Assembly (NCBI RefSeq): GCF_900172215.1
Contig: NZ_FWFP01000005.1
Location: 248,001 to 312,000 of the forward strand
Direction: 5' to 3'
From: Ruegeria meonggei
GTDB taxonomy: Bacteria; Pseudomonadota; Alphaproteobacteria; Rhodobacterales; Rhodobacteraceae
Length of the DNA stretch: 64,000 bases
Every line of letters begins with the position of its first letter. Positions within the stretch are counted from its first letter, which is position 1. Positions 1-64,000 of this stretch are shown piece by piece. A program made the translations under genes and the position numbers. The notes under the pieces are model-generated. The model did no database searches and was not told where the DNA came from. It was given only the letters and a program-made list of their open reading frames with translations.

Positions 1-38
1 TCCTCATGTGGTCAGAAGCGACCGATATCATACCAATT

Positions 39-90
39 GCGATGTTTCGACAGTGTAAATCTCTATTCGCGATGTTTCGATGGTGTAAAT
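39..90. repeat. Two direct repeats, 22 bp, 30-bp period
   Basis: The 22-bp unit GCGATGTTTCGAyrGTGTAAAT occurs at 39-60 and again at 69-90 and differs only at two adjacent positions. The 30-bp spacing is close to three helical turns, so both copies face the same side of the DNA. That fits a tandem operator, but a small iteron-like or insertion remnant is also possible. No gene that would be controlled is visible in the next 400 bases. Confidence 0.6.
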
Positions 91-435
91 TTAATTTCGT
101 CAAACTGGGTGATTTTCGCTTAACGCATTGATTGTTAAAGACAAAAGGCGCTCCTGAAAGCCCGTTACATTTGAGTTGCTTGTGTCAAACTGATTGGGAG
201 GGTTGAACGCCGCCGTCGGTATTCGGTGTCTTCAGCCTCTAACCACTGAAGGAAAATTGAAATGACCCAAGGTATGGGATTAGGAGAGGTTTGCCAGATC
301 AAACCTAAGGGAGCACTGGCTCCGGCATTCTTGTCGGAAAGACGAAGCGGTCATTCCGTCGTCGTGCAACGAAGGTCGGTAGCGCGCCCTGATCGGATAA
401 CAGGGCGCCTGAGGAGTATGAGCATAAGCATCGGC

Positions 436-469
436 AGGGATTGCGGAGATACGCTTCTCCGCAATCCCT
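436..469. repeat. Perfect 14-bp stem-loop upstream of lipoprotein gene
   Basis: AGGGATTGCGGAGA (436-449) is followed by a 6-base loop and its exact reverse complement (456-469). No T-run follows on either strand, so it is not a classic terminator. It lies about 50 bases before the start of the small lipoprotein gene and could form in its leader mRNA. It may instead be a dispersed palindromic repeat. Confidence 0.6.
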
Positions 470-518
470 CGATACCAGCAATGCCGCCGGCGCACTGTCG
501 GCCCCTCAGGAGACCAAC

Positions 519-740
519 ATGAAACTCATCTATCCGCTCATCGCAGAAACCGCCATAATCTCGGCCTGCGCACCAGGCGCCGCAATCGACACTGATATGG
601 AGCGCGGCCTTGTCGGGGCAGCTCTCGGGTATGGCGCGGCGAAGGCCGTCGATGGAAACGGCGACCGCGGTGCCGTCATCGGCGGGCTTGCCGGTGTATT
701 TTGCGACGATGCAGGCGTTTGCAGTCAACCGCGTTATTGA
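519..740 (+). CDS. Small glycine-rich lipoprotein
   Basis: This 73-residue product starts with MKLIYPLIAET and reaches a lipobox-like ISAC near residue 16, so it is probably processed by signal peptidase II and anchored by Cys. The mature part carries small-residue repeats (GLVGAALGYGAA, GAVIGGLAG) typical of glycine-zipper lipoproteins, and ends with two further Cys in a CDDAGVC motif. The start at 519 is chosen because AGGAG lies at the right distance and the lipoprotein signal begins there; a longer frame from 441 is ignored. Role unknown. Small proteins of this build are common in Rhodobacterales envelopes (family knowledge). Confidence 0.7.
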   Translation: MKLIYPLIAETAIISACAPGAAIDTDMERGLVGAALGYGAAKAVDGNGDRGAVIGGLAGVFCDDAGVCSQPRY

Positions 741-1106
741 GCGCATCCAGAAAATGTTGAAGGGGGCGGATCAGGTTCGCGCCCTTACCTAACGGCCTTT
801 CCTGCTAATCTATAGCGCTCGTCCAGTCCGACCTTGCAAAGACCGCTTACTGCAGCATCGCAGACCTTCGCGCCCTGAGCACCACTGGTAACTTTGGGCT
901 CACTCTGCCGCCATTGGATCGGTCGCAGCAGTTTCAGCGACGGCGTTCTTTGCGCCAGCAAGGACGGCCCACACCGGACCTTCGCCCCTGCCATTAACGC
1001 AGCGGTGCGGCATCCACAAAGCGGACCTTCAGTCGTAGCGCAGCATTGTCGGGTCGTTACCTTGTAAGTCAGACCCGATTTGACTCTAGTCAGTGCTCTT
1101 TACTGC
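741..1106. other. Gap without a recognisable gene
   Basis: 366 bases between the lipoprotein gene and the 3' end of the LysR gene. The frames here are short, have no good ribosome binding site and resemble nothing I know. I see no tRNA, hairpin terminator or repeat. Confidence 0.5.
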
Positions 1107-2024
1107 CTACAGCAAGTGAGAGGGCGTCCATCGGGAAAGGCTTTTCTCATATTCGGTAATTGATTTTGAAAGCCACTGCATGAACAGATTTGCCGCTGGT
1201 CGAACCGGGCCTGGCAACGTGACAAGGTAGTAGCCGATCTGCGGTATTGGATCGTCGAACAGCGCCACGAGTTGTCCTGACTTCAGCTCGTCAGAAACAA
1301 AAGCCGGTACCGTCGCCCCGATACCATCCCCGCGACGGATGCCATCCAGCAGCATATTGCCCGGTACGCGGACAACTCTCCGGTCGGCGTCGGTCGGAAT
1401 TCCGACCTTTTCTAACCACAGGTCAAACTCGACTGACGCTTGTTCCTGAAGAAGCGTGAAATCAAGCAATTCTGCAGTACTCGTGAGCACCCTGTTTCCG
1501 ATCAGTTCGCGGGACGCGACGACCGTCAGACAACCAGGTAGCAGCATCTGCGAGACAAGCCCTGGCCAGCGACCTGTTCCGTATCGGACGGCCATATCAA
1601 TTCCGCCCGGCTTGAGATCGACAGCCTGGATCGTTGAATCGATCCTCAATTCGATATTGGGGAATTCGTCAATGAACGTCGACAGCCGCGGCATGAGGAA
1701 CGCGCTTGAAAACATCGGAGTCGCGCTGACCACCAACGGTCGAACCGACTCTGCACTCGTCACCCTCTCGGTCACAGAGGCCATTTCAGCGAAGGCTTCA
1801 AGCAAACCAGCCGACAGGAATTCGCCTTGCGATGTCAGAGAAATACCGTGCCGGGTACGAGTGATAAGCCGGGTGCCGAGTTGTTGTTCTAGCCCGCGGA
1901 TTTGCTGGCTGACTGCGGAATGGGTCACGTTCAGTGCCTCTGCCGCCCGGGTCAGATTTTGAAACTCGGCGGCGGCGGCGAAAGCTCTGAGAGATGTCAA
2001 CGAGGGAAGCGTGCGCCAATCCAT
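1107..2024 (-). CDS. LysR-family transcriptional regulator (GcvA-like)
   Basis: 305 residues, the usual LysR length. The N-terminal winged helix-turn-helix spans about residues 5-65 (LTRAAEALNVTHSAVSQQI), followed by the linker helix and a periplasmic-binding-protein-like effector domain (about 90-295). The form of the HTH and the motif VRYGTGRWPG are typical of the GcvA/AmpR-like branch. The gene is divergent from an imine-reductase-like gene 105 bases away, the usual arrangement for a LysR regulator and its target. A palindrome at 2027-2041 fits a LysR T-N11-A box and touches this gene's own start, which suggests autoregulation. The effector is unknown. Confidence 0.9.
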   Translation of the reverse strand: MDWRTLPSLTSLRAFAAAAEFQNLTRAAEALNVTHSAVSQQIRGLEQQLGTRLITRTRHGISLTSQGEFLSAGLLEAFAEMASVTERVTSAESVRPLVVSATPMFSSAFLMPRLSTFIDEFPNIELRIDSTIQAVDLKPGGIDMAVRYGTGRWPGLVSQMLLPGCLTVVASRELIGNRVLTSTAELLDFTLLQEQASVEFDLWLEKVGIPTDADRRVVRVPGNMLLDGIRRGDGIGATVPAFVSDELKSGQLVALFDDPIPQIGYYLVTLPGPVRPAANLFMQWLSKSITEYEKSLSRWTPSHLL

Positions 2025-2026
2025 AA

Positions 2027-2041
2027 GTTAGACCATCTAAC
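2027..2041. promoter_or_regulatory. Candidate LysR operator
   Basis: GTTAGACCATCTAAC is a perfect 6-bp inverted repeat around a 3-base centre and contains T-N11-A (2028 to 2040). It lies in the divergent intergenic region, immediately upstream of the LysR start codon, so binding could both autoregulate lysR and activate the opposite gene. Inferred from symmetry and position only. Confidence 0.5.
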
Positions 2042-2129
2042 AATATAGAAAAATTTACAACTATGTCATCTCCCCATGCCGGCGCATGCTGGTGCTGGAA
2101 CTCATTGGCGGACACAGGAGGCTAAGATC

Positions 2130-2990
2130 ATGAAACTTGCTGTATTAGGACTGGGCAACATGGGGTCAGCGCTGGCGCATTGCCTGCTCAAGTCAGGTCA
2201 CGATGTCAGCGTTTGGAACCGCACGCCGGAAAAGGCAGAGGTTTTCGCTGAGGTTGGCGCCACCATCTGCTCCTCACCGAATGATGCCATCGCGGCGTCT
2301 GATTTTGTCATCATTTGTATCAAGAGCCACACGGAAACAGTTGAACTAGTCAACGGGCTGAGTGTTTCGCTAGAGGATAAGACTATCTGCGACATGAGCA
2401 CAGGCGATACCTTGGATGCCGATAGACTGGTCGCCATCCTGGAGAAACAGGGGGCTGGCTACATGCTTGGCATGATCAATGCCTACCCTTCTGGCATTGG
2501 CGGTGACGAAACCACAATCCTGACGGTCGGCAGTGCCGGAACCTGGGACCGTTATGGTAGCGTCATCGGAAACTTGGGTGGAAAGTCCGCCCATGTTGGA
2601 GAGAAGCCAGCGGCGCTTGCCGCGCTCTTCGCCGGCCTCTTCACGGTTCGGCAGGGGTTTATGTTCGGAATGATATACGGTGCACTTGTTTGTCAGAAAG
2701 CGGGCATCCCGATGCAAGTTTATGCCGACCAACTTCCTGCCACGATCAAATTGGTCAAGGACTACCATGATCTCTTTGCCAGAACCGTTCCGACCGAGGA
2801 TTTCGACAGTGCAGAAGCCTCTCTGAAGGTTTACGCGATGGCGCAAGAGGATGCGTTGAAGACCTATCTCTCACTTAATGCTCCCGCCGATTTAATCCAG
2901 TTGATGCATGACCGCACCAAAATGGCTTGGGACGATGGCTACGGCGACAGACAGCTGACCTCACTGGTCCAGCATATGACCGATGCCTGA
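2130..2990 (+). CDS. NAD(P)-binding imine-reductase/6PGDH-like protein
   Basis: 286 residues. A Rossmann nucleotide fold opens the protein (GLGNMGSALA, about residues 6-15, then NRTPEKA about 30-36, where Arg after Asn suggests NADP use). The rest is an all-helical dimerisation domain as in beta-hydroxyacid dehydrogenases. The C-terminal half (GMINAYPSGIGG, later FTVRQGFMFGMIYGA) is closest in style to NADPH-dependent imine reductases/reductive aminases. The classical catalytic Lys of beta-hydroxyacid dehydrogenases is not evident. ATG 2130 is preferred because AGGAGG precedes it. Divergent from the LysR gene, which probably controls it. Substrate unknown. Confidence 0.75.
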   Translation: MKLAVLGLGNMGSALAHCLLKSGHDVSVWNRTPEKAEVFAEVGATICSSPNDAIAASDFVIICIKSHTETVELVNGLSVSLEDKTICDMSTGDTLDADRLVAILEKQGAGYMLGMINAYPSGIGGDETTILTVGSAGTWDRYGSVIGNLGGKSAHVGEKPAALAALFAGLFTVRQGFMFGMIYGALVCQKAGIPMQVYADQLPATIKLVKDYHDLFARTVPTEDFDSAEASLKVYAMAQEDALKTYLSLNAPADLIQLMHDRTKMAWDDGYGDRQLTSLVQHMTDA

Positions 2991-3130
2991 TGCAAAAAGG
3001 CTCTCCGCCCATTGCAGACGTTCTGCAGCTACCACGATCTACCGAGCGGCACTCCGAAAGCGGGCATTCGGCCCTGTGCAGCATTTCAGCGGGTTTCGTT
3101 CAGCTAATTATGCATTTTTTGTTTAAAAAC

Positions 3131-3460
3131 TCAGCCCTGTAGCAAAGCGACTTGAACCGTCTCATCCCAGCCAAGATACAACACATCCCGATCGCGTATT
3201 ACCGGGCGCGCCATCACCTTGGGTTGGGCCGAAATCTGTGCCTCTACTTCCGAATTTTTCAGCCAGTCATTAAGCGCTCGGTAATCGTTCGATTTTCGGT
3301 CCACCAGCAAGTCCCCGAATTCTGCAATCAGCTCAGCCAGCTCCGCTTCGGTCAGAGGTTCCGCCCTGACATCGCGGAAAGTGACTTCCTTGCCTTCTGC
3401 CTCCAACGCCTTGCGGGCCTTCTGGCAAATCGCGCAGGTGTTCAATCCATAGATCATCAT
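3131..3460 (-). CDS. ArsC/Spx family thioredoxin-fold protein
   Basis: 109 residues, the size of the ArsC/Spx/YffB family. The N-terminus has a CxxC redox pair in NTCAICQKARKAL (about residues 6-18). The conserved RPVIRD near residue 88 corresponds to the Arg-Pro substrate or partner-binding motif of the family. ATG 3460 follows AAGGAG at 8 bases; the longer frame from 3496 lacks such a site. In Proteobacteria these are usually YffB- or MgsR-like proteins of unclear thiol chemistry rather than true arsenate reductases, and no ars genes are nearby. It stands alone. Confidence 0.8.
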   Translation of the reverse strand: MMIYGLNTCAICQKARKALEAEGKEVTFRDVRAEPLTEAELAELIAEFGDLLVDRKSNDYRALNDWLKNSEVEAQISAQPKVMARPVIRDRDVLYLGWDETVQVALLQG

Positions 3461-3770
3461 GTCGCGGTCTCCTTTGCGGCCATCTCGCAACCTCACGCAT
3501 CACCCCCTCCAACTCAACCATTTGATCTGGCATAGCTGCCCACATGTATCCCACGCTACGAACATTGTTCGTCGTTCCTTGAGGTTTCTGGATCAACCCA
3601 TTCCAGTAAATCGCCTGACAATCGAGATACTGCGTTGTGGCCCTTCGAACCGGGCGTGGCAGTCATAGCCACCAGACTTTGGCCAATTTGCGCATTCCTG
3701 TCTTAGGGTTATTCCTCTTGGTGAGCTGAATCGCTACGATTGTAGATGAGGCAACAAGCAGGATAACGCG
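3461..3770. other. Gap without a recognisable gene
   Basis: 310 bases between two genes transcribed away from each other. Both promoters presumably lie here. I cannot point to a convincing -35/-10 pair, and no RNA gene is visible. Confidence 0.5.
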
Positions 3771-4073
3771 ATGCGCAGTGCAATCTTCTTACCCGTAGCG
3801 GCAATGTTCCTGGGGGCCACAATATACGCTGCACCAGCAACGGCCTCCTCACTCGGACGATACGAGGTTTTTGGCGTCGAAGACGGTGACATGCTGAAAA
3901 TGCGTGGTGGACCTGGAACAGGCTACAATGTGATTGTGGGTCTGCCAAATGGAACCGCCTTACGAGTTCAAAGTTGCGAGCAAACCGGTGGCACCCGTTG
4001 GTGCCGCGTTTCTTTGGTGCGTGCGCGTGGGCTCAAAGGGTATGTCTCCTGGGCATATATGCGAAAAATTTGA
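3771..4073 (+). CDS. Secreted SH3-domain protein
   Basis: 100 residues. A signal peptide with an Ala-rich core and AxA cleavage site (APATASS, around residue 25) leads to a single bacterial SH3 (SH3_3-type) domain. Recognisable SH3 signatures are LKMRGGPGTGYNVIVGLPNGT, ending in GYVSWAYM. Such domains bind peptidoglycan or proteins in the periplasm. Two Cys (CEQTGGTRWC) could form a disulfide. AGGAT precedes the start. No operon partner is visible. A second short SH3 protein of similar build is encoded at 57936-58262. Confidence 0.8.
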   Translation: MRSAIFLPVAAMFLGATIYAAPATASSLGRYEVFGVEDGDMLKMRGGPGTGYNVIVGLPNGTALRVQSCEQTGGTRWCRVSLVRARGLKGYVSWAYMRKI

Positions 4074-4941
4074 TACAATGGCGATCAGCCTTGCCATGTT
4101 AACAGCGACCTTGAAATGTCGATGGAAATTGCCCTTTCTGTTCAATTGGCATCGTTCAACATGGGCTTAGAACTGACCTATGGGCCGCAGAGGCGGTTGG
4201 CCCGTTACACTCCTTGGAAATTAGCGATAATTGCTGACGTTGGTGCGGCAATTCGACGACGCCTTGCATCAAGCGACCTACAGCAATTTACGGATAGCGC
4301 GGCATTACTTCTGATGGAGCCAATTGCGGCCAGCGTGATCCCAAGGCCCGCCATTTGTGCTGATATCAACCAAATTTGGTCAGTACGATGTACGTGCTTA
4401 ATGCTTGTGGCATCGATGTGGCTGCGCATTTCCAGCAGGTCATCCTCTGACGACGCGGCAACCAAGTTCCAGATTTCATGATTGGACCAGCGCGCGCGGT
4501 TTCCATCGTCAGGATCAGGTTCACAGTAACGTATCTTTTTTAATGCCTCGGCAATGACATCGCCGAACATGGCGTCGAATTGCGCTTTCTGTGTTCCATT
4601 TGATGGGATTGACCCGATTTGCTGCCAAGCAATGCAGATCTTTGGTCCAGCCCCCGCAGCTGTGCTGAAAGTACCTGAACGTTAACTGTTGCCTTGCAGA
4701 CGATGCCGATTTTCGTCGCTGTACCAAGGTGTTGGCCAATCTGAGTTCAGATTTCGAAAGGACGGGTGATTTTACGTCTGCCGCGCCTTCGCAGCAACCA
4801 GACTGCGCGCGCGGCTGCTCATCCATCACAAAGGTGTCGGCGACCCTTTCCCCCCTCAGCTGTCTTGGATATGACGGATACAGGGTCTGCTCAAACACGG
4901 CGGCCCCTTAAATTCCTGCGTGATCAATCAGGAGCGCATCA
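4074..4941. other. Long gap holding at most a degraded gene
   Basis: About 870 bases without a gene that has a convincing start. The only frame with protein-like composition is on the minus strand (4205 to about 4681), listed separately. The base composition is more AT-rich than the flanks, consistent with decaying or transferred sequence. The promoter of the TonB-type operon should lie near the right end. Confidence 0.4.
4205..4570 (-). pseudogene. Possible gene remnant, unknown family
   Basis: The frame from ATG 4570 encodes 121 residues and stays open upstream to about 4681 (stop at 4684-4682), but that extension has no ATG and no ribosome binding site. The central part (FGDVIAEALKKIRY, NHEIWNLVAASSEDDLLEM) has balanced, helix-forming composition as in real proteins. 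The last 40 residues look random. I do not recognise the family. It could be a 5'-truncated and 3'-frayed remnant of a transferred gene, or chance. Confidence 0.3.
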
Positions 4942-5373
4942 ATGATGTTTCGCCGTTCGGCTCTGGCCGCAATTCTTGCAACAGCGCCGGGCGTGGCACT
5001 GGCGCAATCCACGGAAGATGCGCCCACGGGCCTGCAGATAGAGCTCAATACCATTCAGGATGTGGAAGGCGCATGCAGACTGACATTTGTCGCCGAAAAC
5101 CGCACGGATTCAGCGATTGATACGGCCAGCTTTCAGACAGTGGTGTTTGATGCGTCGGGCCGAGTGATAACCTTTACCTTGTATAACTTCCGGGAACTGC
5201 CCCTCGACCTGCCGCGCGTGCGTCAATTCGATGTCAGAGGCGAGGCCTGCGGTAACATCAGCCGCGTCCTGATAAATGGTCTGAGCAGTTGCGTAACCGG
5301 CGGTTCCGAAAGCGAGGTTTGCCTGAAGGCCTTGAACCTGAGCAGCCGGACAGATGTGGAGCTTTTGGGATGA
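4942..5373 (+). CDS. Small exported protein leading the ExbBD-TonB operon
   Basis: 143 residues with a signal peptide (MMFRRSALAAIL, cleavage near VALAQS, residue 22), so periplasmic. The mature part is one compact beta-rich domain with Cys pairs (GACRL, GEACGN, SSCVTGG, EVCLK) that may form disulfides. AGGAG precedes ATG 4942. Its stop overlaps the ATG of the exbB-like gene (ATGA), so the two are translationally coupled. I do not know a named family. The constant position before exbB suggests a periplasmic accessory of the energy-transducing complex (inference). Confidence 0.75.
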   Translation: MMFRRSALAAILATAPGVALAQSTEDAPTGLQIELNTIQDVEGACRLTFVAENRTDSAIDTASFQTVVFDASGRVITFTLYNFRELPLDLPRVRQFDVRGEACGNISRVLINGLSSCVTGGSESEVCLKALNLSSRTDVELLG

Positions 5374-6035
5374 GTTTTTTCGATGCCGTGCGTGAAATTC
5401 TGGCCCTGGGTGGGCCTGTGGTTGCGATCCTGATCACCATGTCGGTGGTGACCCTTGCGGTCACGCTCTACAAGATCTGGCAGTTTACTGCTTCTGGGGT
5501 GGGTCGGCACCGGGTTCTGTCCGAAGCGCTGGCGGCCTGGGATGCTGGCGATGAGCACAAGGCCCGCGCCCGCCTTGCCAAAAGCCGCAGCTACCTGGCG
5601 CCGCTTGTGGGCGTGGCGATGGACGCACCGGACGCGCCTGGCCTGGATCAACGGCTGGATGCCGAAGCCGGGCTGGCGTTGGCGGGGCTGGAGCGAGGGT
5701 TCCGGTTCCTGGACACCGTGGCGCAGATCGCGCCGTTGTTGGGGTTGTTCGGCACTGTGCTGGGCATGATTGAAGCGTTTCAAAGCCTGCAAGGTGCGGG
5801 GTCGTCGGTGGATCCGTCGCTGCTGGCCGGTGGCATCTGGGTGGCGCTTGTGACCACGGCAGTGGGGTTGGCGGTTGCGATGCCGACCTCGATGGTGCTG
5901 TCATGGTTCGAAAGCAGAACCGCGCGAGAACGGGTGTTTGCGGACAAGGCGTTGCGCACGGTTCTGGTGCCGGGGCAGGCCCTCCCACTGGCAGATGACA
6001 TCCCATCCGCGGCGGTTGCGCCCGGGCATGCGTAA
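5370..6035 (+). CDS. exbB: MotA/TolQ/ExbB proton channel family protein
   Basis: 221 residues with the three-helix layout of ExbB/TolQ: a first helix near residues 10-35 (GGPVVAILITMSVVTLAV), a cytoplasmic region, then the two conserved helices around 115-190 (APLLGLFGTVLGMIEAF and GGIWVALVTTAVGLAVAMP). The GLxGTVxGMxxAF motif is the family signature. It forms the pentameric part of the proton-driven motor that energises TonB. ATG 5370 overlaps the preceding stop, and its own stop overlaps the first exbD start, so it is the second gene of a five-gene coupled operon. Confidence 0.9.
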   Translation: MSFFDAVREILALGGPVVAILITMSVVTLAVTLYKIWQFTASGVGRHRVLSEALAAWDAGDEHKARARLAKSRSYLAPLVGVAMDAPDAPGLDQRLDAEAGLALAGLERGFRFLDTVAQIAPLLGLFGTVLGMIEAFQSLQGAGSSVDPSLLAGGIWVALVTTAVGLAVAMPTSMVLSWFESRTARERVFADKALRTVLVPGQALPLADDIPSAAVAPGHA

Positions 6036-6393
6036 CGCGGCCCCCTTTGTCCGACGACCCATGGCGATGACACCGCTCATCGACGTGATCTTTCTGTTGC
6101 TGCTGTTCTTCATGCTGACCTCGACCTTTTCGAAATTCGGCGAGATCGAGCTCAGCAATGCCACAAGTGGTGGCGCGACCAATGACAGCCCGCAGGACCG
6201 CGCGTTTGTCCAGCTGGGAGCCACGCGGTTGGTGCTGAACGGCACCTCTGTCACCCTGGCCGAGTTGACGGCGCAAGTAACAACCGGGCAGGTGCTGGTC
6301 AGCCTTGATCCGGACACAACGGCCCAGCATGTGGTGGACCTGCTGGTTGAACTGCGCGGCCGCGAAAACCTAAGCGTATTGGTGCTGGAATGA
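6028..6393 (+). CDS. exbD: ExbD/TolR biopolymer transport protein, first copy
   Basis: 121 residues. Single N-terminal membrane helix with the essential Asp in MTPLIDVIFLLLLFFML (about residues 13-29), then a periplasmic ExbD/TolR domain ending in ELRGRENLSVLVLE. The Asp carries protons with ExbB. Starts inside the last codons of exbB and ends in an ATGA overlap with a second exbD gene. The two copies are diverged, so the motor may contain an ExbD heterodimer. Confidence 0.88.
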   Translation: MRNAAPFVRRPMAMTPLIDVIFLLLLFFMLTSTFSKFGEIELSNATSGGATNDSPQDRAFVQLGATRLVLNGTSVTLAELTAQVTTGQVLVSLDPDTTAQHVVDLLVELRGRENLSVLVLE

Positions 6394-6767
6394 TCCGCTC
6401 GATCCGCCCCCGCCGCAAACGCGACTCGACCATTGCGTTGATCAATGTCGTCTTTCTGATGCTGATCTTCTTTCTGATCGCGGGCACGGTGGCGACGCCG
6501 CTGGATCCCGATTTGAACCTTGTGGACACGTCCGAACTGGAAGGGCGTGAGCCACCCGACGCGCTGGTGCTGCATCAGGACGGTGCGCTCAGCTTTCGCG
6601 GCACGCCAACTGATCCCGAAACTTATATGGCTGAGCGCGATCCTGGCCCGGTGCGTATCGTGCCGGATCGTGATGCACCGGGGACACGGTTGATTGAGGT
6701 CACCGGAGCATTGCGCCGTCTGGGGGCCGTTTCGGTGTTTGTTGTGACCGAGAAGGCGCTGGAATGA
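6390..6767 (+). CDS. exbD: ExbD/TolR biopolymer transport protein, second copy
   Basis: 125 residues. The membrane helix is STIALINVVFLMLIFFLIAG (about 12-31). The position that holds the proton-carrying Asp in most ExbD proteins is Asn here (INVVF against IDVIF in the first copy). The periplasmic part is a TolR-like fold ending in GAVSVFVVTEKALE. Coupled by ATGA overlaps to both neighbours. The Asn suggests the second copy is a structural partner while the first carries the proton path; that is inference. Confidence 0.85.
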   Translation: MIRSIRPRRKRDSTIALINVVFLMLIFFLIAGTVATPLDPDLNLVDTSELEGREPPDALVLHQDGALSFRGTPTDPETYMAERDPGPVRIVPDRDAPGTRLIEVTGALRRLGAVSVFVVTEKALE

Positions 6768-7921
6768 TCCGGGGCTCGGTCGTCATCGCGGCCATTGCCG
6801 TTGCGCTGTCGCTGCTGCTGCACGTGATGGGTATCAGCATTACCGCGCCCAGACTGGCGGAACAGCCAGACGAAGGCGGCCCAGTGGATACGGTCGAGTT
6901 GGGTACCAGCTTTGAAGACTTGGTGGAAACCGTAACAGAACCGGTCACGCCTGAACCTGCTGAACCCCCCGATCCCGCAGTCGAAGACGAGCCTGAACCG
7001 GCACCCGAGCCTGCGGAAATCCCCACCAGCGAGGTGCATGTCGCCTCGGACGATCCAAAGCGCACCTTTGCGCCTGACACAGGCGAGGCCGAAGTTGTGC
7101 AACCGGTCGCACCCGAACCGGTTGAGCCGGAACCTGTTGAAACGCCGGACACCACGGATGGCGAGGCCGAGGCCAGCGACGAGATTGATGAAACCCCGCC
7201 GGTTGAACCCTCAGAAACCGCAGAAACGCCAGAGGGCGAACCTGAGGCTGCGGAAACAGTTGCTGAGACCCCGGCCGAGGCCGTTACCCCGGAGGAACAG
7301 CAAGCCGAAGCACCAGCGCTGTCAGAAGCCCCCGTGCCATCGGTCGAGGTGCCTGATCCGGTTGAGAGTGAGACAGTTGAGGCCGACATCCCAGTGACCC
7401 CGTCTGAACAGGTGCCGGACGCGGAAGAGGCCAACGAGACCTCAGAGCTGGCGGTGACCTCGTCGATCCGCCCGCAATTGCCCGACCGTCGCCCAACCCC
7501 AGCACCGCAAGGCGTGTTGAGCGGATCGCGGGATTTCAGCGCGCTCAGTTTTCCCTCGCGCCAGATCGAGTCGCCCTTGACCACATACAGGCGTCGCGGC
7601 GTTGATGTCTTTACAAGCGGTGACAGCGGCAACCGCAGTGGCGGGCGCGGTCCCGGAAACTCGGACCGAACCAACTATGCCGGGCGCGTTCTGGTGCACC
7701 TGAACCGATCGCCAGTGGTCTATTCAGCGGCACGGGGCTTTGCGCGGGTGTTTTTCGTGATCAACCCGGACGGAACCCTGAACTATGTAGAAGTCGTGGA
7801 CACCAACGGCTCACCGGATCTTGAGCGGGCGGCCAAGGCGCAGGTTCAAGCGGCCTCTCCTTTCCCGAAGCCACCAGGAGGTGTCAGTCGGTCGCTGTCC
7901 TTTGTCTATTCAAGCAAATGA
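6764..7921 (+). CDS. tonB: TonB-family energy transducer
   Basis: 385 residues. Signal-anchor helix at the N-terminus (VVIAAIAVALSLLLHVMGIS, about 5-24), a long periplasmic spacer (about 35-240) very rich in Pro, Glu and Thr with repeated PEPxEP-like units, and a C-terminal TonB domain (about 300-385: YSAARGFARVFFVINPDG, ending SRSLSFVYSSK). It passes energy from ExbBD to outer-membrane receptors. The spacer is almost purely acidic, lacking the Pro-Lys stretch of enteric TonB. Last gene of the operon; no TonB-dependent receptor is encoded in the window, so the substrate is unknown. Confidence 0.85.
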   Translation: MIRGSVVIAAIAVALSLLLHVMGISITAPRLAEQPDEGGPVDTVELGTSFEDLVETVTEPVTPEPAEPPDPAVEDEPEPAPEPAEIPTSEVHVASDDPKRTFAPDTGEAEVVQPVAPEPVEPEPVETPDTTDGEAEASDEIDETPPVEPSETAETPEGEPEAAETVAETPAEAVTPEEQQAEAPALSEAPVPSVEVPDPVESETVEADIPVTPSEQVPDAEEANETSELAVTSSIRPQLPDRRPTPAPQGVLSGSRDFSALSFPSRQIESPLTTYRRRGVDVFTSGDSGNRSGGRGPGNSDRTNYAGRVLVHLNRSPVVYSAARGFARVFFVINPDGTLNYVEVVDTNGSPDLERAAKAQVQAASPFPKPPGGVSRSLSFVYSSK

Positions 7922-8287
7922 TCGGTCACAGCCAGTTTCAAGGGCCTGGGATGCTGTGGAATCGGTAACATTTGATACGGCTGATTGGATGCCGTTTTGC
8001 CTAATAATTCAGCACTCGGGGAGGCAAGGTAAAACGTTTCAAAATTAAAGAGGGGGCGCCAATATTTTCTGTTCAATTTATTGTAACAAAGGCTCTGACG
8101 TCTCAAAATAAGTGTAAATCAAAGGATTTTTCACACTGTCGTTAGGTGCCTTTGCAAAGATGCAACGGGCGTTATGGCAGAAAATCCCAAATTCCTGCGA
8201 CTCCGTTGTGTCTCCCGGGGATTTGTCCGAGTAGACGCCCAGCTATTCTTGTAGCCACACTCCTCTCAAAAAACCTATGGATTCACC
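7922..8287. other. Porin upstream region
   Basis: 366 bases between tonB and the porin gene with no coding frame of merit. It is AT-rich near 8050-8130, as expected for a strong promoter and untranslated leader of an abundant outer-membrane protein, but I cannot assign -35/-10 boxes with confidence. No hairpin terminator after tonB is evident. Confidence 0.45.
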
Positions 8288-9298
8288 ATGAAAAAGCTTC
8301 TTTTCGCATCGACCGCGTTGATCGCAACCGCAAGCGTTGCAGCCGCGGAAGTTAAGTTCAGCGGTTACGGCCGTTTTGGTATCGGGTATCAGGAAGACCG
8401 GACCAACGTGACGCAGACCACGACAACTGCAAGTGGCGCAACAAACCAGTTCTCTGCTGATTCCGACAACACCATCCTGGTTTCACGCTTCCGCCTGAAC
8501 ATCGATGCCAATGTCGAAACCGACGGTGGGGTTGAGTTTCAGGGCCGTGTTCGCCTGCAGGCTGACGAAGATTCGGACACCGGTGAGCAGAACGAAGCCG
8601 GTCTGAACGGCGCGCGTTTCTCGGTCATTTACGGTGGTCTGCGTGTTGACGCGGGCAACGTTTCGGGTTCGTTCGACAACCTGGATGACTACTTCGGTAC
8701 GGAACCGGGCCTGGAAGAATTCCTGGGCCAGTACTCGGGTATCAACTATTCGTTCCTGGAATACAGCTCGACCGGTTCGGGTGCGAACGCCGTGTTCTTC
8801 CGTTACACCGTTGGTGATTTTGCGTTTTCGGCGTCCTATGATCAGGACACACGTTTCCTGGGCGGCGGCCTGACAGATGATCGTGACCGTTGGGACGTAA
8901 GCGCAACCTACGCGTTCAACAACATCAACGTGTCGCTGGCCTATGGTGAGACCGACGAAGGCGCCGGTGTCGACAAGGAAAGCCTGACGGTTCTGACCAT
9001 CGGCGCCGAGCTGGGCGATTTCTATGGTACAGTTCTGGTCGCCGACGATGACGTTGTAAACAGCAACGAAGATGGCACTGCTTATGGTTTCTCCGTCGCT
9101 TACGATCTGGGTGCCGCGACCACGCTGCAGCTGGTTTACGGTGACGGTTCTGCAGACAACGACACCCGCAACATCGGTGTTGGCGCTATCTATGACCTGG
9201 GCGGCGGTGCAACCCTGCGCGGTGCTGTCGGTGAAATCAAAGATGGCGACGATGACGGTAAAATCCGCGCCGACTTTGGTGCCCAGTTCAACTTCTAA
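8288..9298 (+). CDS. General porin, Rhodobacter type
   Basis: 336 residues. Signal peptide MKKLLFASTALIATASVAAA, then a mature start EVKFSGYGRFGIGY typical of alphaproteobacterial trimeric 16-strand porins. Alternating aromatic/polar strands fill the length and acidic loops are frequent, as expected for a marine porin. The last residue is Phe (FGAQFNF), the BAM insertion signal. A long leader upstream and a strong terminator directly after the stop (9322-9353) fit a highly expressed single-gene transcript. It would provide passive diffusion of small hydrophilic solutes across the outer membrane. Confidence 0.92.
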   Translation: MKKLLFASTALIATASVAAAEVKFSGYGRFGIGYQEDRTNVTQTTTTASGATNQFSADSDNTILVSRFRLNIDANVETDGGVEFQGRVRLQADEDSDTGEQNEAGLNGARFSVIYGGLRVDAGNVSGSFDNLDDYFGTEPGLEEFLGQYSGINYSFLEYSSTGSGANAVFFRYTVGDFAFSASYDQDTRFLGGGLTDDRDRWDVSATYAFNNINVSLAYGETDEGAGVDKESLTVLTIGAELGDFYGTVLVADDDVVNSNEDGTAYGFSVAYDLGAATTLQLVYGDGSADNDTRNIGVGAIYDLGGGATLRGAVGEIKDGDDDGKIRADFGAQFNF

Positions 9299-9321
9299 GC
9301 TGATCTGAACCATCGAAATAT

Positions 9322-9353
9322 AAGGGCGGTTCTTTGGAATCGCCCTTTTTTTG
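9322..9353 (+). terminator. Rho-independent terminator of the porin gene
   Basis: AAGGGCGGTTC (9322-9332), loop TTTG, GAATCGCCCTT (9337-9347): an 11-bp stem with one G-T wobble, followed by a run of T to 9352. It stops 24 bases after the porin stop codon. The following genes converge, so it may also terminate them from the other side. Confidence 0.9.
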
Positions 9354-9358
9354 TTTGC

Positions 9359-9901
9359 CTAGTTCTTTTCGAAGAACAGGATCACCTCGCCCAACCGAAC
9401 CCCATAGCGCGAGACATAGGCACGGTTCAGCAGGCGATCCTCGCTGAGCAGCCACATCCAGTCATCGAAATCGACCCGCATCGTGCCATCCTTGACCGGC
9501 AGATCAATCTTGTAGGTCCAGTTGAACGTATCACCACGCTCAATCCCGCTGGCCGTCCCCAGTACACCGGGTGCAGTTCCGGTCCAGGTGTCTTCGCCGG
9601 TTTTTTTCAGGGTCCAGATGCGCTGTTCGGTGGCACCGTCGTCATAGACGAAATCCTCGACCAGGGTCAGGATCTTGCCGTCCCATGTGCCCTCGATATC
9701 AACCGTAAAGCGACGCGGCACGTTGCCCAGCACGTCCTGAAACTGACCGTAGGCTACGGTTTTGCCCGCAAAGAACTCTTCCAGATTCAGTTGCCGGTCG
9801 GACAGAAAGGTCTTGGGCACGCGGGGTTTGGCCGAGCAGGCGGTCAGGGCAGCAAGCCCAACAATGGCAAGGGTCGGGATCAGAAAACGGCGGGTGATCA
9901 T
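9359..9901 (-). CDS. DUF3833 lipoprotein
   Basis: 180 residues. Lipoprotein signal with lipobox LTAC (about 19-22). The DUF3833 fold follows (LEEFFAGKTVAYGQFQD, FVYDDGATEQRIW, DDWMWLLSEDRLLNRAYVSRYGVRLGEVILFF). The calycin-like beta barrel inferred for this family could bind a lipid, but the function is unknown. ATG overlaps the stop of an upstream second DUF3833 gene by 4 bases. It is the last gene of the stress cluster operon that begins with the flavin oxidase at 13565. Confidence 0.85.
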   Translation of the reverse strand: MITRRFLIPTLAIVGLAALTACSAKPRVPKTFLSDRQLNLEEFFAGKTVAYGQFQDVLGNVPRRFTVDIEGTWDGKILTLVEDFVYDDGATEQRIWTLKKTGEDTWTGTAPGVLGTASGIERGDTFNWTYKIDLPVKDGTMRVDFDDWMWLLSEDRLLNRAYVSRYGVRLGEVILFFEKN

Positions 9902-10515
9902 TGTAGCGTCCGTGCCTCTACCGCGGAGTCATAGCCGTTCGTCCCATTCAGATGCGCCGCCTTGGTTATTGGGGCGGGGCGCATGGTGGCGATCAACTCA
10001 GCGACCTTGATGCCGAACTTGCGCATCTCGGATCGGTTCATGATCACGCCGTTTTCCGTCAGATACATCCAGTCAGTGACGTCCAGCGTGTGCCCGCCAG
10101 CATCTTCGGGCAGGATGATCCGGTAGGTCAGTTTGACAGTCGATCCCGATATCGTGCCATGCCCTTCCCCCACGATGTCGTCCGCCGTGGCGATGAACGT
10201 GTTCCCCGTGCCCAGCTTCAGATACCATTTTCGGGTCATTGTCTTGCCGTTGGAATAAGTGAAAAATTCGGAAAGGGTGCCGGTATTGCCGTCCCAATTT
10301 CCCACCATGCGGGCGACAAAGCTGTTCGACATCTTGCCGTTGGGGCCATAAATCAGACCCTCGGACAGGATCTCTCCGTTCAGGTTTTCCTTCATCTGAA
10401 AGGTCGGCCCGGTTCCGGTGTAATCCGCAGGCGATTGCGACCGAAAGCTTAAAAACCTGCCCTTGGCGGCCAGCAGGGCGAGGATAGCGAATAGCAATAC
10501 TACGATGAGTTTCAT
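9898..10515 (-). CDS. DUF3833 protein, second copy
   Basis: 205 residues. An N-terminal hydrophobic segment (LIVVLLFAILALLAA) acts as signal or anchor but has no lipobox Cys. The DUF3833 core matches the neighbour (MVGNWDGNTGTLSEFFTYSNG, VTDWMYLTENGVIMNRSEMRKFGIKVAELIATM). The two copies differ greatly, so the duplication is old. ATGA overlaps join it to the transporter before and the lipoprotein after. Perhaps one is soluble or inner-membrane bound and the other outer-membrane bound, handing over the same lipid (inference). Confidence 0.8.
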   Translation of the reverse strand: MKLIVVLLFAILALLAAKGRFLSFRSQSPADYTGTGPTFQMKENLNGEILSEGLIYGPNGKMSNSFVARMVGNWDGNTGTLSEFFTYSNGKTMTRKWYLKLGTGNTFIATADDIVGEGHGTISGSTVKLTYRIILPEDAGGHTLDVTDWMYLTENGVIMNRSEMRKFGIKVAELIATMRPAPITKAAHLNGTNGYDSAVEARTLQ

Positions 10516-11738
10516 TTGGCTGAGACCTCAGTGGGCAGCGCCAGAACCATTCCAAACGCGCCGAGTTTCAGGATGCAGGGCAGCACGGCATAGGCGAGGT
10601 TGAGCGTATTCAACGCCTCGGTCGAGTTTGCTTGTCCCGGGTTGAACCCGCTGCGCTCCAGCAGGGGCAAAGTGATAAAGGCAGCAAGCGCCAGGCCCAG
10701 CTTGCCCGCAAATGACCAGATGCCAAACGCAGCGGACGCGTTCAGCCCGGCGCGCGTCAGCACGACCGAGAACATAGCAGGGAGCACCACCATATCCGCG
10801 CCCAGTGCCGCACCAGATGCCAGGCAGATCAGGGCGAACCCGGTCAGGTTCCCAGTTGACAACATGGCAGCCCCGACAAAGCCCGCGATGGACAGGGGCA
10901 TGGCAATCATAAGGGTCTGTTTAGGGCCAATTCGGTTGCTGAGCCTGGCCCATAACGGCACGCTGGCCCCTGCGCTTAGGAAGAACAGGATCAGTAGCGG
11001 CCCGGCCTTGCCGGGCAATTGCAGCCGATCTTCGACAAAGAACAAAAACAAGGTCGAGGTGATCGCCACGGGCAAGCTGTTGACCAGCGCCAGCGCCAAC
11101 AGGCGAAGTGCACCAGCCTGACCCAGACTGGCAAAAGACAGCGGCTCTCCTGTTGTTGGGGCGCGTCGCCAGATCGGCAGGGTTACGGCCAGCGTGATAA
11201 GGGCGATTACGCCCAGAAACAGCCCAAAAGCCGGATATCCCTGGGCTCTGGCACCAAACGCCACAAACAGGGCCGGTGCGCTGGCCGCTAACACCACGCC
11301 GGTCAATTGCCCACCTTCACGATATGCGGCCAGCGTCATCAACTCTTTCGGATCAGGGCGTTTGGCCAGCGTTGCGCTGCGGCCATACAGTAGGATGGTG
11401 CCAAGACTGTAGGCCGAAAACAGAAGCACAAGAATAGACACTAATGCAGCTATTTTCGCCCCTTGTGGTAGACCAAACAGCAATGGGAATCCAATCGCCA
11501 GCCCGATCGCGGCGGCAGCGGCAAACAGGGTTTGCGCACCCGGCCAGTGGTCGATGGCCCAACCGATCAGCGGATCCTGCACCAAATCCACCAGCCGGAT
11601 CATCAGCAGGACGGTGCCGATCACACCCAGTCCGATACCCAGATTTACGGCTGCAAACCGCGGCAGATGGATGTAGAGCGGGATACCCGCCGCAGCCAAC
11701 ATCAACGCATAAAGGCTGACCCGCGGATACAACATCAC
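10512..11738 (-). CDS. MFS transporter, GPH (MelB-like) type
   Basis: 408 residues with about 11-12 hydrophobic helices over the whole length. The N-terminal third has the GPH/MelB layout (GTVLLMIRLVDLVQDPLIGWAIDH, with the conserved Asp pair in DLVQDP). In Rhodobacter sphaeroides a GPH-type transporter belongs to the gene set next to rpoE-chrR that responds to singlet oxygen (family knowledge), and here it sits in the same kind of cluster. Substrate unknown; lipid or sugar-cation transport are both possible. Coupled by ATGA to the chalcone-isomerase-like gene. Confidence 0.85.
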   Translation of the reverse strand: MMLYPRVSLYALMLAAAGIPLYIHLPRFAAVNLGIGLGVIGTVLLMIRLVDLVQDPLIGWAIDHWPGAQTLFAAAAAIGLAIGFPLLFGLPQGAKIAALVSILVLLFSAYSLGTILLYGRSATLAKRPDPKELMTLAAYREGGQLTGVVLAASAPALFVAFGARAQGYPAFGLFLGVIALITLAVTLPIWRRAPTTGEPLSFASLGQAGALRLLALALVNSLPVAITSTLFLFFVEDRLQLPGKAGPLLILFFLSAGASVPLWARLSNRIGPKQTLMIAMPLSIAGFVGAAMLSTGNLTGFALICLASGAALGADMVVLPAMFSVVLTRAGLNASAAFGIWSFAGKLGLALAAFITLPLLERSGFNPGQANSTEALNTLNLAYAVLPCILKLGAFGMVLALPTEVSAK

Positions 11739-12280
11739 TGACCCTTCAGCTGCTGCGTGAAGCTGGCGGATCTTGTGTCACTTCCCAGAAAAATGGACAT
11801 GAAGGCGCGTTTTGCATCGGGGTAAGTTAAGGTGCAGGTCCTTTGACCGTTGCGCCAGAATCCAACCTTGTTTGGTCCTTCAGAGATCGCAATATAACTG
11901 TCTCCTTTGGCGACGGCCTGAAAACACTGCTCTAGCTGGCTTTGCGTTGGCGCCGGGTTGCCCTGCCGGGCTATCTCTTGCAGCGTCGAGTTAACAAGGA
12001 CCTTTTGTTTCAGGGTTTTGCGATAGGTCAGTTGCAGACCAAAATCCTCATCCCATCTAAGTGCTGCCCCTTTGGGCGTGAACAGCTTGGCGTCATAGAT
12101 CGGCACGCCCAGAAAGCGAAAGGTCGCGCTTCCCCTGAGCTGCGCATCCGTCACCATTTGCGTAATGGGTGAGGCTGCTGACCCGCCCGGGGTCAGCATC
12201 ACAAAGCAGACCAGAGCCGCTGCGCAGGTGTCAGAAATCCGCCGAGGCAGGGACGGCCGGATCTTTTGCAAGAATGCCAT
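11735..12280 (-). CDS. Exported chalcone-isomerase-like protein
   Basis: 181 residues from ATG 12280, chosen because GGAG precedes it and a signal peptide then follows (RRISDTCAAALVCFVMLTPGGSA). The mature domain (LRGSATFRFLGVPIYDAKLFT, FGLQLTYRKTLKQKVLV, then TCTLTYPDAKRAFMSIFLG) is the bacterial chalcone-isomerase-like family. That family shares the fold of the plant enzyme and of fatty-acid-binding relatives but usually lacks the catalytic residues, so lipid binding is more likely than flavonoid chemistry. The start lies 50 bases inside the upstream flavin oxidase gene; the end overlaps the MFS start. Confidence 0.8.
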   Translation of the reverse strand: MAFLQKIRPSLPRRISDTCAAALVCFVMLTPGGSAASPITQMVTDAQLRGSATFRFLGVPIYDAKLFTPKGAALRWDEDFGLQLTYRKTLKQKVLVNSTLQEIARQGNPAPTQSQLEQCFQAVAKGDSYIAISEGPNKVGFWRNGQRTCTLTYPDAKRAFMSIFLGSDTRSASFTQQLKGQ

Positions 12281-13565
12281 TGTCAGCTCCGATGGTTTGC
12301 GGGGTGCCGTTGATAAGCCCGACAACATGCATCGCGCTGGCAATGCCGTCTTCGTGAAAGCCGTGCCGGTTATACGCACCGGCAAACCACGTTCGATTCT
12401 GTCCCTGCATCTCGCGGATTTGTCCCTGTGCTTTCAGAGCGGCTTTGTCGAACACGGGATGGGCAAATTCGACCTGATCATAGATTTTCTCCGCAGGAAT
12501 TTCGGACGCCGCGTTCAGCGACACAAACAGCGGGTCGCTGTCTGGGATGTTCTGCAGCCGGTTCATCCAGTAAGTGACGCTGACATTCCCCCCCTGCGAG
12601 CGATAGGTCCAGCTGGACCAGCAGGCCCGGCGTTGGGGCATTTGGCCGGGATCACAATGCAGAACGGCGCTGTTCGGCTGATATCGGATCGCACCCAAGG
12701 CAGCCTGTTCGACTGGGGTGGCGGCCTGACCCAGAAGGGCGAGGGATTGATCGGAATGGGTGGCCAGAATGACCTCGTCATACAGATCGGACTGCCCGTG
12801 GCTGTGGATGGTCACGCCGGTATCGTCCCGGTGAATGTGTTCGACCGGGCTGGCCAGTCGGATTTCTGAACCACGCGCGCGCAAGGCGGCGTCGATGCGG
12901 CGGACATACTCGATACTGCCGCCTTTAACCGTGTACCACTGATGCTGCTTGGCGCGGCCGCTGGCCAACAGCGCGTGATTGCGGAAAAACTGCACCAGCG
13001 AACGGGCCGGAAACTGGTCGACAAACTCAACCGGCGTAGACCAGATCGCACCGCACATCGGCATCAGGTAATTGTCGCGGAACCAATGACCAAGACGCAG
13101 TTGGTCGACCAGCTCTCCGATTGTGGTGTCGTCATCCTGGGCGGCTGTGGGGGCCTCTCTGCCGAACCGCAGGATGTCGGCGATCATCTTGTAATAGGCT
13201 GGCCGCGCGAGGTTGCGTTTCTGTGCCGTCAGGGTGCGCAGGTTGTTGAGCCCGTATTCGATACGGCCATCGTCGATGGTTGCGCCAAAGCTCATCTCGC
13301 TTTTGTCGACGGGTACGTTCAGCTCGTCGAACAGAGCGGTTAAATAGGGGTAGGTGGCATAGTTGAAGACGATGAATCCGGTATCTACCGGTTGGTCCCC
13401 GTTCTTGCCGGCCATGACCGTGCGCGCGTGACCGCCCAGCCGGGGTTCGGCCTCGTACACGGTGACATCGTGGTCTTCTGAAAGATAGTAAGCGGCTGAA
13501 AGACCTGAAATGCCTGCACCAACTACTGCGATTTTCTTGCGTACGCCCCGGGCTTCGTCGAACAT
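12231..13565 (-). CDS. NAD(P)/FAD-dependent oxidoreductase (amine-oxidase fold)
   Basis: 444 residues. FAD-binding Rossmann motif at the start (VVGAGISGLSAAYYLS, about 14-29), second FAD element EAEPRLGGHARTV, and the amine oxidase/carotenoid-desaturase fold throughout. The motif DTGFIVFNYATYPYLTALF is typical of the branch linked to cyclopropane- and furan-fatty-acid genes. In Rhodobacter a relative lies in the RpoE-ChrR regulon. AAGGGG precedes ATG 13565. The gene leads a five-gene operon, and a TGATCC-N18-TATCTT promoter (13595-13624) sits just upstream. Substrate likely an unsaturated acyl chain (inference); no methyltransferase or rpoE-chrR lies in this window. Confidence 0.87.
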   Translation of the reverse strand: MFDEARGVRKKIAVVGAGISGLSAAYYLSEDHDVTVYEAEPRLGGHARTVMAGKNGDQPVDTGFIVFNYATYPYLTALFDELNVPVDKSEMSFGATIDDGRIEYGLNNLRTLTAQKRNLARPAYYKMIADILRFGREAPTAAQDDDTTIGELVDQLRLGHWFRDNYLMPMCGAIWSTPVEFVDQFPARSLVQFFRNHALLASGRAKQHQWYTVKGGSIEYVRRIDAALRARGSEIRLASPVEHIHRDDTGVTIHSHGQSDLYDEVILATHSDQSLALLGQAATPVEQAALGAIRYQPNSAVLHCDPGQMPQRRACWSSWTYRSQGGNVSVTYWMNRLQNIPDSDPLFVSLNAASEIPAEKIYDQVEFAHPVFDKAALKAQGQIREMQGQNRTWFAGAYNRHGFHEDGIASAMHVVGLINGTPQTIGADNGILAKDPAVPASADF

Positions 13566-13594
13566 GCCATCCCCTTTGTGCGACCCTTTACAAT

Positions 13595-13624
13595 AAGATA
13601 CGCAGAATGGTCGGGGGTGGATCA
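13595..13624 (-). promoter_or_regulatory. RpoE (ECF sigma)-like promoter for flavin oxidase operon
   Basis: On the minus strand, TGATCC (13624-13619), an 18-base spacer and TATCTT (13600-13595). The TGATC-type -35 is the hallmark of the ChrR-controlled RpoE of Rhodobacter (established knowledge). A start about 7 bases further would give a leader of about 23 bases before ATG 13565. The same architecture occurs on the other strand for the divergent SDR. Confidence 0.65.
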
Positions 13625-13699
13625 ATAAGGTTAGAAGTTTTTTGGTGATGCACTATGGTGTGGCGTCTGGTGACATCTTTTGGGGTCAGCTATTGCGTG

Positions 13700-13729
13700 T
13701 GATCCATCGCAGGGGTGACGCCGTATTCA
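13700..13729 (+). promoter_or_regulatory. RpoE (ECF sigma)-like promoter for divergent SDR
   Basis: TGATCC (13700-13705), an 18-base spacer and TATTCA (13724-13729). Same -35 and same spacer length as the promoter facing the other way at 13595-13624. Transcription would begin near 13736, about 22 bases before the SDR start. Confidence 0.62.
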
Positions 13730-13757
13730 TAGGGAACACGAATAGAACGGCCCTCGC

Positions 13758-14483
13758 ATGAGCAGCTTTAACGGAAAAATCTATTGGATTATTGGCGCCA
13801 GCGAAGGTCTGGGCCGGGCCCTGGCCGAGGCTCTTGGCCGTCAGGGTGCACATCTGGTCCTGTCAGCCCGCAATGCCGAGCGCTTGCAGGCGATCTGCGC
13901 CTCCCTGCCCAAAGCGCGGGCGATTCCAATGGATGTGACCGATCCGGATTCAGTGCGCCGCGCGGTGGCCGAGGCCGGAGAGGTTGATGGGCTGGTGTAT
14001 AACGCAGGTGCCTATGATCCCATGCGCAGCGGTGATTGGGATACCGAGGCGGCATTGGCGATGACGGATGTGAACTATCTGGGGGCGTTGCGTGTTCTGG
14101 GTGAAACCGTGCCCGGCTTTGTGCAGGCGAAGCGCGGAGAGATCACACTTATAGGCTCGCTCGCGGGGTATCACGGCTTGCCGGCTGCGATTGGTTATGG
14201 GGCCAGCAAGGCGGCGCTGATTTCGCTGGCCGAGACGATGCGCCATGATCTGGCGGGCACGGGTGTGACGGTTCGGATCGTTAATCCCGGCTTTATCAAG
14301 ACCCGGTTGACCGAAAAGAACGCGTTCAAGATGCCGATGCTGATGACGCCCGAGGATGCGGCGGATCGGGTGATCAGGGCGATGGGTCGTCGTCGATTCC
14401 GCACCGATTTCCCTGCACCGTTTTCCTGGCTGGTCCGGTTGATTGATTATCTGCCGGATTTTTTGGTCTATCGTGGAAAATAG
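13758..14483 (+). CDS. Short-chain dehydrogenase/reductase of the stress cluster
   Basis: 241 residues, classical SDR. Nucleotide motif GASEGLGRALAEAL (about 13-26), the NAG motif in VYNAGAY (about 81-87), catalytic Ser in GSLAGY and the YGASK motif (Tyr-x-x-x-Lys, about 154-158). VNPGFIKTRLT follows, as expected. NADPH use is suggested by the basic residues after the second strand (SARNAER). It lies divergently from the flavin oxidase operon with a matching promoter, so it probably acts in the same oxidative-lipid pathway. No clear Shine-Dalgarno before ATG 13758. Confidence 0.87.
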   Translation: MSSFNGKIYWIIGASEGLGRALAEALGRQGAHLVLSARNAERLQAICASLPKARAIPMDVTDPDSVRRAVAEAGEVDGLVYNAGAYDPMRSGDWDTEAALAMTDVNYLGALRVLGETVPGFVQAKRGEITLIGSLAGYHGLPAAIGYGASKAALISLAETMRHDLAGTGVTVRIVNPGFIKTRLTEKNAFKMPMLMTPEDAADRVIRAMGRRRFRTDFPAPFSWLVRLIDYLPDFLVYRGK

Positions 14484-14486
14484 ACC

Positions 14487-16139
14487 CTAACCAAATTGTC
14501 CCTGACAAAACCATCCCGCCGACATGGTGCCGCCATGGCCGTAAAACAGCCATAACCGTTCACCCTGTTGCGTCACCACCACCCAGTAATCGCGCACCCC
14601 ACTGCGCCAGTTGGGGTCATCCAGCCACCATTCCGGCGCGATCCGTTCCGGGCCGGTGGCCTGGGACAGCTGCCAGTCGCGCCCGCGCCAGCGGAACGCA
14701 ATTGGTACATCCGGGGTTTCCGGGGCCATCACCGGCTCGGGCTGCCACATCTGCAGGGGCCGTGGGCGCGATGGGGCAGGCCAGTCGCGCGCGGGCTCTG
14801 ACCATGCTGCTGCCAGCGTCTGGGCGGTTTTCTCAGGGATGTGTGAGGCCGCAGGATGCCGTCTTGTGATCACCTCAAGCCCGACCCGCGCGCCCAGTTT
14901 GCCAATCAGATCATCGACGGCCGTATTGCCCTCCAACCGGTCACGGACGGCGCGGCGGGCCTCGGCGTGGCCAGCCATCGTACGGGCGTGGATCGGCTCG
15001 GTCTGGACCGCCACAAGCCGCAGCATGTCGATACCATAGCCCGCGTCAATCTTGTCGATTTTCATCTCTAACAAGGGGCGAATACGGTGTTTGTCATAAG
15101 CCGGGCGGGCCAGGCCGACCTCAATAACTTCAGCCGCCTGGTCGGCGCGATGTGCCTCAAGCCGCAGGGTGCGCACCCCGCGGGCTTTTTCTTCCAGCTT
15201 GGTGCAAAGCGTGGGCAGCATCCGGTCGATCGCGGCCATCACGTCCTCGACCAACCCGATCGGATTGGGCAGGGTCATCCGCACCGCAAAGTGATGTGGT
15301 GCGCGCGCGGGTGAGACCGGTTCGGGCGCGCTGCCCATCGCCTGATCCAGCCGCAGCACCAGCCCCCGTCCAAACCGTCGCGCAAGGGACGCACGCGGCT
15401 GGCCTAGCAGATCGCCGATCCGGCGCAGGCCCAGACGGTTCAGCTGTGCCACCACCTGATCCTCCAGCCGCAGCGCCGCGATGGGCAGGGGGCTGAGCGC
15501 GCCATACGCCTGCCCCGGCGCGGCGACCCGCGCGCCACCCCCCAGGGCCATCACTTGCGGTGCGGCGCCACCTCTGGTCCAGTGCCGCCGCTTGGTGGCG
15601 CGGGCGCGGGTGGCGCGGGCCTCTTGGCTGATGGCGTCGCCATTGCGGTCGGATGTGGCCTCTTGCCCGGCATAGCGCGCCAACGCCCAGGCTGCGCCCA
15701 GCGTGTCGGCAATGCCCATCTGCACACTCAGACCCATATCGGCGCAGTCGATTTCCAAAACGCGCAGCAGCGCCTCTTCGCCGCCGAACAGATGGGCACA
15801 GCCCGACAGGTCGACGATCAGCCCGTCGGGGGCCTCTTCAGCCACCCAGGGGCTGAACTTGCCCGCCCAGCGGCGCAGCGCGGTCAGGAACACGGCCTCG
15901 GCCGGGGCGTTGCGGGGGCGGGTAACAAGCGATGCGCACATGGCATGGGCATCGCGTACCGGCTGGCCGACCCGTAAACCGGCGGCCTGCGCATCCGCAT
16001 TCAGCGAGGTGATAACCTGCATGTTCGACTGTTCGGCCACCACGGCCAAAGGCCCATCCTGCAGGCCGCGCGCGGCGCGAACCAGCCGTTCGGCCCCAAG
16101 ACAGGGAAACCACAAAGAGAGTATTCGGCGTTTGGGCAT
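14487..16139 (-). CDS. imuB: ImuB, catalytically inactive Y-family polymerase
   Basis: 550 residues. ImuB resembles Y-family polymerases but lacks the catalytic acidic residues; here the N-terminus reads LSLWFPCLGAERLV instead of the usual DMDxFF-type motif. VDLSGCAHLFGGEEALL and the later little-finger and C-terminal parts (RWRGRDWQLSQATGPERIAPEWW, ending DYWVVVTQQGERLWLFYGH) are diagnostic. ImuB bridges the beta clamp and DnaE2 in SOS-induced mutagenesis. A GTTC-N7-GTTC LexA box lies 18 bases upstream. ImuA is not in the window and dnaE2 lies 4 kb away on the same strand, so the usual imuA-imuB-dnaE2 cassette is split. Confidence 0.9.
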   Translation of the reverse strand: MPKRRILSLWFPCLGAERLVRAARGLQDGPLAVVAEQSNMQVITSLNADAQAAGLRVGQPVRDAHAMCASLVTRPRNAPAEAVFLTALRRWAGKFSPWVAEEAPDGLIVDLSGCAHLFGGEEALLRVLEIDCADMGLSVQMGIADTLGAAWALARYAGQEATSDRNGDAISQEARATRARATKRRHWTRGGAAPQVMALGGGARVAAPGQAYGALSPLPIAALRLEDQVVAQLNRLGLRRIGDLLGQPRASLARRFGRGLVLRLDQAMGSAPEPVSPARAPHHFAVRMTLPNPIGLVEDVMAAIDRMLPTLCTKLEEKARGVRTLRLEAHRADQAAEVIEVGLARPAYDKHRIRPLLEMKIDKIDAGYGIDMLRLVAVQTEPIHARTMAGHAEARRAVRDRLEGNTAVDDLIGKLGARVGLEVITRRHPAASHIPEKTAQTLAAAWSEPARDWPAPSRPRPLQMWQPEPVMAPETPDVPIAFRWRGRDWQLSQATGPERIAPEWWLDDPNWRSGVRDYWVVVTQQGERLWLFYGHGGTMSAGWFCQGQFG

Positions 16140-16156
16140 CGGGCAGACATCAAAAT

Positions 16157-16171
16157 GTTCTTATTTTGTTC
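16157..16171. promoter_or_regulatory. LexA (SOS) box of imuB
   Basis: GTTCTTATTTTGTTC is an exact match to the alphaproteobacterial LexA site GTTC-N7-GTTC. It lies 18 bases from the imuB start codon at 16139, overlapping the expected promoter. Confidence 0.85.
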
Positions 16172-16201
16172 TTAAATGAGAATCACACCCCGAGTCCACG
16201 C

Positions 16202-16492
16202 TTACCCACAGGTCAGGCGTTGAATGACACCTTCTGAATCCACATAAACATTCAGCCGGTCGATGCGGTAATCCTGCGTGGCGATGCCATCAGGACCCAG
16301 AACCCGCGCCCGTTCCGGCAGTTGCGCCTGAATGCCCGAGACCGGCTGACCAACAGAACCTGCAAACGCATCGCCTTCACAAAAGGCCAGATCGACCGGC
16401 GCGGCCTCGGGCGGCAGGGGGCTGTCATCTGGGGGCGGAGGCGTCTGTGCACAGGCCGCCAGCAGGGCCAGTGCGGGAATAAATCGGTGCAT
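16202..16492 (-). CDS. I78-family peptidase inhibitor lipoprotein
   Basis: 96 residues. Lipobox LAAC at about 11-14 (MHRFIPALALLAACAQ), a Pro-rich linker, then the I78 inhibitor domain: Cys of LAFCEGDAF, GSVGQPVSG, LPERARVLGPDG, DYRIDRLNVYVD and terminal LTCG, with two Cys probably bridged. Members inhibit serine peptidases in the periplasm (family knowledge). AGGA precedes the start. Upstream of imuB on the same strand but separated by the LexA box, so probably its own transcript. Confidence 0.85.
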   Translation of the reverse strand: MHRFIPALALLAACAQTPPPPDDSPLPPEAAPVDLAFCEGDAFAGSVGQPVSGIQAQLPERARVLGPDGIATQDYRIDRLNVYVDSEGVIQRLTCG

Positions 16493-16622
16493 TGGCGTTC
16501 CTCATTCTGACTATGTCGTTTCTGCAATATCAAATGTTTAGCCATCCTGCCATCAAAGTGCAGTTGAAAACACCCTGCAATTAACGCAGGGTCGGGTCAA
16601 AATCGACAGGGAGATGAAAGCC

Positions 16623-17735
<1,113 letters not shown>

Positions 17736-17754
17736 GAAAACCAAAATAATTTCC

Positions 17755-17781
17755 AAGGGCGGGCTTTTGCTCGCCCTTTTT
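17755..17781 (+). terminator. Rho-independent terminator of frmA
   Basis: AAGGGCGGGC (17755-17764), loop TTTT, GCTCGCCCTT (17769-17778): a 10-bp stem with one G-T wobble, followed by T residues. It resembles the porin terminator in sequence and design. Confidence 0.88.
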
Positions 17782-17830
17782 GATTCTTACATTCCTCACC
17801 ATGAATTAAATTTAAGGTTGAGGATTTCAG

Positions 17831-18556
17831 GTGACGACAGGACGAACAGACCGCCTTGCGGTTCTGATTGACGCGGACAATGTCTCCGCAAAACATGCAG
17901 CAGAGATATTTGAAGAAATCGCCACGTTGGGCGAGGCTGGGCTACGACGGATATACGGCGATTTTTCCAATGGGTCGCCGCAGGGGTGGGAAGCTAAATC
18001 ACTGGCCGAATACGCCATTGTTCCCCATCAGCAATTCGCCAATACCACCGGGAAAAACTCAAGCGATATCGCACTGGTCATTGATGCCATGGACATCTTG
18101 CATTCGGGACGGTTCAGCGGGTTTGTTTTGGTATCCTCAGACAGCGATTTCACACGTCTTGCCAGCCGCATTCGCGAACAAGGGCTGGACGTGTTTGGTA
18201 TCGGAGAACGTAAGGCGCCCAAGGCCTTCGTGGCGGCGTGCAATCGGTTTATTTACATTGAAAACATTGAAAAACCCGAAGCCGGCGCGGCAAAAGCCCA
18301 AAAGGGCGAGAGCCCGAAATCGAAGCATGACCTGAACCATGCCTTCCAATTGATCCGTAACGTTGCAAAGAACTCGAACGAACCCGACGGCTGGGCCACA
18401 CTTGGGTTCGTTGGGCACCAACTGGGTAAAATATATCCGGATTTTGACGCCCGCACCTACGGCTACAAAAGGCTGAGTGATCTGGTGCGTGCCTTGGACC
18501 GGTTTGAAAAAAGCGGAACAAACGGCGGCCTCAAAATCAGAAGCACGGAGCCTTGA
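17831..18556 (+). CDS. NYN-domain RNase-like protein with OST-HTH/LOTUS domain
   Basis: 241 residues from a GTG start with AGGA upstream. The N-terminal NYN (PIN-like, LabA/DUF88) domain has the acidic residues of a metal-dependent nuclease: LIDADN (about 12-17), SSDIALVIDAMD (about 76-87) and VSSDSDF (about 101-107). A linker rich in Lys and Ser leads to a C-terminal OST-HTH/LOTUS domain (about 170-238: AFQLIRNVAKNS, GWATLGFVGHQL, YGYKRLSDLVRAL), an RNA-binding fold. Probably cleaves or controls RNA. It stands alone between two terminating genes. Confidence 0.87.
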   Translation: MTTGRTDRLAVLIDADNVSAKHAAEIFEEIATLGEAGLRRIYGDFSNGSPQGWEAKSLAEYAIVPHQQFANTTGKNSSDIALVIDAMDILHSGRFSGFVLVSSDSDFTRLASRIREQGLDVFGIGERKAPKAFVAACNRFIYIENIEKPEAGAAKAQKGESPKSKHDLNHAFQLIRNVAKNSNEPDGWATLGFVGHQLGKIYPDFDARTYGYKRLSDLVRALDRFEKSGTNGGLKIRSTEP

Positions 18557-18566
18557 CGGCAGAGGG

Positions 18567-19502
18567 CTACTCCCCCGGACGTGTCGCCCCGGTATCCGAT
18601 CTGGGCGAGCGGACCCGCAGAACCGGAGTGTTGGCGGATGCGTTGGACCGGCTTTCGCGCCAGACCACAAAGACGCCGGATGCGATGATGATGCTGGCAC
18701 CGACGGCGACCCAGCCGTCAGGTTTTTCGCCAAAGAATGCCATGCCAAAGATCGTGGCCCAGATGATCTGGCTGTATTGGCTGGGCGCAATGACGCCAGC
18801 TGGTGCTGCGCGGTAGGCCATGATGATCAGGTGTTGCGCGATGACGGAAAACACCCCCACCAAGGCCATCATCGCCAGATGCAACAGCGAGGGCGGCAGG
18901 TAGACGGCAGGTTGGGCAAGGCTCATCACCGCTATGGCCAGCAGCATCGGATAGAGGATCAGCACGGCCGAGCGTTCCTCATTCCCGATCTTGCGCACCA
19001 GAACGGATGCAAAGGCGCTGCAGAATGCCGCCGTCAGCGCCGCCAGATGGCCCAGCGTGATGTCCGTGGTGCCGGGGCGCAGGACAATCAGAACGCCGAT
19101 CAGGCCCACACCTACGGCGGCCCAGCGCTGGGCGCGGACGACCTCGCCCAATATGGGAATCGACAGAACGGTGACGATTAGCGGGAAGGAAAACAGCAGC
19201 GAATAGACCTCGGCCAGGGGCAGTACGGAAAAGGCGTAGAACGCGCAGGACATGCCGGTGACCATCAGCGCGGATCGCAACAGGACCAACCACGGGTGAT
19301 GCGGCAGGAAATTGCCCGTCGACCGATCAGTTAGGATCGTGACCGCCATCGGCACAAAAGAAAACAGCGTGGCGAAGAATATGATCTGCAGCACCGAATA
19401 CGTGCCGCCCAGCACCTTGATCAGCGCGTCGTGGCTGGCAAAGACGGCAAAGCCCAGAAAGGCATAACCCAGGCCGCGGACTGTGGTGTTTTGCGTGTTC
19501 AT
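18567..19502 (-). CDS. DMT-superfamily (EamA) exporter
   Basis: 311 residues with ten hydrophobic helices and two EamA repeats (about 10-140 and 155-285). Typical features are the first-repeat end ILGEVVRAQRW and second-repeat end FFGEKPDGWVAVGASIIIASG. The C-terminal 30 residues are hydrophilic and Arg-rich, longer than needed. Such proteins export metabolites or amino acids; substrate unknown. It converges with the NYN gene. Confidence 0.87.
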   Translation of the reverse strand: MNTQNTTVRGLGYAFLGFAVFASHDALIKVLGGTYSVLQIIFFATLFSFVPMAVTILTDRSTGNFLPHHPWLVLLRSALMVTGMSCAFYAFSVLPLAEVYSLLFSFPLIVTVLSIPILGEVVRAQRWAAVGVGLIGVLIVLRPGTTDITLGHLAALTAAFCSAFASVLVRKIGNEERSAVLILYPMLLAIAVMSLAQPAVYLPPSLLHLAMMALVGVFSVIAQHLIIMAYRAAPAGVIAPSQYSQIIWATIFGMAFFGEKPDGWVAVGASIIIASGVFVVWRESRSNASANTPVLRVRSPRSDTGATRPGE

Positions 19503-19647
19503 CAGACTGTCTCGTAGACCGGATCAATGGGCCGCGCGTCGGTTTGGACGGCGCGGCGGCTGTGTCTAACCGGTGCTTAAACCCAATTTGCCGAGGCGCA
19601 TAGCCCCTATTTTATCGCTAACATGGCATAGCCGTCATGATCAGGGA

Positions 19648-20061
19648 TCATCGCAGGAGCGGCGGCGCGTCCTTGGGTTGGCGCGCAGATTGCACGCCGG
19701 CTCGCATCCCCACCCCGATGCGACGCGCCAGCGCCACCCAAGGCGTGGCGGTTTCTGGTGGCAGGGTTTGGGTGGCGACCTCTTCGAACAGGTCCAGCCA
19801 ATGGGCGAACATCTCAGGGCGCACATCGGGGCGTTCGATATGGACCCGCTGCGGATTGCCGTCATAGCTGCGCTCATACAGGATCGCGTTGCGCCAGAAG
19901 GCGACGATCTTGTCCTCATGCGTGGGCCAGTTGGTGACATGTTTGCCAAAGACCGGGCCCAGCACCGCATCCTGCCGCACACGGGCGTAAAAGGCGCGCA
20001 CCTGCGCGTTGATCTGATCCGGTGTCGCGGGAAAGCGCGGGGGCAGGGTGGGTCTGGTCAT
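19648..20061 (-). CDS. Group III truncated hemoglobin
   Basis: 137 residues, the group III length. Family features: VRAFYARVRQDAVLGPVFGKHV, HEDKIVAFWRNAILYERSYDGNPQRVH, and FAHWLDLFEEV. The position of the proximal heme His in canonical members (EHF..WL) reads EMFAHWL, so the residue that should bind heme iron appears to be Met, with a His three residues later. The role of such proteins in oxygen or nitric-oxide chemistry is not settled. It follows dnaE2 on the same strand by about 50 bases, with no visible terminator between, so both may be co-transcribed. Confidence 0.82.
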   Translation of the reverse strand: MTRPTLPPRFPATPDQINAQVRAFYARVRQDAVLGPVFGKHVTNWPTHEDKIVAFWRNAILYERSYDGNPQRVHIERPDVRPEMFAHWLDLFEEVATQTLPPETATPWVALARRIGVGMRAGVQSARQPKDAPPLLR

Positions 20062-20109
20062 GGTGGCCTGATCTACGTCTCTGTTTTTGGCAGATAGGTC
20101 GTTCCGGCG

Positions 20110-23085
20110 TCAGGGAACAGAGGTGGTTTTGTCGCGCCCCTCCGGTGTCAGCAGGTGCCGCAGCAGGGCCACCGGATGCGCCTTCAGGCTGAGACGGGTG
20201 GCGACGTAATCCTCGACCACCTGTTCGCCCAGGGTCATCTGCGGCAGATGGGCGGCGGGCTCATCCAGAGCTTCGCCCTCCAGATCCTGCGAAAACAGCG
20301 GCAGCGGTTTGGCAGTGGCAATCGCTTTGGCCTGCCACAGCGCCTCGCGTCGGGTCAGGTCGCAGGCGACAAAGGCATCGGCCTCGGCCAGCCGTTCGAT
20401 CACCGACGGCCCCAGGCCCGCGCGACGCCAGACGTCATCGACCTGGGTATAGCCGTTGCCGCGCGCGGCGGTCAGCCAGCTGGCGTCTTCCTCGCTCAGG
20501 CCCTTGATCTGGCGGAACCCCAGCCGCAGGGCCAGCCCGCCGTGGCCGTCAGGCTCCATCACATTGTCCCAGAAGCTGGCATTGATGCAGACCGGGCGCA
20601 CCTGAACCCCATGTTCGCGCGCATCGCGCACGATCTGGGCGGGGGCATAAAACCCCATCGGCTGCGAATTCAGCAGGGCGCAGGCGAAGATGCCCGGGTG
20701 GTGGCATTTGATCCAGGCCGAGGCATAGACCAAAAGTGCAAAGCTGGCCGCGTGGCTTTCTGGGAAGCCATAGGAACCGAAGCCCTCGATCTGCGAAAAA
20801 CAGCGCTCGGCAAAGTCCTGTTCATACCCGTTACGTTTCATCCCGCGCAGGAACAGCGCGCGAAACTCGCTGACATTGCCGTGTTTCTTGAAGGTCGCCA
20901 GTGACCGGCGCAGGCGGTCGGCCTGTTCCGGGGTGAACCCCGCGCCGACAATGGCGATCTGCATCGCCTGTTCCTGAAACAGCGGCACGCCGAGGGTCTT
21001 GCCCAGCACCTCACCCAGCGCGTCCGAGGGGAAGCTGACCTCCTCCTCTCCGTTCCGCCGCCGGATATAGGGGTGGACCATGTCGCCCTGAATGGGGCCG
21101 GGGCGGATGATGGCGACCTCGATCACCAGATCATAGAAATTGCGTGGCCGCATCCGGGGTAGAAAGTTCATTTGTGCACGTGATTCCACCTGAAACACGC
21201 CGATACTGTCGGCCTTGCACAGCATGTCATAGACCACCGGGTCCTCGGGCGGCAGGGTGGCCAGGGTATAGCCGGTCTGGTGGTGCTGGGTGATCAGATC
21301 GAACGCCTTGCGGATGCAGGTCAGCATGCCAAGGCTGAGCACATCGACCTTGAGGATGCCAAGCGTGTCGATGTCGTCCTTGTCCCAGCAGATAACCGTG
21401 CGATCCTCCATGGTGGCGTTTTCGATGGGGACCAGCTCGTCCAGCCGCCCCTCGGTGATGATGAAGCCGCCGACATGTTGCGACAGGTGACGGGGGAAGC
21501 CGTTGATCTCATAGACCAGCATTAGGGTCTGTTTCAGGCGGCGATCATCGGGGTCGAGGCCGATCTCGCGCATCCGTTCAGCCTCAAGCCCGGCGGCCGA
21601 GAAAAAGCCCCAGAGCTGTGAGGACAGCGCTGAAATGGTGTCCTCGGTCAGGCCCATCGCCCGCCCGACCTCGCGGATGGCGCGCTTGCCGCGGTAATGC
21701 ACCACCGTGGCGCAGAGGCCGGCGCGGTGGCGACCATAGCGGTCATAGATGTGCTGGATCACCTCTTCGCGGCGTTCATGTTCGAAATCCACGTCGATAT
21801 CGGGCGGTTCATCGCGCGCCTCGGATACGAAACGTTCAAACACCATGGTGCCCATCTCGGGGCTGACCTCGGTGATGCCGAGGCAGAAACAGACCACCGA
21901 ATTGGCCGCTGATCCGCGCCCCTGGCACAGGATGTCGCGCGAGCGGGCGAAATGGACAATGTCGCGGACGGTCAAAAAATAAGGCTCGTATTTCAGCTTG
22001 CCGATCAGCGCGAGTTCATGGGCCAGCATCTTTTTGGCCTTGTCCGAAGCCCCCGCCGGATAGCGCCAGAGCAGCCCTTCATGGGCCAGACGGCGCAGGC
22101 GCTGGGTCGGGGTTTCCTGTTCGCTACCCTCGCTGGGGTATTCATAACGCAGCTCATCCAGTGAGAATGTGAGCTGCTCGCTAAGGTTATGGGCACGGGT
22201 CACGGCGCCCTCATGTCCCTTGAAGATGCGCAGCATTTCGGGTTCCGAGCGCAGACGCTGCTCTCCATTGGCTAGCGCCTTGCGACCCAGATCATCCACC
22301 TTGCGGCGCAGGCGGATGGCGGTCACCACATCCGCCAGTTTGCGGCGGGCCCCGTGGTGCATCAGGGGCGTGGCACTGGCGAGTGTGGGCAGGTCGAGTT
22401 GCTTTGCTTCAGTCTCTAATACAGAGAAAAACGCATTGTCTGCGCCATCATAGCGGGGATGCATCAACAGATGCATCCGCCCGGCAAAGCGGCGCGTCAG
22501 CTGCTGCGCCTGTGTCCGCCAAGGGCTCCGCCCGTCTTTCGCCTGAGAAGCGCCACTGGCGCTTCTCCGAGACGGCTCAGACTCCGCGCCGCCCTGCGAC
22601 GGGGTCGCCTGTGGCCAGAGCAGCAGGTGGAGACCGTCGGAAAACTCCATCAGGTCGGACAGGTGCAGGATGCAATCGCCTTTCTCGGCGCGCAGGCGGC
22701 CCCTGGACAGGATGCGGCATAGGTTGGCCCAGCCCTGCCGGTTCAGGGGCAGGGCGGTGACGGTGGGCGCATCGGTAAAGATCAACCTGGCCGCCGGGAT
22801 CAGGCGCGGCACTGCGTGGATGGGATGCGACGGCGGTTTGGGGATGTGATCGGGGCAGGGCGGGCCGATCGAGGTGTTCTGCGCCTCCCACTCCAGCCTT
22901 TCGTGCACCTTGCGGGCGATCTCGCGCGCTTGGGTGTGGGCGCGGACGATGCCGGCGACCGAGTTGTCATCGGCAATGGCAATCGCAGGCAGGCCCAGGG
23001 TGACGGCACGCTCCATATACTCCTCGGGGTGGGAGGCCCCGGTGAGGAAGGTGAAGTTCGAGGTGATCGACAATTCGGCATACAT
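20110..23085 (-). CDS. dnaE2: Error-prone DNA polymerase DnaE2, C-terminally short
   Basis: 991 residues against about 1050-1150 usual. N-terminal PHP domain (MYAELSITSNFTFLTGASHPEE), polymerase core with the catalytic acidic motif PDIDVDFEHERR and LGILKVDVLSLG, beta-binding part and helix-hairpin-helix region (GSYGFPESHAASFALLVYAS) are intact. The protein stops soon after TRLSLKAHPVALLR, just where the C-terminal OB domain should begin. An extra segment of about 37 residues (about 156-192) is inserted in the PHP region and coincides with a nested palindrome. DnaE2 makes SOS mutagenesis with ImuA/ImuB. A near-LexA box lies 17-31 bases upstream. C-terminal loss may alter accessory binding. Confidence 0.9.
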   Translation of the reverse strand: MYAELSITSNFTFLTGASHPEEYMERAVTLGLPAIAIADDNSVAGIVRAHTQAREIARKVHERLEWEAQNTSIGPPCPDHIPKPPSHPIHAVPRLIPAARLIFTDAPTVTALPLNRQGWANLCRILSRGRLRAEKGDCILHLSDLMEFSDGLHLLLWPQATPSQGGAESEPSRRSASGASQAKDGRSPWRTQAQQLTRRFAGRMHLLMHPRYDGADNAFFSVLETEAKQLDLPTLASATPLMHHGARRKLADVVTAIRLRRKVDDLGRKALANGEQRLRSEPEMLRIFKGHEGAVTRAHNLSEQLTFSLDELRYEYPSEGSEQETPTQRLRRLAHEGLLWRYPAGASDKAKKMLAHELALIGKLKYEPYFLTVRDIVHFARSRDILCQGRGSAANSVVCFCLGITEVSPEMGTMVFERFVSEARDEPPDIDVDFEHERREEVIQHIYDRYGRHRAGLCATVVHYRGKRAIREVGRAMGLTEDTISALSSQLWGFFSAAGLEAERMREIGLDPDDRRLKQTLMLVYEINGFPRHLSQHVGGFIITEGRLDELVPIENATMEDRTVICWDKDDIDTLGILKVDVLSLGMLTCIRKAFDLITQHHQTGYTLATLPPEDPVVYDMLCKADSIGVFQVESRAQMNFLPRMRPRNFYDLVIEVAIIRPGPIQGDMVHPYIRRRNGEEEVSFPSDALGEVLGKTLGVPLFQEQAMQIAIVGAGFTPEQADRLRRSLATFKKHGNVSEFRALFLRGMKRNGYEQDFAERCFSQIEGFGSYGFPESHAASFALLVYASAWIKCHHPGIFACALLNSQPMGFYAPAQIVRDAREHGVQVRPVCINASFWDNVMEPDGHGGLALRLGFRQIKGLSEEDASWLTAARGNGYTQVDDVWRRAGLGPSVIERLAEADAFVACDLTRREALWQAKAIATAKPLPLFSQDLEGEALDEPAAHLPQMTLGEQVVEDYVATRLSLKAHPVALLRHLLTPEGRDKTTSVP
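22522..22595. repeat. Nested palindromic element inserted in dnaE2
   Basis: Nested complementary arms centre on 22556: a perfect 11-bp inverted repeat (GAGAAGCGCCA 22545-22555, TGGCGCTTCTC 22557-22567), outside it CCGTCT (22532-22537) with AGACGG (22570-22575), and outermost AGGGC (22522-22526) with GCCCT (22591-22595). The element is in frame and encodes part of a low-complexity Ser/Ala/Arg/Gln segment absent from ordinary DnaE2. This resembles palindromic elements that invade genes in some alphaproteobacteria, such as Rickettsia. Confidence 0.65.
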
Positions 23086-23101
23086 GGCGATTCTCTATCA
23101 T

Positions 23102-23116
23102 ATTCACGTTTTGTTC
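23102..23116. promoter_or_regulatory. Near-consensus LexA box of dnaE2
   Basis: ATTCACGTTTTGTTC matches GTTC-N7-GTTC except for the first base, and shares the TTTTGTTC half with the imuB box. It lies 17 bases from the dnaE2 start, the same geometry as at imuB. Confidence 0.6.
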
Positions 23117-23205
23117 TTTTTCGAGTCCTTTGCGCCATTGCGCAGGAAACGGGTCGCCTGGTGGCAGGGAGGTGAACATATTTGGGCCAGAAAAGGAGAC
23201 ATATC

Positions 23206-23673
23206 ATGCACAGAATTTCTGCCCTCCCCACCGATCAGGTTGAGGCCTATCGCAGCGGTGCGCCCGACGGCTATGGCAACCCGCCGGAACGGGCGATTTC
23301 GAACGGGCAGGGAAACCCCTGCCGCCACTGCCTGACCTATATTCCGGAAGGCAAAGAGATGCTGGTGCTGGCCCACAGGCCCTTTCCCGCGACGCAGCCT
23401 TTTGCCGAAACCGGGCCGATTTACCTTTGTGTAGAGCCATGTCAGCGCCATGAGGACCCGTCAGAACTGCCCGAGGCGCTGACTGCGTCGCCCAATTATC
23501 TGATCAAAGGGTACGGGGCGGATGACCGGATCGTCTATGGCACCGGGATCATCACGCCACAGGCGGATTTGCACAGTGCGGCCAAGGATATCTTTGCCCG
23601 CGATGATGTTGCTTATATCCACATCCGCTCGGCGCTGAACAACTGCTATCACGCGCGGATCGACCGGACCTAA
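23206..23673 (+). CDS. DUF1203 protein
   Basis: 155 residues. DUF1203 signatures are CRHCL (residues about 37-41), the region GKEMLVLAHRPFPATQPFAETGPIYLC and the ending YIHIRSALNNCYHARIDR. Function unknown; conserved Cys and His suggest metal or redox chemistry. ATG 23206 is preceded by AAGGAG. It is divergent from dnaE2 across 120 bases that hold the near-LexA box, so SOS control of both is conceivable. Its stop overlaps the ABC ATPase gene end on the opposite strand. Confidence 0.82.
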   Translation: MHRISALPTDQVEAYRSGAPDGYGNPPERAISNGQGNPCRHCLTYIPEGKEMLVLAHRPFPATQPFAETGPIYLCVEPCQRHEDPSELPEALTASPNYLIKGYGADDRIVYGTGIITPQADLHSAAKDIFARDDVAYIHIRSALNNCYHARIDRT

Positions 23674-24662
23674 AGCCTGACGCAGTGTATACCCCGGCGC
23701 GGCTGATCCTGATCATCCGCCGGGGGATCATCTGATTGGGCCGAGGTCAGGGCGAGGAACACATCTTCAAGGTCTGCCTCTTCGGTGCGGACGTCACGGA
23801 TGCGGATATCAGCTGTCCTAACGGATTCCAGAACCCGTTCGGCGCTGGTCTGCGCGCTGCGATAATGCAGAACCAAACTGCCATCGTCGCGCAAAGCGGC
23901 CTCGACGCCGTCAGCCACTGGCAAGCCCGTGACCGGGGCGTCCGGAGTGATCACCATGGTGCGGCTATCCATCCGGTCCAGCAGGTTGGCGGTGCTGTCC
24001 TGCGCGATCTTTTCGCCGTGGTTGATGATTGCGATCTGATCGCACATTTCCTGCGCTTCTTCCAGGTAATGGGTGGTCAGAATGATCGTCATGCCCTGTT
24101 CGTTCAGCTTGCGTACGTTAGACCACAGCATCTGGCGCAACTCGATGTCTACACCGGCCGTGGGTTCGTCCAGCACCAGGATGCGGGGGTGATGCACCAA
24201 TGCCTTGGCCAGCAGCAGACGTCGCCGCATCCCGCCGGACAGGGTGCGGGCATAAGCCTCGGCCTTGTCGCTGAGGCCGACAAGTTCGAGGATCTCGTCG
24301 CTGCGGCGCTGCGATTTGGGCACGCCATAAAGGCCAGCCTGCACCTCAAGCGCGCCCCGTGGCGAGAAGAACGGATCAAGGTTCAGCTCTTGCGGCATGA
24401 CACCGATGGCCGCGCGCGACTGGCGTGGGTGCTGATCCTGATCAAAGCCCCAGATCGACACATGACCTGCGGTTTTCACCACCAGACCCGCCAAAATGTT
24501 GATCAGGGTCGATTTCCCGGCGCCGTTCGGCCCCAGCAGACCAAAGACGGACCCGCGCGGGATAGTCAGGTCGATACCTTTCAGCGCCTGCTTTTCGGGC
24601 TGGCCTTTGCTGCCGCGATAGGTTTTGCGCAGCCCGTCGATCCTGATTGCCGCATCGCCCAT
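23670..24662 (-). CDS. ABC-2 type exporter ATP-binding protein (YadG/CcmA-like)
   Basis: 330 residues. Walker A GPNGAGKST (about 44-52), signature LSGGMRRRL, Walker B ILVLDEPTAGVD, H-loop THYLEEA. The C-terminal extension of about 90 residues (DLEDVFLALTS) is the DrrA-type domain. Belongs with an ABC-2 membrane partner, but none is adjacent in this window, so the gene is an orphan here. Might act with a permease elsewhere. Divergent from the zinc-finger gene. Confidence 0.87.
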   Translation of the reverse strand: MGDAAIRIDGLRKTYRGSKGQPEKQALKGIDLTIPRGSVFGLLGPNGAGKSTLINILAGLVVKTAGHVSIWGFDQDQHPRQSRAAIGVMPQELNLDPFFSPRGALEVQAGLYGVPKSQRRSDEILELVGLSDKAEAYARTLSGGMRRRLLLAKALVHHPRILVLDEPTAGVDIELRQMLWSNVRKLNEQGMTIILTTHYLEEAQEMCDQIAIINHGEKIAQDSTANLLDRMDSRTMVITPDAPVTGLPVADGVEAALRDDGSLVLHYRSAQTSAERVLESVRTADIRIRDVRTEEADLEDVFLALTSAQSDDPPADDQDQPRRGIHCVRL

Positions 24663-24749
24663 GTCGCTCTTGCCCCCGGATTACTCATCGCTCATAAACG
24701 CACCTAGACCATGCCCGCGAGGCCGACAACCGCAGAAGGATCGCCAGCC

Positions 24750-24929
24750 GTGACCATCGAAGCGCCGGAAACCAAGATCGTTGAAACCGCCCGGGTCGCC
24801 TGTGACGGCGGCGAAGGCGCATTGGGCCATCCGCGCGTCTGGTTACAAATCCCCGAGGATACCGGCTGGGTCGAATGCCCGTATTGCGATTGCAAATACG
24901 TCCTGGCAGGGCACGAAGCCCAGGCCTGA
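24750..24929 (+). CDS. Small zinc-finger protein (zf-CHCC, NDUFS6-like)
   Basis: 59 residues from GTG 24750, preceded by AAGGA at 9 bases; an ATG at 24711 has no such site. The motif [15 protein letters not shown] then [13 protein letters not shown] gives the Cys-His-Cys-Cys zinc site of the mitochondrial complex I subunit NDUFS6 family (CDGGxGALGHPxVxL and VxCxYC). In alphaproteobacteria a related small zinc protein associates with complex I. A role in NADH dehydrogenase assembly is likely but inferred; nuo genes are not in this window. Confidence 0.83.
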
Positions 24930-25011
24930 TCGCATGATATGTGCTGTGTGGCTCATAGATTTGGTCAGGCTGGCCTAGACTGTGACGCATTCAGGACAGA
25001 ACGGAGGCCGG

Positions 25012-25674
25012 ATGCTGTTTGCAGTGCAGCTTTTGCAGCTATCAGATCAAGAGCCTCTGGCCAAAGGTGGCCACCGGGATGTCTATGCGTGCCCGGGCCA
25101 ACCTGAACTGCTGATCAAGGTGACACGGCCGCGAACACGCCGGAACCGATCCTTCTCGAAACGTCTTGTGCGGAGACTTATGCCAGATTCGGCCTTTCGC
25201 AATGCGCTGAAAGAAATCGAGTGCGAGATGAAGGCAGCCTTGAAAAGCGGCCCCGATATCGCGCAACTGCCGTTGGCGCGATCCTTTGGGATAGTGCAGA
25301 CGGATGTTGGACCGGGGGTTGTGGTCGAAAAGATCCAATCCGACGATGGCGATCTTGCCCGCCATTTGTCGTGGATGTGCAAACGCAATGTGTTGAATGA
25401 CGCCATTTTGGAGAACCTCAACAGCTTTGTGCAAAAGCTGTTCGCGTTTCAGATCGTTGGCCGCGATATCCACGAAATGAACATCGTCTACGGGCAGCGC
25501 GATCAGGTGCATATGTTCTTTCTGATCGATGGCTACGGCGAACGTAACCTTGTCCCTTTGCGCACGCTGAGCCGCAAGTTGAATGACCGGTCGCTGAACA
25601 AACAGATGCGACAGATCGCCGATAACACCGGCTTGCGCTGGGACGCGGCGACGCGGGCCTTCAGTTTGAACTGA
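25012..25674 (+). CDS. YrbL-family protein, kinase-like fold
   Basis: 220 residues from ATG 25012, with GGAGG just upstream. YrbL (PhoP-regulated network) signatures: LSDQEPLAKGGHRDVYACPGQP near the N-terminus, LLIKV strand with the kinase-like Lys, and GRDIHEMNIVYGQRDQVHMFFLIDGYGERNL that mirrors the catalytic HxDxxxxN and DxG elements of kinases. The family is found mainly in enterobacteria and marine bacteria; the substrate is unknown. Single gene. Confidence 0.82.
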   Translation: MLFAVQLLQLSDQEPLAKGGHRDVYACPGQPELLIKVTRPRTRRNRSFSKRLVRRLMPDSAFRNALKEIECEMKAALKSGPDIAQLPLARSFGIVQTDVGPGVVVEKIQSDDGDLARHLSWMCKRNVLNDAILENLNSFVQKLFAFQIVGRDIHEMNIVYGQRDQVHMFFLIDGYGERNLVPLRTLSRKLNDRSLNKQMRQIADNTGLRWDAATRAFSLN

Positions 25675-25763
25675 ACGACCGCCCTCTGGGCATTCCGGGC
25701 GCATTCCCAAGTCTTGCCATGTTTCAATGCTATCTGGAGCGCACATTTGCATGAGGGTGAACG

Positions 25764-26234
25764 ATGACTGAAGTTACCGCGCAGAACGACCACAGCCCTG
25801 TTTTTGGTTGGCTGGGCTTTTTGATTGCCTCAACCTCCCTCATGGCGGCGTTGTTTGTTTTTTGGGCGGGGCCCTTTGCGCCCCAGCAATCTACCGGCGT
25901 TTCTCTGGGAGAGCTTGCAGCTGAAATCGGTAAATCCACTTTGCGCTCGGCCGCTGGGCTGGACCAGCCTGAGCCTGTTGAACGCGCGCGCAACATGGAT
26001 GATTTCCTGCAAATCGGCGTTGCCATGTTGGGTGGCCTGGCGATCATTCTCGCGGCTGTCGGTCTGATGCGCCATGAAAAAAAGCGCCCCGCCATAGCGG
26101 GCATCGTGATCGGCGTGGGCGCGATCCTGTTTCAGTTCTTCGCGATGGCCTTTTTCGCCCTGTTGGGTGTGTTGGTCATCATGGCCCTGCTGAACAGCTT
26201 CTCGGATGTCTTCTCAGGCCTCTTCGGCGGATAG
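25764..26234 (+). CDS. Small multi-pass membrane protein
   Basis: 156 residues. Three hydrophobic segments: about 14-34 (FGWLGFLIASTSLMAALFVFW), about 83-100 (IGVAMLGGLAIILAAVGL) and about 112-145, separated by a periplasmic or cytoplasmic region with Glu and Arg. I do not recognise the family. It ends 70 bases before polA. The frame of a larger polA start lies inside its tail, but the true polA start is at 26305. Role unknown. Confidence 0.7.
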   Translation: MTEVTAQNDHSPVFGWLGFLIASTSLMAALFVFWAGPFAPQQSTGVSLGELAAEIGKSTLRSAAGLDQPEPVERARNMDDFLQIGVAMLGGLAIILAAVGLMRHEKKRPAIAGIVIGVGAILFQFFAMAFFALLGVLVIMALLNSFSDVFSGLFGG

Positions 26235-26304
26235 TACCCCTTCTTCGCTGGTCACCCGCGCGGCCCTGTGGCAGAACCATCCCTGTCTGACAGGGAGAGC
26301 GCGC

Positions 26305-29100
26305 ATGAGTGAATTCGGCAAAGGGTGTCACCTGCATCTGATCGATGGATCGGCCTTTATTTTTCGGGCCTATCACGCGCTGCCACCGCTGACGCGCAAG
26401 TCTGACGGGTTGCCGATCGGCGCCGTTTCGGGCTTTTGCAACATGCTGCAGAAATATGTCGAAGGGAATGCGGGGCCGGATGCGCCGACCCATGTGGCGG
26501 TGATCTTCGACAAGGGCTCGCACACTTTCCGCAATGACATGTATGATCTGTATAAGGCCAACCGAGAGGCTATGCCCGAGGACCTGCGCCCGCAGATGCC
26601 CCTGACCCGTGAGGCGACACGTGCCTTCAACATCGCCTGCAAAGAGCTTGAGGGCTATGAGGCTGACGATATCATTGCCACCCTTGCCGTTCAGGCGCGA
26701 GAGGCTGGCGGGCGTGTGACCATCGTCAGTTCCGACAAGGACCTGATGCAACTTGTCGGCGGCGGCGTCGAGATGCTGGATGCGATGAAGAACAAGCGCA
26801 TTGACCGCGACGGGGTGATCGAGAAATTCGGCGTCGGCCCGGAACGTGTGGTCGATGTACAGGCGCTGGCCGGAGACAGTGTCGACAACGTGCCCGGCGC
26901 GCCGGGGATCGGGATCAAGACGGCGGCGCTGCTGATCAATGAATATGGCGATCTGGAAACTCTGCTAGACCGTGCCGAAGAGATCAAACAGCCTAAACGC
27001 CGCCAGACCCTGATCGAAAAGCGCGACCAGATCGAGCTGTCGAAAAGGCTGGTGCAGTTGGAAGAGCGGACGCCTTTGGATTTCACTCTGGACGATCTTG
27101 AGGTCAAAGACCCCGAACCGGAAACGCTGTTGGGGTTTCTGGCCGAGATGGAGTTCCGCACCCTGACCAAGCGTATTGCCGACAAGCTGGGGGCCGAGGC
27201 CCCGTCAATTGCGGATGCGCCTGCACCTGCGGACGAGCCAGAAGTTGAAGCTGCGCCCTTTGATGCATCGAAGTACGAATGTGTGCGGGATGCGGCGGCC
27301 CTGCAAAAGTGGATCGACCAGGCTTATGAACGTGGTTGGGTCGCGGTGGATACCGAAACCACCGGCCTGAACGAGATGATCGCCGATCTGGTCGGCATCT
27401 CGCTGTGCATTGAGGCGGGCACGGCCTGTTACGTCCCGCTGATTCATCGTCAAAGTGCGACTGATGACCTGTTTGGCTCGGATGCGCTGGCCGAAGGGCA
27501 GATGCCGCTGGATCAGGCTTTGAACTTGCTGAAGCCGATGCTTGAGGACCCGTCGATCCTGAAGATCGGGCAGAACATGAAATACGATGCCAAGATATTC
27601 AAACGCTATGGGGTCACTGTCGCGCCGATCGACGACACGATGTTGATGTCTTATGCGATGCATGGCGGCGAACATGGGCATGGGATGGATACGCTCTCGG
27701 AACGGTATCTGAGCCATACGCCGATTCCGATCAAGCCGCTGCTGGGGTCCGGAAAATCGGCAATCACCTTTGACAAGGTGCCGATTGACGAGGCCACCGC
27801 TTATGCGGCAGAGGACGCCGATATCACCTTGCGCCTGTGGAAGCTGTTCAAACCACAACTGCATCAGGTACAGGTGACGACGGTTTATGAAACGCTGGAA
27901 CGTCCGTTGGTGCCGGTTCTGACCGAGATGGAGATGCACGGCATCAAGGTCGACCGCGATGTGTTGTCCCGCATGTCCAACGCCTTTGCGCAGAAAATGG
28001 CCGGGTTAGAGGCTGAAATCCACGAATTGGCAGGCGAGCCGTTCAATGTCGGGTCGCCCGCGCAGCTGGGTGAGATCCTGTTCGACAAGATGGGTTTGGA
28101 AGGCGGCAAGAAAGGCAAGACCGGAAAGTATTCGACCGGGGCCGATATTCTTGAGGATCTGGCGACCGAGCATGAATTGCCGCGCCGGGTGTTGGACTGG
28201 CGGCAATTGTCCAAGCTGAAATCGACTTATACGGACGCGCTGCAGACCCATATCAACCCCGATACGGGCCGGGTGCATACGTCTTATTCGATCACCGGGG
28301 CCAATACAGGCCGTCTGGCCTCAACCGATCCGAACCTGCAGAACATTCCAGTGCGCACTGAAGAGGGACGGCGCATTCGCGAGGCGTTCATCGCCGAGCC
28401 GGGCAATTTGCTGGTCAGCCTCGACTACAGCCAGATTGAGCTGCGGATTCTGGCACATATCGCGGAAATCCCTGCCTTGAAACAGGCCTTTACGGATGGG
28501 TTGGACATTCACGCCATGACGGCGTCCGAGATGTTCGACGTGCCGCTGGAAGAGATGACTCCGGATATTCGCCGCCAAGCCAAAGCGATCAACTTTGGTG
28601 TGATCTACGGCATCTCGGGTTTTGGTCTGGCGCGCAACCTGCGCATTCCCCGGGCCGAGGCGCAAGGATTCATCGACCGGTATTTCGAGCGTTTCCCGGG
28701 AATCAGAGCCTATATGGATGACACCGTCGCCTTTGCGAAAGAGCACGGTTATGTTCAGACCTTGTTCGGGCGTAAAATTCACACACCCGAGATCAATGCC
28801 AAGGGGCCGCATGCCGGGTTCTCGCGTCGGGCGGCGATCAACGCGCCGATCCAGGGGACGGCAGCGGATGTGATCCGGCGCGCCATGGTGCGGATGCCGG
28901 AGGCGATCAACGGGTTGCCTGCCAGGATGCTGCTGCAGGTGCATGATGAATTGTTGTTCGAAGTGGCCGAAGACGCGGTGGATCAGGTGATCAGTGTGGC
29001 GCGCGACATTATGGAAGGTGCATCAGACCCGGCGGTGAAACTGGACGTAAAGCTGAGCGTGGATGCCGGGCAGGGCGCGAACTGGGCTGAAGCCCACTAG
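26305..29100 (+). CDS. polA: DNA polymerase I
   Basis: 931 residues. 5'-3' exonuclease domain (LHLIDGSAFIFRAYHALPPL at the start, about 8-300), a proofreading domain with the DTETTG motif near residue 349, and the polymerase domain with motif A DYSQIELR near 707, RRQAKAINFGVIYG and VHDELLFE near 880. All three activities therefore seem intact. GGGAG precedes ATG 26305. It repairs DNA and removes Okazaki RNA. The gene appears monocistronic. Confidence 0.96.
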   Translation: MSEFGKGCHLHLIDGSAFIFRAYHALPPLTRKSDGLPIGAVSGFCNMLQKYVEGNAGPDAPTHVAVIFDKGSHTFRNDMYDLYKANREAMPEDLRPQMPLTREATRAFNIACKELEGYEADDIIATLAVQAREAGGRVTIVSSDKDLMQLVGGGVEMLDAMKNKRIDRDGVIEKFGVGPERVVDVQALAGDSVDNVPGAPGIGIKTAALLINEYGDLETLLDRAEEIKQPKRRQTLIEKRDQIELSKRLVQLEERTPLDFTLDDLEVKDPEPETLLGFLAEMEFRTLTKRIADKLGAEAPSIADAPAPADEPEVEAAPFDASKYECVRDAAALQKWIDQAYERGWVAVDTETTGLNEMIADLVGISLCIEAGTACYVPLIHRQSATDDLFGSDALAEGQMPLDQALNLLKPMLEDPSILKIGQNMKYDAKIFKRYGVTVAPIDDTMLMSYAMHGGEHGHGMDTLSERYLSHTPIPIKPLLGSGKSAITFDKVPIDEATAYAAEDADITLRLWKLFKPQLHQVQVTTVYETLERPLVPVLTEMEMHGIKVDRDVLSRMSNAFAQKMAGLEAEIHELAGEPFNVGSPAQLGEILFDKMGLEGGKKGKTGKYSTGADILEDLATEHELPRRVLDWRQLSKLKSTYTDALQTHINPDTGRVHTSYSITGANTGRLASTDPNLQNIPVRTEEGRRIREAFIAEPGNLLVSLDYSQIELRILAHIAEIPALKQAFTDGLDIHAMTASEMFDVPLEEMTPDIRRQAKAINFGVIYGISGFGLARNLRIPRAEAQGFIDRYFERFPGIRAYMDDTVAFAKEHGYVQTLFGRKIHTPEINAKGPHAGFSRRAAINAPIQGTAADVIRRAMVRMPEAINGLPARMLLQVHDELLFEVAEDAVDQVISVARDIMEGASDPAVKLDVKLSVDAGQGANWAEAH

Positions 29101-29149
29101 ACGTTTATTATGCGGGCTGCGCTGCTCATCGGGCCCTCTTCGCAGCGGG

Positions 29150-29380
29150 TCAGCCCTTTGGTCTGACCATGCGATTGACCAGCCGTTGCACGCTGGGACC
29201 AAGCAGCAGGATGACGGTGAAGGCGATGGGCCAGCAAAAGGCCCAGGACGCCATCCAATCCCCAATCGTGCCGGGGCCAAACCCGATGGCTTTAACCGTG
29301 GCGATCCCTGTCACGATGCAGGACATGAGGCCGGACATGATCAGGCTAAATACGGCGCGGGCATAGCGGGCAGGGAACAT
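29150..29380 (-). CDS. DUF2798 membrane protein
   Basis: 76 residues from ATG 29380, chosen because AAGGAGG lies 6 bases before it (a GTG at 29398 would put the start before this site). Two membrane helices: SLIMSGLMSCIVTGIATV and AFCWPIAFTVILLLG. The pattern matches DUF2798, a small inner-membrane family of unknown role. A TGATCC with a TAATCA lies upstream but the spacing is off by one (19). Single gene. Confidence 0.8.
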   Translation of the reverse strand: MFPARYARAVFSLIMSGLMSCIVTGIATVKAIGFGPGTIGDWMASWAFCWPIAFTVILLLGPSVQRLVNRMVRPKG

Positions 29381-29460
29381 GTCTGGCCTCCTTGACACTG
29401 TGATTATCGGGTGTGGGGTATTTCGGGATCAATTGCCAGACAGCATCATGAGGCGCGGTG

Positions 29461-30210
29461 TCACATCCAGCCCAACGACTGGCTGGTGCGGGATGTGGAG
29501 GCGGTGTATTCGGCGCTGACCCAACCAGAATAGCCGGTGTTTTCCATCGCGGTGAAAAGGGCTGCGAAATCTGTTGGGCCGCGCCCCGGTTCCGAGCGGT
29601 CGGGGGCAGCACCGATCTGGGCGTGAACGACCCGCGGGTGAAACCGATCCCAGATCGCCTGCGCGTCGCCATGGATCATATAGGCGTGAAAGCTGTCAAA
29701 TTGCAGACCCAGATTGGGGCGGTTCACCTGGTTCAAAACCTCGACCGCCAGATCGTAGTCGTTCAGGAAGTACCCGGGTTGTGACACCGGGTTGAGCGGT
29801 TCGATCGTGAATTGCTGTTGGGGGGCGAAATCAGCGGCCCATTGCAGGTTCTTCACAAAGCATTCCAGCGCATCCGGCCCTGAGGCATAGCCCGACATGA
29901 TATGGATCAGCCCGGGTCGCAGGATATCGGCATAACGCAAAACGCGACGGATATCAGACTGAAAACGCGCCTCACCCCCGGGAATGGCTGCATATCCCGG
30001 CGCGCCCCCGGTATAGTTCGGCGGTGGAGCGTTGATCAGTACCAGATCCAGCCCGTTGGCCAGCAGGGCGCGGCGGGTTTCTTTTGCCGCCTGTTCGTAT
30101 GGAAACAGAATCTCGACCGCTTTAAAGCCCGCCTCAGCCGCAGCCTGAAACCGGTCGAGATAAGGAAGCTCGGTGAACAGCAGCGAGATATTGGCAGCGA
30201 ATTTGGGCAT
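29461..30210 (-). CDS. hyi: Hydroxypyruvate isomerase family protein
   Basis: 249 residues from ATG 30210. TIM-barrel xylose-isomerase-like fold with MPKFAANISLLFTELPYLDRF, LINAPPPNYTGG and the metal-binding Glu/Asp/His residues of PLNPVSQPGYFL, QFDSFHAYM and HAQIGAAPDRSEPG. Interconverts hydroxypyruvate and tartronate semialdehyde in glyoxylate metabolism (family knowledge). The C-terminus (AEYTASTSRTSQSLGWM) differs from the usual AEYRPxGxTEDGLGWL, keeping the ending GW. No glyoxylate carboligase or reductase gene is adjacent. The opposite strand begins another gene 170 bases away. Confidence 0.88.
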   Translation of the reverse strand: MPKFAANISLLFTELPYLDRFQAAAEAGFKAVEILFPYEQAAKETRRALLANGLDLVLINAPPPNYTGGAPGYAAIPGGEARFQSDIRRVLRYADILRPGLIHIMSGYASGPDALECFVKNLQWAADFAPQQQFTIEPLNPVSQPGYFLNDYDLAVEVLNQVNRPNLGLQFDSFHAYMIHGDAQAIWDRFHPRVVHAQIGAAPDRSEPGRGPTDFAALFTAMENTGYSGWVSAEYTASTSRTSQSLGWM

Positions 30211-30383
30211 GTGGGGCCTCGGAAATCTGATGGCCGAACCATAGCGTCGGGCCGGTTTCAGTGAAAGGGACTGAAAACGACAGATTGTCGAAAATCGACC
30301 AGATCGCCCGGCGCATTTCAGTGAGGTTCGGAACATTACGGCGAATCATTTCAGGCGCCGTACCAACAAAAGGTTTGACCCCA

Positions 30384-31328
30384 ATGGCGATGAGCCCTGA
30401 CCCCGTGCGCGGGACCACCCTTTCTATGTCCGGCGGAAGGAATTCTGCCTTGTCCGGAAATGGGTTGGCGGTCGCTTCAATGCTGACGTGGGCGGCCGGG
30501 TTTCCGGCGGCCGAGGTGTTGTTGCAGACCTGGCCACCGGTTGCTCTGTTGGCGGCGCGGTTGGCGTTTGCGGTGGTTGTCATGGTGCCGATCTGGCTTT
30601 TGATCGACGGGCCGCGGCGGGTGCTGCGTGCCCGCTGGGGCCATGCGATGCTGGTCGGAGGGCTTGGAATTGGCATTGCCATGTTCCTGCTTATTGTTGC
30701 GCAAAAGCTGACCGATCCGGTGACGGTTGCAATCATTGCCTCTTGTGCGCCGCTGATGGCCACAGTGCTGGAGCTTGCAGCAGGCACGCGGCGCTTGCGG
30801 TGGAATTTTGCGCTGGGTGTGTTGGTGTCGATTGTCGGCGGATTGATTGCGACCAGTGCGGTGGCGCCTGCTCAGCTGGGTCTGGGGGCGGTCTGCGCCA
30901 TTGGGGCAACGGGCCTGTTCTGCTGGTCCAGCATGGCAACCGCGCGCGACTTTCCAGACCTTAGCCACACGGGACGCACCACGATCACGTTCGCTGGCGG
31001 GCTGGTCATGGCATCGCTGCTGGTGTTTGGGGCGGCGCAGATGGGTATGGATGTGTTGCCTGCGACCGCCTTCGACACTCAGCAGGCTGGGATGTTGATG
31101 ATCTACGCGATTATCTCGATGGGGCTGAGCCAGGTTTTCTTTGTCGCGTCCATTGGTAAGCTGGGCGTCGCTCTGACCTCATTCCATATCAACATCGCGC
31201 CGTTTTACGTGATGGTGATCATGGTGATGATGGGGGATGAGTGGAATTCAACCCGGGCGCTGGGCGCAGGGATCGTGGCGCTGTCCGTTGTGCTGGCGCA
31301 GGATCGCCGGGTCGCGCGCCCGGCTTAG
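30384..31328 (+). CDS. DMT-superfamily (EamA) exporter
   Basis: 314 residues from ATG 30384; 30390 and 30426 are also possible because no strong ribosome site is visible. Ten hydrophobic helices in two EamA repeats (LAVASMLTWAAGFPAAEVLL, LLAARLAFAVVVMVPIWLL; later GMLMIYAIISMGLSQVFFVASIGKLGVAL). Exporter of unknown substrate. It converges with DUF1285: its stop overlaps that gene's end by 4 bases. Confidence 0.82.
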   Translation: MAMSPDPVRGTTLSMSGGRNSALSGNGLAVASMLTWAAGFPAAEVLLQTWPPVALLAARLAFAVVVMVPIWLLIDGPRRVLRARWGHAMLVGGLGIGIAMFLLIVAQKLTDPVTVAIIASCAPLMATVLELAAGTRRLRWNFALGVLVSIVGGLIATSAVAPAQLGLGAVCAIGATGLFCWSSMATARDFPDLSHTGRTTITFAGGLVMASLLVFGAAQMGMDVLPATAFDTQQAGMLMIYAIISMGLSQVFFVASIGKLGVALTSFHINIAPFYVMVIMVMMGDEWNSTRALGAGIVALSVVLAQDRRVARPA

Positions 31329-31903
31329 CCCGGCAAATCGTCCGAACGGATCAGCGGAAAAAACTGCCCCCCGGACCAGACCCCAAACCAGCCATCTAGA
31401 TGCGTTGCGATGTCCACGAGGCGATAAAAGCTTTTGCGATCAATGCGCGCCTCCAGGTTTGCGCGAACCAATATGTACGGAGACGGCTCATCTGTTTCTG
31501 CGTCTATGACAATTCGGATGGGATGATCCGGACCCGCGACGGCGACATCGCCCACATGGGTGGAAAAACTCAACCTCTGGGCCTGACCGTCGCCTTCGGC
31601 CTCAAAATCCACCGCGATAAAGGGCGCGTCCTCGACGGTGATTCCCACCTTTTCAACCGGGGTCACCAGAAAGTACTTCCCGTCTTCTTTCTTAAGAATT
31701 GAGGAAAAAAGCTTCACAAGCTCGAACCGGTTGATCGGCGATCCTAAATAACTCCAGGTGCCATCTTTTGCGATTTGCATGTCCAGATCGCCGCAAAACG
31801 GAGGATTCCACAGGTGTACGGGGGGTAAACCCCGTGTTTTGGTCGCTTTGATCGAACTCGCCAGCCCGTCCGGAGAAGGAGTCACAGGTTTTTGTCCACT
31901 CAT
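31325..31903 (-). CDS. DUF1285 protein
   Basis: 192 residues from ATG 31903 (31915 is an alternative). DUF1285 features: LPPVHLWNPPFCGDLDMQIAKDGTW, SPINRFELVKLFSSIL, KYFLVTPVEKVGI and the later RIVIDAETDEPSPYILVRANLEARI. Cytosolic and of unknown function. It is divergent from the MoxR operon, 64 bases apart, a conserved neighbourship in Rhodobacterales as far as I recall. Confidence 0.82.
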   Translation of the reverse strand: MSGQKPVTPSPDGLASSIKATKTRGLPPVHLWNPPFCGDLDMQIAKDGTWSYLGSPINRFELVKLFSSILKKEDGKYFLVTPVEKVGITVEDAPFIAVDFEAEGDGQAQRLSFSTHVGDVAVAGPDHPIRIVIDAETDEPSPYILVRANLEARIDRKSFYRLVDIATHLDGWFGVWSGGQFFPLIRSDDLPG

Positions 31904-31967
31904 TGCTTTTGCCATTTCCTTTTCGCGCGATACACTTCAACCATAATAGTCCACGGAAGGGAAAGTC

Positions 31968-32975
31968 ATGACCGAACCTGCCGACCTCGTGTCCGAGATC
32001 GAAGCGCTGGAAACCAAACTGCAAGAGGCCAAGGCCTCGATCACCCGTCGCTTTATCGGACAGGAAAGAGTCGTGGACCTGACCCTGACGGCATTGCTGT
32101 GTGGCGGCCATGCGCTGCTGATCGGCCTGCCGGGATTGGGCAAGACGCGTCTGGTCGAAACGCTGTCGACTGTAATGGGGCTGAACGGCAACCGCATTCA
32201 GTTCACACCAGACCTGATGCCCGCTGACATTCTGGGCTCCGAAGTGTTGGACACCGCCGAGGATGGCAGCCGCCACTTCCGGTTCATTTCCGGGCCGATC
32301 TTCTGCCAGTTGCTGATGGCGGATGAGATCAACCGCGCCAGCCCCCGGACGCAGTCGGCGCTGCTGCAGGCGATGCAGGAACGCACCGTGACAGTGGCCG
32401 GTGAAGACCGCGATCTGGGCGTGCCGTTCCACGTGCTGGCCACGCAGAACCCGATTGAACAGGAAGGCACCTATCCGCTGCCCGAGGCGCAGCTGGACCG
32501 TTTCCTGGTGCGGATCGACGTGGAGTATCCCGATCGCCAGACCGAACGGGATATTCTTCTGGCCACGACCGGGGTTGAAGAGGACGAGGCGCATCAGATT
32601 TTCAGCAAAGAAGAGCTTTTGGCCGCGCAGGTCCTGCTGCGCCGGATGCCGGTGGGTGAATCCGTGGTCGAGTTGATCCTTGATCTGGTCCGCGCCTTCC
32701 GCCCGGATGAGGCAGGCGTGTCCGAACGGGTTTCTGAGACGGTGGCCTGGGGCCCCGGCCCCCGTGCGGCGCAGGCGCTGATGATGACAGTGCGGGCGCG
32801 GGCGATGCTGCAGGGGCGCCTGGCCCCCAATGCCGAGGATGTACTGGATATGGCGCGCCCGGTGCTCAGCCACCGGATGGCGCTGAATTTCGCGGCGCGG
32901 GCGCGGGGGGATAGCCTTGCTGATCTGATCGAATCCACTGCCGCGGGGTTGACCCGAACTGAGGCCGCGGCGTGA
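31968..32975 (+). CDS. MoxR-family AAA ATPase
   Basis: 335 residues. MoxR type: Walker A GLPGLGKTRLVE (about 48-59), Walker B LLMADEINRASPRTQSALLQAM, the ENPIEQEGTYPLPEAQLDRFL motif, and a C-terminal lid. Acts as a chaperone in assembling or activating VWA or membrane complexes. It is the first gene of a coupled four-gene operon (MoxR, DUF58, BatA/DUF4159, membrane protein): ATGA overlap with the next gene. AGGGAAAG precedes the start. Confidence 0.92.
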   Translation: MTEPADLVSEIEALETKLQEAKASITRRFIGQERVVDLTLTALLCGGHALLIGLPGLGKTRLVETLSTVMGLNGNRIQFTPDLMPADILGSEVLDTAEDGSRHFRFISGPIFCQLLMADEINRASPRTQSALLQAMQERTVTVAGEDRDLGVPFHVLATQNPIEQEGTYPLPEAQLDRFLVRIDVEYPDRQTERDILLATTGVEEDEAHQIFSKEELLAAQVLLRRMPVGESVVELILDLVRAFRPDEAGVSERVSETVAWGPGPRAAQALMMTVRARAMLQGRLAPNAEDVLDMARPVLSHRMALNFAARARGDSLADLIESTAAGLTRTEAAA

Positions 32976-33847
32976 ATGCTGCACTAACCCTTCGCGAAAG
33001 ATCCGAGGCCGAGGCGGCCCGACTGCCGCCGCTTTTGGCGCGGGCCGAACATCTGGCCGGCACCGTCCTGCTGGGCGATCACGGGCGCAGGCGATCCGGT
33101 CTGGGCGATGATTTCTGGCAATACCGCCCGGCGCAGATCGGCGACAGTCGGCGGATGATCGACCATCGCCGTTCGGCCCGCGGGGATCAGCAGTTTGTGC
33201 GCGAACGCGAATGGCAAATCGCGCAATCGGTGATGTTGTGGGTGGATCAGGGCGCGTCGATGCGGTTTGCCTCGGACAAGTCCCTGTCCACCAAAGCGGA
33301 CCGGGCGCGCCTGTTGGGGCTGGCTACAGCCATCCTGCTGGTGCGGGGGGGCGAACGTGTGGGCCTGACCGGCACCACTTTGCCGCCCCGGCGTGGCAAT
33401 GCACAGATCATCCGTCTGGCAGAGGCTTTGTCCGAAGATGCCGAGACCGATTATGCCCCGCCTGAACATCGTGCTATGATTCCACATGCCCGCGCCGTGT
33501 TCATTTCTGATTTCCTGGGGCCGCTGGACGAAGTTGAACTGGCCCTGACCAAAGCTGCCGATCGCGGCGTGCGTGGCGTTCTGCTTCAGGTTCTCGACCC
33601 AGGCGAGGAGAGTTTCCCTTATCGGGGCCGCACGATCTTTGAAAGCGTCGGGGGGTCTGTCCGTCACGAAACCCTGAAGGCCGGCGACCTGCGCGACCGC
33701 TATCTGGACCGCCTTGCGCGCCGCAAGGACGCCCTGAACCAGCTGTGCCGGGCTACGGGCTGGCAACAGGGCCTGCACCATACGGGGGACAGCGCACAGG
33801 CGGCTTTGTTGTGGCTGTACCGGGCGCTGGATGGGGGGACTGGATGA
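32972..33847 (+). CDS. DUF58 protein
   Basis: 291 residues. The DUF58 core includes GDHGRRRSGLGDDFWQYRPAQIGDSRRMIDHRRSARGDQ (about 33-71) and a VWA-like part that follows (MLWVDQGASMRF, where DQGAS keeps Asp and Ser of a MIDAS). DUF58 proteins pair with MoxR ATPases. Coupled to both neighbours. Membrane association is suggested by the context, but no helices are visible. Confidence 0.9.
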   Translation: MNAALTLRERSEAEAARLPPLLARAEHLAGTVLLGDHGRRRSGLGDDFWQYRPAQIGDSRRMIDHRRSARGDQQFVREREWQIAQSVMLWVDQGASMRFASDKSLSTKADRARLLGLATAILLVRGGERVGLTGTTLPPRRGNAQIIRLAEALSEDAETDYAPPEHRAMIPHARAVFISDFLGPLDEVELALTKAADRGVRGVLLQVLDPGEESFPYRGRTIFESVGGSVRHETLKAGDLRDRYLDRLARRKDALNQLCRATGWQQGLHHTGDSAQAALLWLYRALDGGTG

Positions 33848-36606
33848 CAGTTCTGGCTGGCATCGGATTTACCGCGCCGTGGGTTTTGCTGGGTCTGCTG
33901 ACCCTGCCGGTCCTGTGGCTGATCCTGCGCGCTGTGCCACCGGCGCCGATCCGTCGGCTGTTCCCGGCGGTCACGCTGCTGATGGGGCTCAAGGATGAGG
34001 AAAGCGTCTCGGACCGCACCCCGTGGTGGCTGTTGCTGCTGCGGATGTTGGCGGCAGCGGCGATCATCATCGGATTGGCTGGTCCGGTCTTGAATCCCTC
34101 ACGCGATCAGGCGGGATCGGGGCCTTTGCTGCTGGTGCTGGATGCCAGCTGGGCCGGGGCAACCCGGTGGTCCTCGACCCTGGACCAGATCGACGTACAA
34201 CTGACCGAGGCCGGACGGGCGGGTCGCACGGTGGCGATCCTGACCCTGACCGAGCCGGAAACTCCGGTGTTTCAGGCCCCCGAGGCCTGGCGCGGGCGGC
34301 TACCCGGTTTGACGCCAATGCCATGGCAACCAACCACGCCGCAGGTTGACCAGACCCTGACCGCGCTGGGTCAGCTTGATGGAGGCTTTGACACCCATTG
34401 GTTCAGTGACCGGCTGGTGTTTGACGGGCATGACAGGGTTCTGGCAGCGCTACAGGCGCGCGGCGCGGTGACAGTGTATCAACCTCAATCGACGGTGGTG
34501 GCTATCCTGCCCGCCGCATATCAGGACGGGGTCATCCATCTGACCGCGCAAAGGGCTGAAGCTGGTCCGGCGAACCGTATCACCGTGTTGGCGCAAGGCC
34601 GTGATCCCGCCGGTGCCATGCGCGTTCTGCAATCGGTTGAGATGGAGTTTCCAGCCGGCGAAACTCTGGCACAGACCGAACTGGCGCTGCCCTCCGAACT
34701 GCGCGCCCGGATTACAAGGTTTGAAATACAGGGCCAGCGGTCCGCCGGGGCGCTGACGCTGACCGATGACAGCCTGCGCCGCCGCGAGGTCGCCCTGATC
34801 GCCGGGTCGCTCAACCGCGAAGGGTTAGAGCTGTTGTCGTCTTTGCACTATTTGACGCAAGTGTTGATCCCAACGGCAGATTTCGTCGAGGGGGGGCTGT
34901 TGGATGTGTTGCCTGCCAACCCGGACGTGATTGTGCTGGCCGATGTGGCGAAACTGTCCGATGGCGAACAAACCGCACTGGCTGAATGGGTCGAGCAGGG
35001 CGGGTTGCTGTTGCGCTTTGCCGGCCCGCGCATGGCCGCCAGCGATCTGGGCCGGGACGCCGAAGATATCCTGCTGCCCGTGCGACTGCGCAGCGGCGGT
35101 CGCTCGGTTGGTGGCGCGATGAGCTGGGGTGAGGCCAAAGGGCTAGCCCCATTCCCCGAGAACTCGCCCTTTTACGGGTTGGATATCCCCGGTGATGTGA
35201 CCGTCACCACGCAGGTTATGGCGCAACCGGACCCCAATCTGGCGGATCGGGTGATCGCGTCGCTGTCGGATGGCACCCCTCTGGTCACGCGCAAACCGCT
35301 GGGGCTGGGGCAGGTGGTGCTGTTCCATGTGACGGCAGACGCGGAATGGTCCAGCCTGCCACTGTCAGGCCTGTTTGTTGAGATGCTCGACCGGCTGGCC
35401 GTGGCCTCGGCGGCGAAATCGCGGCAGGAATCGCAACTGCAAGGCACCACTTGGGCACCGATTCAGGTCATGGATGGCTTTGGAACCTTGTCTGATGCGG
35501 GCAATCTGGTCGGTGTGGATGGGGTTGAGCTGGTGACGGGTACAATTGGTCCGGATCTGCGGCCCGGCTTGTACGAAAGCGGTAAACAAAAATTGGCGCT
35601 GAATGTGCTGTCTGCGGACACGGTGTTGCGCCCGGTGACCTGGCCCTCGGACGTTACTGTCAAAGGGCAGGAAGTGAACACTGAGACGCCGATCGGAGGC
35701 CTGCTGCTGAGCCTTGCGCTTTTGTTGCTGACGGTGGACGTGATCGCCTCTCTGGCGCTGTCGGGGCGGCTGGGGCTGGCTAAGGCCGCAGCGGTGGCCT
35801 TGGGCGCGGCCTTTCTGGTGCCCGAAGCACAAGCGCAGACACCCGAGGAAACAGACTTCGCGCTCAGCGCTACGCATGAGCTGGTTCTGGCCCATGTCAT
35901 GACCGGCAATGCCGAAGTGGATGATATTGCCGGTGCGGGGATGCGCGGTCTGGCGCAGACGCTGTTTTTCCGCACCTCGGTCGAACCTGCAAATCCCATC
36001 GGCGTTGATCTGGAACGTGACGAGCTGGCCTTTTTCCCGCTGCTCTATTGGCCTGTTACCCCGGATCAACCGCAACCCTCAGCCGAGGCTTACGCCAAGC
36101 TGAACGCTTATCTGCGGTCCGGTGGCATGATCCTGTTTGACACCCGCGACGCCGATATCGCCCGGTTCGGGGCCGCCAGCCCCAATGGGCGCAAGTTGCA
36201 ACAGTTGGCCGCACCGCTGAATATCCCATCGTTAGAGCCCGTTCCCCGTGACCACGTGCTGACCCGCGCCTTTTACCTGCTGCAGGACTTCCCAGGCCGT
36301 TACGCAGGCACTGAGGTCTGGGTCGAGGCTGCGCCGATGGATGCAGAACAGATCGAAGGCATGCCCTTCCGCAATCTCAACGACAACGTGACCCCTGTGG
36401 TGATCGGTGGCAACGACTGGGCCGGGGCCTGGGCCGTGGATCGCAACGGCCAGGCGCTGCTGCCGGTGGGGCGCGGCTATGCCGGTGAACGTCAGCGCGA
36501 GCTGGCCAATCGCTTTGGCGTCAATCTGGTGATGCACGTGCTGACCGGGAATTACAAATCCGATCAGGTCCATGTGCCTGCTCTGTTGGACAGGTTGGGA
36601 CAATGA
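33844..36606 (+). CDS. BatA/DUF4159 membrane protein
   Basis: 920 residues. Two N-terminal membrane helices (about 10-28 and 60-80, BatA-type), then a degenerate VWA region (LLVLDASWAGATRW has DASWA, not DxSxS, so the metal site looks lost), a long periplasmic-like beta-rich middle, a third membrane segment near 615-640 (LLLSLALLLLTVDVIASLAL), a signal-like step with a LVPEAQAQTPEE cleavage look, and a DUF4159 C-terminal domain (about 680-920: HELVLAHVMTGNAEVDDIAGAGMRGL, LRSGGMILFDTRD). It may be cleaved into two parts (inference). Fusion of BatA and DUF4159 is known in alphaproteobacteria. Coupled on both sides. Confidence 0.87.
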   Translation: MTVLAGIGFTAPWVLLGLLTLPVLWLILRAVPPAPIRRLFPAVTLLMGLKDEESVSDRTPWWLLLLRMLAAAAIIIGLAGPVLNPSRDQAGSGPLLLVLDASWAGATRWSSTLDQIDVQLTEAGRAGRTVAILTLTEPETPVFQAPEAWRGRLPGLTPMPWQPTTPQVDQTLTALGQLDGGFDTHWFSDRLVFDGHDRVLAALQARGAVTVYQPQSTVVAILPAAYQDGVIHLTAQRAEAGPANRITVLAQGRDPAGAMRVLQSVEMEFPAGETLAQTELALPSELRARITRFEIQGQRSAGALTLTDDSLRRREVALIAGSLNREGLELLSSLHYLTQVLIPTADFVEGGLLDVLPANPDVIVLADVAKLSDGEQTALAEWVEQGGLLLRFAGPRMAASDLGRDAEDILLPVRLRSGGRSVGGAMSWGEAKGLAPFPENSPFYGLDIPGDVTVTTQVMAQPDPNLADRVIASLSDGTPLVTRKPLGLGQVVLFHVTADAEWSSLPLSGLFVEMLDRLAVASAAKSRQESQLQGTTWAPIQVMDGFGTLSDAGNLVGVDGVELVTGTIGPDLRPGLYESGKQKLALNVLSADTVLRPVTWPSDVTVKGQEVNTETPIGGLLLSLALLLLTVDVIASLALSGRLGLAKAAAVALGAAFLVPEAQAQTPEETDFALSATHELVLAHVMTGNAEVDDIAGAGMRGLAQTLFFRTSVEPANPIGVDLERDELAFFPLLYWPVTPDQPQPSAEAYAKLNAYLRSGGMILFDTRDADIARFGAASPNGRKLQQLAAPLNIPSLEPVPRDHVLTRAFYLLQDFPGRYAGTEVWVEAAPMDAEQIEGMPFRNLNDNVTPVVIGGNDWAGAWAVDRNGQALLPVGRGYAGERQRELANRFGVNLVMHVLTGNYKSDQVHVPALLDRLGQ

Positions 36607-38645
36607 CAGGAACCGTCATATTCGATCCGCTGATTCCGTGGCCCGTTCTGGCCATTGTGGCTGCGATTGCAGTTGCGGGTGTCCTTCTGGCCCTGTGGCG
36701 CGGCTTGTCAGGCTGGGCGTTGCGCGGGCTGGCCGCGCTGGTGGTAATCGCGGCACTGTCGGGGCCGGTCTATCAGGTCGAAGATCGCGCACCGCTGACT
36801 GATATTGTCCTGATGATCGAGGATGAGAGCGCCAGCCAGACCCTGTCGGACCGGGCCGTGCAAACCGCGCAGGCCGCCGAAGAACTGGCCACCGAGATCG
36901 AATCCCGCACCAATACCGAGCTGCGCCGGATCAAGGTTGGCGACGGCGATGGCGACGAGGGCACGCAGGTCATGGCGGCACTGAACGCGGCTCTGGCCGA
37001 GGAACCCCGCGCCCGGATCGCAGGTATCCTTGTGGTGTCCGATGGTATCGTGCACGACGTGGATCAGGCCCCTGATCTGCCCGCGCCGATGCATCTGTTG
37101 CAAACCGGGCGCGCCGCGGATTGGGATCGTCGCCTGATTGTCCGCAACGCACCGGCCTTTGCCATTATTGGCGAGCCGGTCACTTTGACCTTGCGGGTCG
37201 AAGACAGCGGCGCTGCCCCCACCGGCGCGATCTCTGCCCCGCTTGAGATTTCGGTGGATGGGGGAGAACCGGAACAATTCACCATCCCGCTTGGCGTGGA
37301 TGTGGAATTGCCGATCTCTCTGCCCCATGGCGGGCGCAATGTCATCCAGTTCACCGTGCCCGAGGCCGAGGGCGAATTGACCGATCGCAACAACACCGCG
37401 TTGATTCAGATGAACGGTGTGCGCGACCGTCTGCGGGTTTTGCTGGTATCGGGCGAGCCGCATCCGGGCGGGCGGACATGGCGTAACCTGCTGAAATCCG
37501 ACAGCTCGGTCGATCTGGTGCATTTCACCATTCTGCGCCCGCCGGAAAAACAGGACGGTGTGCCGGTGGATGAGCTGTCTCTGATCGCCTTCCCGACCCG
37601 CGAGCTGTTTTTGGAAAAGATCAACGATTTCGACCTGATCATCTTTGACCGCTACAAGCGCCGCGGCATCCTGCCCGCAATCTATCTGGACAATGTCACC
37701 AACTATATCAACGACGGCGGCGCGGTGCTGATCGCTGCGGGGCCGGATTTTGCCACCGCTGACAGCATTTTTCGCTCGCCCCTGGCCCCGATCCTGCCGG
37801 CACAACCCACTGCGCGCGTGATTGAGGAACGGTTTGTGCCGATGGTCACGGATCTGGGCCATCGGCACCCGGTGACCACGAATCTGGGCGATTCCGAGGA
37901 TTGGGGCGCATGGTTGCGCCAGATCGATGTCAAACACCGCTCGGGTGAGCTGTTGATGACCGGCGTGGATGACCGGCCACTTCTGGTGCTGGACCGGGTT
38001 GGTGAGGGGCGTGTGGCGCTGCTGGCTTCGGACCACGCCTGGTTGTGGAGCCGGGGGTTTGAGGGCGGCGGTCCGCAGTTGGAGCTGCTGCGGCGTCTGG
38101 CCCACTGGATGATGAAAGAGCCCGAGCTTGAGGAAGAAGCCCTATGGGCCGAGGCCAACGGCCGGGTCATGCGCATCATCCGCCAGACGCTTGAGGATGA
38201 GGTCGGGCCGGTGACTGTAACCCGCCCGAACGGTGAAACGCTTGAGATCACGCTGGAAGAGGTCTCACCGGGTCGGTTCGAAGCGTTGTATTTCGGGCCT
38301 GAGATTGGCCTTTATCGCCTGCAGGAAGGTGAACAAACGGCGGTGATCGGGTTGGGGCCTGCAGCACCAAAAGAGTTCGAACAGACCATCGCAACAGGTG
38401 AGGTGCTTGCGCCCGTATTGGCCGACCTGCGCGGCGGGGTTATCGCGCTTGAAAACGGTCTGCCCTCGATCCGCACCGTGCGCGCTGGGCGCCCGGCCGC
38501 GGGGCGCGGCTGGATCGGGCTGACCCCACGCAACGCCTATGAAACCCGCGACGTAACCCAGGCCGGGCTGTTGCCACCCTGGTTGGTTCTGTTGCTTGCA
38601 GGTGGTTTCCTGCTGGGCGGCTGGTTACGCGAAGGGCGGCGCTGA
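36603..38645 (+). CDS. Large membrane protein of the MoxR operon
   Basis: 680 residues. Two helices at the start (about 11-31 and 37-57), an extracytoplasmic region, and one helix at the C-terminus (PWLVLLLAGGFLLGGWL). The central domain about 270-490 (RVLLVSGEPHPGGRTWRNLL, FDLIIFDRYKRRG, GGAVLIAAGPDFAT) has the GATase1/ThuA-like fold seen in partner proteins of DUF4159 operons. The start region LTDIVLMIEDESASQ could be a VWA relic. Last gene of the coupled operon; function unknown, presumably envelope surveillance (inference). Confidence 0.82.
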   Translation: MTGTVIFDPLIPWPVLAIVAAIAVAGVLLALWRGLSGWALRGLAALVVIAALSGPVYQVEDRAPLTDIVLMIEDESASQTLSDRAVQTAQAAEELATEIESRTNTELRRIKVGDGDGDEGTQVMAALNAALAEEPRARIAGILVVSDGIVHDVDQAPDLPAPMHLLQTGRAADWDRRLIVRNAPAFAIIGEPVTLTLRVEDSGAAPTGAISAPLEISVDGGEPEQFTIPLGVDVELPISLPHGGRNVIQFTVPEAEGELTDRNNTALIQMNGVRDRLRVLLVSGEPHPGGRTWRNLLKSDSSVDLVHFTILRPPEKQDGVPVDELSLIAFPTRELFLEKINDFDLIIFDRYKRRGILPAIYLDNVTNYINDGGAVLIAAGPDFATADSIFRSPLAPILPAQPTARVIEERFVPMVTDLGHRHPVTTNLGDSEDWGAWLRQIDVKHRSGELLMTGVDDRPLLVLDRVGEGRVALLASDHAWLWSRGFEGGGPQLELLRRLAHWMMKEPELEEEALWAEANGRVMRIIRQTLEDEVGPVTVTRPNGETLEITLEEVSPGRFEALYFGPEIGLYRLQEGEQTAVIGLGPAAPKEFEQTIATGEVLAPVLADLRGGVIALENGLPSIRTVRAGRPAAGRGWIGLTPRNAYETRDVTQAGLLPPWLVLLLAGGFLLGGWLREGRR

Positions 38646-38801
38646 GTTTGACGGACATATCCGCCAGCGCTCGGGTTATCGCCAACGACCAACACCAGAT
38701 CGGCCGCAAACATCGGGCGTGCACCAAAACAGAGGCAACGGCTTAAACACTTTTTCACGCTCTGTCGGGATGCTGGGTGCGGGTAATTCCGGGATCGGCA
38801 G

Positions 38802-41003
38802 ATGAGTCTTGTAACCAAACTGGCACAGGAAAGACGCGCGCGGCTGGCGGCTGAGCGGTTGTTGGAAATGAAGCAGACCGAACTGTCAGCGGCCAACCGC
38901 AAACTGGGTTTGCACGCTGTGGCACTGACCAAACGTATCGGCGAAACGCAGGCCGAGGTTGAAACGGTGCGCGACGAAAACGAAAAGGTCAAATCCGACC
39001 TGACCGTGGCCCATGCCAAGATCGAAGTGGCTGAGCGCCGGTTATGGCATTCGATTCAGACCATTCAGGACGGCTTTGCCTTTTTTGACGACCAGAACCG
39101 CCTGATTGGGGCCAACGCGGCCTATCTGCGTGTGTTTGAGGGTGTGGACGAGGTTGCGCCGGGCATTGCCTATGCCCGCATTCTAGAAGTTTTGATGGCC
39201 GAGGGGCTGATTGATATCGGCTCGGAGCCGCCGGCTGAATGGCAGGCCAGAATGCTGGCGCGCTGGGCGGAACCACACCCTGAATCCGTTGTGATCAAGC
39301 TGTGGAATGGTCAGTATTTCAAGTTGATCGATCAGCGCGGCAATGGCGGCGACACGGTCAGTCTGGGCCTGAATATCACCGCCTCGGTCCGGCATGAGAC
39401 CGAGTTGAAGACCGCCCGCAAACGGGCGGAGGCTGCCAACCGTGCGAAATCGGCCTTTCTGGCCAATATGAGCCACGAGATCCGAACCCCGATGAACGGC
39501 ATTGTCGGGATGACCGAGTTGATGTCGGAAACGCCACTGGACGATGAACAACGGCTCTACCTCAATACGATCCGCAATTCCGGTGAGGCGTTGCTGGTGA
39601 TCATCAACGACGTTTTGGACTACTCCAAGATCGAGGCCGACAAGCTGATCCTGCACCCCGAACAGTTTGATTTCGAACGCTGCATTCTTGAGGTGGCGAT
39701 GCTGTTGCAGCCCAGCGTACGGGACAAGGGGCTGTCGTTGCTGGTCGATTATGACCTGTTCCTGCCCACCCTGTTTGTGGGCGACCCCGGTCGCGTGCGG
39801 CAGGTTCTGACCAATCTGGTGGGCAATGCGGTCAAATTTACCTCAGAGGGTCACGTCCTGATCCGCGTCACCGGTGTGCCCAACGCAGAGCCCGACACGT
39901 GTGACATACATGTGGCGATTGAAGACACTGGTATCGGGATCGATGCGGACAAAATCGGGCACATCTTTGGCGAATTCAACCAGGTCGAGGATGAGCGCAA
40001 CCGTCAGTTTGAAGGCACCGGGCTTGGTCTGTCCATCACCAAACGTCTGATCACGCTGATGGGCGGAGCTGTGTGGGTCGAAAGCGAGCCGGGGCAGGGG
40101 TCGTGTTTCGGGTTCCGTATTTCGCTGCCCACGGCAGAAGGCCCGCAACCAGCGCCGCCCGATCTGGCAGATTGCCTGCGCCATGTGATCGTGGTCGAGG
40201 ATATGGCCGTCAACCGCGCCATCCTGTCCAAACAGCTGGGTCGGTTGGGCTCTCACGTGACCGTCTGCGCAACGGGGGGAGAGGCGCTGGACGCCGTAGA
40301 TGACAGTGTGGATCTTTTGCTGTGCGATCACGACCTGCCGGATATGGACAGTCTGGAACTGGCAAGCACGCTACAAAAACGGGGCTGGGACGATCTGCCC
40401 GTAGTGGTGATGTCGGTCAATCCCGGCGTTGTTCACGCCAACCCGGCGCGCCACCTGATCGACGGGGTCTTGCAGAAACCGATCCCGCGGGCCGAGCTAT
40501 ATTCCCGCCTGACCGCCCTAAGCCATGGGCCGCGCGCGTCAGCGGCCGAGCCGGAAACCCCAATGCCGGTCGAAGTGCCCAAAACCCTCCGGCTGATGCG
40601 GGTCCTGGCGGCCGAGGATAACCGGACCAATCAATTGATCCTGAAAAAGATGGTGAAAGATCTGAACATCGATCTGAAATTCGTCAGCAACGGGGTTGAA
40701 GCGGTGCAAGCCCATCTCGACTTTGATCCGGATTTGATCTTCATGGATATCTCGATGCCCAAAATGGACGGCAAACAGGCCACGGTCGAGATCAGACGGC
40801 GCGAAGTTGAAACCGGGCGTCACGTGCCGATTGTTGCCCTGACGGCGCATGCCATGGCGGGGGATGATCAGGGTATTCTGTCCGCCGGGCTGGATCATTA
40901 TCTGACGAAGCCGCTGCAAAAGCGGAAAATCCAACGGATGATCTTGGATCACCAGCCCGAAGTTGCTCTGCCCGTCATTGCCGAGGATGCGTTGCCCGAC
41001 TAG
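38802..41003 (+). CDS. Hybrid sensor histidine kinase with two receiver domains
   Basis: 733 residues, no membrane segment, so cytosolic. N-terminal coiled coil (about 1-75), PAS domain (about 78-200: [23 protein letters not shown]), HisKA with His225 in [11 protein letters not shown], HATPase ([22 protein letters not shown]), first receiver with the phospho-Asp at about 509 (LLLCDHDLP) and second receiver with Asp about 649 ([11 protein letters not shown]). Both receivers keep their phospho-Asp and the Lys of a (V/T)KPI/KPL motif. The usual Hpt domain is absent, so a separate Hpt protein would complete a phosphorelay. 156 bases downstream of the MoxR operon. Confidence 0.93.
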
Positions 41004-41012
41004 GCTGATCCC

Positions 41013-41474
41013 ATGTCAGACAATCGTGGATTTCAGCCGCGCGCCCTGGGCGAGATCGCCATTCGCTGTGCCGATATGGGGGCGATGGTGGCGTTTTATG
41101 AAGACGTGATCGGGCTGGAGCGCCTGAGCGGCGATCATAACAGCGCCATCACGTTCTTTCGCATTGCCGAAGGGTTTGGCGGTCATACGCAGGTATTGGC
41201 GCTGTTTCACCATTCCGCCGCCCCACGCCCTGGTCTGCACCCCAGCGGTGCACAGAGGCCAGCGACCGGTGCGGGCTCATCGCTGCATCACATAGCTCTG
41301 TCGCTGTCTTTTGCCGAACAAGACGCTGTGAAGCGTTGGTATAACAAGATCGGTCAGCCCTACCGCGTGGAGCAATTCGGCTGGATCGGCTGGCGCGGTA
41401 TTTTCACTGAAGACCCCGAGGGCAATACGGTCGAACTGGTCGCCTATGATCCTTCGATGCTGGATCAGGCCTGA
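41013..41474 (+). CDS. VOC-family (glyoxalase/dioxygenase fold) protein
   Basis: 153 residues. Two beta-alpha-beta-beta-beta modules: LGEIAIRCADMGAMVAFYEDVIGLERL with the metal site Glu, then a middle insertion, LHHIALSLSFAEQDAVKRWYNKIG and GWRGIFTEDPEGNTVELVAYDPS. Substrate unknown. Nine bases after the kinase stop, so possibly co-transcribed. Its end overlaps the yaaA gene end on the opposite strand. Confidence 0.85.
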   Translation: MSDNRGFQPRALGEIAIRCADMGAMVAFYEDVIGLERLSGDHNSAITFFRIAEGFGGHTQVLALFHHSAAPRPGLHPSGAQRPATGAGSSLHHIALSLSFAEQDAVKRWYNKIGQPYRVEQFGWIGWRGIFTEDPEGNTVELVAYDPSMLDQA

Positions 41475-42235
41475 TAGGGGCGCACGAAGACGGGTTTGTC
41501 TTGTTCTGACAGATCCGGGCGGTAGGCATAGCCGCCAGAATCGAATTCCAGCAAGCCTTTGGGATCGGTCAGGCGGTGCTGAATGACATGGCGTGCCATC
41601 GCTCCACGCGCTTTTTTGGCGAAAAAACTGACGATCTTGGGGGTGCCTGCTTTGTCTTCCATGAAAACCGGCGTGATGACCCGCAGTTTGAGCGCCCTCA
41701 GGTCGACAGCCCCGAAATATTCCTGACTGGCGCAGTTGATCAGGACATTGCTGCCAACTTCCTCGGCTTGGGCGTTCAGCGCCTTGCTCAACTGATCGCG
41801 CCAATATTCATACAGGTTCTTGCCGCGGCGGGTTTTCAGCTTGCTGCCCATTTCCAGACGATAGGCCTGAATCGCATCCAGCGGACGCAACACGCCGTAA
41901 AGGCCGGACAGAATGCGCAGATGATCCTGCGCCCAGGCCATCTCATCCGCATCCAGCGAGGTGGCCTCAAGCCCCTGATAGGTGTCGCCAGCAAAGGCCA
42001 GCGCGGCGGGACGGGTCGCATCTGCGGCGGGCGCATCAGAAAAGGCGCGATACCGGTCGCGATTCAACCGTGCCAGATCATCGCTCAGATCCATCAGGTT
42101 TTTCAGATCGCCCAGCGTCAGATTGCGGGCGGTTTTCGACAACCGGATCGCGTCGTCCTGAAAGTCGGGTTGGGTGGCCTCGACATCCCGTTCTGCCCAG
42201 TCCAGCCGTTTGGCCGGGGAAATCACTACCAGCAT
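41465..42235 (-). CDS. yaaA: Peroxide stress protein YaaA
   Basis: 256 residues. YaaA signatures: MLVVISPAKRLDW at the start, AFAGDTYQGLEATSLDADEM, RILSGLYGVLRPLDAIQAYRLEMG and LINCASQEYFGAVD. YaaA limits iron-driven damage during peroxide stress in E. coli; the family binds DNA. Located next to recQ on the same strand, 33 bases downstream of it, so the two may form a small DNA-damage transcript. Confidence 0.94.
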   Translation of the reverse strand: MLVVISPAKRLDWAERDVEATQPDFQDDAIRLSKTARNLTLGDLKNLMDLSDDLARLNRDRYRAFSDAPAADATRPAALAFAGDTYQGLEATSLDADEMAWAQDHLRILSGLYGVLRPLDAIQAYRLEMGSKLKTRRGKNLYEYWRDQLSKALNAQAEEVGSNVLINCASQEYFGAVDLRALKLRVITPVFMEDKAGTPKIVSFFAKKARGAMARHVIQHRLTDPKGLLEFDSGGYAYRPDLSEQDKPVFVRPYQA

Positions 42236-42268
42236 ATCCGCCCTCGTTTCTTGCCTGTATCGGGATAT

Positions 42269-44308
42269 CTAGCCCGCCACGCGCAGCACGTCCAGAAAGG
42301 CCGCGCCAAACCTTTCGTGACGACGGTCGCCCAGCAGCTTTTCGATCGCTTGCGGATCGTCAGAGCGCAGTTGCGCGACCTTGGCCAGTTGCGAGGCTGA
42401 ACAGGTCAGTGGCTTGTCTATCCCGTCGGGTCCCCGCGATAGTTGCGATTGCACTTCCAGCAGCCGGTCGTAGATCTCGCCTTGATCGCGCCCGGCCAGT
42501 TTGCGCCGCGCCGGATGCAGTTCCTCGACCGCGCCGGTCAGAACCTCAAGGAATGTGACTCCGTAGCGTTCCAGCTTTTTTGCGCCAATCCCGCTGATTC
42601 GGGCCATGTCGTCCAGATTGGCGGGGCGGGTTTCGGCCATCTCGATCAGGGTGCGATCAGGGAAGATAACATAGGCCGGAACGCGTGCGGATTCGGCCAG
42701 CGCGCGGCGCTTGGCCTTGAGCGCAGATAGCAGCGGCGCGTCTTCCTCGGACACCATGGCCTTGACGGCAGGGCGTCGCGTGGCCTTGCGGAGCGTGTCC
42801 TTGCGCAGGTTGATCTGGGCTTCACCTTTCAGGATCGGTTTCGCGGCCTCGGTCATGCGCAACGCGCCGTGGCGGTCAGGGTCGGGGCGAACCAGATCAT
42901 GGCCCATCATTTGCCGGAAAATCGCTTGCCACTGGGGCCGCGACCAGTCCTTGCCGATACCGTAGGTGGACAGCGCATCATGGCGACGGGCGCGGATCTT
43001 GTCGGTCTCGTTTCCCAGCAGGATGTCGATCAGATGGCCTGCACCGAACCATTCTTCGGTGCGCAGGATTGCGGACAGGGCCATGCGGACAGGGGTTGTG
43101 CCATCAAAGATTTCGGGCGGCGTGTCGCACAGATCACATTTGCCGCAAGATTCGGTCTGTTCGCCGAAATACCCCAGCAAAGTCTGGCGGCGACAGGCCA
43201 GCGACTCGGCCAGTCCCAGCAGAGAATTCAGCCGCGCGTGGTCGGCCATGCGCCGTTCGGACGGTGCAAGCCCTTCGTCGATCTGCGACCGACGCAGGCG
43301 GATATCATCCGCGCCAAACAGGGTCAGGGTTTCAGCAGGTCCGCCATCACGGCCCGCACGGCCGATTTCCTGGTAGTAGGCCTCGATCGATTTGGGCAGG
43401 TCGGAATGGGCGACCCAGCGGATATCGGGTTTGTCGATGCCCATGCCAAAGGCGACAGTTGCAACCACGATCAGGCCATCTTCGCGGGCAAAACGGGTCT
43501 CGACGATGCGGCGATCCTCGGCCTCCATCCCGCCGTGATAGTGACAGGCCGAATGCCCTTCGGCACGCAGGGCCTGTGCCAGCACCTCGGTCTTGTTGCG
43601 AGTGCCGCAATAGACAATGCCCGACTGGGTTTTGCGGGCAGCGGCAAAGTCGAGGATCTGTTTGCGCGGTCCGTCCTTGGCGGCAAAGGCCAGATGGATA
43701 TTGGGTCGGTCGAACCCGCGCAGGAATTTGCGCGGGGCGCTGCCATCAAACAGCTTTTCAACAATCTCGTCCTGCGTTTCTGCATCCGCCGTGGCGGTGA
43801 AGGCCGCCAGCGGAACATCCAACGCGCGCCGCAGTTCTCCGATCCGAAGGTAGTCGGGTCGGAAATCATGGCCCCATTGGCTGACGCAATGGGCCTCGTC
43901 CACCGCAATCAGGCTGACATTGATCCGGCGCAGCATCCCCATCGCCGACCCGGCGGCCAGCCGTTCGGGGGCCATGTAAAGCAGCTTGAGCCGCCCGGCT
44001 TCCAGCGCTTCCCACACAGCGTCGGTTTCTTCGGGGGTGTTGCCGGATGTCAAAGCGCCCGCCTCGACACCGGCCTCTTGCAGCCCGCGCACCTGATCGC
44101 GCATCAGGGCGATCAGCGGGGAAATCACCACCGTGACCCCATCGCGCAGCAGCGCAGGCAGCTGAAAACACAGGGATTTACCACCCCCGGTCGGCATGAT
44201 GGCCAGCACGTTTTCGCCTGCGGTCACGGCATCGACGATCTCCTCCTGACCGGGTCGGAAGTCATCGAATCCAAAGACATCTCGCAGCAAGGGTGCGGCG
44301 TCGAACAT
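42269..44308 (-). CDS. recQ: ATP-dependent DNA helicase RecQ
   Basis: 679 residues. Helicase motifs: Walker A GGGKSLCFQLPAL (about 41-53), motif II DEAH (HCVSQWGHDFRPDYL follows), motif VI HSDLPKSIEAYYQEIGRAGRDG, zinc Cys cluster CRRQTLLGYFGEQTESCGKCDLCD, then RQC and C-terminal HRDC (PARKLAGRDQGEIY). A full-length RecQ that unwinds forks and recombination intermediates. Preceded by yggT, and a 10-bp imperfect inverted repeat at 44321-44352 lies just upstream. Confidence 0.96.
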   Translation of the reverse strand: MFDAAPLLRDVFGFDDFRPGQEEIVDAVTAGENVLAIMPTGGGKSLCFQLPALLRDGVTVVISPLIALMRDQVRGLQEAGVEAGALTSGNTPEETDAVWEALEAGRLKLLYMAPERLAAGSAMGMLRRINVSLIAVDEAHCVSQWGHDFRPDYLRIGELRRALDVPLAAFTATADAETQDEIVEKLFDGSAPRKFLRGFDRPNIHLAFAAKDGPRKQILDFAAARKTQSGIVYCGTRNKTEVLAQALRAEGHSACHYHGGMEAEDRRIVETRFAREDGLIVVATVAFGMGIDKPDIRWVAHSDLPKSIEAYYQEIGRAGRDGGPAETLTLFGADDIRLRRSQIDEGLAPSERRMADHARLNSLLGLAESLACRRQTLLGYFGEQTESCGKCDLCDTPPEIFDGTTPVRMALSAILRTEEWFGAGHLIDILLGNETDKIRARRHDALSTYGIGKDWSRPQWQAIFRQMMGHDLVRPDPDRHGALRMTEAAKPILKGEAQINLRKDTLRKATRRPAVKAMVSEEDAPLLSALKAKRRALAESARVPAYVIFPDRTLIEMAETRPANLDDMARISGIGAKKLERYGVTFLEVLTGAVEELHPARRKLAGRDQGEIYDRLLEVQSQLSRGPDGIDKPLTCSASQLAKVAQLRSDDPQAIEKLLGDRRHERFGAAFLDVLRVAG

Positions 44309-44320
44309 ATGCGGGGTGAC

Positions 44321-44352
44321 CCTGTTTTAAGGTTTATCTGCTCTTAAACAGG
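44321..44352. repeat. Imperfect inverted repeat upstream of recQ
   Basis: CCTGTTTTAAG (44321-44331) and CTTAAACAGG (44343-44352) are complementary apart from one unpaired base. No T-run follows on the minus strand. It lies 12 bases upstream of the recQ start and might be a protein site or a weak leader hairpin. Confidence 0.35.
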
Positions 44353-44385
44353 ACAATCACATACTAAGAATCGGGGAACAAGTGG

Positions 44386-44673
44386 TCAGACGAAATAGCC
44401 CACATTGTTGATCAGGATGATCCGCAGCGCATAGACGCCGATCAAAACCACCAGAGGCGTCAGATCCAGCCCGCCCATGTTGGGCAGAACCCGCCGGATC
44501 GGGCCGTAGATCGGTTCCAGAATGCGGTTCAGACCGTACCAGATTTGCGCGACCAGTTGTTGATGCAGGTTGAGCACCTGAAAGTTGATCAGCCAACTCA
44601 TGATCACATGGGCCAGAATGATGAACCAGACAATGTCCAGGATCAGCAGCAGAATTTGGATCAGCGACAGCAT
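44386..44673 (-). CDS. YggT-family membrane protein
   Basis: 95 residues from ATG 44673 (GGAGG precedes it closely). Two membrane helices with the YggT signature: LILDIVWFIILAHVIMSWL and the second helix LVVLIGVYALRIIL, with the family motif RILEPIYGPIRRVLPNMGGLDLTPLVV between them. Linked to envelope or osmotic functions and often near proline-biosynthesis genes in other bacteria. Function unsettled. Confidence 0.92.
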   Translation of the reverse strand: MLSLIQILLLILDIVWFIILAHVIMSWLINFQVLNLHQQLVAQIWYGLNRILEPIYGPIRRVLPNMGGLDLTPLVVLIGVYALRIILINNVGYFV

Positions 44674-44803
44674 GGGGCCTCCGGATTTCACATTTGCTGA
44701 GACCTAAGCACCCCTGCGGTAAAGAGCAAGCCCGCACCAACAGAACGCTTGCGAATTGGCCCAAAGCCTCGTCATATGAAAGCAACAATAAACAGAGGCA
44801 GTG

Positions 44804-46171
44804 ATGGCAGAGATTTCCAAGCGCAGGCGCATCTGGGGCTGGTGGTTTTTCGACTGGGCCAGTCAGCCCTATCATTCGCTTTTGGTCACTTTTGTCTTTG
44901 GGCCCTACTTCGCCGGGGTTGCCGCCGGGTATTATGCCAATACTGGTCTGGACGCGCAGGCGGCGGCCGCGCAGGCACAAACGGTCTGGGCGAATTGCCT
45001 GACCATCACCGGGTTGATCATCGCCTTTGGCGCGCCCTTGTTGGGGGCGATGGCGGACGTGTCGGGGCGGCGTATCCCCTGGATATTTGCCTTTTCAGTG
45101 ATGTATGCCGTGGGCTCGGCGGCGCTGTGGTACACGTTGCCCGATGGGTCAAACATGTGGCTGATGTTGTCGGCCTTTGGTCTGGGTTTTGTGGGTGCGG
45201 AATACGCGTTGATCTTCATCAACTCGCAACTGCCCGAGCTGGGTGATGATGACGAAGTAGGCGAGATTTCGGGTTCAGGCTTTGCTTTTGGGTACTTTGG
45301 CGGCCTGATCTCGTTGGCGATTATGCTGGCGCTGTTTGTCGAACAGCCCAATGGCAAGACGCTGATCGGGATGGATCCGATATTCGGCCTGGACGCCGCT
45401 ATGCGAGAGGGCACCCGCTTTGTTGGGCCGTTCACGGCCGGATGGTTCATCCTGTTCATGGTGCCCTATTTTCTGTGGGTTCGCGATGATCCGGATACGA
45501 ACAAACAGGGCAGTTTGCGCGCGGCGTTGGGTCTGTTGGCCAAATCAGTGTCGGACCTGCGCCACCGGATTAGCCTGGCAAGCTATCTGGGGTCCTCCAT
45601 GTTCTACCGCGATGCGCTGAACGGGCTGTACAGTTTCGGCGGCGTCTATGCAGCGCTGGTGTTGGAATGGGACTTGATCAAGATCGGTGTGTTCGGGATT
45701 GTCAGCGTTCTGGCGTCGGCCATCTTTGCGTGGATCGGGGGTAAGCTGGATCGCAAACACGGCCCTAAACCGGTCATTCTGGTGGCGATCTGGGTGCTGA
45801 TCTTTGTCTGTGTGACCGTTGTGTCGATGGACCGGACGCAAGTTTACGGGATCGCCCTGCCGGATGGGTCCGGTCTGCCGGATCTGGTGTTTTTCGGGTG
45901 CGGTGTTCTGATTGGCGGTATGGGCGGCATCCTACAATCCGCCAGCCGATCGCTGATGGTGCGCCATACCGACCCCAAGGCCCCGGTCGAAAGCTTTGGT
46001 CTTTATGGCCTGTCGGGTCGTGCCACCGCTTTTGCTGCGCCACTGTTGATCGGTATTGCCACAGCCGTGACCGGCAGTGCACGTCTGGGGGTGTCACCGA
46101 TCATTCTGTTGTTTATTGTGGGATTAATCCTGATGCGCTGGGTGAAACCGGAAGGGGATCAGAGCAGATGA
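44804..46171 (+). CDS. MFS transporter, UMF1 (Atg22-like) family
   Basis: 455 residues with about 12 helices. N-terminal signature WGWWFFDWASQPYHSLLVTFVFGPYF is characteristic of the UMF1/Atg22 family. Central loop about 170-245 is long. The C-terminal half has GGMGGILQSASRSLMVRHTDPKAPVESFGLYGLSGRATAF. Related Atg22 exports vacuolar amino acids in fungi; the bacterial substrate is unknown. The stop overlaps the mepA start by ATGA, and the phytase-like gene follows, so these three are co-transcribed. Confidence 0.9.
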   Translation: MAEISKRRRIWGWWFFDWASQPYHSLLVTFVFGPYFAGVAAGYYANTGLDAQAAAAQAQTVWANCLTITGLIIAFGAPLLGAMADVSGRRIPWIFAFSVMYAVGSAALWYTLPDGSNMWLMLSAFGLGFVGAEYALIFINSQLPELGDDDEVGEISGSGFAFGYFGGLISLAIMLALFVEQPNGKTLIGMDPIFGLDAAMREGTRFVGPFTAGWFILFMVPYFLWVRDDPDTNKQGSLRAALGLLAKSVSDLRHRISLASYLGSSMFYRDALNGLYSFGGVYAALVLEWDLIKIGVFGIVSVLASAIFAWIGGKLDRKHGPKPVILVAIWVLIFVCVTVVSMDRTQVYGIALPDGSGLPDLVFFGCGVLIGGMGGILQSASRSLMVRHTDPKAPVESFGLYGLSGRATAFAAPLLIGIATAVTGSARLGVSPIILLFIVGLILMRWVKPEGDQSR

Positions 46172-47031
46172 TTTTACTACGTTTTTTGGCCGTTTTGGCC
46201 GCGATCGCATGGGCAGGCACGGCTACGGCGCAACCGCTGGCCAAGCAATTGTTCGGGGCGCAAAAGCAGAACTCACAACAAAAGCCGGCCGCCTTCGGCA
46301 GTTATTCGCGCGGATGTGCGGCCGGGTCGGTGCAACTGCCCGAAACCGGACCGACATGGCAGGCCATGCGCCTGTCGCGTAATCGCAACTGGGGCCACCC
46401 CGAGGCGATTGATTATGTGCAGGACCTCAGCCGGTTTGCGTCGAAACAACCGGGATGGAATGGTCTATATATTGGGGATATTAGCCAGCCGCGCGGTGGG
46501 CCGATGACCTCAGGCCATCGCAGTCACCAGTTGGGGCTGGATATCGATATCTGGATGTTGCCCGGGGACAACATGAGGCTCAGCCGCAAAGCGCGCGAGA
46601 ATATCTCGTCCATTTCCCTGCGTCGGGCCAATGGAGCCTTTATCAACGGCAACTGGACCAAACAGCACCACGCGGTGCTGCGTGAGGCCGCCAAGGACAA
46701 GCGTGTCGCGCGGATTTTCGTGTTTCCCGGCGCCAAGGTGCAAATGTGTAACGAGGAAAAGGGAAACCGGGCCTACCTACGCAAAATCCGACCCTGGTGG
46801 GGGCATCACTATCACTTCCATGTTCGACTGAAATGCCCCAGAGGATCGCGCGGTTGCGTCAATCAGGACCCGCCGCCCAAGGGGGACGGATGTGCCGACG
46901 CGCAGCAATGGGTAAACAACATCCTTAACCCACCGCCGCCCGATCCAAACGCACCTGCGCCCAAGAAACGTCGTGAGTATCGGATGGCAGATTTGCCCCA
47001 GCAATGCGCCCAGGTCCTGCAGTCCAACTGA
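46168..47031 (+). CDS. mepA: Penicillin-insensitive murein endopeptidase MepA
   Basis: 287 residues. Signal peptide (LLRFLAVLAAIAWAGTATAQ). LAS/MepA zinc peptidase with SGHRSHQLGLDIDIW (the HxxxxxxxD zinc signature, about 111-125) and the HxH in WWGHHYHFHVRL (about 209-220). It cleaves DD-endopeptidase crosslinks in peptidoglycan. The C-terminus has Cys-containing Pro-rich spacing (PPPDPNAPAPKKRREYR). Coupled to the UMF1 gene; the next gene begins 28 bases before its stop. Confidence 0.93.
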   Translation: MILLRFLAVLAAIAWAGTATAQPLAKQLFGAQKQNSQQKPAAFGSYSRGCAAGSVQLPETGPTWQAMRLSRNRNWGHPEAIDYVQDLSRFASKQPGWNGLYIGDISQPRGGPMTSGHRSHQLGLDIDIWMLPGDNMRLSRKARENISSISLRRANGAFINGNWTKQHHAVLREAAKDKRVARIFVFPGAKVQMCNEEKGNRAYLRKIRPWWGHHYHFHVRLKCPRGSRGCVNQDPPPKGDGCADAQQWVNNILNPPPPDPNAPAPKKRREYRMADLPQQCAQVLQSN

Positions 47032-47888
47032 TCGCAGCGCTGGTTCTGGCGGGAACGGTTTGGGCGGTTGAGGTCCGGACGGCCAACCATCTGAACAGCT
47101 TTGCCTGGCGCGGCACAGCGGACTGGTTTGGCGGGTTCTCGGCGGTTCATATCTATGACGACGGTCGCCGCATGGTCGCGCTGAGCGACCGCGCGGTCCT
47201 TGTCCATGCCAGGATTGACCGGGACGAGGACTTGATCACCGGAATTCAAACCACCGGGCATTGGCCGGTTCTGTCCAGCACCGGGCAAAAATTGCCGGGC
47301 TATGTAGGCGATTCCGAGGGCATCGCTATGGCGCCAAATGGTGGGTTCTATGTGTCCTTCGAAGGAGTTCATCGCGTGGCCTATTACGCCTCACCCGGTG
47401 CAAAAGCGCGGGTGCTGCCCCGACCTGCAGCGTTCCGCGGGCTTGAGGGCAACGGCGCCTTCGAAGCGCTGGCGATTGATGGTCGCGGTCGGCTTTACAC
47501 GATGCCTGAACAAAACCGCACCGCGCAGGGTGACATCCCGGTCTATCGTTGGGATGGCCAGACATGGGCGACGCCATTTGTTCTGCCTCAACGGGGCAGA
47601 TTCCTGCCCGTGGCCGCGGATTTCGGCCCCGATGGTCGGTTTTATGTACTGGAACGGGCTTTGTCGCTGATTGGGTTCCGATCACGCCTGCGTCGTTGGC
47701 AGATCGCTGACGATGGACCGGGTGCCGAGGAGATCCTGTTCGAAACCGGCACTGGCACACATGACAACCTCGAAGGTCTGTCCGTGTGGCGCGATACACA
47801 GGGGAGGTTGCGCGGAACAATGATTTCGGATGACAACTTTCTGGCCCTGCAGCGCACTGAACTCGTGGAATATCTGCTGCCCGATTGA
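47004..47888 (+). CDS. Exported phytase-like/esterase-like protein
   Basis: 294 residues. Signal peptide (MRPGPAVQLIAALVLAGTVWA), then a beta-propeller-like chain with repeated motifs (LSDRAVLVHARIDRDEDL, DSEGIAMAPNGGFYVSFEGVHRVAYY, FEALAIDGRGRLYTMPEQ, LEGLSVWRDTQGRLRGTMISDDNF). This is the esterase-like-activity-of-phytase family. The start lies inside mepA by 28 bases, so it is translationally coupled. Likely a periplasmic phosphoesterase or lipase-like enzyme, but substrate unknown. Its stop is followed by 90 bases before yhhQ. Confidence 0.85.
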   Translation: MRPGPAVQLIAALVLAGTVWAVEVRTANHLNSFAWRGTADWFGGFSAVHIYDDGRRMVALSDRAVLVHARIDRDEDLITGIQTTGHWPVLSSTGQKLPGYVGDSEGIAMAPNGGFYVSFEGVHRVAYYASPGAKARVLPRPAAFRGLEGNGAFEALAIDGRGRLYTMPEQNRTAQGDIPVYRWDGQTWATPFVLPQRGRFLPVAADFGPDGRFYVLERALSLIGFRSRLRRWQIADDGPGAEEILFETGTGTHDNLEGLSVWRDTQGRLRGTMISDDNFLALQRTELVEYLLPD

Positions 47889-47979
47889 CAGGGCCTAAGC
47901 AAAGGTCTAAACGCACGGCTTGCCTTGGGACGGTCCCTTGGCCAAGTCGCCGCTACCTTGTCAAAACGGGCATCAAAAT

Positions 47980-48624
47980 ATGCAACGCGCTTTCATTCCC
48001 GGCATTCTTGCCATGGCCGCCATTGTTGTGGCCTCGAACATTCTGGTCCAGTTCCTGATCCTTGACGGCCTGCTGACCTGGGGTGCCTTCACCTATCCTC
48101 TGGCCTTTCTGGTCACTGACATCATGAATCGCATCTATGGCGTGGCCACCGCCCGCAAGGTCGTGTTGGCCGGGTTTGTCACCGGCATCATCTGTTCGCT
48201 GATCGGCAGCCAGATCATGCTGCAGGGGGATGGGTTCACCTATGCCGCCGTGCCGCTGCGGATCGCTGTCGCCTCGGGAACTGCGTTCTTGTTGGCACAG
48301 CTGACCGACGTCACCGTGTTCAACGCCATGCGCGGCGGTCGTTGGTGGCGTGCGCCGCTTGTCTCGACCCTGGTTGGTTCCGCACTGGACACTGCACTGT
48401 TCTTCACCATCGCCTTTTCCGCCTCGGTTGCGATCTTTGGTGCCAATGCCGACGCCGCAATCAGCTGGGCGTGGGAGCCTGTGCCCTTCATGCTGTCTGG
48501 TCCGATGGCTCCGCTGTGGGTGACGCTGGCCTTTGCCGATTGGTTGGTGAAACTATCACTGGCGCTGGTGGCGCTGATCCCCTTCAAGATGATCGTTGCC
48601 CGCCTGACCGCACAGCCGGCATAA
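47980..48624 (+). CDS. yhhQ: Queuosine precursor transporter YhhQ
   Basis: 214 residues from ATG 47980. Six hydrophobic segments; the VUT/YhhQ signature YPLAFLVTDIMNRIYGVATARKVVLAGF (about 38-65) is clear, with the later VTVFNAMRGGRWWRAPLVSTLVGSALDTALFF. It imports queuine precursors preQ0/preQ1 or queuine in bacteria that salvage queuosine. I see no preQ1 riboswitch in the 91 bases before it. The RNA element at 48660-48855 follows. Confidence 0.92.
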   Translation: MQRAFIPGILAMAAIVVASNILVQFLILDGLLTWGAFTYPLAFLVTDIMNRIYGVATARKVVLAGFVTGIICSLIGSQIMLQGDGFTYAAVPLRIAVASGTAFLLAQLTDVTVFNAMRGGRWWRAPLVSTLVGSALDTALFFTIAFSASVAIFGANADAAISWAWEPVPFMLSGPMAPLWVTLAFADWLVKLSLALVALIPFKMIVARLTAQPA

Positions 48625-48698
48625 AAAACGCTTTGAGAATGGCACAACTTGTGGCACGCTTCTTTTCAACCGCAACAGATAGAAAAGGAGGTGATCCA

Positions 48699-48755
48699 GT
48701 GTCGAGAAAGAGATTGGAGAGAGGTGTCGGAACAACCGGGGGGATCGCCCGTTAG
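48699..48755 (+). CDS. 18-residue small protein or leader peptide
   Basis: GTG frame encoding MSRKRLERGVGTTGGIAR. The AGGAGGTGATCC region ends 1 base before it, placing the SD core AGGAGG 7 bases from the start, an optimal spacing and an unusually strong match to the end of 16S rRNA. The product is basic (five Arg, one Lys). Such a strong site for so short a frame suggests a leader peptide, a dual-function RNA, or a decoy for ribosomes. No longer gene overlaps. Confidence 0.55.
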   Translation: MSRKRLERGVGTTGGIAR

Positions 48756-48825
48756 GGCAGCCCTTGGCGGAGCGCTCGCTCCGGCTGGTCGATTGATCTA
48801 ACCGACCCCACCTCCTGAACTTTCG

Positions 48826-48855
48826 AAGGGCCGTCCCGCCGGGGCGGCCCTTTTT
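48826..48855 (+). terminator. Rho-independent terminator of the small RNA element
   Basis: AGGGCCGTCCC (48827-48837), loop GCC, GGGGCGGCCCT (48841-48851) with one G-T wobble, followed by TTTTT. It ends 32 bases before the arfB start, so the element is a separate short transcript or a yhhQ trailer. Confidence 0.88.
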
Positions 48856-48886
48856 GTTTCTGCACGCCGCCTGTAAGGTCGCCAAC

Positions 48887-49306
48887 ATGTTGCGCATCAA
48901 CGACGATATCACCCTGCAAGACTGGGAACTGACCGAGAGCTTTGTGCGTTCGTCCGGTCCCGGCGGGCAGAACGTCAACAAAGTGTCCACCGCCGTGGAA
49001 TTGCGGTTCGAGGCGGCGCGCTCGCCCTCGCTGCCTGATCCGATCAAGGCGCGTCTGAAACGGCTGGCCGGGCGGCGCTGGACCAAAGAGGGCGCGATCA
49101 TCATCCAGTGCGAGGAAACCCGATCACAGGCCCGTAACCGTGAGATCGCTCGCGCCCGACTGGCCGAGCTGATCGCCCGCGCGCTGATCAAACCCAAACG
49201 GCGCATTGCCACCAAGCCTACCTATGGGTCGGTCAAGCGGCGGTTGGCGTCTAAAAAGGCGCGTTCAAACGTCAAGGCATTACGGGGCCAGGTGCCCGAA
49301 GATTGA
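48887..49306 (+). CDS. arfB: Peptidyl-tRNA hydrolase ArfB (ribosome rescue)
   Basis: 139 residues. The GGQ motif of release factors is in RSSGPGGQNVNKVSTAVELRF (about 20-40), and the C-terminal tail is strongly basic (KPKRRIATKPTYGSVKRRLASKKARSNVKALRGQ), which threads into the mRNA channel. It rescues ribosomes stalled without a stop codon, as a backup to tmRNA/SmpB (smpB lies at 52532). ATG 48887; a preceding frame from 48854 is ignored. It lies directly after the RNA element that carries an anti-SD motif. Also called YaeJ. Confidence 0.94.
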   Translation: MLRINDDITLQDWELTESFVRSSGPGGQNVNKVSTAVELRFEAARSPSLPDPIKARLKRLAGRRWTKEGAIIIQCEETRSQARNREIARARLAELIARALIKPKRRIATKPTYGSVKRRLASKKARSNVKALRGQVPED

Positions 49307-49367
49307 TCTGGTAGTTTCGCGCCGCCTTGCTACTCTGCCACGCAAAGAGGATCTAAGGGGTAAGGCC

Positions 49368-50114
49368 ATGCGGCTTGATGGAAAAACCGCGATTGTGACG
49401 GGCGGCGCATCTGGATTTGGCGCAGGTATTGCACGGAAATTCCTGACCGAAGGCGCGCGTGTCATGATTGCTGATATCAATGGCGATGCGGCCCGCGATA
49501 TGGCGACCACTCTGGGCCCGCAGGCCATCGCGCATCAAGTCGATGTGGCGGATGCTGCGTCGGTGCAGGCGATGGCAGAGGCCGTCCGCGATCAGTTTGG
49601 TTCGCTCGATATTCTGGTCAACAATGCAGGCGTCACCCATCTGCCGACCCCTTTGGAAGAAGTCAGCGAGGATGACTTCGACCGGGTGTTCAACGTGAAC
49701 ATGAAATCCGTCTACCTGACCGCTCGTGCGTTTGTCCCGCAGATGAAAGGCCGTGGCACCGGAGCGATCCTGAACGTCGCCTCAACCGCGGGTCTGTCGC
49801 CGCGCCCGAACCTGAACTGGTACAACGCCTCCAAAGGTTGGATGATCACGGCAACCAAGACAATGGCCGTGGAACTCGCGTCTTCCGGCGTGCGTGTCAA
49901 CGCGATCTGCCCGGTGGCAGGGGAAACGCCGTTGCTGAAATCCTTCATGGGTGAAGACACGCCCGAGGTTCGCGCCAAATTCCTGTCGACCATCCCGCTG
50001 GGCCGCTTCTCAACCCCCGAAGACATGGCCAACGCCGCCTGCTTTCTGTGCTCGGACGAGGCCAGCATGATCACCGGCACAGCGCTGGAGGTCGACGGTG
50101 GCCGCTGCATCTGA
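49368..50114 (+). CDS. SDR-family oxidoreductase
   Basis: 248 residues. Classical SDR with TGGASGFGAGIARKF (about 11-25), NNAGV (about 86-90), Ser in NVASTAGL (about 138-145), YNASKGW (Tyr-x-x-x-Lys, about 155-161) and ICPVAGETP. DINGD after strand 2 indicates NAD preference. Similar in style to glucose/ribitol or 3-oxoacyl-like dehydrogenases. ATG 49368 follows a purine-rich GGGGTAAGG. It stands 60 bases after arfB. Substrate unknown. Confidence 0.88.
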   Translation: MRLDGKTAIVTGGASGFGAGIARKFLTEGARVMIADINGDAARDMATTLGPQAIAHQVDVADAASVQAMAEAVRDQFGSLDILVNNAGVTHLPTPLEEVSEDDFDRVFNVNMKSVYLTARAFVPQMKGRGTGAILNVASTAGLSPRPNLNWYNASKGWMITATKTMAVELASSGVRVNAICPVAGETPLLKSFMGEDTPEVRAKFLSTIPLGRFSTPEDMANAACFLCSDEASMITGTALEVDGGRCI

Positions 50115-50195
50115 TCCGCTCTTCATCTGGCTGATAATATCCCCGCCGGAGGCAGCGCGCCCGCGCGCTTTTTCACACCAACACCCGAGATCGCA

Positions 50196-51212
50196 ATGAC
50201 CCCCGGACCCAGAAACCTGATCACCGATGTCCCCGGCCTGCGTGTCGGCAACGCACAGGACATTGCGCTGAAATCCGGCACTACGGTCCTGACCGCCGAA
50301 CACCCCTTTGTGGCGTCCGTTCACGTCATGGGCGGCGCACCCGGCACGCGAGAAACTGATCTGCTGGCCGCTGATAAAACGGTGACACAAGTTGATGCCA
50401 TTACGTTGTCCGGCGGGTCCGCCTTTGGACTGGACGCCTGTTCTGGTGTCTCGGATGGGCTACGCGCGCAAGGGCGCGGCTTTAAGGTCGGCTCCGTCAG
50501 GGTGCCGATCGTTCCGGGTGCGATCCTGTTTGATCTGCTCAATGGCGGTAATAAGGACTGGGCCGATAATCCCTATCGCGCTTTGGGGCGAACAGCGTTG
50601 GAAACCGTGGCCGTGGAGTTTGCTCTGGGCACCGCTGGTGCGGGCACGGGCGCTCTGGCGGCGATGCACAAAGGCGGGCTGGGGTCGGCTTCGCTGGTGC
50701 TGGAATCTGGTGCGACGGTGGGGGCTCTGGTCGCGGCCAATCCGCTGGGCAGTGTCACCACACCCGGCGACCGCCACTTTTGGGCGGCGCCGTTCGAGGT
50801 CGGGGGGGAATTCGGTGGGCTGGGGCCGGACCCCACCGCTGGTTTGGGTCTGCCAACCGCCAGCCGCAAGGCTCAGGCGATGCGTCCCGCCGCACCGGAC
50901 AAGACCAACACCACCATCGCCATTGTCGCCACTGACGCAAACTTGACCAAACCGCAATGTCAGCGGCTGGCCGTGGCCGCGCATGACGGTATTGCTCGCG
51001 CTGTCCTGCCTGCACACACGCCAGGGGATGGCGATCTGGTTTTTGGCGTCAGCACGGGCGCGCGGCCATTGCAGGCAGAGGCCGAGCTGGCGATGGTGGG
51101 TCACGCTGCTGCGCTGTGCCTGTCCCGGGCGATTGCGCGGGCCGTGTATCTTGCCACACCGGCGCCTGGGGATCTGTTACCATGTTGGCCCGAAGTATAT
51201 GACATAAGTTAA
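50196..51212 (+). CDS. P1-family peptidase (DmpA/NylC type)
   Basis: 338 residues. P1 (L-aminopeptidase/DmpA, 6-aminohexanoate hydrolase NylC-like) features: NLITDVPGLRVGNAQD at the start, TLSGGSAFGLDACSGVSDGL, GTAGAGTGALAAMHKGGLGSAS and the NTT motif (Asn238-Thr239-Thr240) where Ntn-type self-cleavage occurs to free the catalytic Thr239. It hydrolyses N-terminal amino acids or amide oligomers, but the substrate is unknown. No obvious ribosome site. Single gene. Confidence 0.88.
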   Translation: MTPGPRNLITDVPGLRVGNAQDIALKSGTTVLTAEHPFVASVHVMGGAPGTRETDLLAADKTVTQVDAITLSGGSAFGLDACSGVSDGLRAQGRGFKVGSVRVPIVPGAILFDLLNGGNKDWADNPYRALGRTALETVAVEFALGTAGAGTGALAAMHKGGLGSASLVLESGATVGALVAANPLGSVTTPGDRHFWAAPFEVGGEFGGLGPDPTAGLGLPTASRKAQAMRPAAPDKTNTTIAIVATDANLTKPQCQRLAVAAHDGIARAVLPAHTPGDGDLVFGVSTGARPLQAEAELAMVGHAAALCLSRAIARAVYLATPAPGDLLPCWPEVYDIS

Positions 51213-51325
51213 GGACGACCCCTAGGCCGGGGTGACACAGTGTCCTCGCGCGGCAATCTGCGCGTTGACTCTTTCTTGCGCCAAGGTTCCATTTGGTGCA
51301 GCCAATATGTATCGGAGCAAAACCT

Positions 51326-51739
51326 ATGAATCGCATCCTCGCTACCGCAATTTTGGGCCTGATGGCCATGCCTGCTTACGCCGAAGGTGATGCAGAAGCC
51401 GGGAAGAAGACCTTTAACAAATGCAAGTCCTGCCACATGATTGCTGATCCCGAAGGCGAAGTGATTGTCAAAGGTGGTAAGACCGGCCCGAATTTGTACG
51501 GCATCGATGGCCGCACCGCCGGCACCTTGGAAGGGTTCAAATATGGCGACAGCATCGTTGCAGCCGGCGAAAATGGTCTAGTTTGGGACGAGGCGACCTT
51601 TGTTGAATACGCAGTTGATCCCAAGGCGTTCCTGAAGGACTACCTCGGTGAGACTTCAGCCAAGTCCAAAATGACCTTCAAGCTGAAAAAAGGTGGTGAA
51701 GACGTCTATGCTTATATCGTCAGCGTCTCTGGCGAATAA
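51326..51739 (+). CDS. Cytochrome c2-type soluble cytochrome
   Basis: 137 residues. Signal peptide MNRILATAILGLMAMPAYA. The heme motif CKSCH (about 32-36) is in FNKCKSCHMIADPEG, and the axial Met is in KSKMTFKL near residue 116. The size and pattern (KTGPNLYGIDGRTAG) match class I c2/c-type cytochromes that carry electrons to oxidases or reaction centres. CGGAG precedes ATG 51326. Followed by a perfect 15-bp inverted repeat (51767-51799), so probably monocistronic. Confidence 0.93.
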   Translation: MNRILATAILGLMAMPAYAEGDAEAGKKTFNKCKSCHMIADPEGEVIVKGGKTGPNLYGIDGRTAGTLEGFKYGDSIVAAGENGLVWDEATFVEYAVDPKAFLKDYLGETSAKSKMTFKLKKGGEDVYAYIVSVSGE

Positions 51740-51766
51740 CGCCTGATCCCAGCTGTTCAGAAAGAC

Positions 51767-51799
51767 CACGAAAGGCCGCAGCCCCTGCGGCCTTTCGTG
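51767..51799. terminator. Perfect 15-bp stem-loop after cytochrome c gene
   Basis: CACGAAAGGCCGCAG (51767-51781), loop CCC, then the exact reverse complement (51785-51799). Only a short T-run lies inside the arm, so it would act as a terminator of moderate strength. It is also symmetric enough to stop transcription from either side. Confidence 0.7.
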
Positions 51800-51941
51800 C
51801 GATTGAAAAACGGACGGATCAACGCCACTTTGGGTCTGCGCGGCTCAGACCAGTATTCGCGCGTCTTGCCAAGCCAAGCCGATCAGGCCGCAGCTATGAA
51901 ACACCCGGCCATGCAGGCGGATCGGCAGCAGGAGATGACAG

Positions 51942-52484
51942 ATGGGAATCATGATCCCAGCCTGGGTTGATGGTGAATTGACCCCCGTAGAAAAGCTGGA
52001 AGCGCATGAAAAAGGCCTCAAGCACAAGGCAGTGTCAGTCTTTGTTGTGCGCGGCACCGAGATTTTGCTGCAACGTCGGGCCATGGGCAAATACCACACG
52101 CCGGGCCTGTGGGCGAACACCTGCTGTACCCATCCCGACTGGGGTGAGACACCATCGGAATGCGCTGTGCGTCGTTTGCATGAAGAACTGGGGATCACCG
52201 GTCTTTATCCCGAGTATCGTCACCGGCTGGAGTACCACGCCGATGTCGGCAACAACATGATCGAACATGAAGTGGTCGATGTGTTTCTGGCCCATGTTCG
52301 TGGCCCGCTCAAGATCGAGCCTAACCCGGACGAGGTCATGGATATCCGCTGGATCGATTACCACGATCTTCTGGCCGAAGTGCAGCGCCATCCGGCGCGG
52401 TTTACACCCTGGCTCAAGATTTATCTGCACAATCACGCCGACACGATTTTTGGCCCCGATTTGATCATCTCGGCCACGTCCTGA
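51942..52484 (+). CDS. idi: Isopentenyl-diphosphate delta-isomerase type 1
   Basis: 180 residues. Nudix-like type 1 IDI with [45 protein letters not shown] (the catalytic Cys in NTCCTHP, about 60-66) and the Nudix-like RRLHEELGI (catalytic Glu region). It interconverts IPP and DMAPP for isoprenoids. AGGAG precedes ATG 51942. In Rhodobacter relatives idi sits among photosynthesis genes; here no such genes are near. Confidence 0.95.
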
Positions 52485-52531
52485 CGGCTTCGGCTTGCAA
52501 GGGCGGCCTAAGCCGCCTAAATCAACGCGTC

Positions 52532-53008
52532 ATGGCCAAGCAAAAGACAGACCCGAATTACAAAGTCATCGCCGAAAACCGGCGCGCGCGCTTCGATTAC
52601 GCAATCGAAGACGATCTCGAATGCGGCATCATGCTGGAAGGGTCCGAGGTCAAATCCCTGCGTGTGGGTGGCACGAACATCGCCGAAAGCTATGCCTCGG
52701 TCGATGACGGAGAGCTGTGGCTGGTCAACAGCTATATCGCCCCTTACGAACAAGCCAAGTCTTTCAAACACGAAGAGCGCCGCCGCCGCAAACTGCTGGT
52801 GTCGCGCAAAGAGCTGTCGAATCTGTGGAACGCGACCCAGCGCAAGGGCATGACGCTGGTGCCGCTGGTTATGTATTTCAACCACAAAGGCCTGGCCAAG
52901 ATCAAAATCGGCATCGCCAAGGGTAAGAAAAACCACGACAAACGCGAAACCCAGGCCAAGCGCGACTGGTCACGTCAGAAACAGCGGCTGATGAAGGATC
53001 ACAACTGA
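52532..53008 (+). CDS. smpB: SsrA-binding protein SmpB
   Basis: 158 residues. SmpB with [29 protein letters not shown] (about 13-41), [37 protein letters not shown] and a basic C-terminal tail that enters the ribosome ([23 protein letters not shown]). It delivers tmRNA to stalled ribosomes. The ssrA gene is not in this window. Second ribosome-rescue gene here beside arfB. Confidence 0.96.
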
Positions 53009-53021
53009 TCCTGCGCCCGCT

Positions 53022-54500
53022 CTAGAACGCCATCGCTGCGGACACCGCACGTTGCCAGCGGGTATAGGCGGCGTCGCGCTCGTCGGCTGACAAGACAGGT
53101 TCAAACCGCTGATCCAGCGCCCAGGTCTCAGAGAATCCCTGCTGGTCTGGGTAGACACCGGCCCGCATCCCCGCAAGCCAGGCGGCCCCCAGCGCGGTGG
53201 TCTCCTGCATCATCGGACGATCCACCGGCGCGCCCAAAAGATCGGCCAATCCCTGCATAGCCCAGTCCGAGGCGCTCATCCCACCATCGACCCGCAGGAT
53301 CACCTCGGCGTTGTCGTCCCAGTCGCCCTGCATGGCGTGCCATAGATCGCGGGTCTGGAAGGCGATGCTTTCCAGTGTTGCGTTGGCAATCTCTGCCCGG
53401 CCGGAATTGCGCGTCAGACCAAAGATTGCCCCGCGGCATTCAGGGTTCCAATAAGGCGCTCCAAGCCCGGTAAAGGCGGGCACCATCACTACATGTTGGT
53501 TCGCGTCCGCTTTTTCGGCCAGTTCGCCGCTTTCGGCAGCGTTGTCGATGATCTGCAGCGCGTCGCGCAGCCATTGAACCGCCGCACCCGCGATAAAAAT
53601 TGACCCCTCCAGCGCATAAGTCCGCTGACCGTCCAGCTGATAGGCAATCGTTGTCAGCAGGCGGTTTTTCGACTCAACCGGTTTGTCGCCAGTGTTCAGC
53701 AGCGCAAAACACCCCGTACCATAGGTCGACTTCATCATGCCGGCGTGGAAACAGGCCTGTCCGATCGTGGCGGCCTGCTGATCGCCCGCGACGCCCAAAA
53801 TCGGGATATCCCCTCCCAAAAGGGTTGTGGTGCCGAAATCGGAGGCGCAGTCATGTACCGTAGGCAGCATGCTCATCGGCACGTCCAGCAGGTCGCAAAT
53901 TTCGGCGCTCCAATCCCCTTTGTGAATGTCGAACAGCAGCGTGCGCGCAGCGTTTGTGGCGTCGGTGGCGTGGCTGCGCCCTTCGGTCAGGCGCCAGATC
54001 AGAAAGCTGTCGATGGTGCCGAACATCAACTCTCCAGCGTCGGCGCGGTCGCGGGCACCGGGCACATTGTCCAGCAGCCATTTAACCTTGGTGCCTGAGA
54101 AATACGGATCCAGCAACAACCCGGTCTGGTGGGTCACGTCATCTTCGCATCCGGCCTGCTTGTAGCGCGCGCAGATATCGGCGGTTCGGCGGTCCTGCCA
54201 GACGATGGCGTTGTGGATGGGGGCACCGGTGGCGCGGTCCCAGATGACGGTGGTTTCGCGCTGATTGGTGATGCCTATACCGGCGATCTGGTCAGGGGTG
54301 ACGCCGGTTGTCTCCATGGCTTCGCGGCAGACGCGCAGAACACTGTCCCAGATTTCCTCAGCGTCGTGTTCGACCCAGCCTTCCTGCGGGAAATGTTGGG
54401 TAAATTCATGCTGCGCGGTGCCCGCGCGCTTCATGTTCGCGTCGAACAGAATGGCCCGTGAAGATGTGGTGCCCTGATCAATGGCAAGAATAAAGGTCAT
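53022..54500 (-). CDS. glpK: Glycerol kinase
   Basis: 492 residues. FGGY kinase: N-terminal [16 protein letters not shown], the glycerol-binding [21 protein letters not shown] signature region [20 protein letters not shown] and C-terminal [21 protein letters not shown]. It phosphorylates glycerol to sn-glycerol-3-phosphate. It converges with smpB (13-base gap). No glpF or glpD is adjacent. Confidence 0.96.
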
Positions 54501-54567
54501 CCCTCGTGCCCCTCCCGTTTGGCTTTGCGGGACTTTAGCGCAAACAGTGACGCAGGTTCCAGAGCGT

Positions 54568-55410
54568 TCAGACAGGAATATTGTCGATCAGGCGCACGCC
54601 ATCAGCCCAGGCTGCCGCAAACAGTCGCGCGGGACGGGTGGCGTGGGTCAACGGGTCCAGCGTTTCGGCGCAGCGCAGTTGGATATACTCCACCTGTGCA
54701 AATCCTGCGGCCAGCAACTGCGTTTCCGCCTGCGTGGCCAGCGGACCAAAGGTATCGCCGTTTTTCAGCGCCTGGGCCAGGTTCTGCATGATCCTATGCT
54801 TGTGCGCGGCGACCTCCAGCCCTTCGGGTGACAGGCGCAGATTGCGTGATGACATCGCAAGGCCCGAGGCTTCGCGCATGGTCGGGCAGCCGACCACCTG
54901 GACCGGGATGTCCAGATCCCGTGCCATCCGGCGCACGACCATCAACTGCTGATAGTCTTTTTCCCCGAAATAGGCTCTGTCTGCCTGAGTTTGCAGAAAC
55001 AGCTTCGCAACCACCGTGGCGACACCGTCGAAATGGCCGGGGCGAAATTCGCCCTCCATCACATTGGTCAGGCCTGCAACCGATACCGTCGTGGCAAAAC
55101 CCTGCGGATAGATTTCTTCGGGATCAGGTACATAAATCGCGTCGACACCAAAGGGCAGCAGCTTTTGCGCGTCTTCGTGTTCGGCCCGCGGGTAATTGGC
55201 CAGATCTTCGGGGTTGTTGAACTGTTTGGGGTTCACAAAAATGGTCACGATCACCCGGTCACAATCCCCCTTTGCGGCTTCAACCAGTGATAGGTGACCC
55301 TGATGCAGCGCGCCCATGGTGGGAACCACGCCGATAGCCTCGCCTTGGCGGCGCCATTGCGTCGTCAGCGTGCGCAGATCGCTTAACCGGCGCAAGATTG
55401 GCGCAGTCAT
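54568..55410 (-). CDS. panC: Pantothenate synthetase
   Basis: 280 residues. HIGH-like motif [17 protein letters not shown] (about 27-43, with GALHQGH) and the KMSxS-like MSSRN with [15 protein letters not shown]. It joins pantoate and beta-alanine with ATP. The start overlaps the panB stop by ATGA, so panB-panC is an operon. Confidence 0.96.
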
Positions 55411-56246
55411 GTCTTGGGACCCTTGACCGGGGCCTGATCGGCGAACACATGTTCGGATGCGGGAAAGCTGCGCGCGCGCACTTCAGCGGCGTATTCGGCA
55501 ATGGCGGCTTCGGCCTGTTGGCCAAGCTCGGCATAGCGTTTGACGAATTTCGGTTTGAACGCGGTAAAAAAGCCGACCATGTCATCCACCACCAGAATCT
55601 GCCCGTCACACCCGGCTGATGCGCCTATACCGATAGTGGGGATCGCGATCTCGGCGGTGATCCGGTCGGCCAGACCTTGGGGAACCTTCTCTAATACGAC
55701 GGCAAATGCGCCGGCTGCCGTCACCGCATGGGCATCGGCCAGAACCGTCTGACCCTGATCGTCGCGGCCCTGAACCTTATAGCCGCCCAGCGTATTGATC
55801 GATTGCGGCGTCAGGCCAATATGCGCCATCACCGGGATGCCGCGCTGGACCAGAAAGCGAATGGTGTCGGCCATTTCGACACCACCTTCCAGTTTGACCG
55901 CCCCGGCCCCGGTTTCCGCCATCAGGCGGGCGGCGTTGCGGAAGGCGTCAGCGGGCGAATGCTCGTAACTGGCAAAGGGCATGTCGACGACCATCATCGC
56001 GTTGTCCAGCCCGCGCGCAACGGCCTGTCCGTGCAGGATCATCATCTCCATCGTCACCCCAAGGGTCGAGGTCAGCCCGTGCAGCACCATGCCGACACTG
56101 TCGCCCACCAGAACGAAATCGCAGTGATCATCCATCAGCCGCGCCATTGGCGTGGTATAGGCGGTCAGGCTGACCAAAGGTTCGCCGCCTTTGCGGGCAC
56201 GGATATCCTGGGCATTCGGGGCCGTTTTGCGGGCTGTGGCGCTCAT
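55407..56246 (-). CDS. panB: 3-methyl-2-oxobutanoate hydroxymethyltransferase
   Basis: 279 residues. PanB signatures: [50 protein letters not shown] and [15 protein letters not shown], plus the metal-ligand Asp in GDS. It makes ketopantoate from 2-ketoisovalerate using methylene-THF, the first step of pantothenate. ATG 56246 is chosen as GGAGGAG precedes it. First gene of panBC. Confidence 0.96.
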
Positions 56247-56417
56247 GATCGCTCCTCCGGGGTTCATGTTGCAGCGCGGCATAACAGATCGGACCGGGCC
56301 ATAGAAACCCCGGTTGCGCGAACATTTCCTTGATTGACCCAAGGTTTAAAGGGACATTACCGATAGAACGGCCCCTGAAAACACGGGGCCACAAATATTC
56401 AGTGGGGAGAGATTTTT

Positions 56418-57905
56418 ATGACAAAGCAGACATTTCGGTCCTTTGCGTCGGTTCTTGCAGTCGGGGCCAGCCTGTTTGCCACGCAAGCTCTGGCCAAATC
56501 CGACATCACCATCGCGATGCAGCTGGAACCACCGCATCTGGACCCAACCAGCGCCGCGGCGCAGGCTATCGATTCGGTGGTGTATACCAACATATTCGAA
56601 GGTTTGACCCGGTTCATGGGTGACGGATCAGTGGTGCCCGGCCTGGCTGAAAGCTGGGAGATCACGGAGGATGGTACCGTTTATACCTTCAAGCTGCGCG
56701 ATGGCGTGACCTTTCATGACGGCACCGCGATGGATGCCGAGGACGTCAAATTCAGCCTTGACCGGGCGATGGCTGAGGACAGCGCCAATGCGCAAAAGGC
56801 GCTGTTCGACGCAGTTGCCAGCGTCGAGGTTGTTGACCCCCTTACCGTCAAGGTCACCCTGTCCGAGCCCAACGGCAATTTTCTGTTCAACATGGCCTGG
56901 GGCGACGCAGTGATAGTCGCGTCGGAGAGCATTGAAGGTATCAAGACCAACCCGGTGGGCACCGGTGCCTTTACCTTTGGCGATTGGGTGCAGGGCGACA
57001 GCATCACGCTGAACCGCAACCCTGATTATTGGGGTGATCAACCGGCGCTGGAAACCGCCACGTTCAAATTTATCTCGGACCCTACGGCCGCGTTTGCGGC
57101 GATGATGGCCGAGGATGTGGACGTGTTCGACAATTTTCCCGCGCCCGAAAACCTGCCGCAGTTCGAGGCCGATCCGCGGTTTCAGGTCCTGGTGGGGTCA
57201 ACCGAAGGTGAGACGATCCTGTCCACCAACAACAAGCAGCCGCCGCTCGATGACATCCGCGTTCGGCAGGCGCTGGCCCATGCCATCGACCGTCAGGCAA
57301 TTATTGACGGCGCGATGTTTGGATACGGCACGCCAATCGGCACCCATTTCGCGCCGCACAATCCAGCTTATGTCGATCTGACCGGAAATTCAGCATATGA
57401 CCCCAAAAAAGCCGCCGAACTGTTGGCGGACGCGGGCTATGCAGAAGGGTTCGAAACTACCCTGCATCTGCCACCTCCATCCTATGCCCGTCGCGGCGGT
57501 GAAATCATTGCCGCTCAGTTGGCCGAGGTTGGTATCAAAGCCGAGATCATAAATGTGGAATGGGCACAGTGGCTGGAATCGGTGTTCAAGGGTAAGGATT
57601 TCGGCCTAACCATCGTCAGCCATACCGAACCGATGGATATCGGCATCTATGCGCGGCCCGATTACTACTTCCAGTATGACAGCACCGATTTCCAGGCGCT
57701 GATGGAGACGTTGAACACAACCACTGATCCCGATGAGCGCACCAAGCTGATGGGTGAGGCGCAGCGCCTGATCGCAAACGACTATGTCAACGGCTATCTA
57801 TTCCAGCTGGCCAAGCTGGGCGTTGCCAAAGCGGGCGTGCAGGGCCTGTGGGAAAACGCACCCACAGCTGCAATTGATCTGACACAGATCAGCTGGTCCG
57901 AGTGA
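56418..57905 (+). CDS. ABC peptide/solute-binding protein (DppA-like)
   Basis: 495 residues. Signal peptide (FRSFASVLAVGASLFATQALA), then family 5 extracellular-binding protein: EPPHLDPTSAAAQAIDSVVYTNIFEGLTRF, DGTAMDAEDVKFSLDRAM, GTGAFTFGDWVQGDSITLNRNPDYWG and DIRVRQALAHAIDRQAI. Binds peptides or similar solutes. A strong terminator follows its stop (57912-57938), so expression of the receptor is set apart from the permease genes. The gene for the SH3 protein lies between them in the opposite direction. Confidence 0.93.
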   Translation: MTKQTFRSFASVLAVGASLFATQALAKSDITIAMQLEPPHLDPTSAAAQAIDSVVYTNIFEGLTRFMGDGSVVPGLAESWEITEDGTVYTFKLRDGVTFHDGTAMDAEDVKFSLDRAMAEDSANAQKALFDAVASVEVVDPLTVKVTLSEPNGNFLFNMAWGDAVIVASESIEGIKTNPVGTGAFTFGDWVQGDSITLNRNPDYWGDQPALETATFKFISDPTAAFAAMMAEDVDVFDNFPAPENLPQFEADPRFQVLVGSTEGETILSTNNKQPPLDDIRVRQALAHAIDRQAIIDGAMFGYGTPIGTHFAPHNPAYVDLTGNSAYDPKKAAELLADAGYAEGFETTLHLPPPSYARRGGEIIAAQLAEVGIKAEIINVEWAQWLESVFKGKDFGLTIVSHTEPMDIGIYARPDYYFQYDSTDFQALMETLNTTTDPDERTKLMGEAQRLIANDYVNGYLFQLAKLGVAKAGVQGLWENAPTAAIDLTQISWSE

Positions 57906-57911
57906 CCCGAT

Positions 57912-57938
57912 AGCCGGGGATCAAATCCCCGGCTTTTA
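57912..57938 (+). terminator. Rho-independent terminator after binding-protein gene
   Basis: AGCCGGGGAT (57912-57921), loop CAA, ATCCCCGGCT (57925-57934): a perfect 10-bp stem with a T run immediately after. It overlaps the end of the SH3 gene, whose last codons read the other way, and may terminate that gene too. Confidence 0.9.
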
Positions 57939-58262
57939 TCCGGCCCCGTCGATCAGCCAGTTGCCATGTACCCAGCCTTTGCGACGGGGCTGGCCATAAT
58001 ACACACCGTACCACTTGCCGTCCCGGGTGCAGGTTCTGACCAGGTCGCCATTGTGCAACTCGTCGATCTTACTGAATTGCGACCCCGGTCCGGTGCGCAC
58101 GGACAGAAACCCGTCACCATTGGGATCCAGGCCCGAGACGATGCTGCCTGCGCAGCCCGCCGCCTGATCGTCCTCGATGATTGTGAAATCCTGATCCAAT
58201 TGTTGCGCGGCGGCTGTTCCTGCCAAAAACACCAGTGTCAGAGCCAGTTTTGTACAATCCAT
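57936..58262 (-). CDS. Secreted SH3-domain protein
   Basis: 108 residues. Signal peptide (MDCTKLALTLVFLAGTAAAQQ), then one SH3_3-type domain: GDGFLSVRTGPGSQFSKIDELHNGDLVRTCTRDGKWYGVYYGQPRRKGWVHGNWL. Function unknown; these usually bind cell wall or protein ligands in the periplasm. It is inserted between the binding-protein and permease genes of an ABC transporter, on the opposite strand, which is unusual. Two Cys (about 38 and 78) in the mature protein. Confidence 0.82.
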   Translation of the reverse strand: MDCTKLALTLVFLAGTAAAQQLDQDFTIIEDDQAAGCAGSIVSGLDPNGDGFLSVRTGPGSQFSKIDELHNGDLVRTCTRDGKWYGVYYGQPRRKGWVHGNWLIDGAG

Positions 58263-58390
58263 AGCTAAACCTCCTAAATCAATACCGAAAGCCTAAGGCG
58301 CAGGGTGGGGTGTCGCAAGTTTCTCCTGTTTCCCTGCTGGCTGAAAGGTCGTGCTGGACCCGCAGCGCAAGCGCCCGTAACGTGGCTTTG

Positions 58391-59338
58391 ATGCTCCGCT
58401 ATGCCCTCAAACGTCTGATTTCGCTGATGATCAGCTTGGCCGTGGCCTCGGTGGTCATTTTCGCGGTGATCGAAGTAGCACCCGGCGATCCGGCCTCGTT
58501 CATGCTGGGGGTGAACGCTCAGGAAGACACGTTGGCAGCCCTGCGGGCTGAGCTGGGGTTGGATGTCTCGAAAGTGCAGAGGTATTTCAACTGGGTCGGC
58601 GGCATGCTGGTCGGGGAGTTCGGCACTTCCTACACCTATCGCACACCGGTGGCGCAGATGATTGCAGACCGCTTGTGGGTGTCCCTGCCGCTGGCGCTTT
58701 ATGCGCTGGCGCTGTCGACCCTGATTGCCTTCCCCGCCGGGATTTATGCCGCCGCCCGCCGGGGCAAGGCCGGGGATCTGACCGTGATGGGCGCGACACA
58801 GCTGGGCATCGCGGTGCCCAATTTCTGGGTTGCCATGATGCTGGTGCTGATCTTTGCCATCAATCTGCGCTGGTTCAACGCGGGCGGGTTCGCAGGATGG
58901 GACAACGGTTTTTGGACCGGGCTGCATTCGCTGACCCTGCCGGCCATCGCACTGGCGCTGCCGCAGGCGGCGATTCTGGCGCGGGTCATGAGATCCTCGC
59001 TGCTGGACATTCTGGGCGAAGATTTCATGCGCACCGCCCGCGCCAAAGGCCTGTCACGTCGTCAAGCGTTGTGGCGGCACGGGGTACGCAATGCACTGAT
59101 CCCCGTGCTGACCATCATCGGGTTGCAATTTTCCTTTCTGCTGGCTGGGTCGATCATCATTGAGCAGGTGTTCTACCTGCCCGGCCTCGGGCGGCTGGTG
59201 TTTCAGGCCATCTCGGCCCGCGACCTGATCGTGGTGGAATCGGTGGTCATGCTGCTGGTCTTTGCGGTGATCACGGTGAACTTTCTGGTCGATCTGGCCT
59301 ATGCCGCCGTCGACCCAAGGCTGAGGGGTCGGACATGA
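58391..59338 (+). CDS. ABC peptide transporter permease 1 (DppB-like)
   Basis: 315 residues from ATG 58391. Six helices and the DppB-type opening MLRYALKRLISLMISLAVASVVIFAVIEVAPGDPASFMLG; the EAA loop is in ILGEDFMRTARAKGLSRRQALWRHGVRNALIP (about 212-243). It overlaps the next permease by 4 bases. 128 bases after the SH3 gene, so its promoter probably lies in that gap. Confidence 0.92.
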   Translation: MLRYALKRLISLMISLAVASVVIFAVIEVAPGDPASFMLGVNAQEDTLAALRAELGLDVSKVQRYFNWVGGMLVGEFGTSYTYRTPVAQMIADRLWVSLPLALYALALSTLIAFPAGIYAAARRGKAGDLTVMGATQLGIAVPNFWVAMMLVLIFAINLRWFNAGGFAGWDNGFWTGLHSLTLPAIALALPQAAILARVMRSSLLDILGEDFMRTARAKGLSRRQALWRHGVRNALIPVLTIIGLQFSFLLAGSIIIEQVFYLPGLGRLVFQAISARDLIVVESVVMLLVFAVITVNFLVDLAYAAVDPRLRGRT

Positions 59339-60150
59339 ACCGCAACCTGATCCTTGGCGCGACGCTGTCGTCGCTGGTTGTGTTGGCAGCGTTGGTGTCC
59401 TTTGTCTGGACGCCCTATGAGCATGCGGCGCTGAACATCCCGGCCAAGCTGCAGCCGCCCAACGCGCAGCACTGGTTCGGTACGGATCATTTTGGGCGCG
59501 ACATGTTCTCGATGATCATGGTGGGCGCGCGGACGTCCATTGCAGTGGCGCTGGTGGCGGTGGGGATTGGCGTCGGCTTTGGCGTGCCGCTGGGTCTGAC
59601 GGCGGCGGCGCGCAGGGGATCCTGGCTGGATGAGGTGATCATGCGCGGCAATGATCTGGTCTTTGCTTTCCCCTCGCTGGTCATTGCTATCCTGATCACC
59701 GCCGTCTTTGGCGCCGGCGCGATCAACGCGATCATCGCCATCGGCATCTTCAACATCCCCGTCTTCGCCCGCATCACGCGCGGCGCCGCGCTGTCGCTGT
59801 GGGAGCGCGAGTTCATCCTCGCCGCCCGCGTCTCGGGCAAGGGTGCGGCGCGAATATCGCTGGAGCATATCCTGCCCAACGTTGCCAACCTGTTGATCGT
59901 TCAGGGCACGATCCAGTTCAGCCTTGGCATTCTGGCCGAGGCGGGCCTGTCTTATGTTGGCCTCGGCGCACAGCCGCCGACACCCAGCTGGGGCCGAATG
60001 CTGGCGGATGCACAGACAATGGTCAGTTTTGCCCCGCATTTGGCTCTGATTCCGGGATTTGCAATCATCGTGACGGTGCTGGGGCTGAACCTGCTGGGTG
60101 ACGGGTTGCGTGACTGGCTGGACCCTCGGATCCGGGTGGCCCGCGCATGA
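59335..60150 (+). CDS. ABC peptide transporter permease 2 (DppC-like)
   Basis: 271 residues. N-terminal helix, then FGTDHFGRDMFSMIMVGARTSIAVALVAVGIG (DppC signature) and the EAA loop LWEREFILAARVSGKGAARISLEHILPNVANLLIVQ. Pairs with the preceding permease to form the channel. ATGA overlaps on both sides. Confidence 0.93.
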   Translation: MNRNLILGATLSSLVVLAALVSFVWTPYEHAALNIPAKLQPPNAQHWFGTDHFGRDMFSMIMVGARTSIAVALVAVGIGVGFGVPLGLTAAARRGSWLDEVIMRGNDLVFAFPSLVIAILITAVFGAGAINAIIAIGIFNIPVFARITRGAALSLWEREFILAARVSGKGAARISLEHILPNVANLLIVQGTIQFSLGILAEAGLSYVGLGAQPPTPSWGRMLADAQTMVSFAPHLALIPGFAIIVTVLGLNLLGDGLRDWLDPRIRVARA

Positions 60151-61745
60151 GCTTGCTGCAGATCGAAGACCTTTCGCTGTCCATCCATGGCACAGATATC
60201 CTGAAGCGGGTCAGCCTGACCATTGATCCGGGTCAGATCGTGGCCGTCACAGGTGAAAGCGGCTCGGGCAAGTCGATGACGGCGCTGGCTGTCATGCAGT
60301 TGCTGCCAATCGGGGCCAGTATTGACGGCGCGATCCGGTTTAAAGGGCAAGACCTCCTGACCCTCTCTGAGGCAGCGCTGTGCGCCTTGCGCGGGGCCGC
60401 GGTTGGCATGGTGTTTCAGGAACCGATGACCGCGCTCAACCCGGTGAAAACCATCGGCGATCAGGTGACCGAAACGATCCTGATCCACAAGGCCATGCCC
60501 CGCCTGCAGGCCACCGAACGCGCACAAGAGGTTCTGACCCGCGTGGGCTTGCCGCCCGACCGGTTCCCCTTGTCACGCTATCCGCACGAGTTGTCCGGTG
60601 GCCAGCGCCAGCGCGTCGTTATTGCCATGGCAATCGCCCTGCGCCCCAAGCTTTTGATCGCGGATGAACCGACAACGGCGCTGGACGTGACCACGCAGGC
60701 GCAGATCCTCGACCTTCTCAAAGGGTTGGTACAGGAATACGATATGGGCCTGCTGATGATCACCCATGATCTGGCTGTGGTCGCGGATATGGCGGACCAG
60801 ATTGTCGTGATGCGCCAGGGCGAGGTGGTTGAAAGCGGTGCCACCACCCATTTGCTGAAACATATGAAGCACCCCTATACACGGATGTTGTTCGAGGCGT
60901 CGGACCATCAGGTGATCCTGCCTGACCCTGTCGACCCACGACCCCTGTTGCAGGTGACGCAAGTGGTTCGCGATTACCGCCTGCCCCGGAAACGCCTGTT
61001 CGATGCGCCGGGCCATCACCGCGCGGTGGACGGGGTCAGCTTTACCCTCAACCGCGGGGAACGTCTGGGCCTGGTGGGCGAGTCTGGGTGTGGAAAATCG
61101 ACCCTAACACGGGCGATATTAGGACTAGAGGACGTAAAGGAAGGCGAGATTCAGCTGAACGGCCAGCCCGTATTCACCGGTCACAAGCCCAATTTGGCGG
61201 TGCGCCGTAAGATGCAGGTGGTGTTTCAGGACCCTTATGGCAGCTTCAATCCCCGCCACCGCGTATCGCGCCTGATCACCGAACCCTTCCATCTGCTCAA
61301 GCCCCAGCCCATTGGCTCGGAAAAGCAGGATCGCATTGCCGAGATGCTGACCGCCGTGGGTCTCAGCCCCGATGATGCAGGCAAGTACATCCATGAGTTT
61401 TCGGGTGGCCAACGGCAACGGATCGCCATCGCCCGAGCCCTGATCATCCGCCCCGAGTTGATCGTGTTCGATGAGGCGGTCTCAGCCCTTGATGTCTCGG
61501 TCCGGGCGCAGATTCTGGATCTGCTGGTCGAGCTTTGCGCCGCCTACGACCTGACCTATCTGTTCATCAGCCATGACCTGAGTGTTGTGCGCACCATCAC
61601 CGACCGGGTGCTGGTGATGCAGGCAGGACAAATCGTTGAGCAGGGCGAAACCGAGCAGGTCTTTGCCAGCCCCCAACACGCTTACACTCGCACCCTGATC
61701 GACGCCGCGCCGACCCTGCCGGATATCGGTCAATACGTGGCATAA
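60147..61745 (+). CDS. ABC peptide transporter, fused double ATPase (DppD-DppF)
   Basis: 532 residues with two nucleotide-binding domains. First: Walker A GESGSGKSMT (about 36-45), signature LSGGQRQRVVIAMAIAL, Walker B LLIADEPTTALDVTTQAQILDLL. Second: GESGCGKSTLTRAIL (about 310-324), LSGGQRQRIAIARAL (with F before S: HEFSGGQRQR) and LIVFDEAVSALDVSVRAQILDLL. The second Walker B has Ala-Val where Pro-Thr is usual (DEAVSALD), a normal variant. Fusion of the two ATPases is common in Rhodobacterales ABC importers. It follows the permeases with an ATGA overlap. Confidence 0.95.
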   Translation: MSLLQIEDLSLSIHGTDILKRVSLTIDPGQIVAVTGESGSGKSMTALAVMQLLPIGASIDGAIRFKGQDLLTLSEAALCALRGAAVGMVFQEPMTALNPVKTIGDQVTETILIHKAMPRLQATERAQEVLTRVGLPPDRFPLSRYPHELSGGQRQRVVIAMAIALRPKLLIADEPTTALDVTTQAQILDLLKGLVQEYDMGLLMITHDLAVVADMADQIVVMRQGEVVESGATTHLLKHMKHPYTRMLFEASDHQVILPDPVDPRPLLQVTQVVRDYRLPRKRLFDAPGHHRAVDGVSFTLNRGERLGLVGESGCGKSTLTRAILGLEDVKEGEIQLNGQPVFTGHKPNLAVRRKMQVVFQDPYGSFNPRHRVSRLITEPFHLLKPQPIGSEKQDRIAEMLTAVGLSPDDAGKYIHEFSGGQRQRIAIARALIIRPELIVFDEAVSALDVSVRAQILDLLVELCAAYDLTYLFISHDLSVVRTITDRVLVMQAGQIVEQGETEQVFASPQHAYTRTLIDAAPTLPDIGQYVA

Positions 61746-61777
61746 TCCCAAGAGTTAGAGACGAAATGGAGCCTGAC

Positions 61778-63229
61778 ATGACCCACCCCCTCTGGTTCGA
61801 TCCCGGCCTGTGCCTGATTGGCGGCGCTTGGGTGAAACCTGCGTCACAACAGGGCTTGTCGCTGATCAACCCCTCAGACGGGTCCGAGATTGCCCGGATT
61901 GCGCGGGGGCAGGCCAGCGACATAGATGCCGCCGTCACTGCGGCTCAATCAGCGCTGTCGGGCGACTGGGGTCGCAAAACCGCGCTGGAACGCGGGCGTA
62001 TCCTGACGCGGCTGGGTCGGATGGTGCTGGAACGGGTCGATGATCTGGCGGCGCTTGAGGCGATGGATGTCGGCAAGCCGCTGACCCAGGCGCGGGCGGA
62101 TGCGGTGGCCCTGGCGCGGTATTGCGAGTTTTACGGCGGTGCGGCGGATAAGGTGATGGGCGAGACGATCCCGTATCTGGACGGCTATACCGTCTATACC
62201 CTACGCGAACCGCATGGGGTGACGGGCCATATCGTGCCGTGGAATTACCCGATGCAGATCATTGGCCGCTCGGTCGGGGCGGCGCTGGCGATGGGCAATG
62301 CCTGTGTGCTGAAACCAGCGGAGGAGGCCTGTCTGACGGCGCTGGCCTTTGCCCATCTGGCGCAACAGGCCGGTCTGCCCGCCGGGGCGCTGAATGTGGT
62401 GCCGGGGATTGGGGCCGAGGCCGGCGCCGCGCTGTCGGCGCACCCGGGCGTGCAACATATCTCGTTCACCGGGTCGGTTGCCACCGGCGCGCTGGTGCAA
62501 CAGGCGGCGGGGCGCAATGTGGTGCCGGTGACGCTGGAGCTGGGTGGGAAATCCCCGCAACTGGTGTTCGACGATGCCGATTTGGATGCGGCGCTGCCGT
62601 TTCTGGTGAATGCGGGCATTCAGAACGCCGGCCAGACCTGCTCGGCCTCATCCCGCATTCTGGTGCAGCGCGGGGTGTATGAGCAGGTCAAATCCCGCAT
62701 GGCCGACGCTTATGCCGATCTGACCGTTGGCCCGGCGCATGAGGATTTGCGCCTTGGCCCACTAATTTCGGCCCGGCAACAACAGATCGTGACGGGGTTT
62801 TTGGCCAAAGGAAGTGATCTCAGCATCGCTGGTCAGGGGAGGATCGTCGATCATGCGCCTGCGGGCGGGGCCTATGTCCGGCCGACCCTGTTTGCTGATG
62901 TGCCCCCGGATCACGTGCTGGCGCAGGATGAAATCTTTGGCCCGGTTCAGGTTCTGATCCCCTTCGAAACCGAGGAAGAGGCCGTACAGATTGCCAATTC
63001 CACCGAATACGGTCTGGTTGCCAGCCTTTGGACCCGCGACGGCGCACGGCAGATGCGATTGGCGAAACAACTGCGCTCGGGTCAGGTGTTCATCAACAAT
63101 TACGGCGCAGGGGGCGGAGTTGAACTACCCTTTGGCGGGGTCGGCAAGTCCGGCCATGGCCGAGAAAAGGGGTTTGAGGCCCTGTATGGCTTTTCACAGG
63201 TCAAAACTGTGGCCGCCCACCATGGTTAG
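61778..63229 (+). CDS. Aldehyde dehydrogenase family protein
   Basis: 483 residues from ATG 61778 (GGAG lies 6 bases before it; the ATG at 61766 has none). NAD-dependent ALDH: VTGHIVPWNYPMQIIGRSVGAALAMGNACVLKPAEEA, GNGxG-like VPGIGAEAGAALSAHPGVQHISFTGSVATG, catalytic Glu in ELGGKSPQ (about 252) and catalytic Cys in GQTCSASSRI (about 286). Similar to betaine-aldehyde and semialdehyde dehydrogenases. It follows the ABC importer by 33 bases, so it likely oxidises an aldehyde from the imported compound (inference). Confidence 0.9.
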   Translation: MTHPLWFDPGLCLIGGAWVKPASQQGLSLINPSDGSEIARIARGQASDIDAAVTAAQSALSGDWGRKTALERGRILTRLGRMVLERVDDLAALEAMDVGKPLTQARADAVALARYCEFYGGAADKVMGETIPYLDGYTVYTLREPHGVTGHIVPWNYPMQIIGRSVGAALAMGNACVLKPAEEACLTALAFAHLAQQAGLPAGALNVVPGIGAEAGAALSAHPGVQHISFTGSVATGALVQQAAGRNVVPVTLELGGKSPQLVFDDADLDAALPFLVNAGIQNAGQTCSASSRILVQRGVYEQVKSRMADAYADLTVGPAHEDLRLGPLISARQQQIVTGFLAKGSDLSIAGQGRIVDHAPAGGAYVRPTLFADVPPDHVLAQDEIFGPVQVLIPFETEEEAVQIANSTEYGLVASLWTRDGARQMRLAKQLRSGQVFINNYGAGGGVELPFGGVGKSGHGREKGFEALYGFSQVKTVAAHHG

Positions 63230-63232
63230 AGC

Positions 63233-64000
63233 CTAAACGATCACCTCGATCGGTTCTTGCGCGCCGACGTGGAACACTCGTTTATAGCGGTCAATCTCAC
63301 TGGTTGGACCCATCGCCTTTTCCGGGTTGTCCGACAATTTCACAGTTGGGCGGCCATTGGCCGAAACAGCCTTGCAGACCAGCGAAAACGGTGCCAGCGC
63401 GTCATTCGGTACAAGCCCGCGGAAATCGTTGGTCAGCAGCGTGCCCCAACCAAACGAGACGTTGGTGCGACCGGCAAACTGGCTGTGCAGTTCGCGGATC
63501 TTGTCCACGTCCAGCCCGTCGGAAAAGATAACCCGCTTCTGGTTCGGGTCCTCGCCGCGCGACTGCCACCATTTGATGGCGGTTTCCGCCCCGGTGGCCG
63601 GATCGCCGCTGTCGATGCGAATTCCGGTCCAGCCCGCCAACCAGTCGGGGGCGTTGTCCAGAAACCCCTGCGTGCCATAGGTATCGGGCAGGATGATGCG
63701 CAAATTGCCGTCATGTTCGTCGTGCCAGTCGCTGAGGACATCATACGGCGCCTGGGCAAGTTCGGCGTCAGTGTCGGCCAAGGCAGAGTACACCATGGGC
63801 AATTCATGGGCGTTGGTGCCGATCGCCTCAACCTCGCGCCGCATGGCAATCATGCAATTCGAGGTGCCGGTAAAGGCTGAACCCAGCCCTTCCATCATCG
63901 CTTGCACGCACCAGTCCTGCCAAAGGAAGGAATGCCGCCTACGGGTGCCGAAATCGGCAATGCCCAACCCGTCAATACCGCGCAATTGTTCGATCTTTTC
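63233..64000 (-). CDS. pncB: Nicotinate phosphoribosyltransferase, 5' end beyond the window
   Basis: C-terminal 256 codons; the frame is still open at the right edge, so the start lies outside. PncB features: LGSAFTGTSNCMIAMRREVEAIGTNAHELPM, in which the phosphorylated His is in AHELP, LDNAPDWLAGWTGIRIDSGDPATG and FSDGLDVDKIRELHSQFAG. It makes nicotinate mononucleotide from nicotinate in NAD salvage. Converges with the ALDH gene (gap of 3 bases). Confidence 0.95.
   Translation of the reverse strand, partial: EKIEQLRGIDGLGIADFGTRRRHSFLWQDWCVQAMMEGLGSAFTGTSNCMIAMRREVEAIGTNAHELPMVYSALADTDAELAQAPYDVLSDWHDEHDGNLRIILPDTYGTQGFLDNAPDWLAGWTGIRIDSGDPATGAETAIKWWQSRGEDPNQKRVIFSDGLDVDKIRELHSQFAGRTNVSFGWGTLLTNDFRGLVPNDALAPFSLVCKAVSANGRPTVKLSDNPEKAMGPTSEIDRYKRVFHVGAQEPIEVIV

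Follow-up and report, generated by a model that had tools for sequence, protein, structure and literature searches.

The window analysed here (the whole stretch of 64,000 nt from Ruegeria meonggei, contig NZ_FWFP01000005.1, positions 248,001–312,000) carries a free-standing small RNA gene, which sequence comparison places as the Rhodobacteraceae branch of a multi-order alphaproteobacterial RNA family related to CC2171. The anatomy of the RNA and the selection acting on it are well supported. From these we infer a function, and hold it with evenly balanced confidence: a ribosome-engaging regulatory RNA, the fold of which would be gated by ribosome binding and transit.

Gene structure

The features of the locus, all on the forward strand of the window, are as follows.

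47980–48624 (+): upstream neighbour, Vut_1 family (PF02592)
48633–48660 (+): candidate promoter-like region, TTGAGA (48633–48638), 16 nt, CACGCT (48655–48660)
48684–48699 (+): extended SD, AAAGGAGGTGATCCAG, perfect 16-nt complement of the 16S rRNA 3' end
48699–48755 (+): 18-codon frame, VSRKRLERGVGTTGGIAR, with GTG start (48699–48701) and TAG stop (48753–48755)
48706–48710 (+): helix H1, 5' side, GAAAG in codons 3–4; covaries with 48820–48824, and other orders have an equivalent helix
48723–48730 (+): helix P3, 5' side, GGTGTCGG; partner 48802–48809, 93.9% of cells paired
48742–48749 (+): GGATCGCC within the frame, a second stretch able to pair with GGTGATCC of the SD (from a duplex search on relatives)
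48802–48809 (+): helix P3, 3' side, CCGACCCC; pairs with 48723–48730
48809–48816 (+): anti-SD, CACCTCCT, predicted SD mask
48820–48824 (+): helix H1, 3' side, CTTTC, directly 5' of the terminator; covaries with 48706–48710
48825–48857 (+): intrinsic terminator and T-run
48887–49306 (+): downstream neighbour, RF-1 domain protein of 139 aa with GGQ

A preliminary description, made from the letters of the window, had reported a strong terminator and an 18-codon GTG frame, and both are confirmed at the positions above; the terminator stem (48825–48853) has 13 pairs. Transcription is estimated to start near 48666. A position-wise comparison of 62 diverse Rhodobacteraceae-type loci shows conservation 5' of the SD, including a block near −52 that is T-rich and resembles TTGACA, and this upstream conservation suggests that the RNA has its own promoter. 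An automatic scan of the locus for a sigma-70 promoter was negative. An inverted repeat of the GACACA-N5-TGTGTC type overlaps the presumed promoter (48640–48656 in the window, and the same region of loci L099 and L129); some 6+5+6 repeat, allowing one mismatch among the 6 arm positions and lying within −75 to −25, occurs in 28 of the 62 Rhodobacteraceae-type loci, and may possibly be the site of a regulator.

Complementarity to 16S rRNA

The 12-nt SD, AGGAGGTGATCC, had been correctly placed at 48686–48697 in the preliminary description. Since the 16S rRNA 3' ends of one genome of the same genus and one of the same family read CTGGATCACCTCCTTTCT, the complement spans the 16 nt AAAGGAGGTGATCCAG, and not only 12; a 16S match was not found in the 4.54-Mb draft assembly of the window's own genome. 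That assembly contains a single exact copy of the AGGAGGTGATCC 12-mer. Among five other genomes of the genus the 12-mer occurs once in four and three times in the fifth (G043), where the copies are the RNA, the 16S antisense strand and one other place. When one mismatch is allowed, the window has two 12-mer sites against a shuffle mean of 0.26, a count reached by 3 of 100 shuffles. The best pairing with the 16S tail (as read from the relatives) among 42,654 stretches, taken from both strands of the window at every third position, is a 20-nt stretch at this site (−31.6 kcal/mol), and a 24-nt stretch at the SD gives a duplex of −31.8 kcal/mol. Positions 48685–48703 are identical in 28 relatives from the genus.

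In L067 and L266 (G331) an identical 16S complement, AAAGGAGGTGATCCAGTG, lies 5' of a 57-codon frame that resembles a small secreted protein; the extended SD thus also occurs outside the RNA family.

Conservation and distribution

Mean identity to the window in the same 28 relatives, which are the best RNA matches and so were chosen for their similarity, is 100% in the SD block, 97% in the rest of the frame and RNA and 98% in the terminator. The surrounding sequence gives 87% for the promoter stretch, 89% for the upstream spacer, 64% for the gap before the RF-1 gene and 82–86% for the flanking genes, the third codon positions of which are 60–66% identical. This pattern points to purifying selection on the RNA.

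A DNA match is present in 52 of 54 genomes of the genus. One of these (G026) has the terminator only, G028 and G036 have no match, and the RNA is thus carried by 51 genomes, all with matches of at least 90% identity. At the family level 114 of 149 genomes match, and as seven matches are terminator-only when read row by row, 107 remain. In the class, AGGAGGTGATCCAGTG occurs exactly in 23 of 385 genomes, a search that misses diverged copies; by inspection, 20 of the 24 exact places are family members, the four judged otherwise being L063, L067, L081 and L084. Across the phylum, AAGGAGGTGATCCAGTGTC with at most one mismatch is found in 30 of 299 genomes, all of them among the 86 of the class and none among the 213 outside it. 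Given that the RNA is missing from 3 of 54 genus genomes and that 56 of the 86 class genomes have no one-mismatch match, it is dispensable or diverged in many lineages. One family of the class, f174, has no match to the 5' block at one mismatch in any of its 13 genomes, while other families of the class do, possibly by lineage-wide loss or strong divergence.

At least 119 stretches belong to named genomes, including Bradyrhizobium, Methylobacterium, Bosea, Devosia and Brevundimonas; also among the matches listed are Phenylobacterium, Falsiroseomonas, Roseococcus, many Rhodobacteraceae and two gammaproteobacterial records. The latter (L132, of the SAR92 cluster, and L161, Cellvibrionales) are contigs with the AAGGAGGTGATCCAGTGTC block, and the next 60 nt or so contain CACTGG, the complement of CCAGTG, and a terminator-like GGGAGCC..GGCTCCC; this element is possibly a minimal version of the RNA, or a convergent one. 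L132, L161 and L203 (gammaproteobacterial or coding) were left out of the duplex, fold, frame, helix and promoter comparisons, and L254, a coding match, out of the frame, promoter and later helix comparisons. No match occurred in the plasmid collection.

Relationship to known RNAs

No Rfam family is found in the window at the gathering threshold. With permissive settings, RF01867 (CC2171, a Caulobacter sRNA) aligns over its full length with 35.6 bits (E = 4.4e-6) against a cut-off of 75, which makes the window RNA a distant relative of CC2171 and not a member by the Rfam criterion, a relation absent from the preliminary description. The cut-off is reached in none of 19 genus genomes, the window's own included, 18 of which match below it, and by 10 of 20 hand-chosen loci of other lineages (two of the loci being gammaproteobacterial). 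Relatives that pass the cut-off share the 5' block AAGGAGGUGAUCCAGUGUC with the window RNA. CC2171 and the window RNA are alike in this block, in an SD and GUG that lie outside the helix and in an alphaproteobacterial range, and the CC2171 plan, a helix between the first codons and the stretch just before the terminator, is present in the window RNA as GAAAG:CTTTC, with uneven covariation. The window RNA differs in the letters of H1, in having nearly always 18 codons, in its extra anti-SD mask and in its neighbours.

The CcsR RNAs of Rhodobacter, to which the RNA had been compared in the preliminary description, are tandem homologous hairpins with CCUCC loops, encoded behind a DUF1127 gene. 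The window RNA is likewise an sRNA of the Rhodobacterales with a CCUCC-containing anti-SD segment. Unlike CcsR it is a single gene with one anti-SD element, has no tandem CCUCC hairpins and lies behind a Vut_1 gene, not DUF1127, and membership of that group was rejected. Identity with 6S RNA was likewise rejected; RF00013 has no match in the window at its cut-off, and the only match in the genome is below the cut-off and on another contig. At one locus (L065, 2721–3016) a match to alpha tmRNA, cut off by the end of the locus, lies about 1.2 kb from a CC2171 relative.

In the part of the Rfam 15 paper that was available (PMC11701678), CC2171 appears among the families to which a single covarying pair was added, and in that of a Mesorhizobium huakuii study (PMC5596092) a homologue annotated as RF01867/CC2171 was predicted and detected by RNA-seq. 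The available text of an sRNA survey of Ruegeria pomeroyi (PMC4809877) gives no coordinates to match with the RNA, and no match was established from those of a Paracoccus sRNA paper (PMC5107571) and a Caulobacter Hfq paper (PMC11005374). No function for CC2171/RF01867 was found among titles and abstract openings, in a partial collection from which subscription journals are largely missing. Within that collection the literature on the family consists of the database entry and one detection.

A short frame with a selected stop

Among 86 Rhodobacteraceae-type sequences that were picked by RNA motifs and not by frame, 85 have a stop at codon 19, and the remaining one at codon 13. The stops of 70 distinct frames are TAG (35), TGA (20) and TAA (15), and TGG does not occur, against 10 instances predicted by independent columns (P = 2e-8, or 9e-7 for the 38 frames of less than 85% identity, statistics that ignore relatedness). 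The strict motif filter omitted genus members with GTGTTGG, including L211 (ATG start, 18 codons), and also L193. When the filter is relaxed, 18 codons are found in 45 of the 49 diverse sequences that enter the Rhodobacteraceae-type set. The four exceptions are L053 (12 codons), L193 (22 codons), L208 and L221, the last two being chance entries of the motif that on inspection are of another type, so that true departures from 18 codons number two within the Rhodobacteraceae type. In other orders the frame linked to the SD stops after 14–33 codons in 84 of 84 diverse sequences, compared with 25 and 27 of 84 for the other two frames. Start codons, which stand at a suitable distance from the 16S complement, are GTG at 211 and ATG at 5 of 216 sites, a count that allows one mismatch in a 16-mer query and includes a few coding matches; as GTG is part of the query, other starts are under-counted.

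The encoded amino acids behave differently. The synonymous share is 52 of 171 substitutions in 34 close pairs of Rhodobacteraceae (0.304, expected 0.305) and 16 of 50 in 18 close pairs of other orders (0.32, expected 0.297), and the balance of synonymous and non-synonymous changes among close pairs thus gives no sign of selection on the peptide, an outcome that RNA constraint may blur. The peptides of different lineages share little beyond MS, and codons 13–18 drift freely among Rhodobacteraceae-type frames. On this comparative evidence, phase and stop are shown to be under selection while the amino acids drift. That the RNA serves only to encode a small conserved peptide is therefore very improbable: a conserved phase and stop would fit, but a neutral synonymous share and such divergent peptides would not. 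A conventional leader peptide, which the preliminary description had offered as one possibility, is unlikely, because the amino acids show no constraint. In the Bradyrhizobium-type loci (L110, L115, L120, L130 and others) the frame has 14 codons and a nearly fixed end, KRCHLAGIAR; an apparently conserved peptide sets these loci apart from other members of the family, and may follow from conservation of the RNA.

Leader peptides and uORFs offer a point of reference. In rbfL of Staphylococcus aureus the translation of a short GUG frame matters, according to the portion available of a paper on extended SD motifs (PMC13009471). The window RNA differs from such uORFs and leader-peptide attenuators in that no downstream gene is common to the lineages, the peptide is unconstrained and the RNA has its own terminator. 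Dual-function sRNAs such as SgrS and RNAIII are small RNAs with a short frame and an SD-occluding fold, and in both respects the window RNA is like them, although here the amino acids are not conserved; as for the translated frame by which such RNAs are defined, phase and stop appear to be under selection.

As start and stop are retained and the peptide is not, the purpose of the frame appears to be ribosome passage and not a protein. Alternatively, the stops may do no more than prevent non-stop translation, the RNA binding ribosomes for a different reason. A rival reading is a decoy role, another of the possibilities raised in the preliminary description, in which the RNA occupies 16S 3' ends, and the frame and stop let trapped ribosomes leave cleanly. 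A complement of 16 nt exceeds the length needed for initiation. Its retention across orders, the window's best 16S pairing at this very site and a peptide-indifferent frame with a stop in 84/84 and 85/86 sequences all agree with a decoy, but masking its own SD would bring such an RNA no gain unless release were conditional, and very high abundance would be required, so we consider this quite unlikely.

Two predicted folds

The window RNA folds 4.4 s.d. better than its shuffles, and in the minimum-energy fold (−94.7 kcal/mol) the SD is masked by the anti-SD. For each of 76 Rhodobacteraceae-type sequences the SD core is predicted to be paired, and its mean unpaired probability is 0.044 in 30 diverse sequences (sampled from 55) compared with 0.305 in 240 shuffles. 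All 55 diverse relatives of the Rhodobacteraceae type are able to form six pairs between SD and anti-SD (GGAGGU, G-U pairs included). The preliminary description had seen a ribosome site and its own mask on one short RNA, a view supported by masking that beats shuffles across relatives, and had named retention of the SD/anti-SD pairing and of the frame in relatives as its test; both are retained (55/55 pairings, 85/86 stops). The eight-base match it had noted is present, but even members of the genus often lack its outermost pair, in which the first base of CACCTCCT takes part (GACCTCCT, AACCTCCT).

Masking of the SD is no more than partial in the SH type (0.36 as the mean unpaired probability in 70 sequences), and is therefore not general to the family. 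Duplex formation between the SD block and the RNA's own downstream sequence reaches P ≤ 0.05 in 46 of 82 sequences sampled from 205. A stretch like GGATCGCC is found near the stop in Bradyrhizobium-type RNAs and is not uniformly conserved in Rhodobacteraceae. In the Bradyrhizobium-type loci GCTGGGATCGCC faces the SD.

As the SD hardly varies, its pairing cannot show covariation. The better comparative evidence comes from helix H1, both sides of which change together, and which the preliminary description had missed. Its variants in the Rhodobacteraceae type are GAAAG:CTTTC, GAGA:TCTC, GAGT:ACTC and GAGAA:TTCTC, with double changes in three of the five pairs. Across 55 Rhodobacteraceae-type sequences, relatedness being left in, the mean Watson-Crick run is 4.15, compared with 3.45 (s.d. 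0.11) when partners are re-dealt; with G-U pairs the signal is weak (4.29 vs 4.12, largest re-dealing 4.33). The helix is uneven, pairing being possible in 77% of cells. A control shifted by −1 column gives 24 doubly changed cells (21 observed), though only 2 doubly changed pairs (6 observed), and has 53% of cells paired (89% observed).

In other orders, again with relatedness left in, a helix run of at least six pairs occurs in 43 of 79 diverse sequences, compared with a mean of 22.7 and a maximum of 30 after re-dealing, and 36 of these 43 runs lie directly 5' of a terminator start that resembles GGAAGG; in the remaining 36 sequences the runs do not exceed 4–5 pairs. The common helix is CATTGTC:GACAATG, replaced at the same place by CATAGT:ACTATG, CACCAAA:TTTGGTG or GTGAGT:ACTCAC, and at different distances by CAATGTC:GACATTG or CATTTGTC:GACAAATG. 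The common denominator of the family is the SD and the short frame, in large part with H1, and not the masking.

The SD/anti-SD pairing crosses H1, so the two are mutually exclusive folds or form a pseudoknot. The fold with GAAAG and CTTTC paired exposes the SD at −83.9 kcal/mol, about 11 kcal/mol above the minimum.

Genomic neighbours

The upstream Vut_1 protein is presumably the YhhQ/queuosine precursor transporter, and the downstream RF-1 domain protein we take to be ArfB. With locus types assigned by frame, 93 of 96 Rhodobacteraceae-type loci have the transporter on the upstream side, and 80 of 94 have arfB no more than 500 nt downstream. Searches of the SH type (transporter 0/67, arfB 0/63) and of the Bradyrhizobium type (0/16 for both) found neither gene. 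Among 23 unassigned loci the transporter was seen in 2 of 22 and arfB in 2 of 20, in both cases at L053 and L193, which have Rhodobacteraceae-type RNAs. At L006 an RNA of 98% identity has no arfB match in its 1.5-kb flanks. A link of the RNA to arfB or the transporter is not supported, as these neighbours were found only with the Rhodobacteraceae type.

These data bear on whether the RNA acts in cis on arfB, as a leader or attenuator through which transcription would continue upon ribosome stalling. The arfB start lies 33 nt past the terminator stem, and the spacing of at most 500 nt in most Rhodobacteraceae-type loci would suit such a role. The RNA persists without arfB (L006), its position before arfB is not constant across types (80/94, 0/63, 0/16), and the computed folds, which were not aimed at antiterminators, show no helix competing with the terminator stem. 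An arfB leader is accordingly improbable, and was rejected.

Proposed mode of action

In the ribosome-gated regulatory RNA that we propose, a 30S subunit would compete with the anti-SD mask for the SD. For the window RNA the predicted cost of exposing SD and start is 14.9 kcal/mol, and as the 16S duplex (−31.8 kcal/mol) outweighs this cost, a free 30S could win. The ribosome would then translate the 18 codons (14–33 in other orders) and leave at the stop, the peptide being a by-product. Its binding and transit would open H1, and the conserved 3' segment, UCUAACCGACCCCACCUCC, would be freed or buried. Termination at a fixed place would leave the RNA free to refold, and the RNA could thus report or respond to the availability of ribosomes. 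Any action in trans may occur through pairing of the 3' segment with the SD regions of mRNAs, or the RNA may simply hold 30S subunits. More tentatively, the RNA may be an old alphaproteobacterial sensor of ribosome occupancy that has the ribosome itself as its partner, would pair with the entire 3' tail of 16S rRNA, and in which transit of a mini-frame indifferent to its peptide flips the RNA between SD-masked and H1-closed folds, so that translation without a product would itself be the function; we regard this as possible but doubtful.

An sRNA that acts in trans, either purely or with a dual function, is an unlikely reading, though worth weighing. Its CACCTCC segment or its GGCARCCC hairpin would pair with the SDs of target mRNAs, while the 5' SD would mainly lock the seed and translation would be incidental. 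The 3' segment is strongly conserved in 55 diverse relatives, the gene has a terminator and changing neighbours, and the anti-SD could also pair with GGAG or GGTG elements. A pure base-pairing sRNA would have no need of the selected stop codons, however, and in the other-order relatives listed CACCUCC is mostly absent from this place, while the SD block and short frame are kept.

With these results the family gains a testable anatomy, namely complementarity to the full 16S tail, a frame with a selected stop but no selected peptide and two mutually exclusive folds, and a branch in the Rhodobacteraceae that the automatic family cut-off misses. If the proposed ribosome-gated function is confirmed, it would be an RNA that reads the supply of ribosomes directly, and the class concerned counts Caulobacter, Bradyrhizobium, Methylobacterium and the roseobacters among its members.
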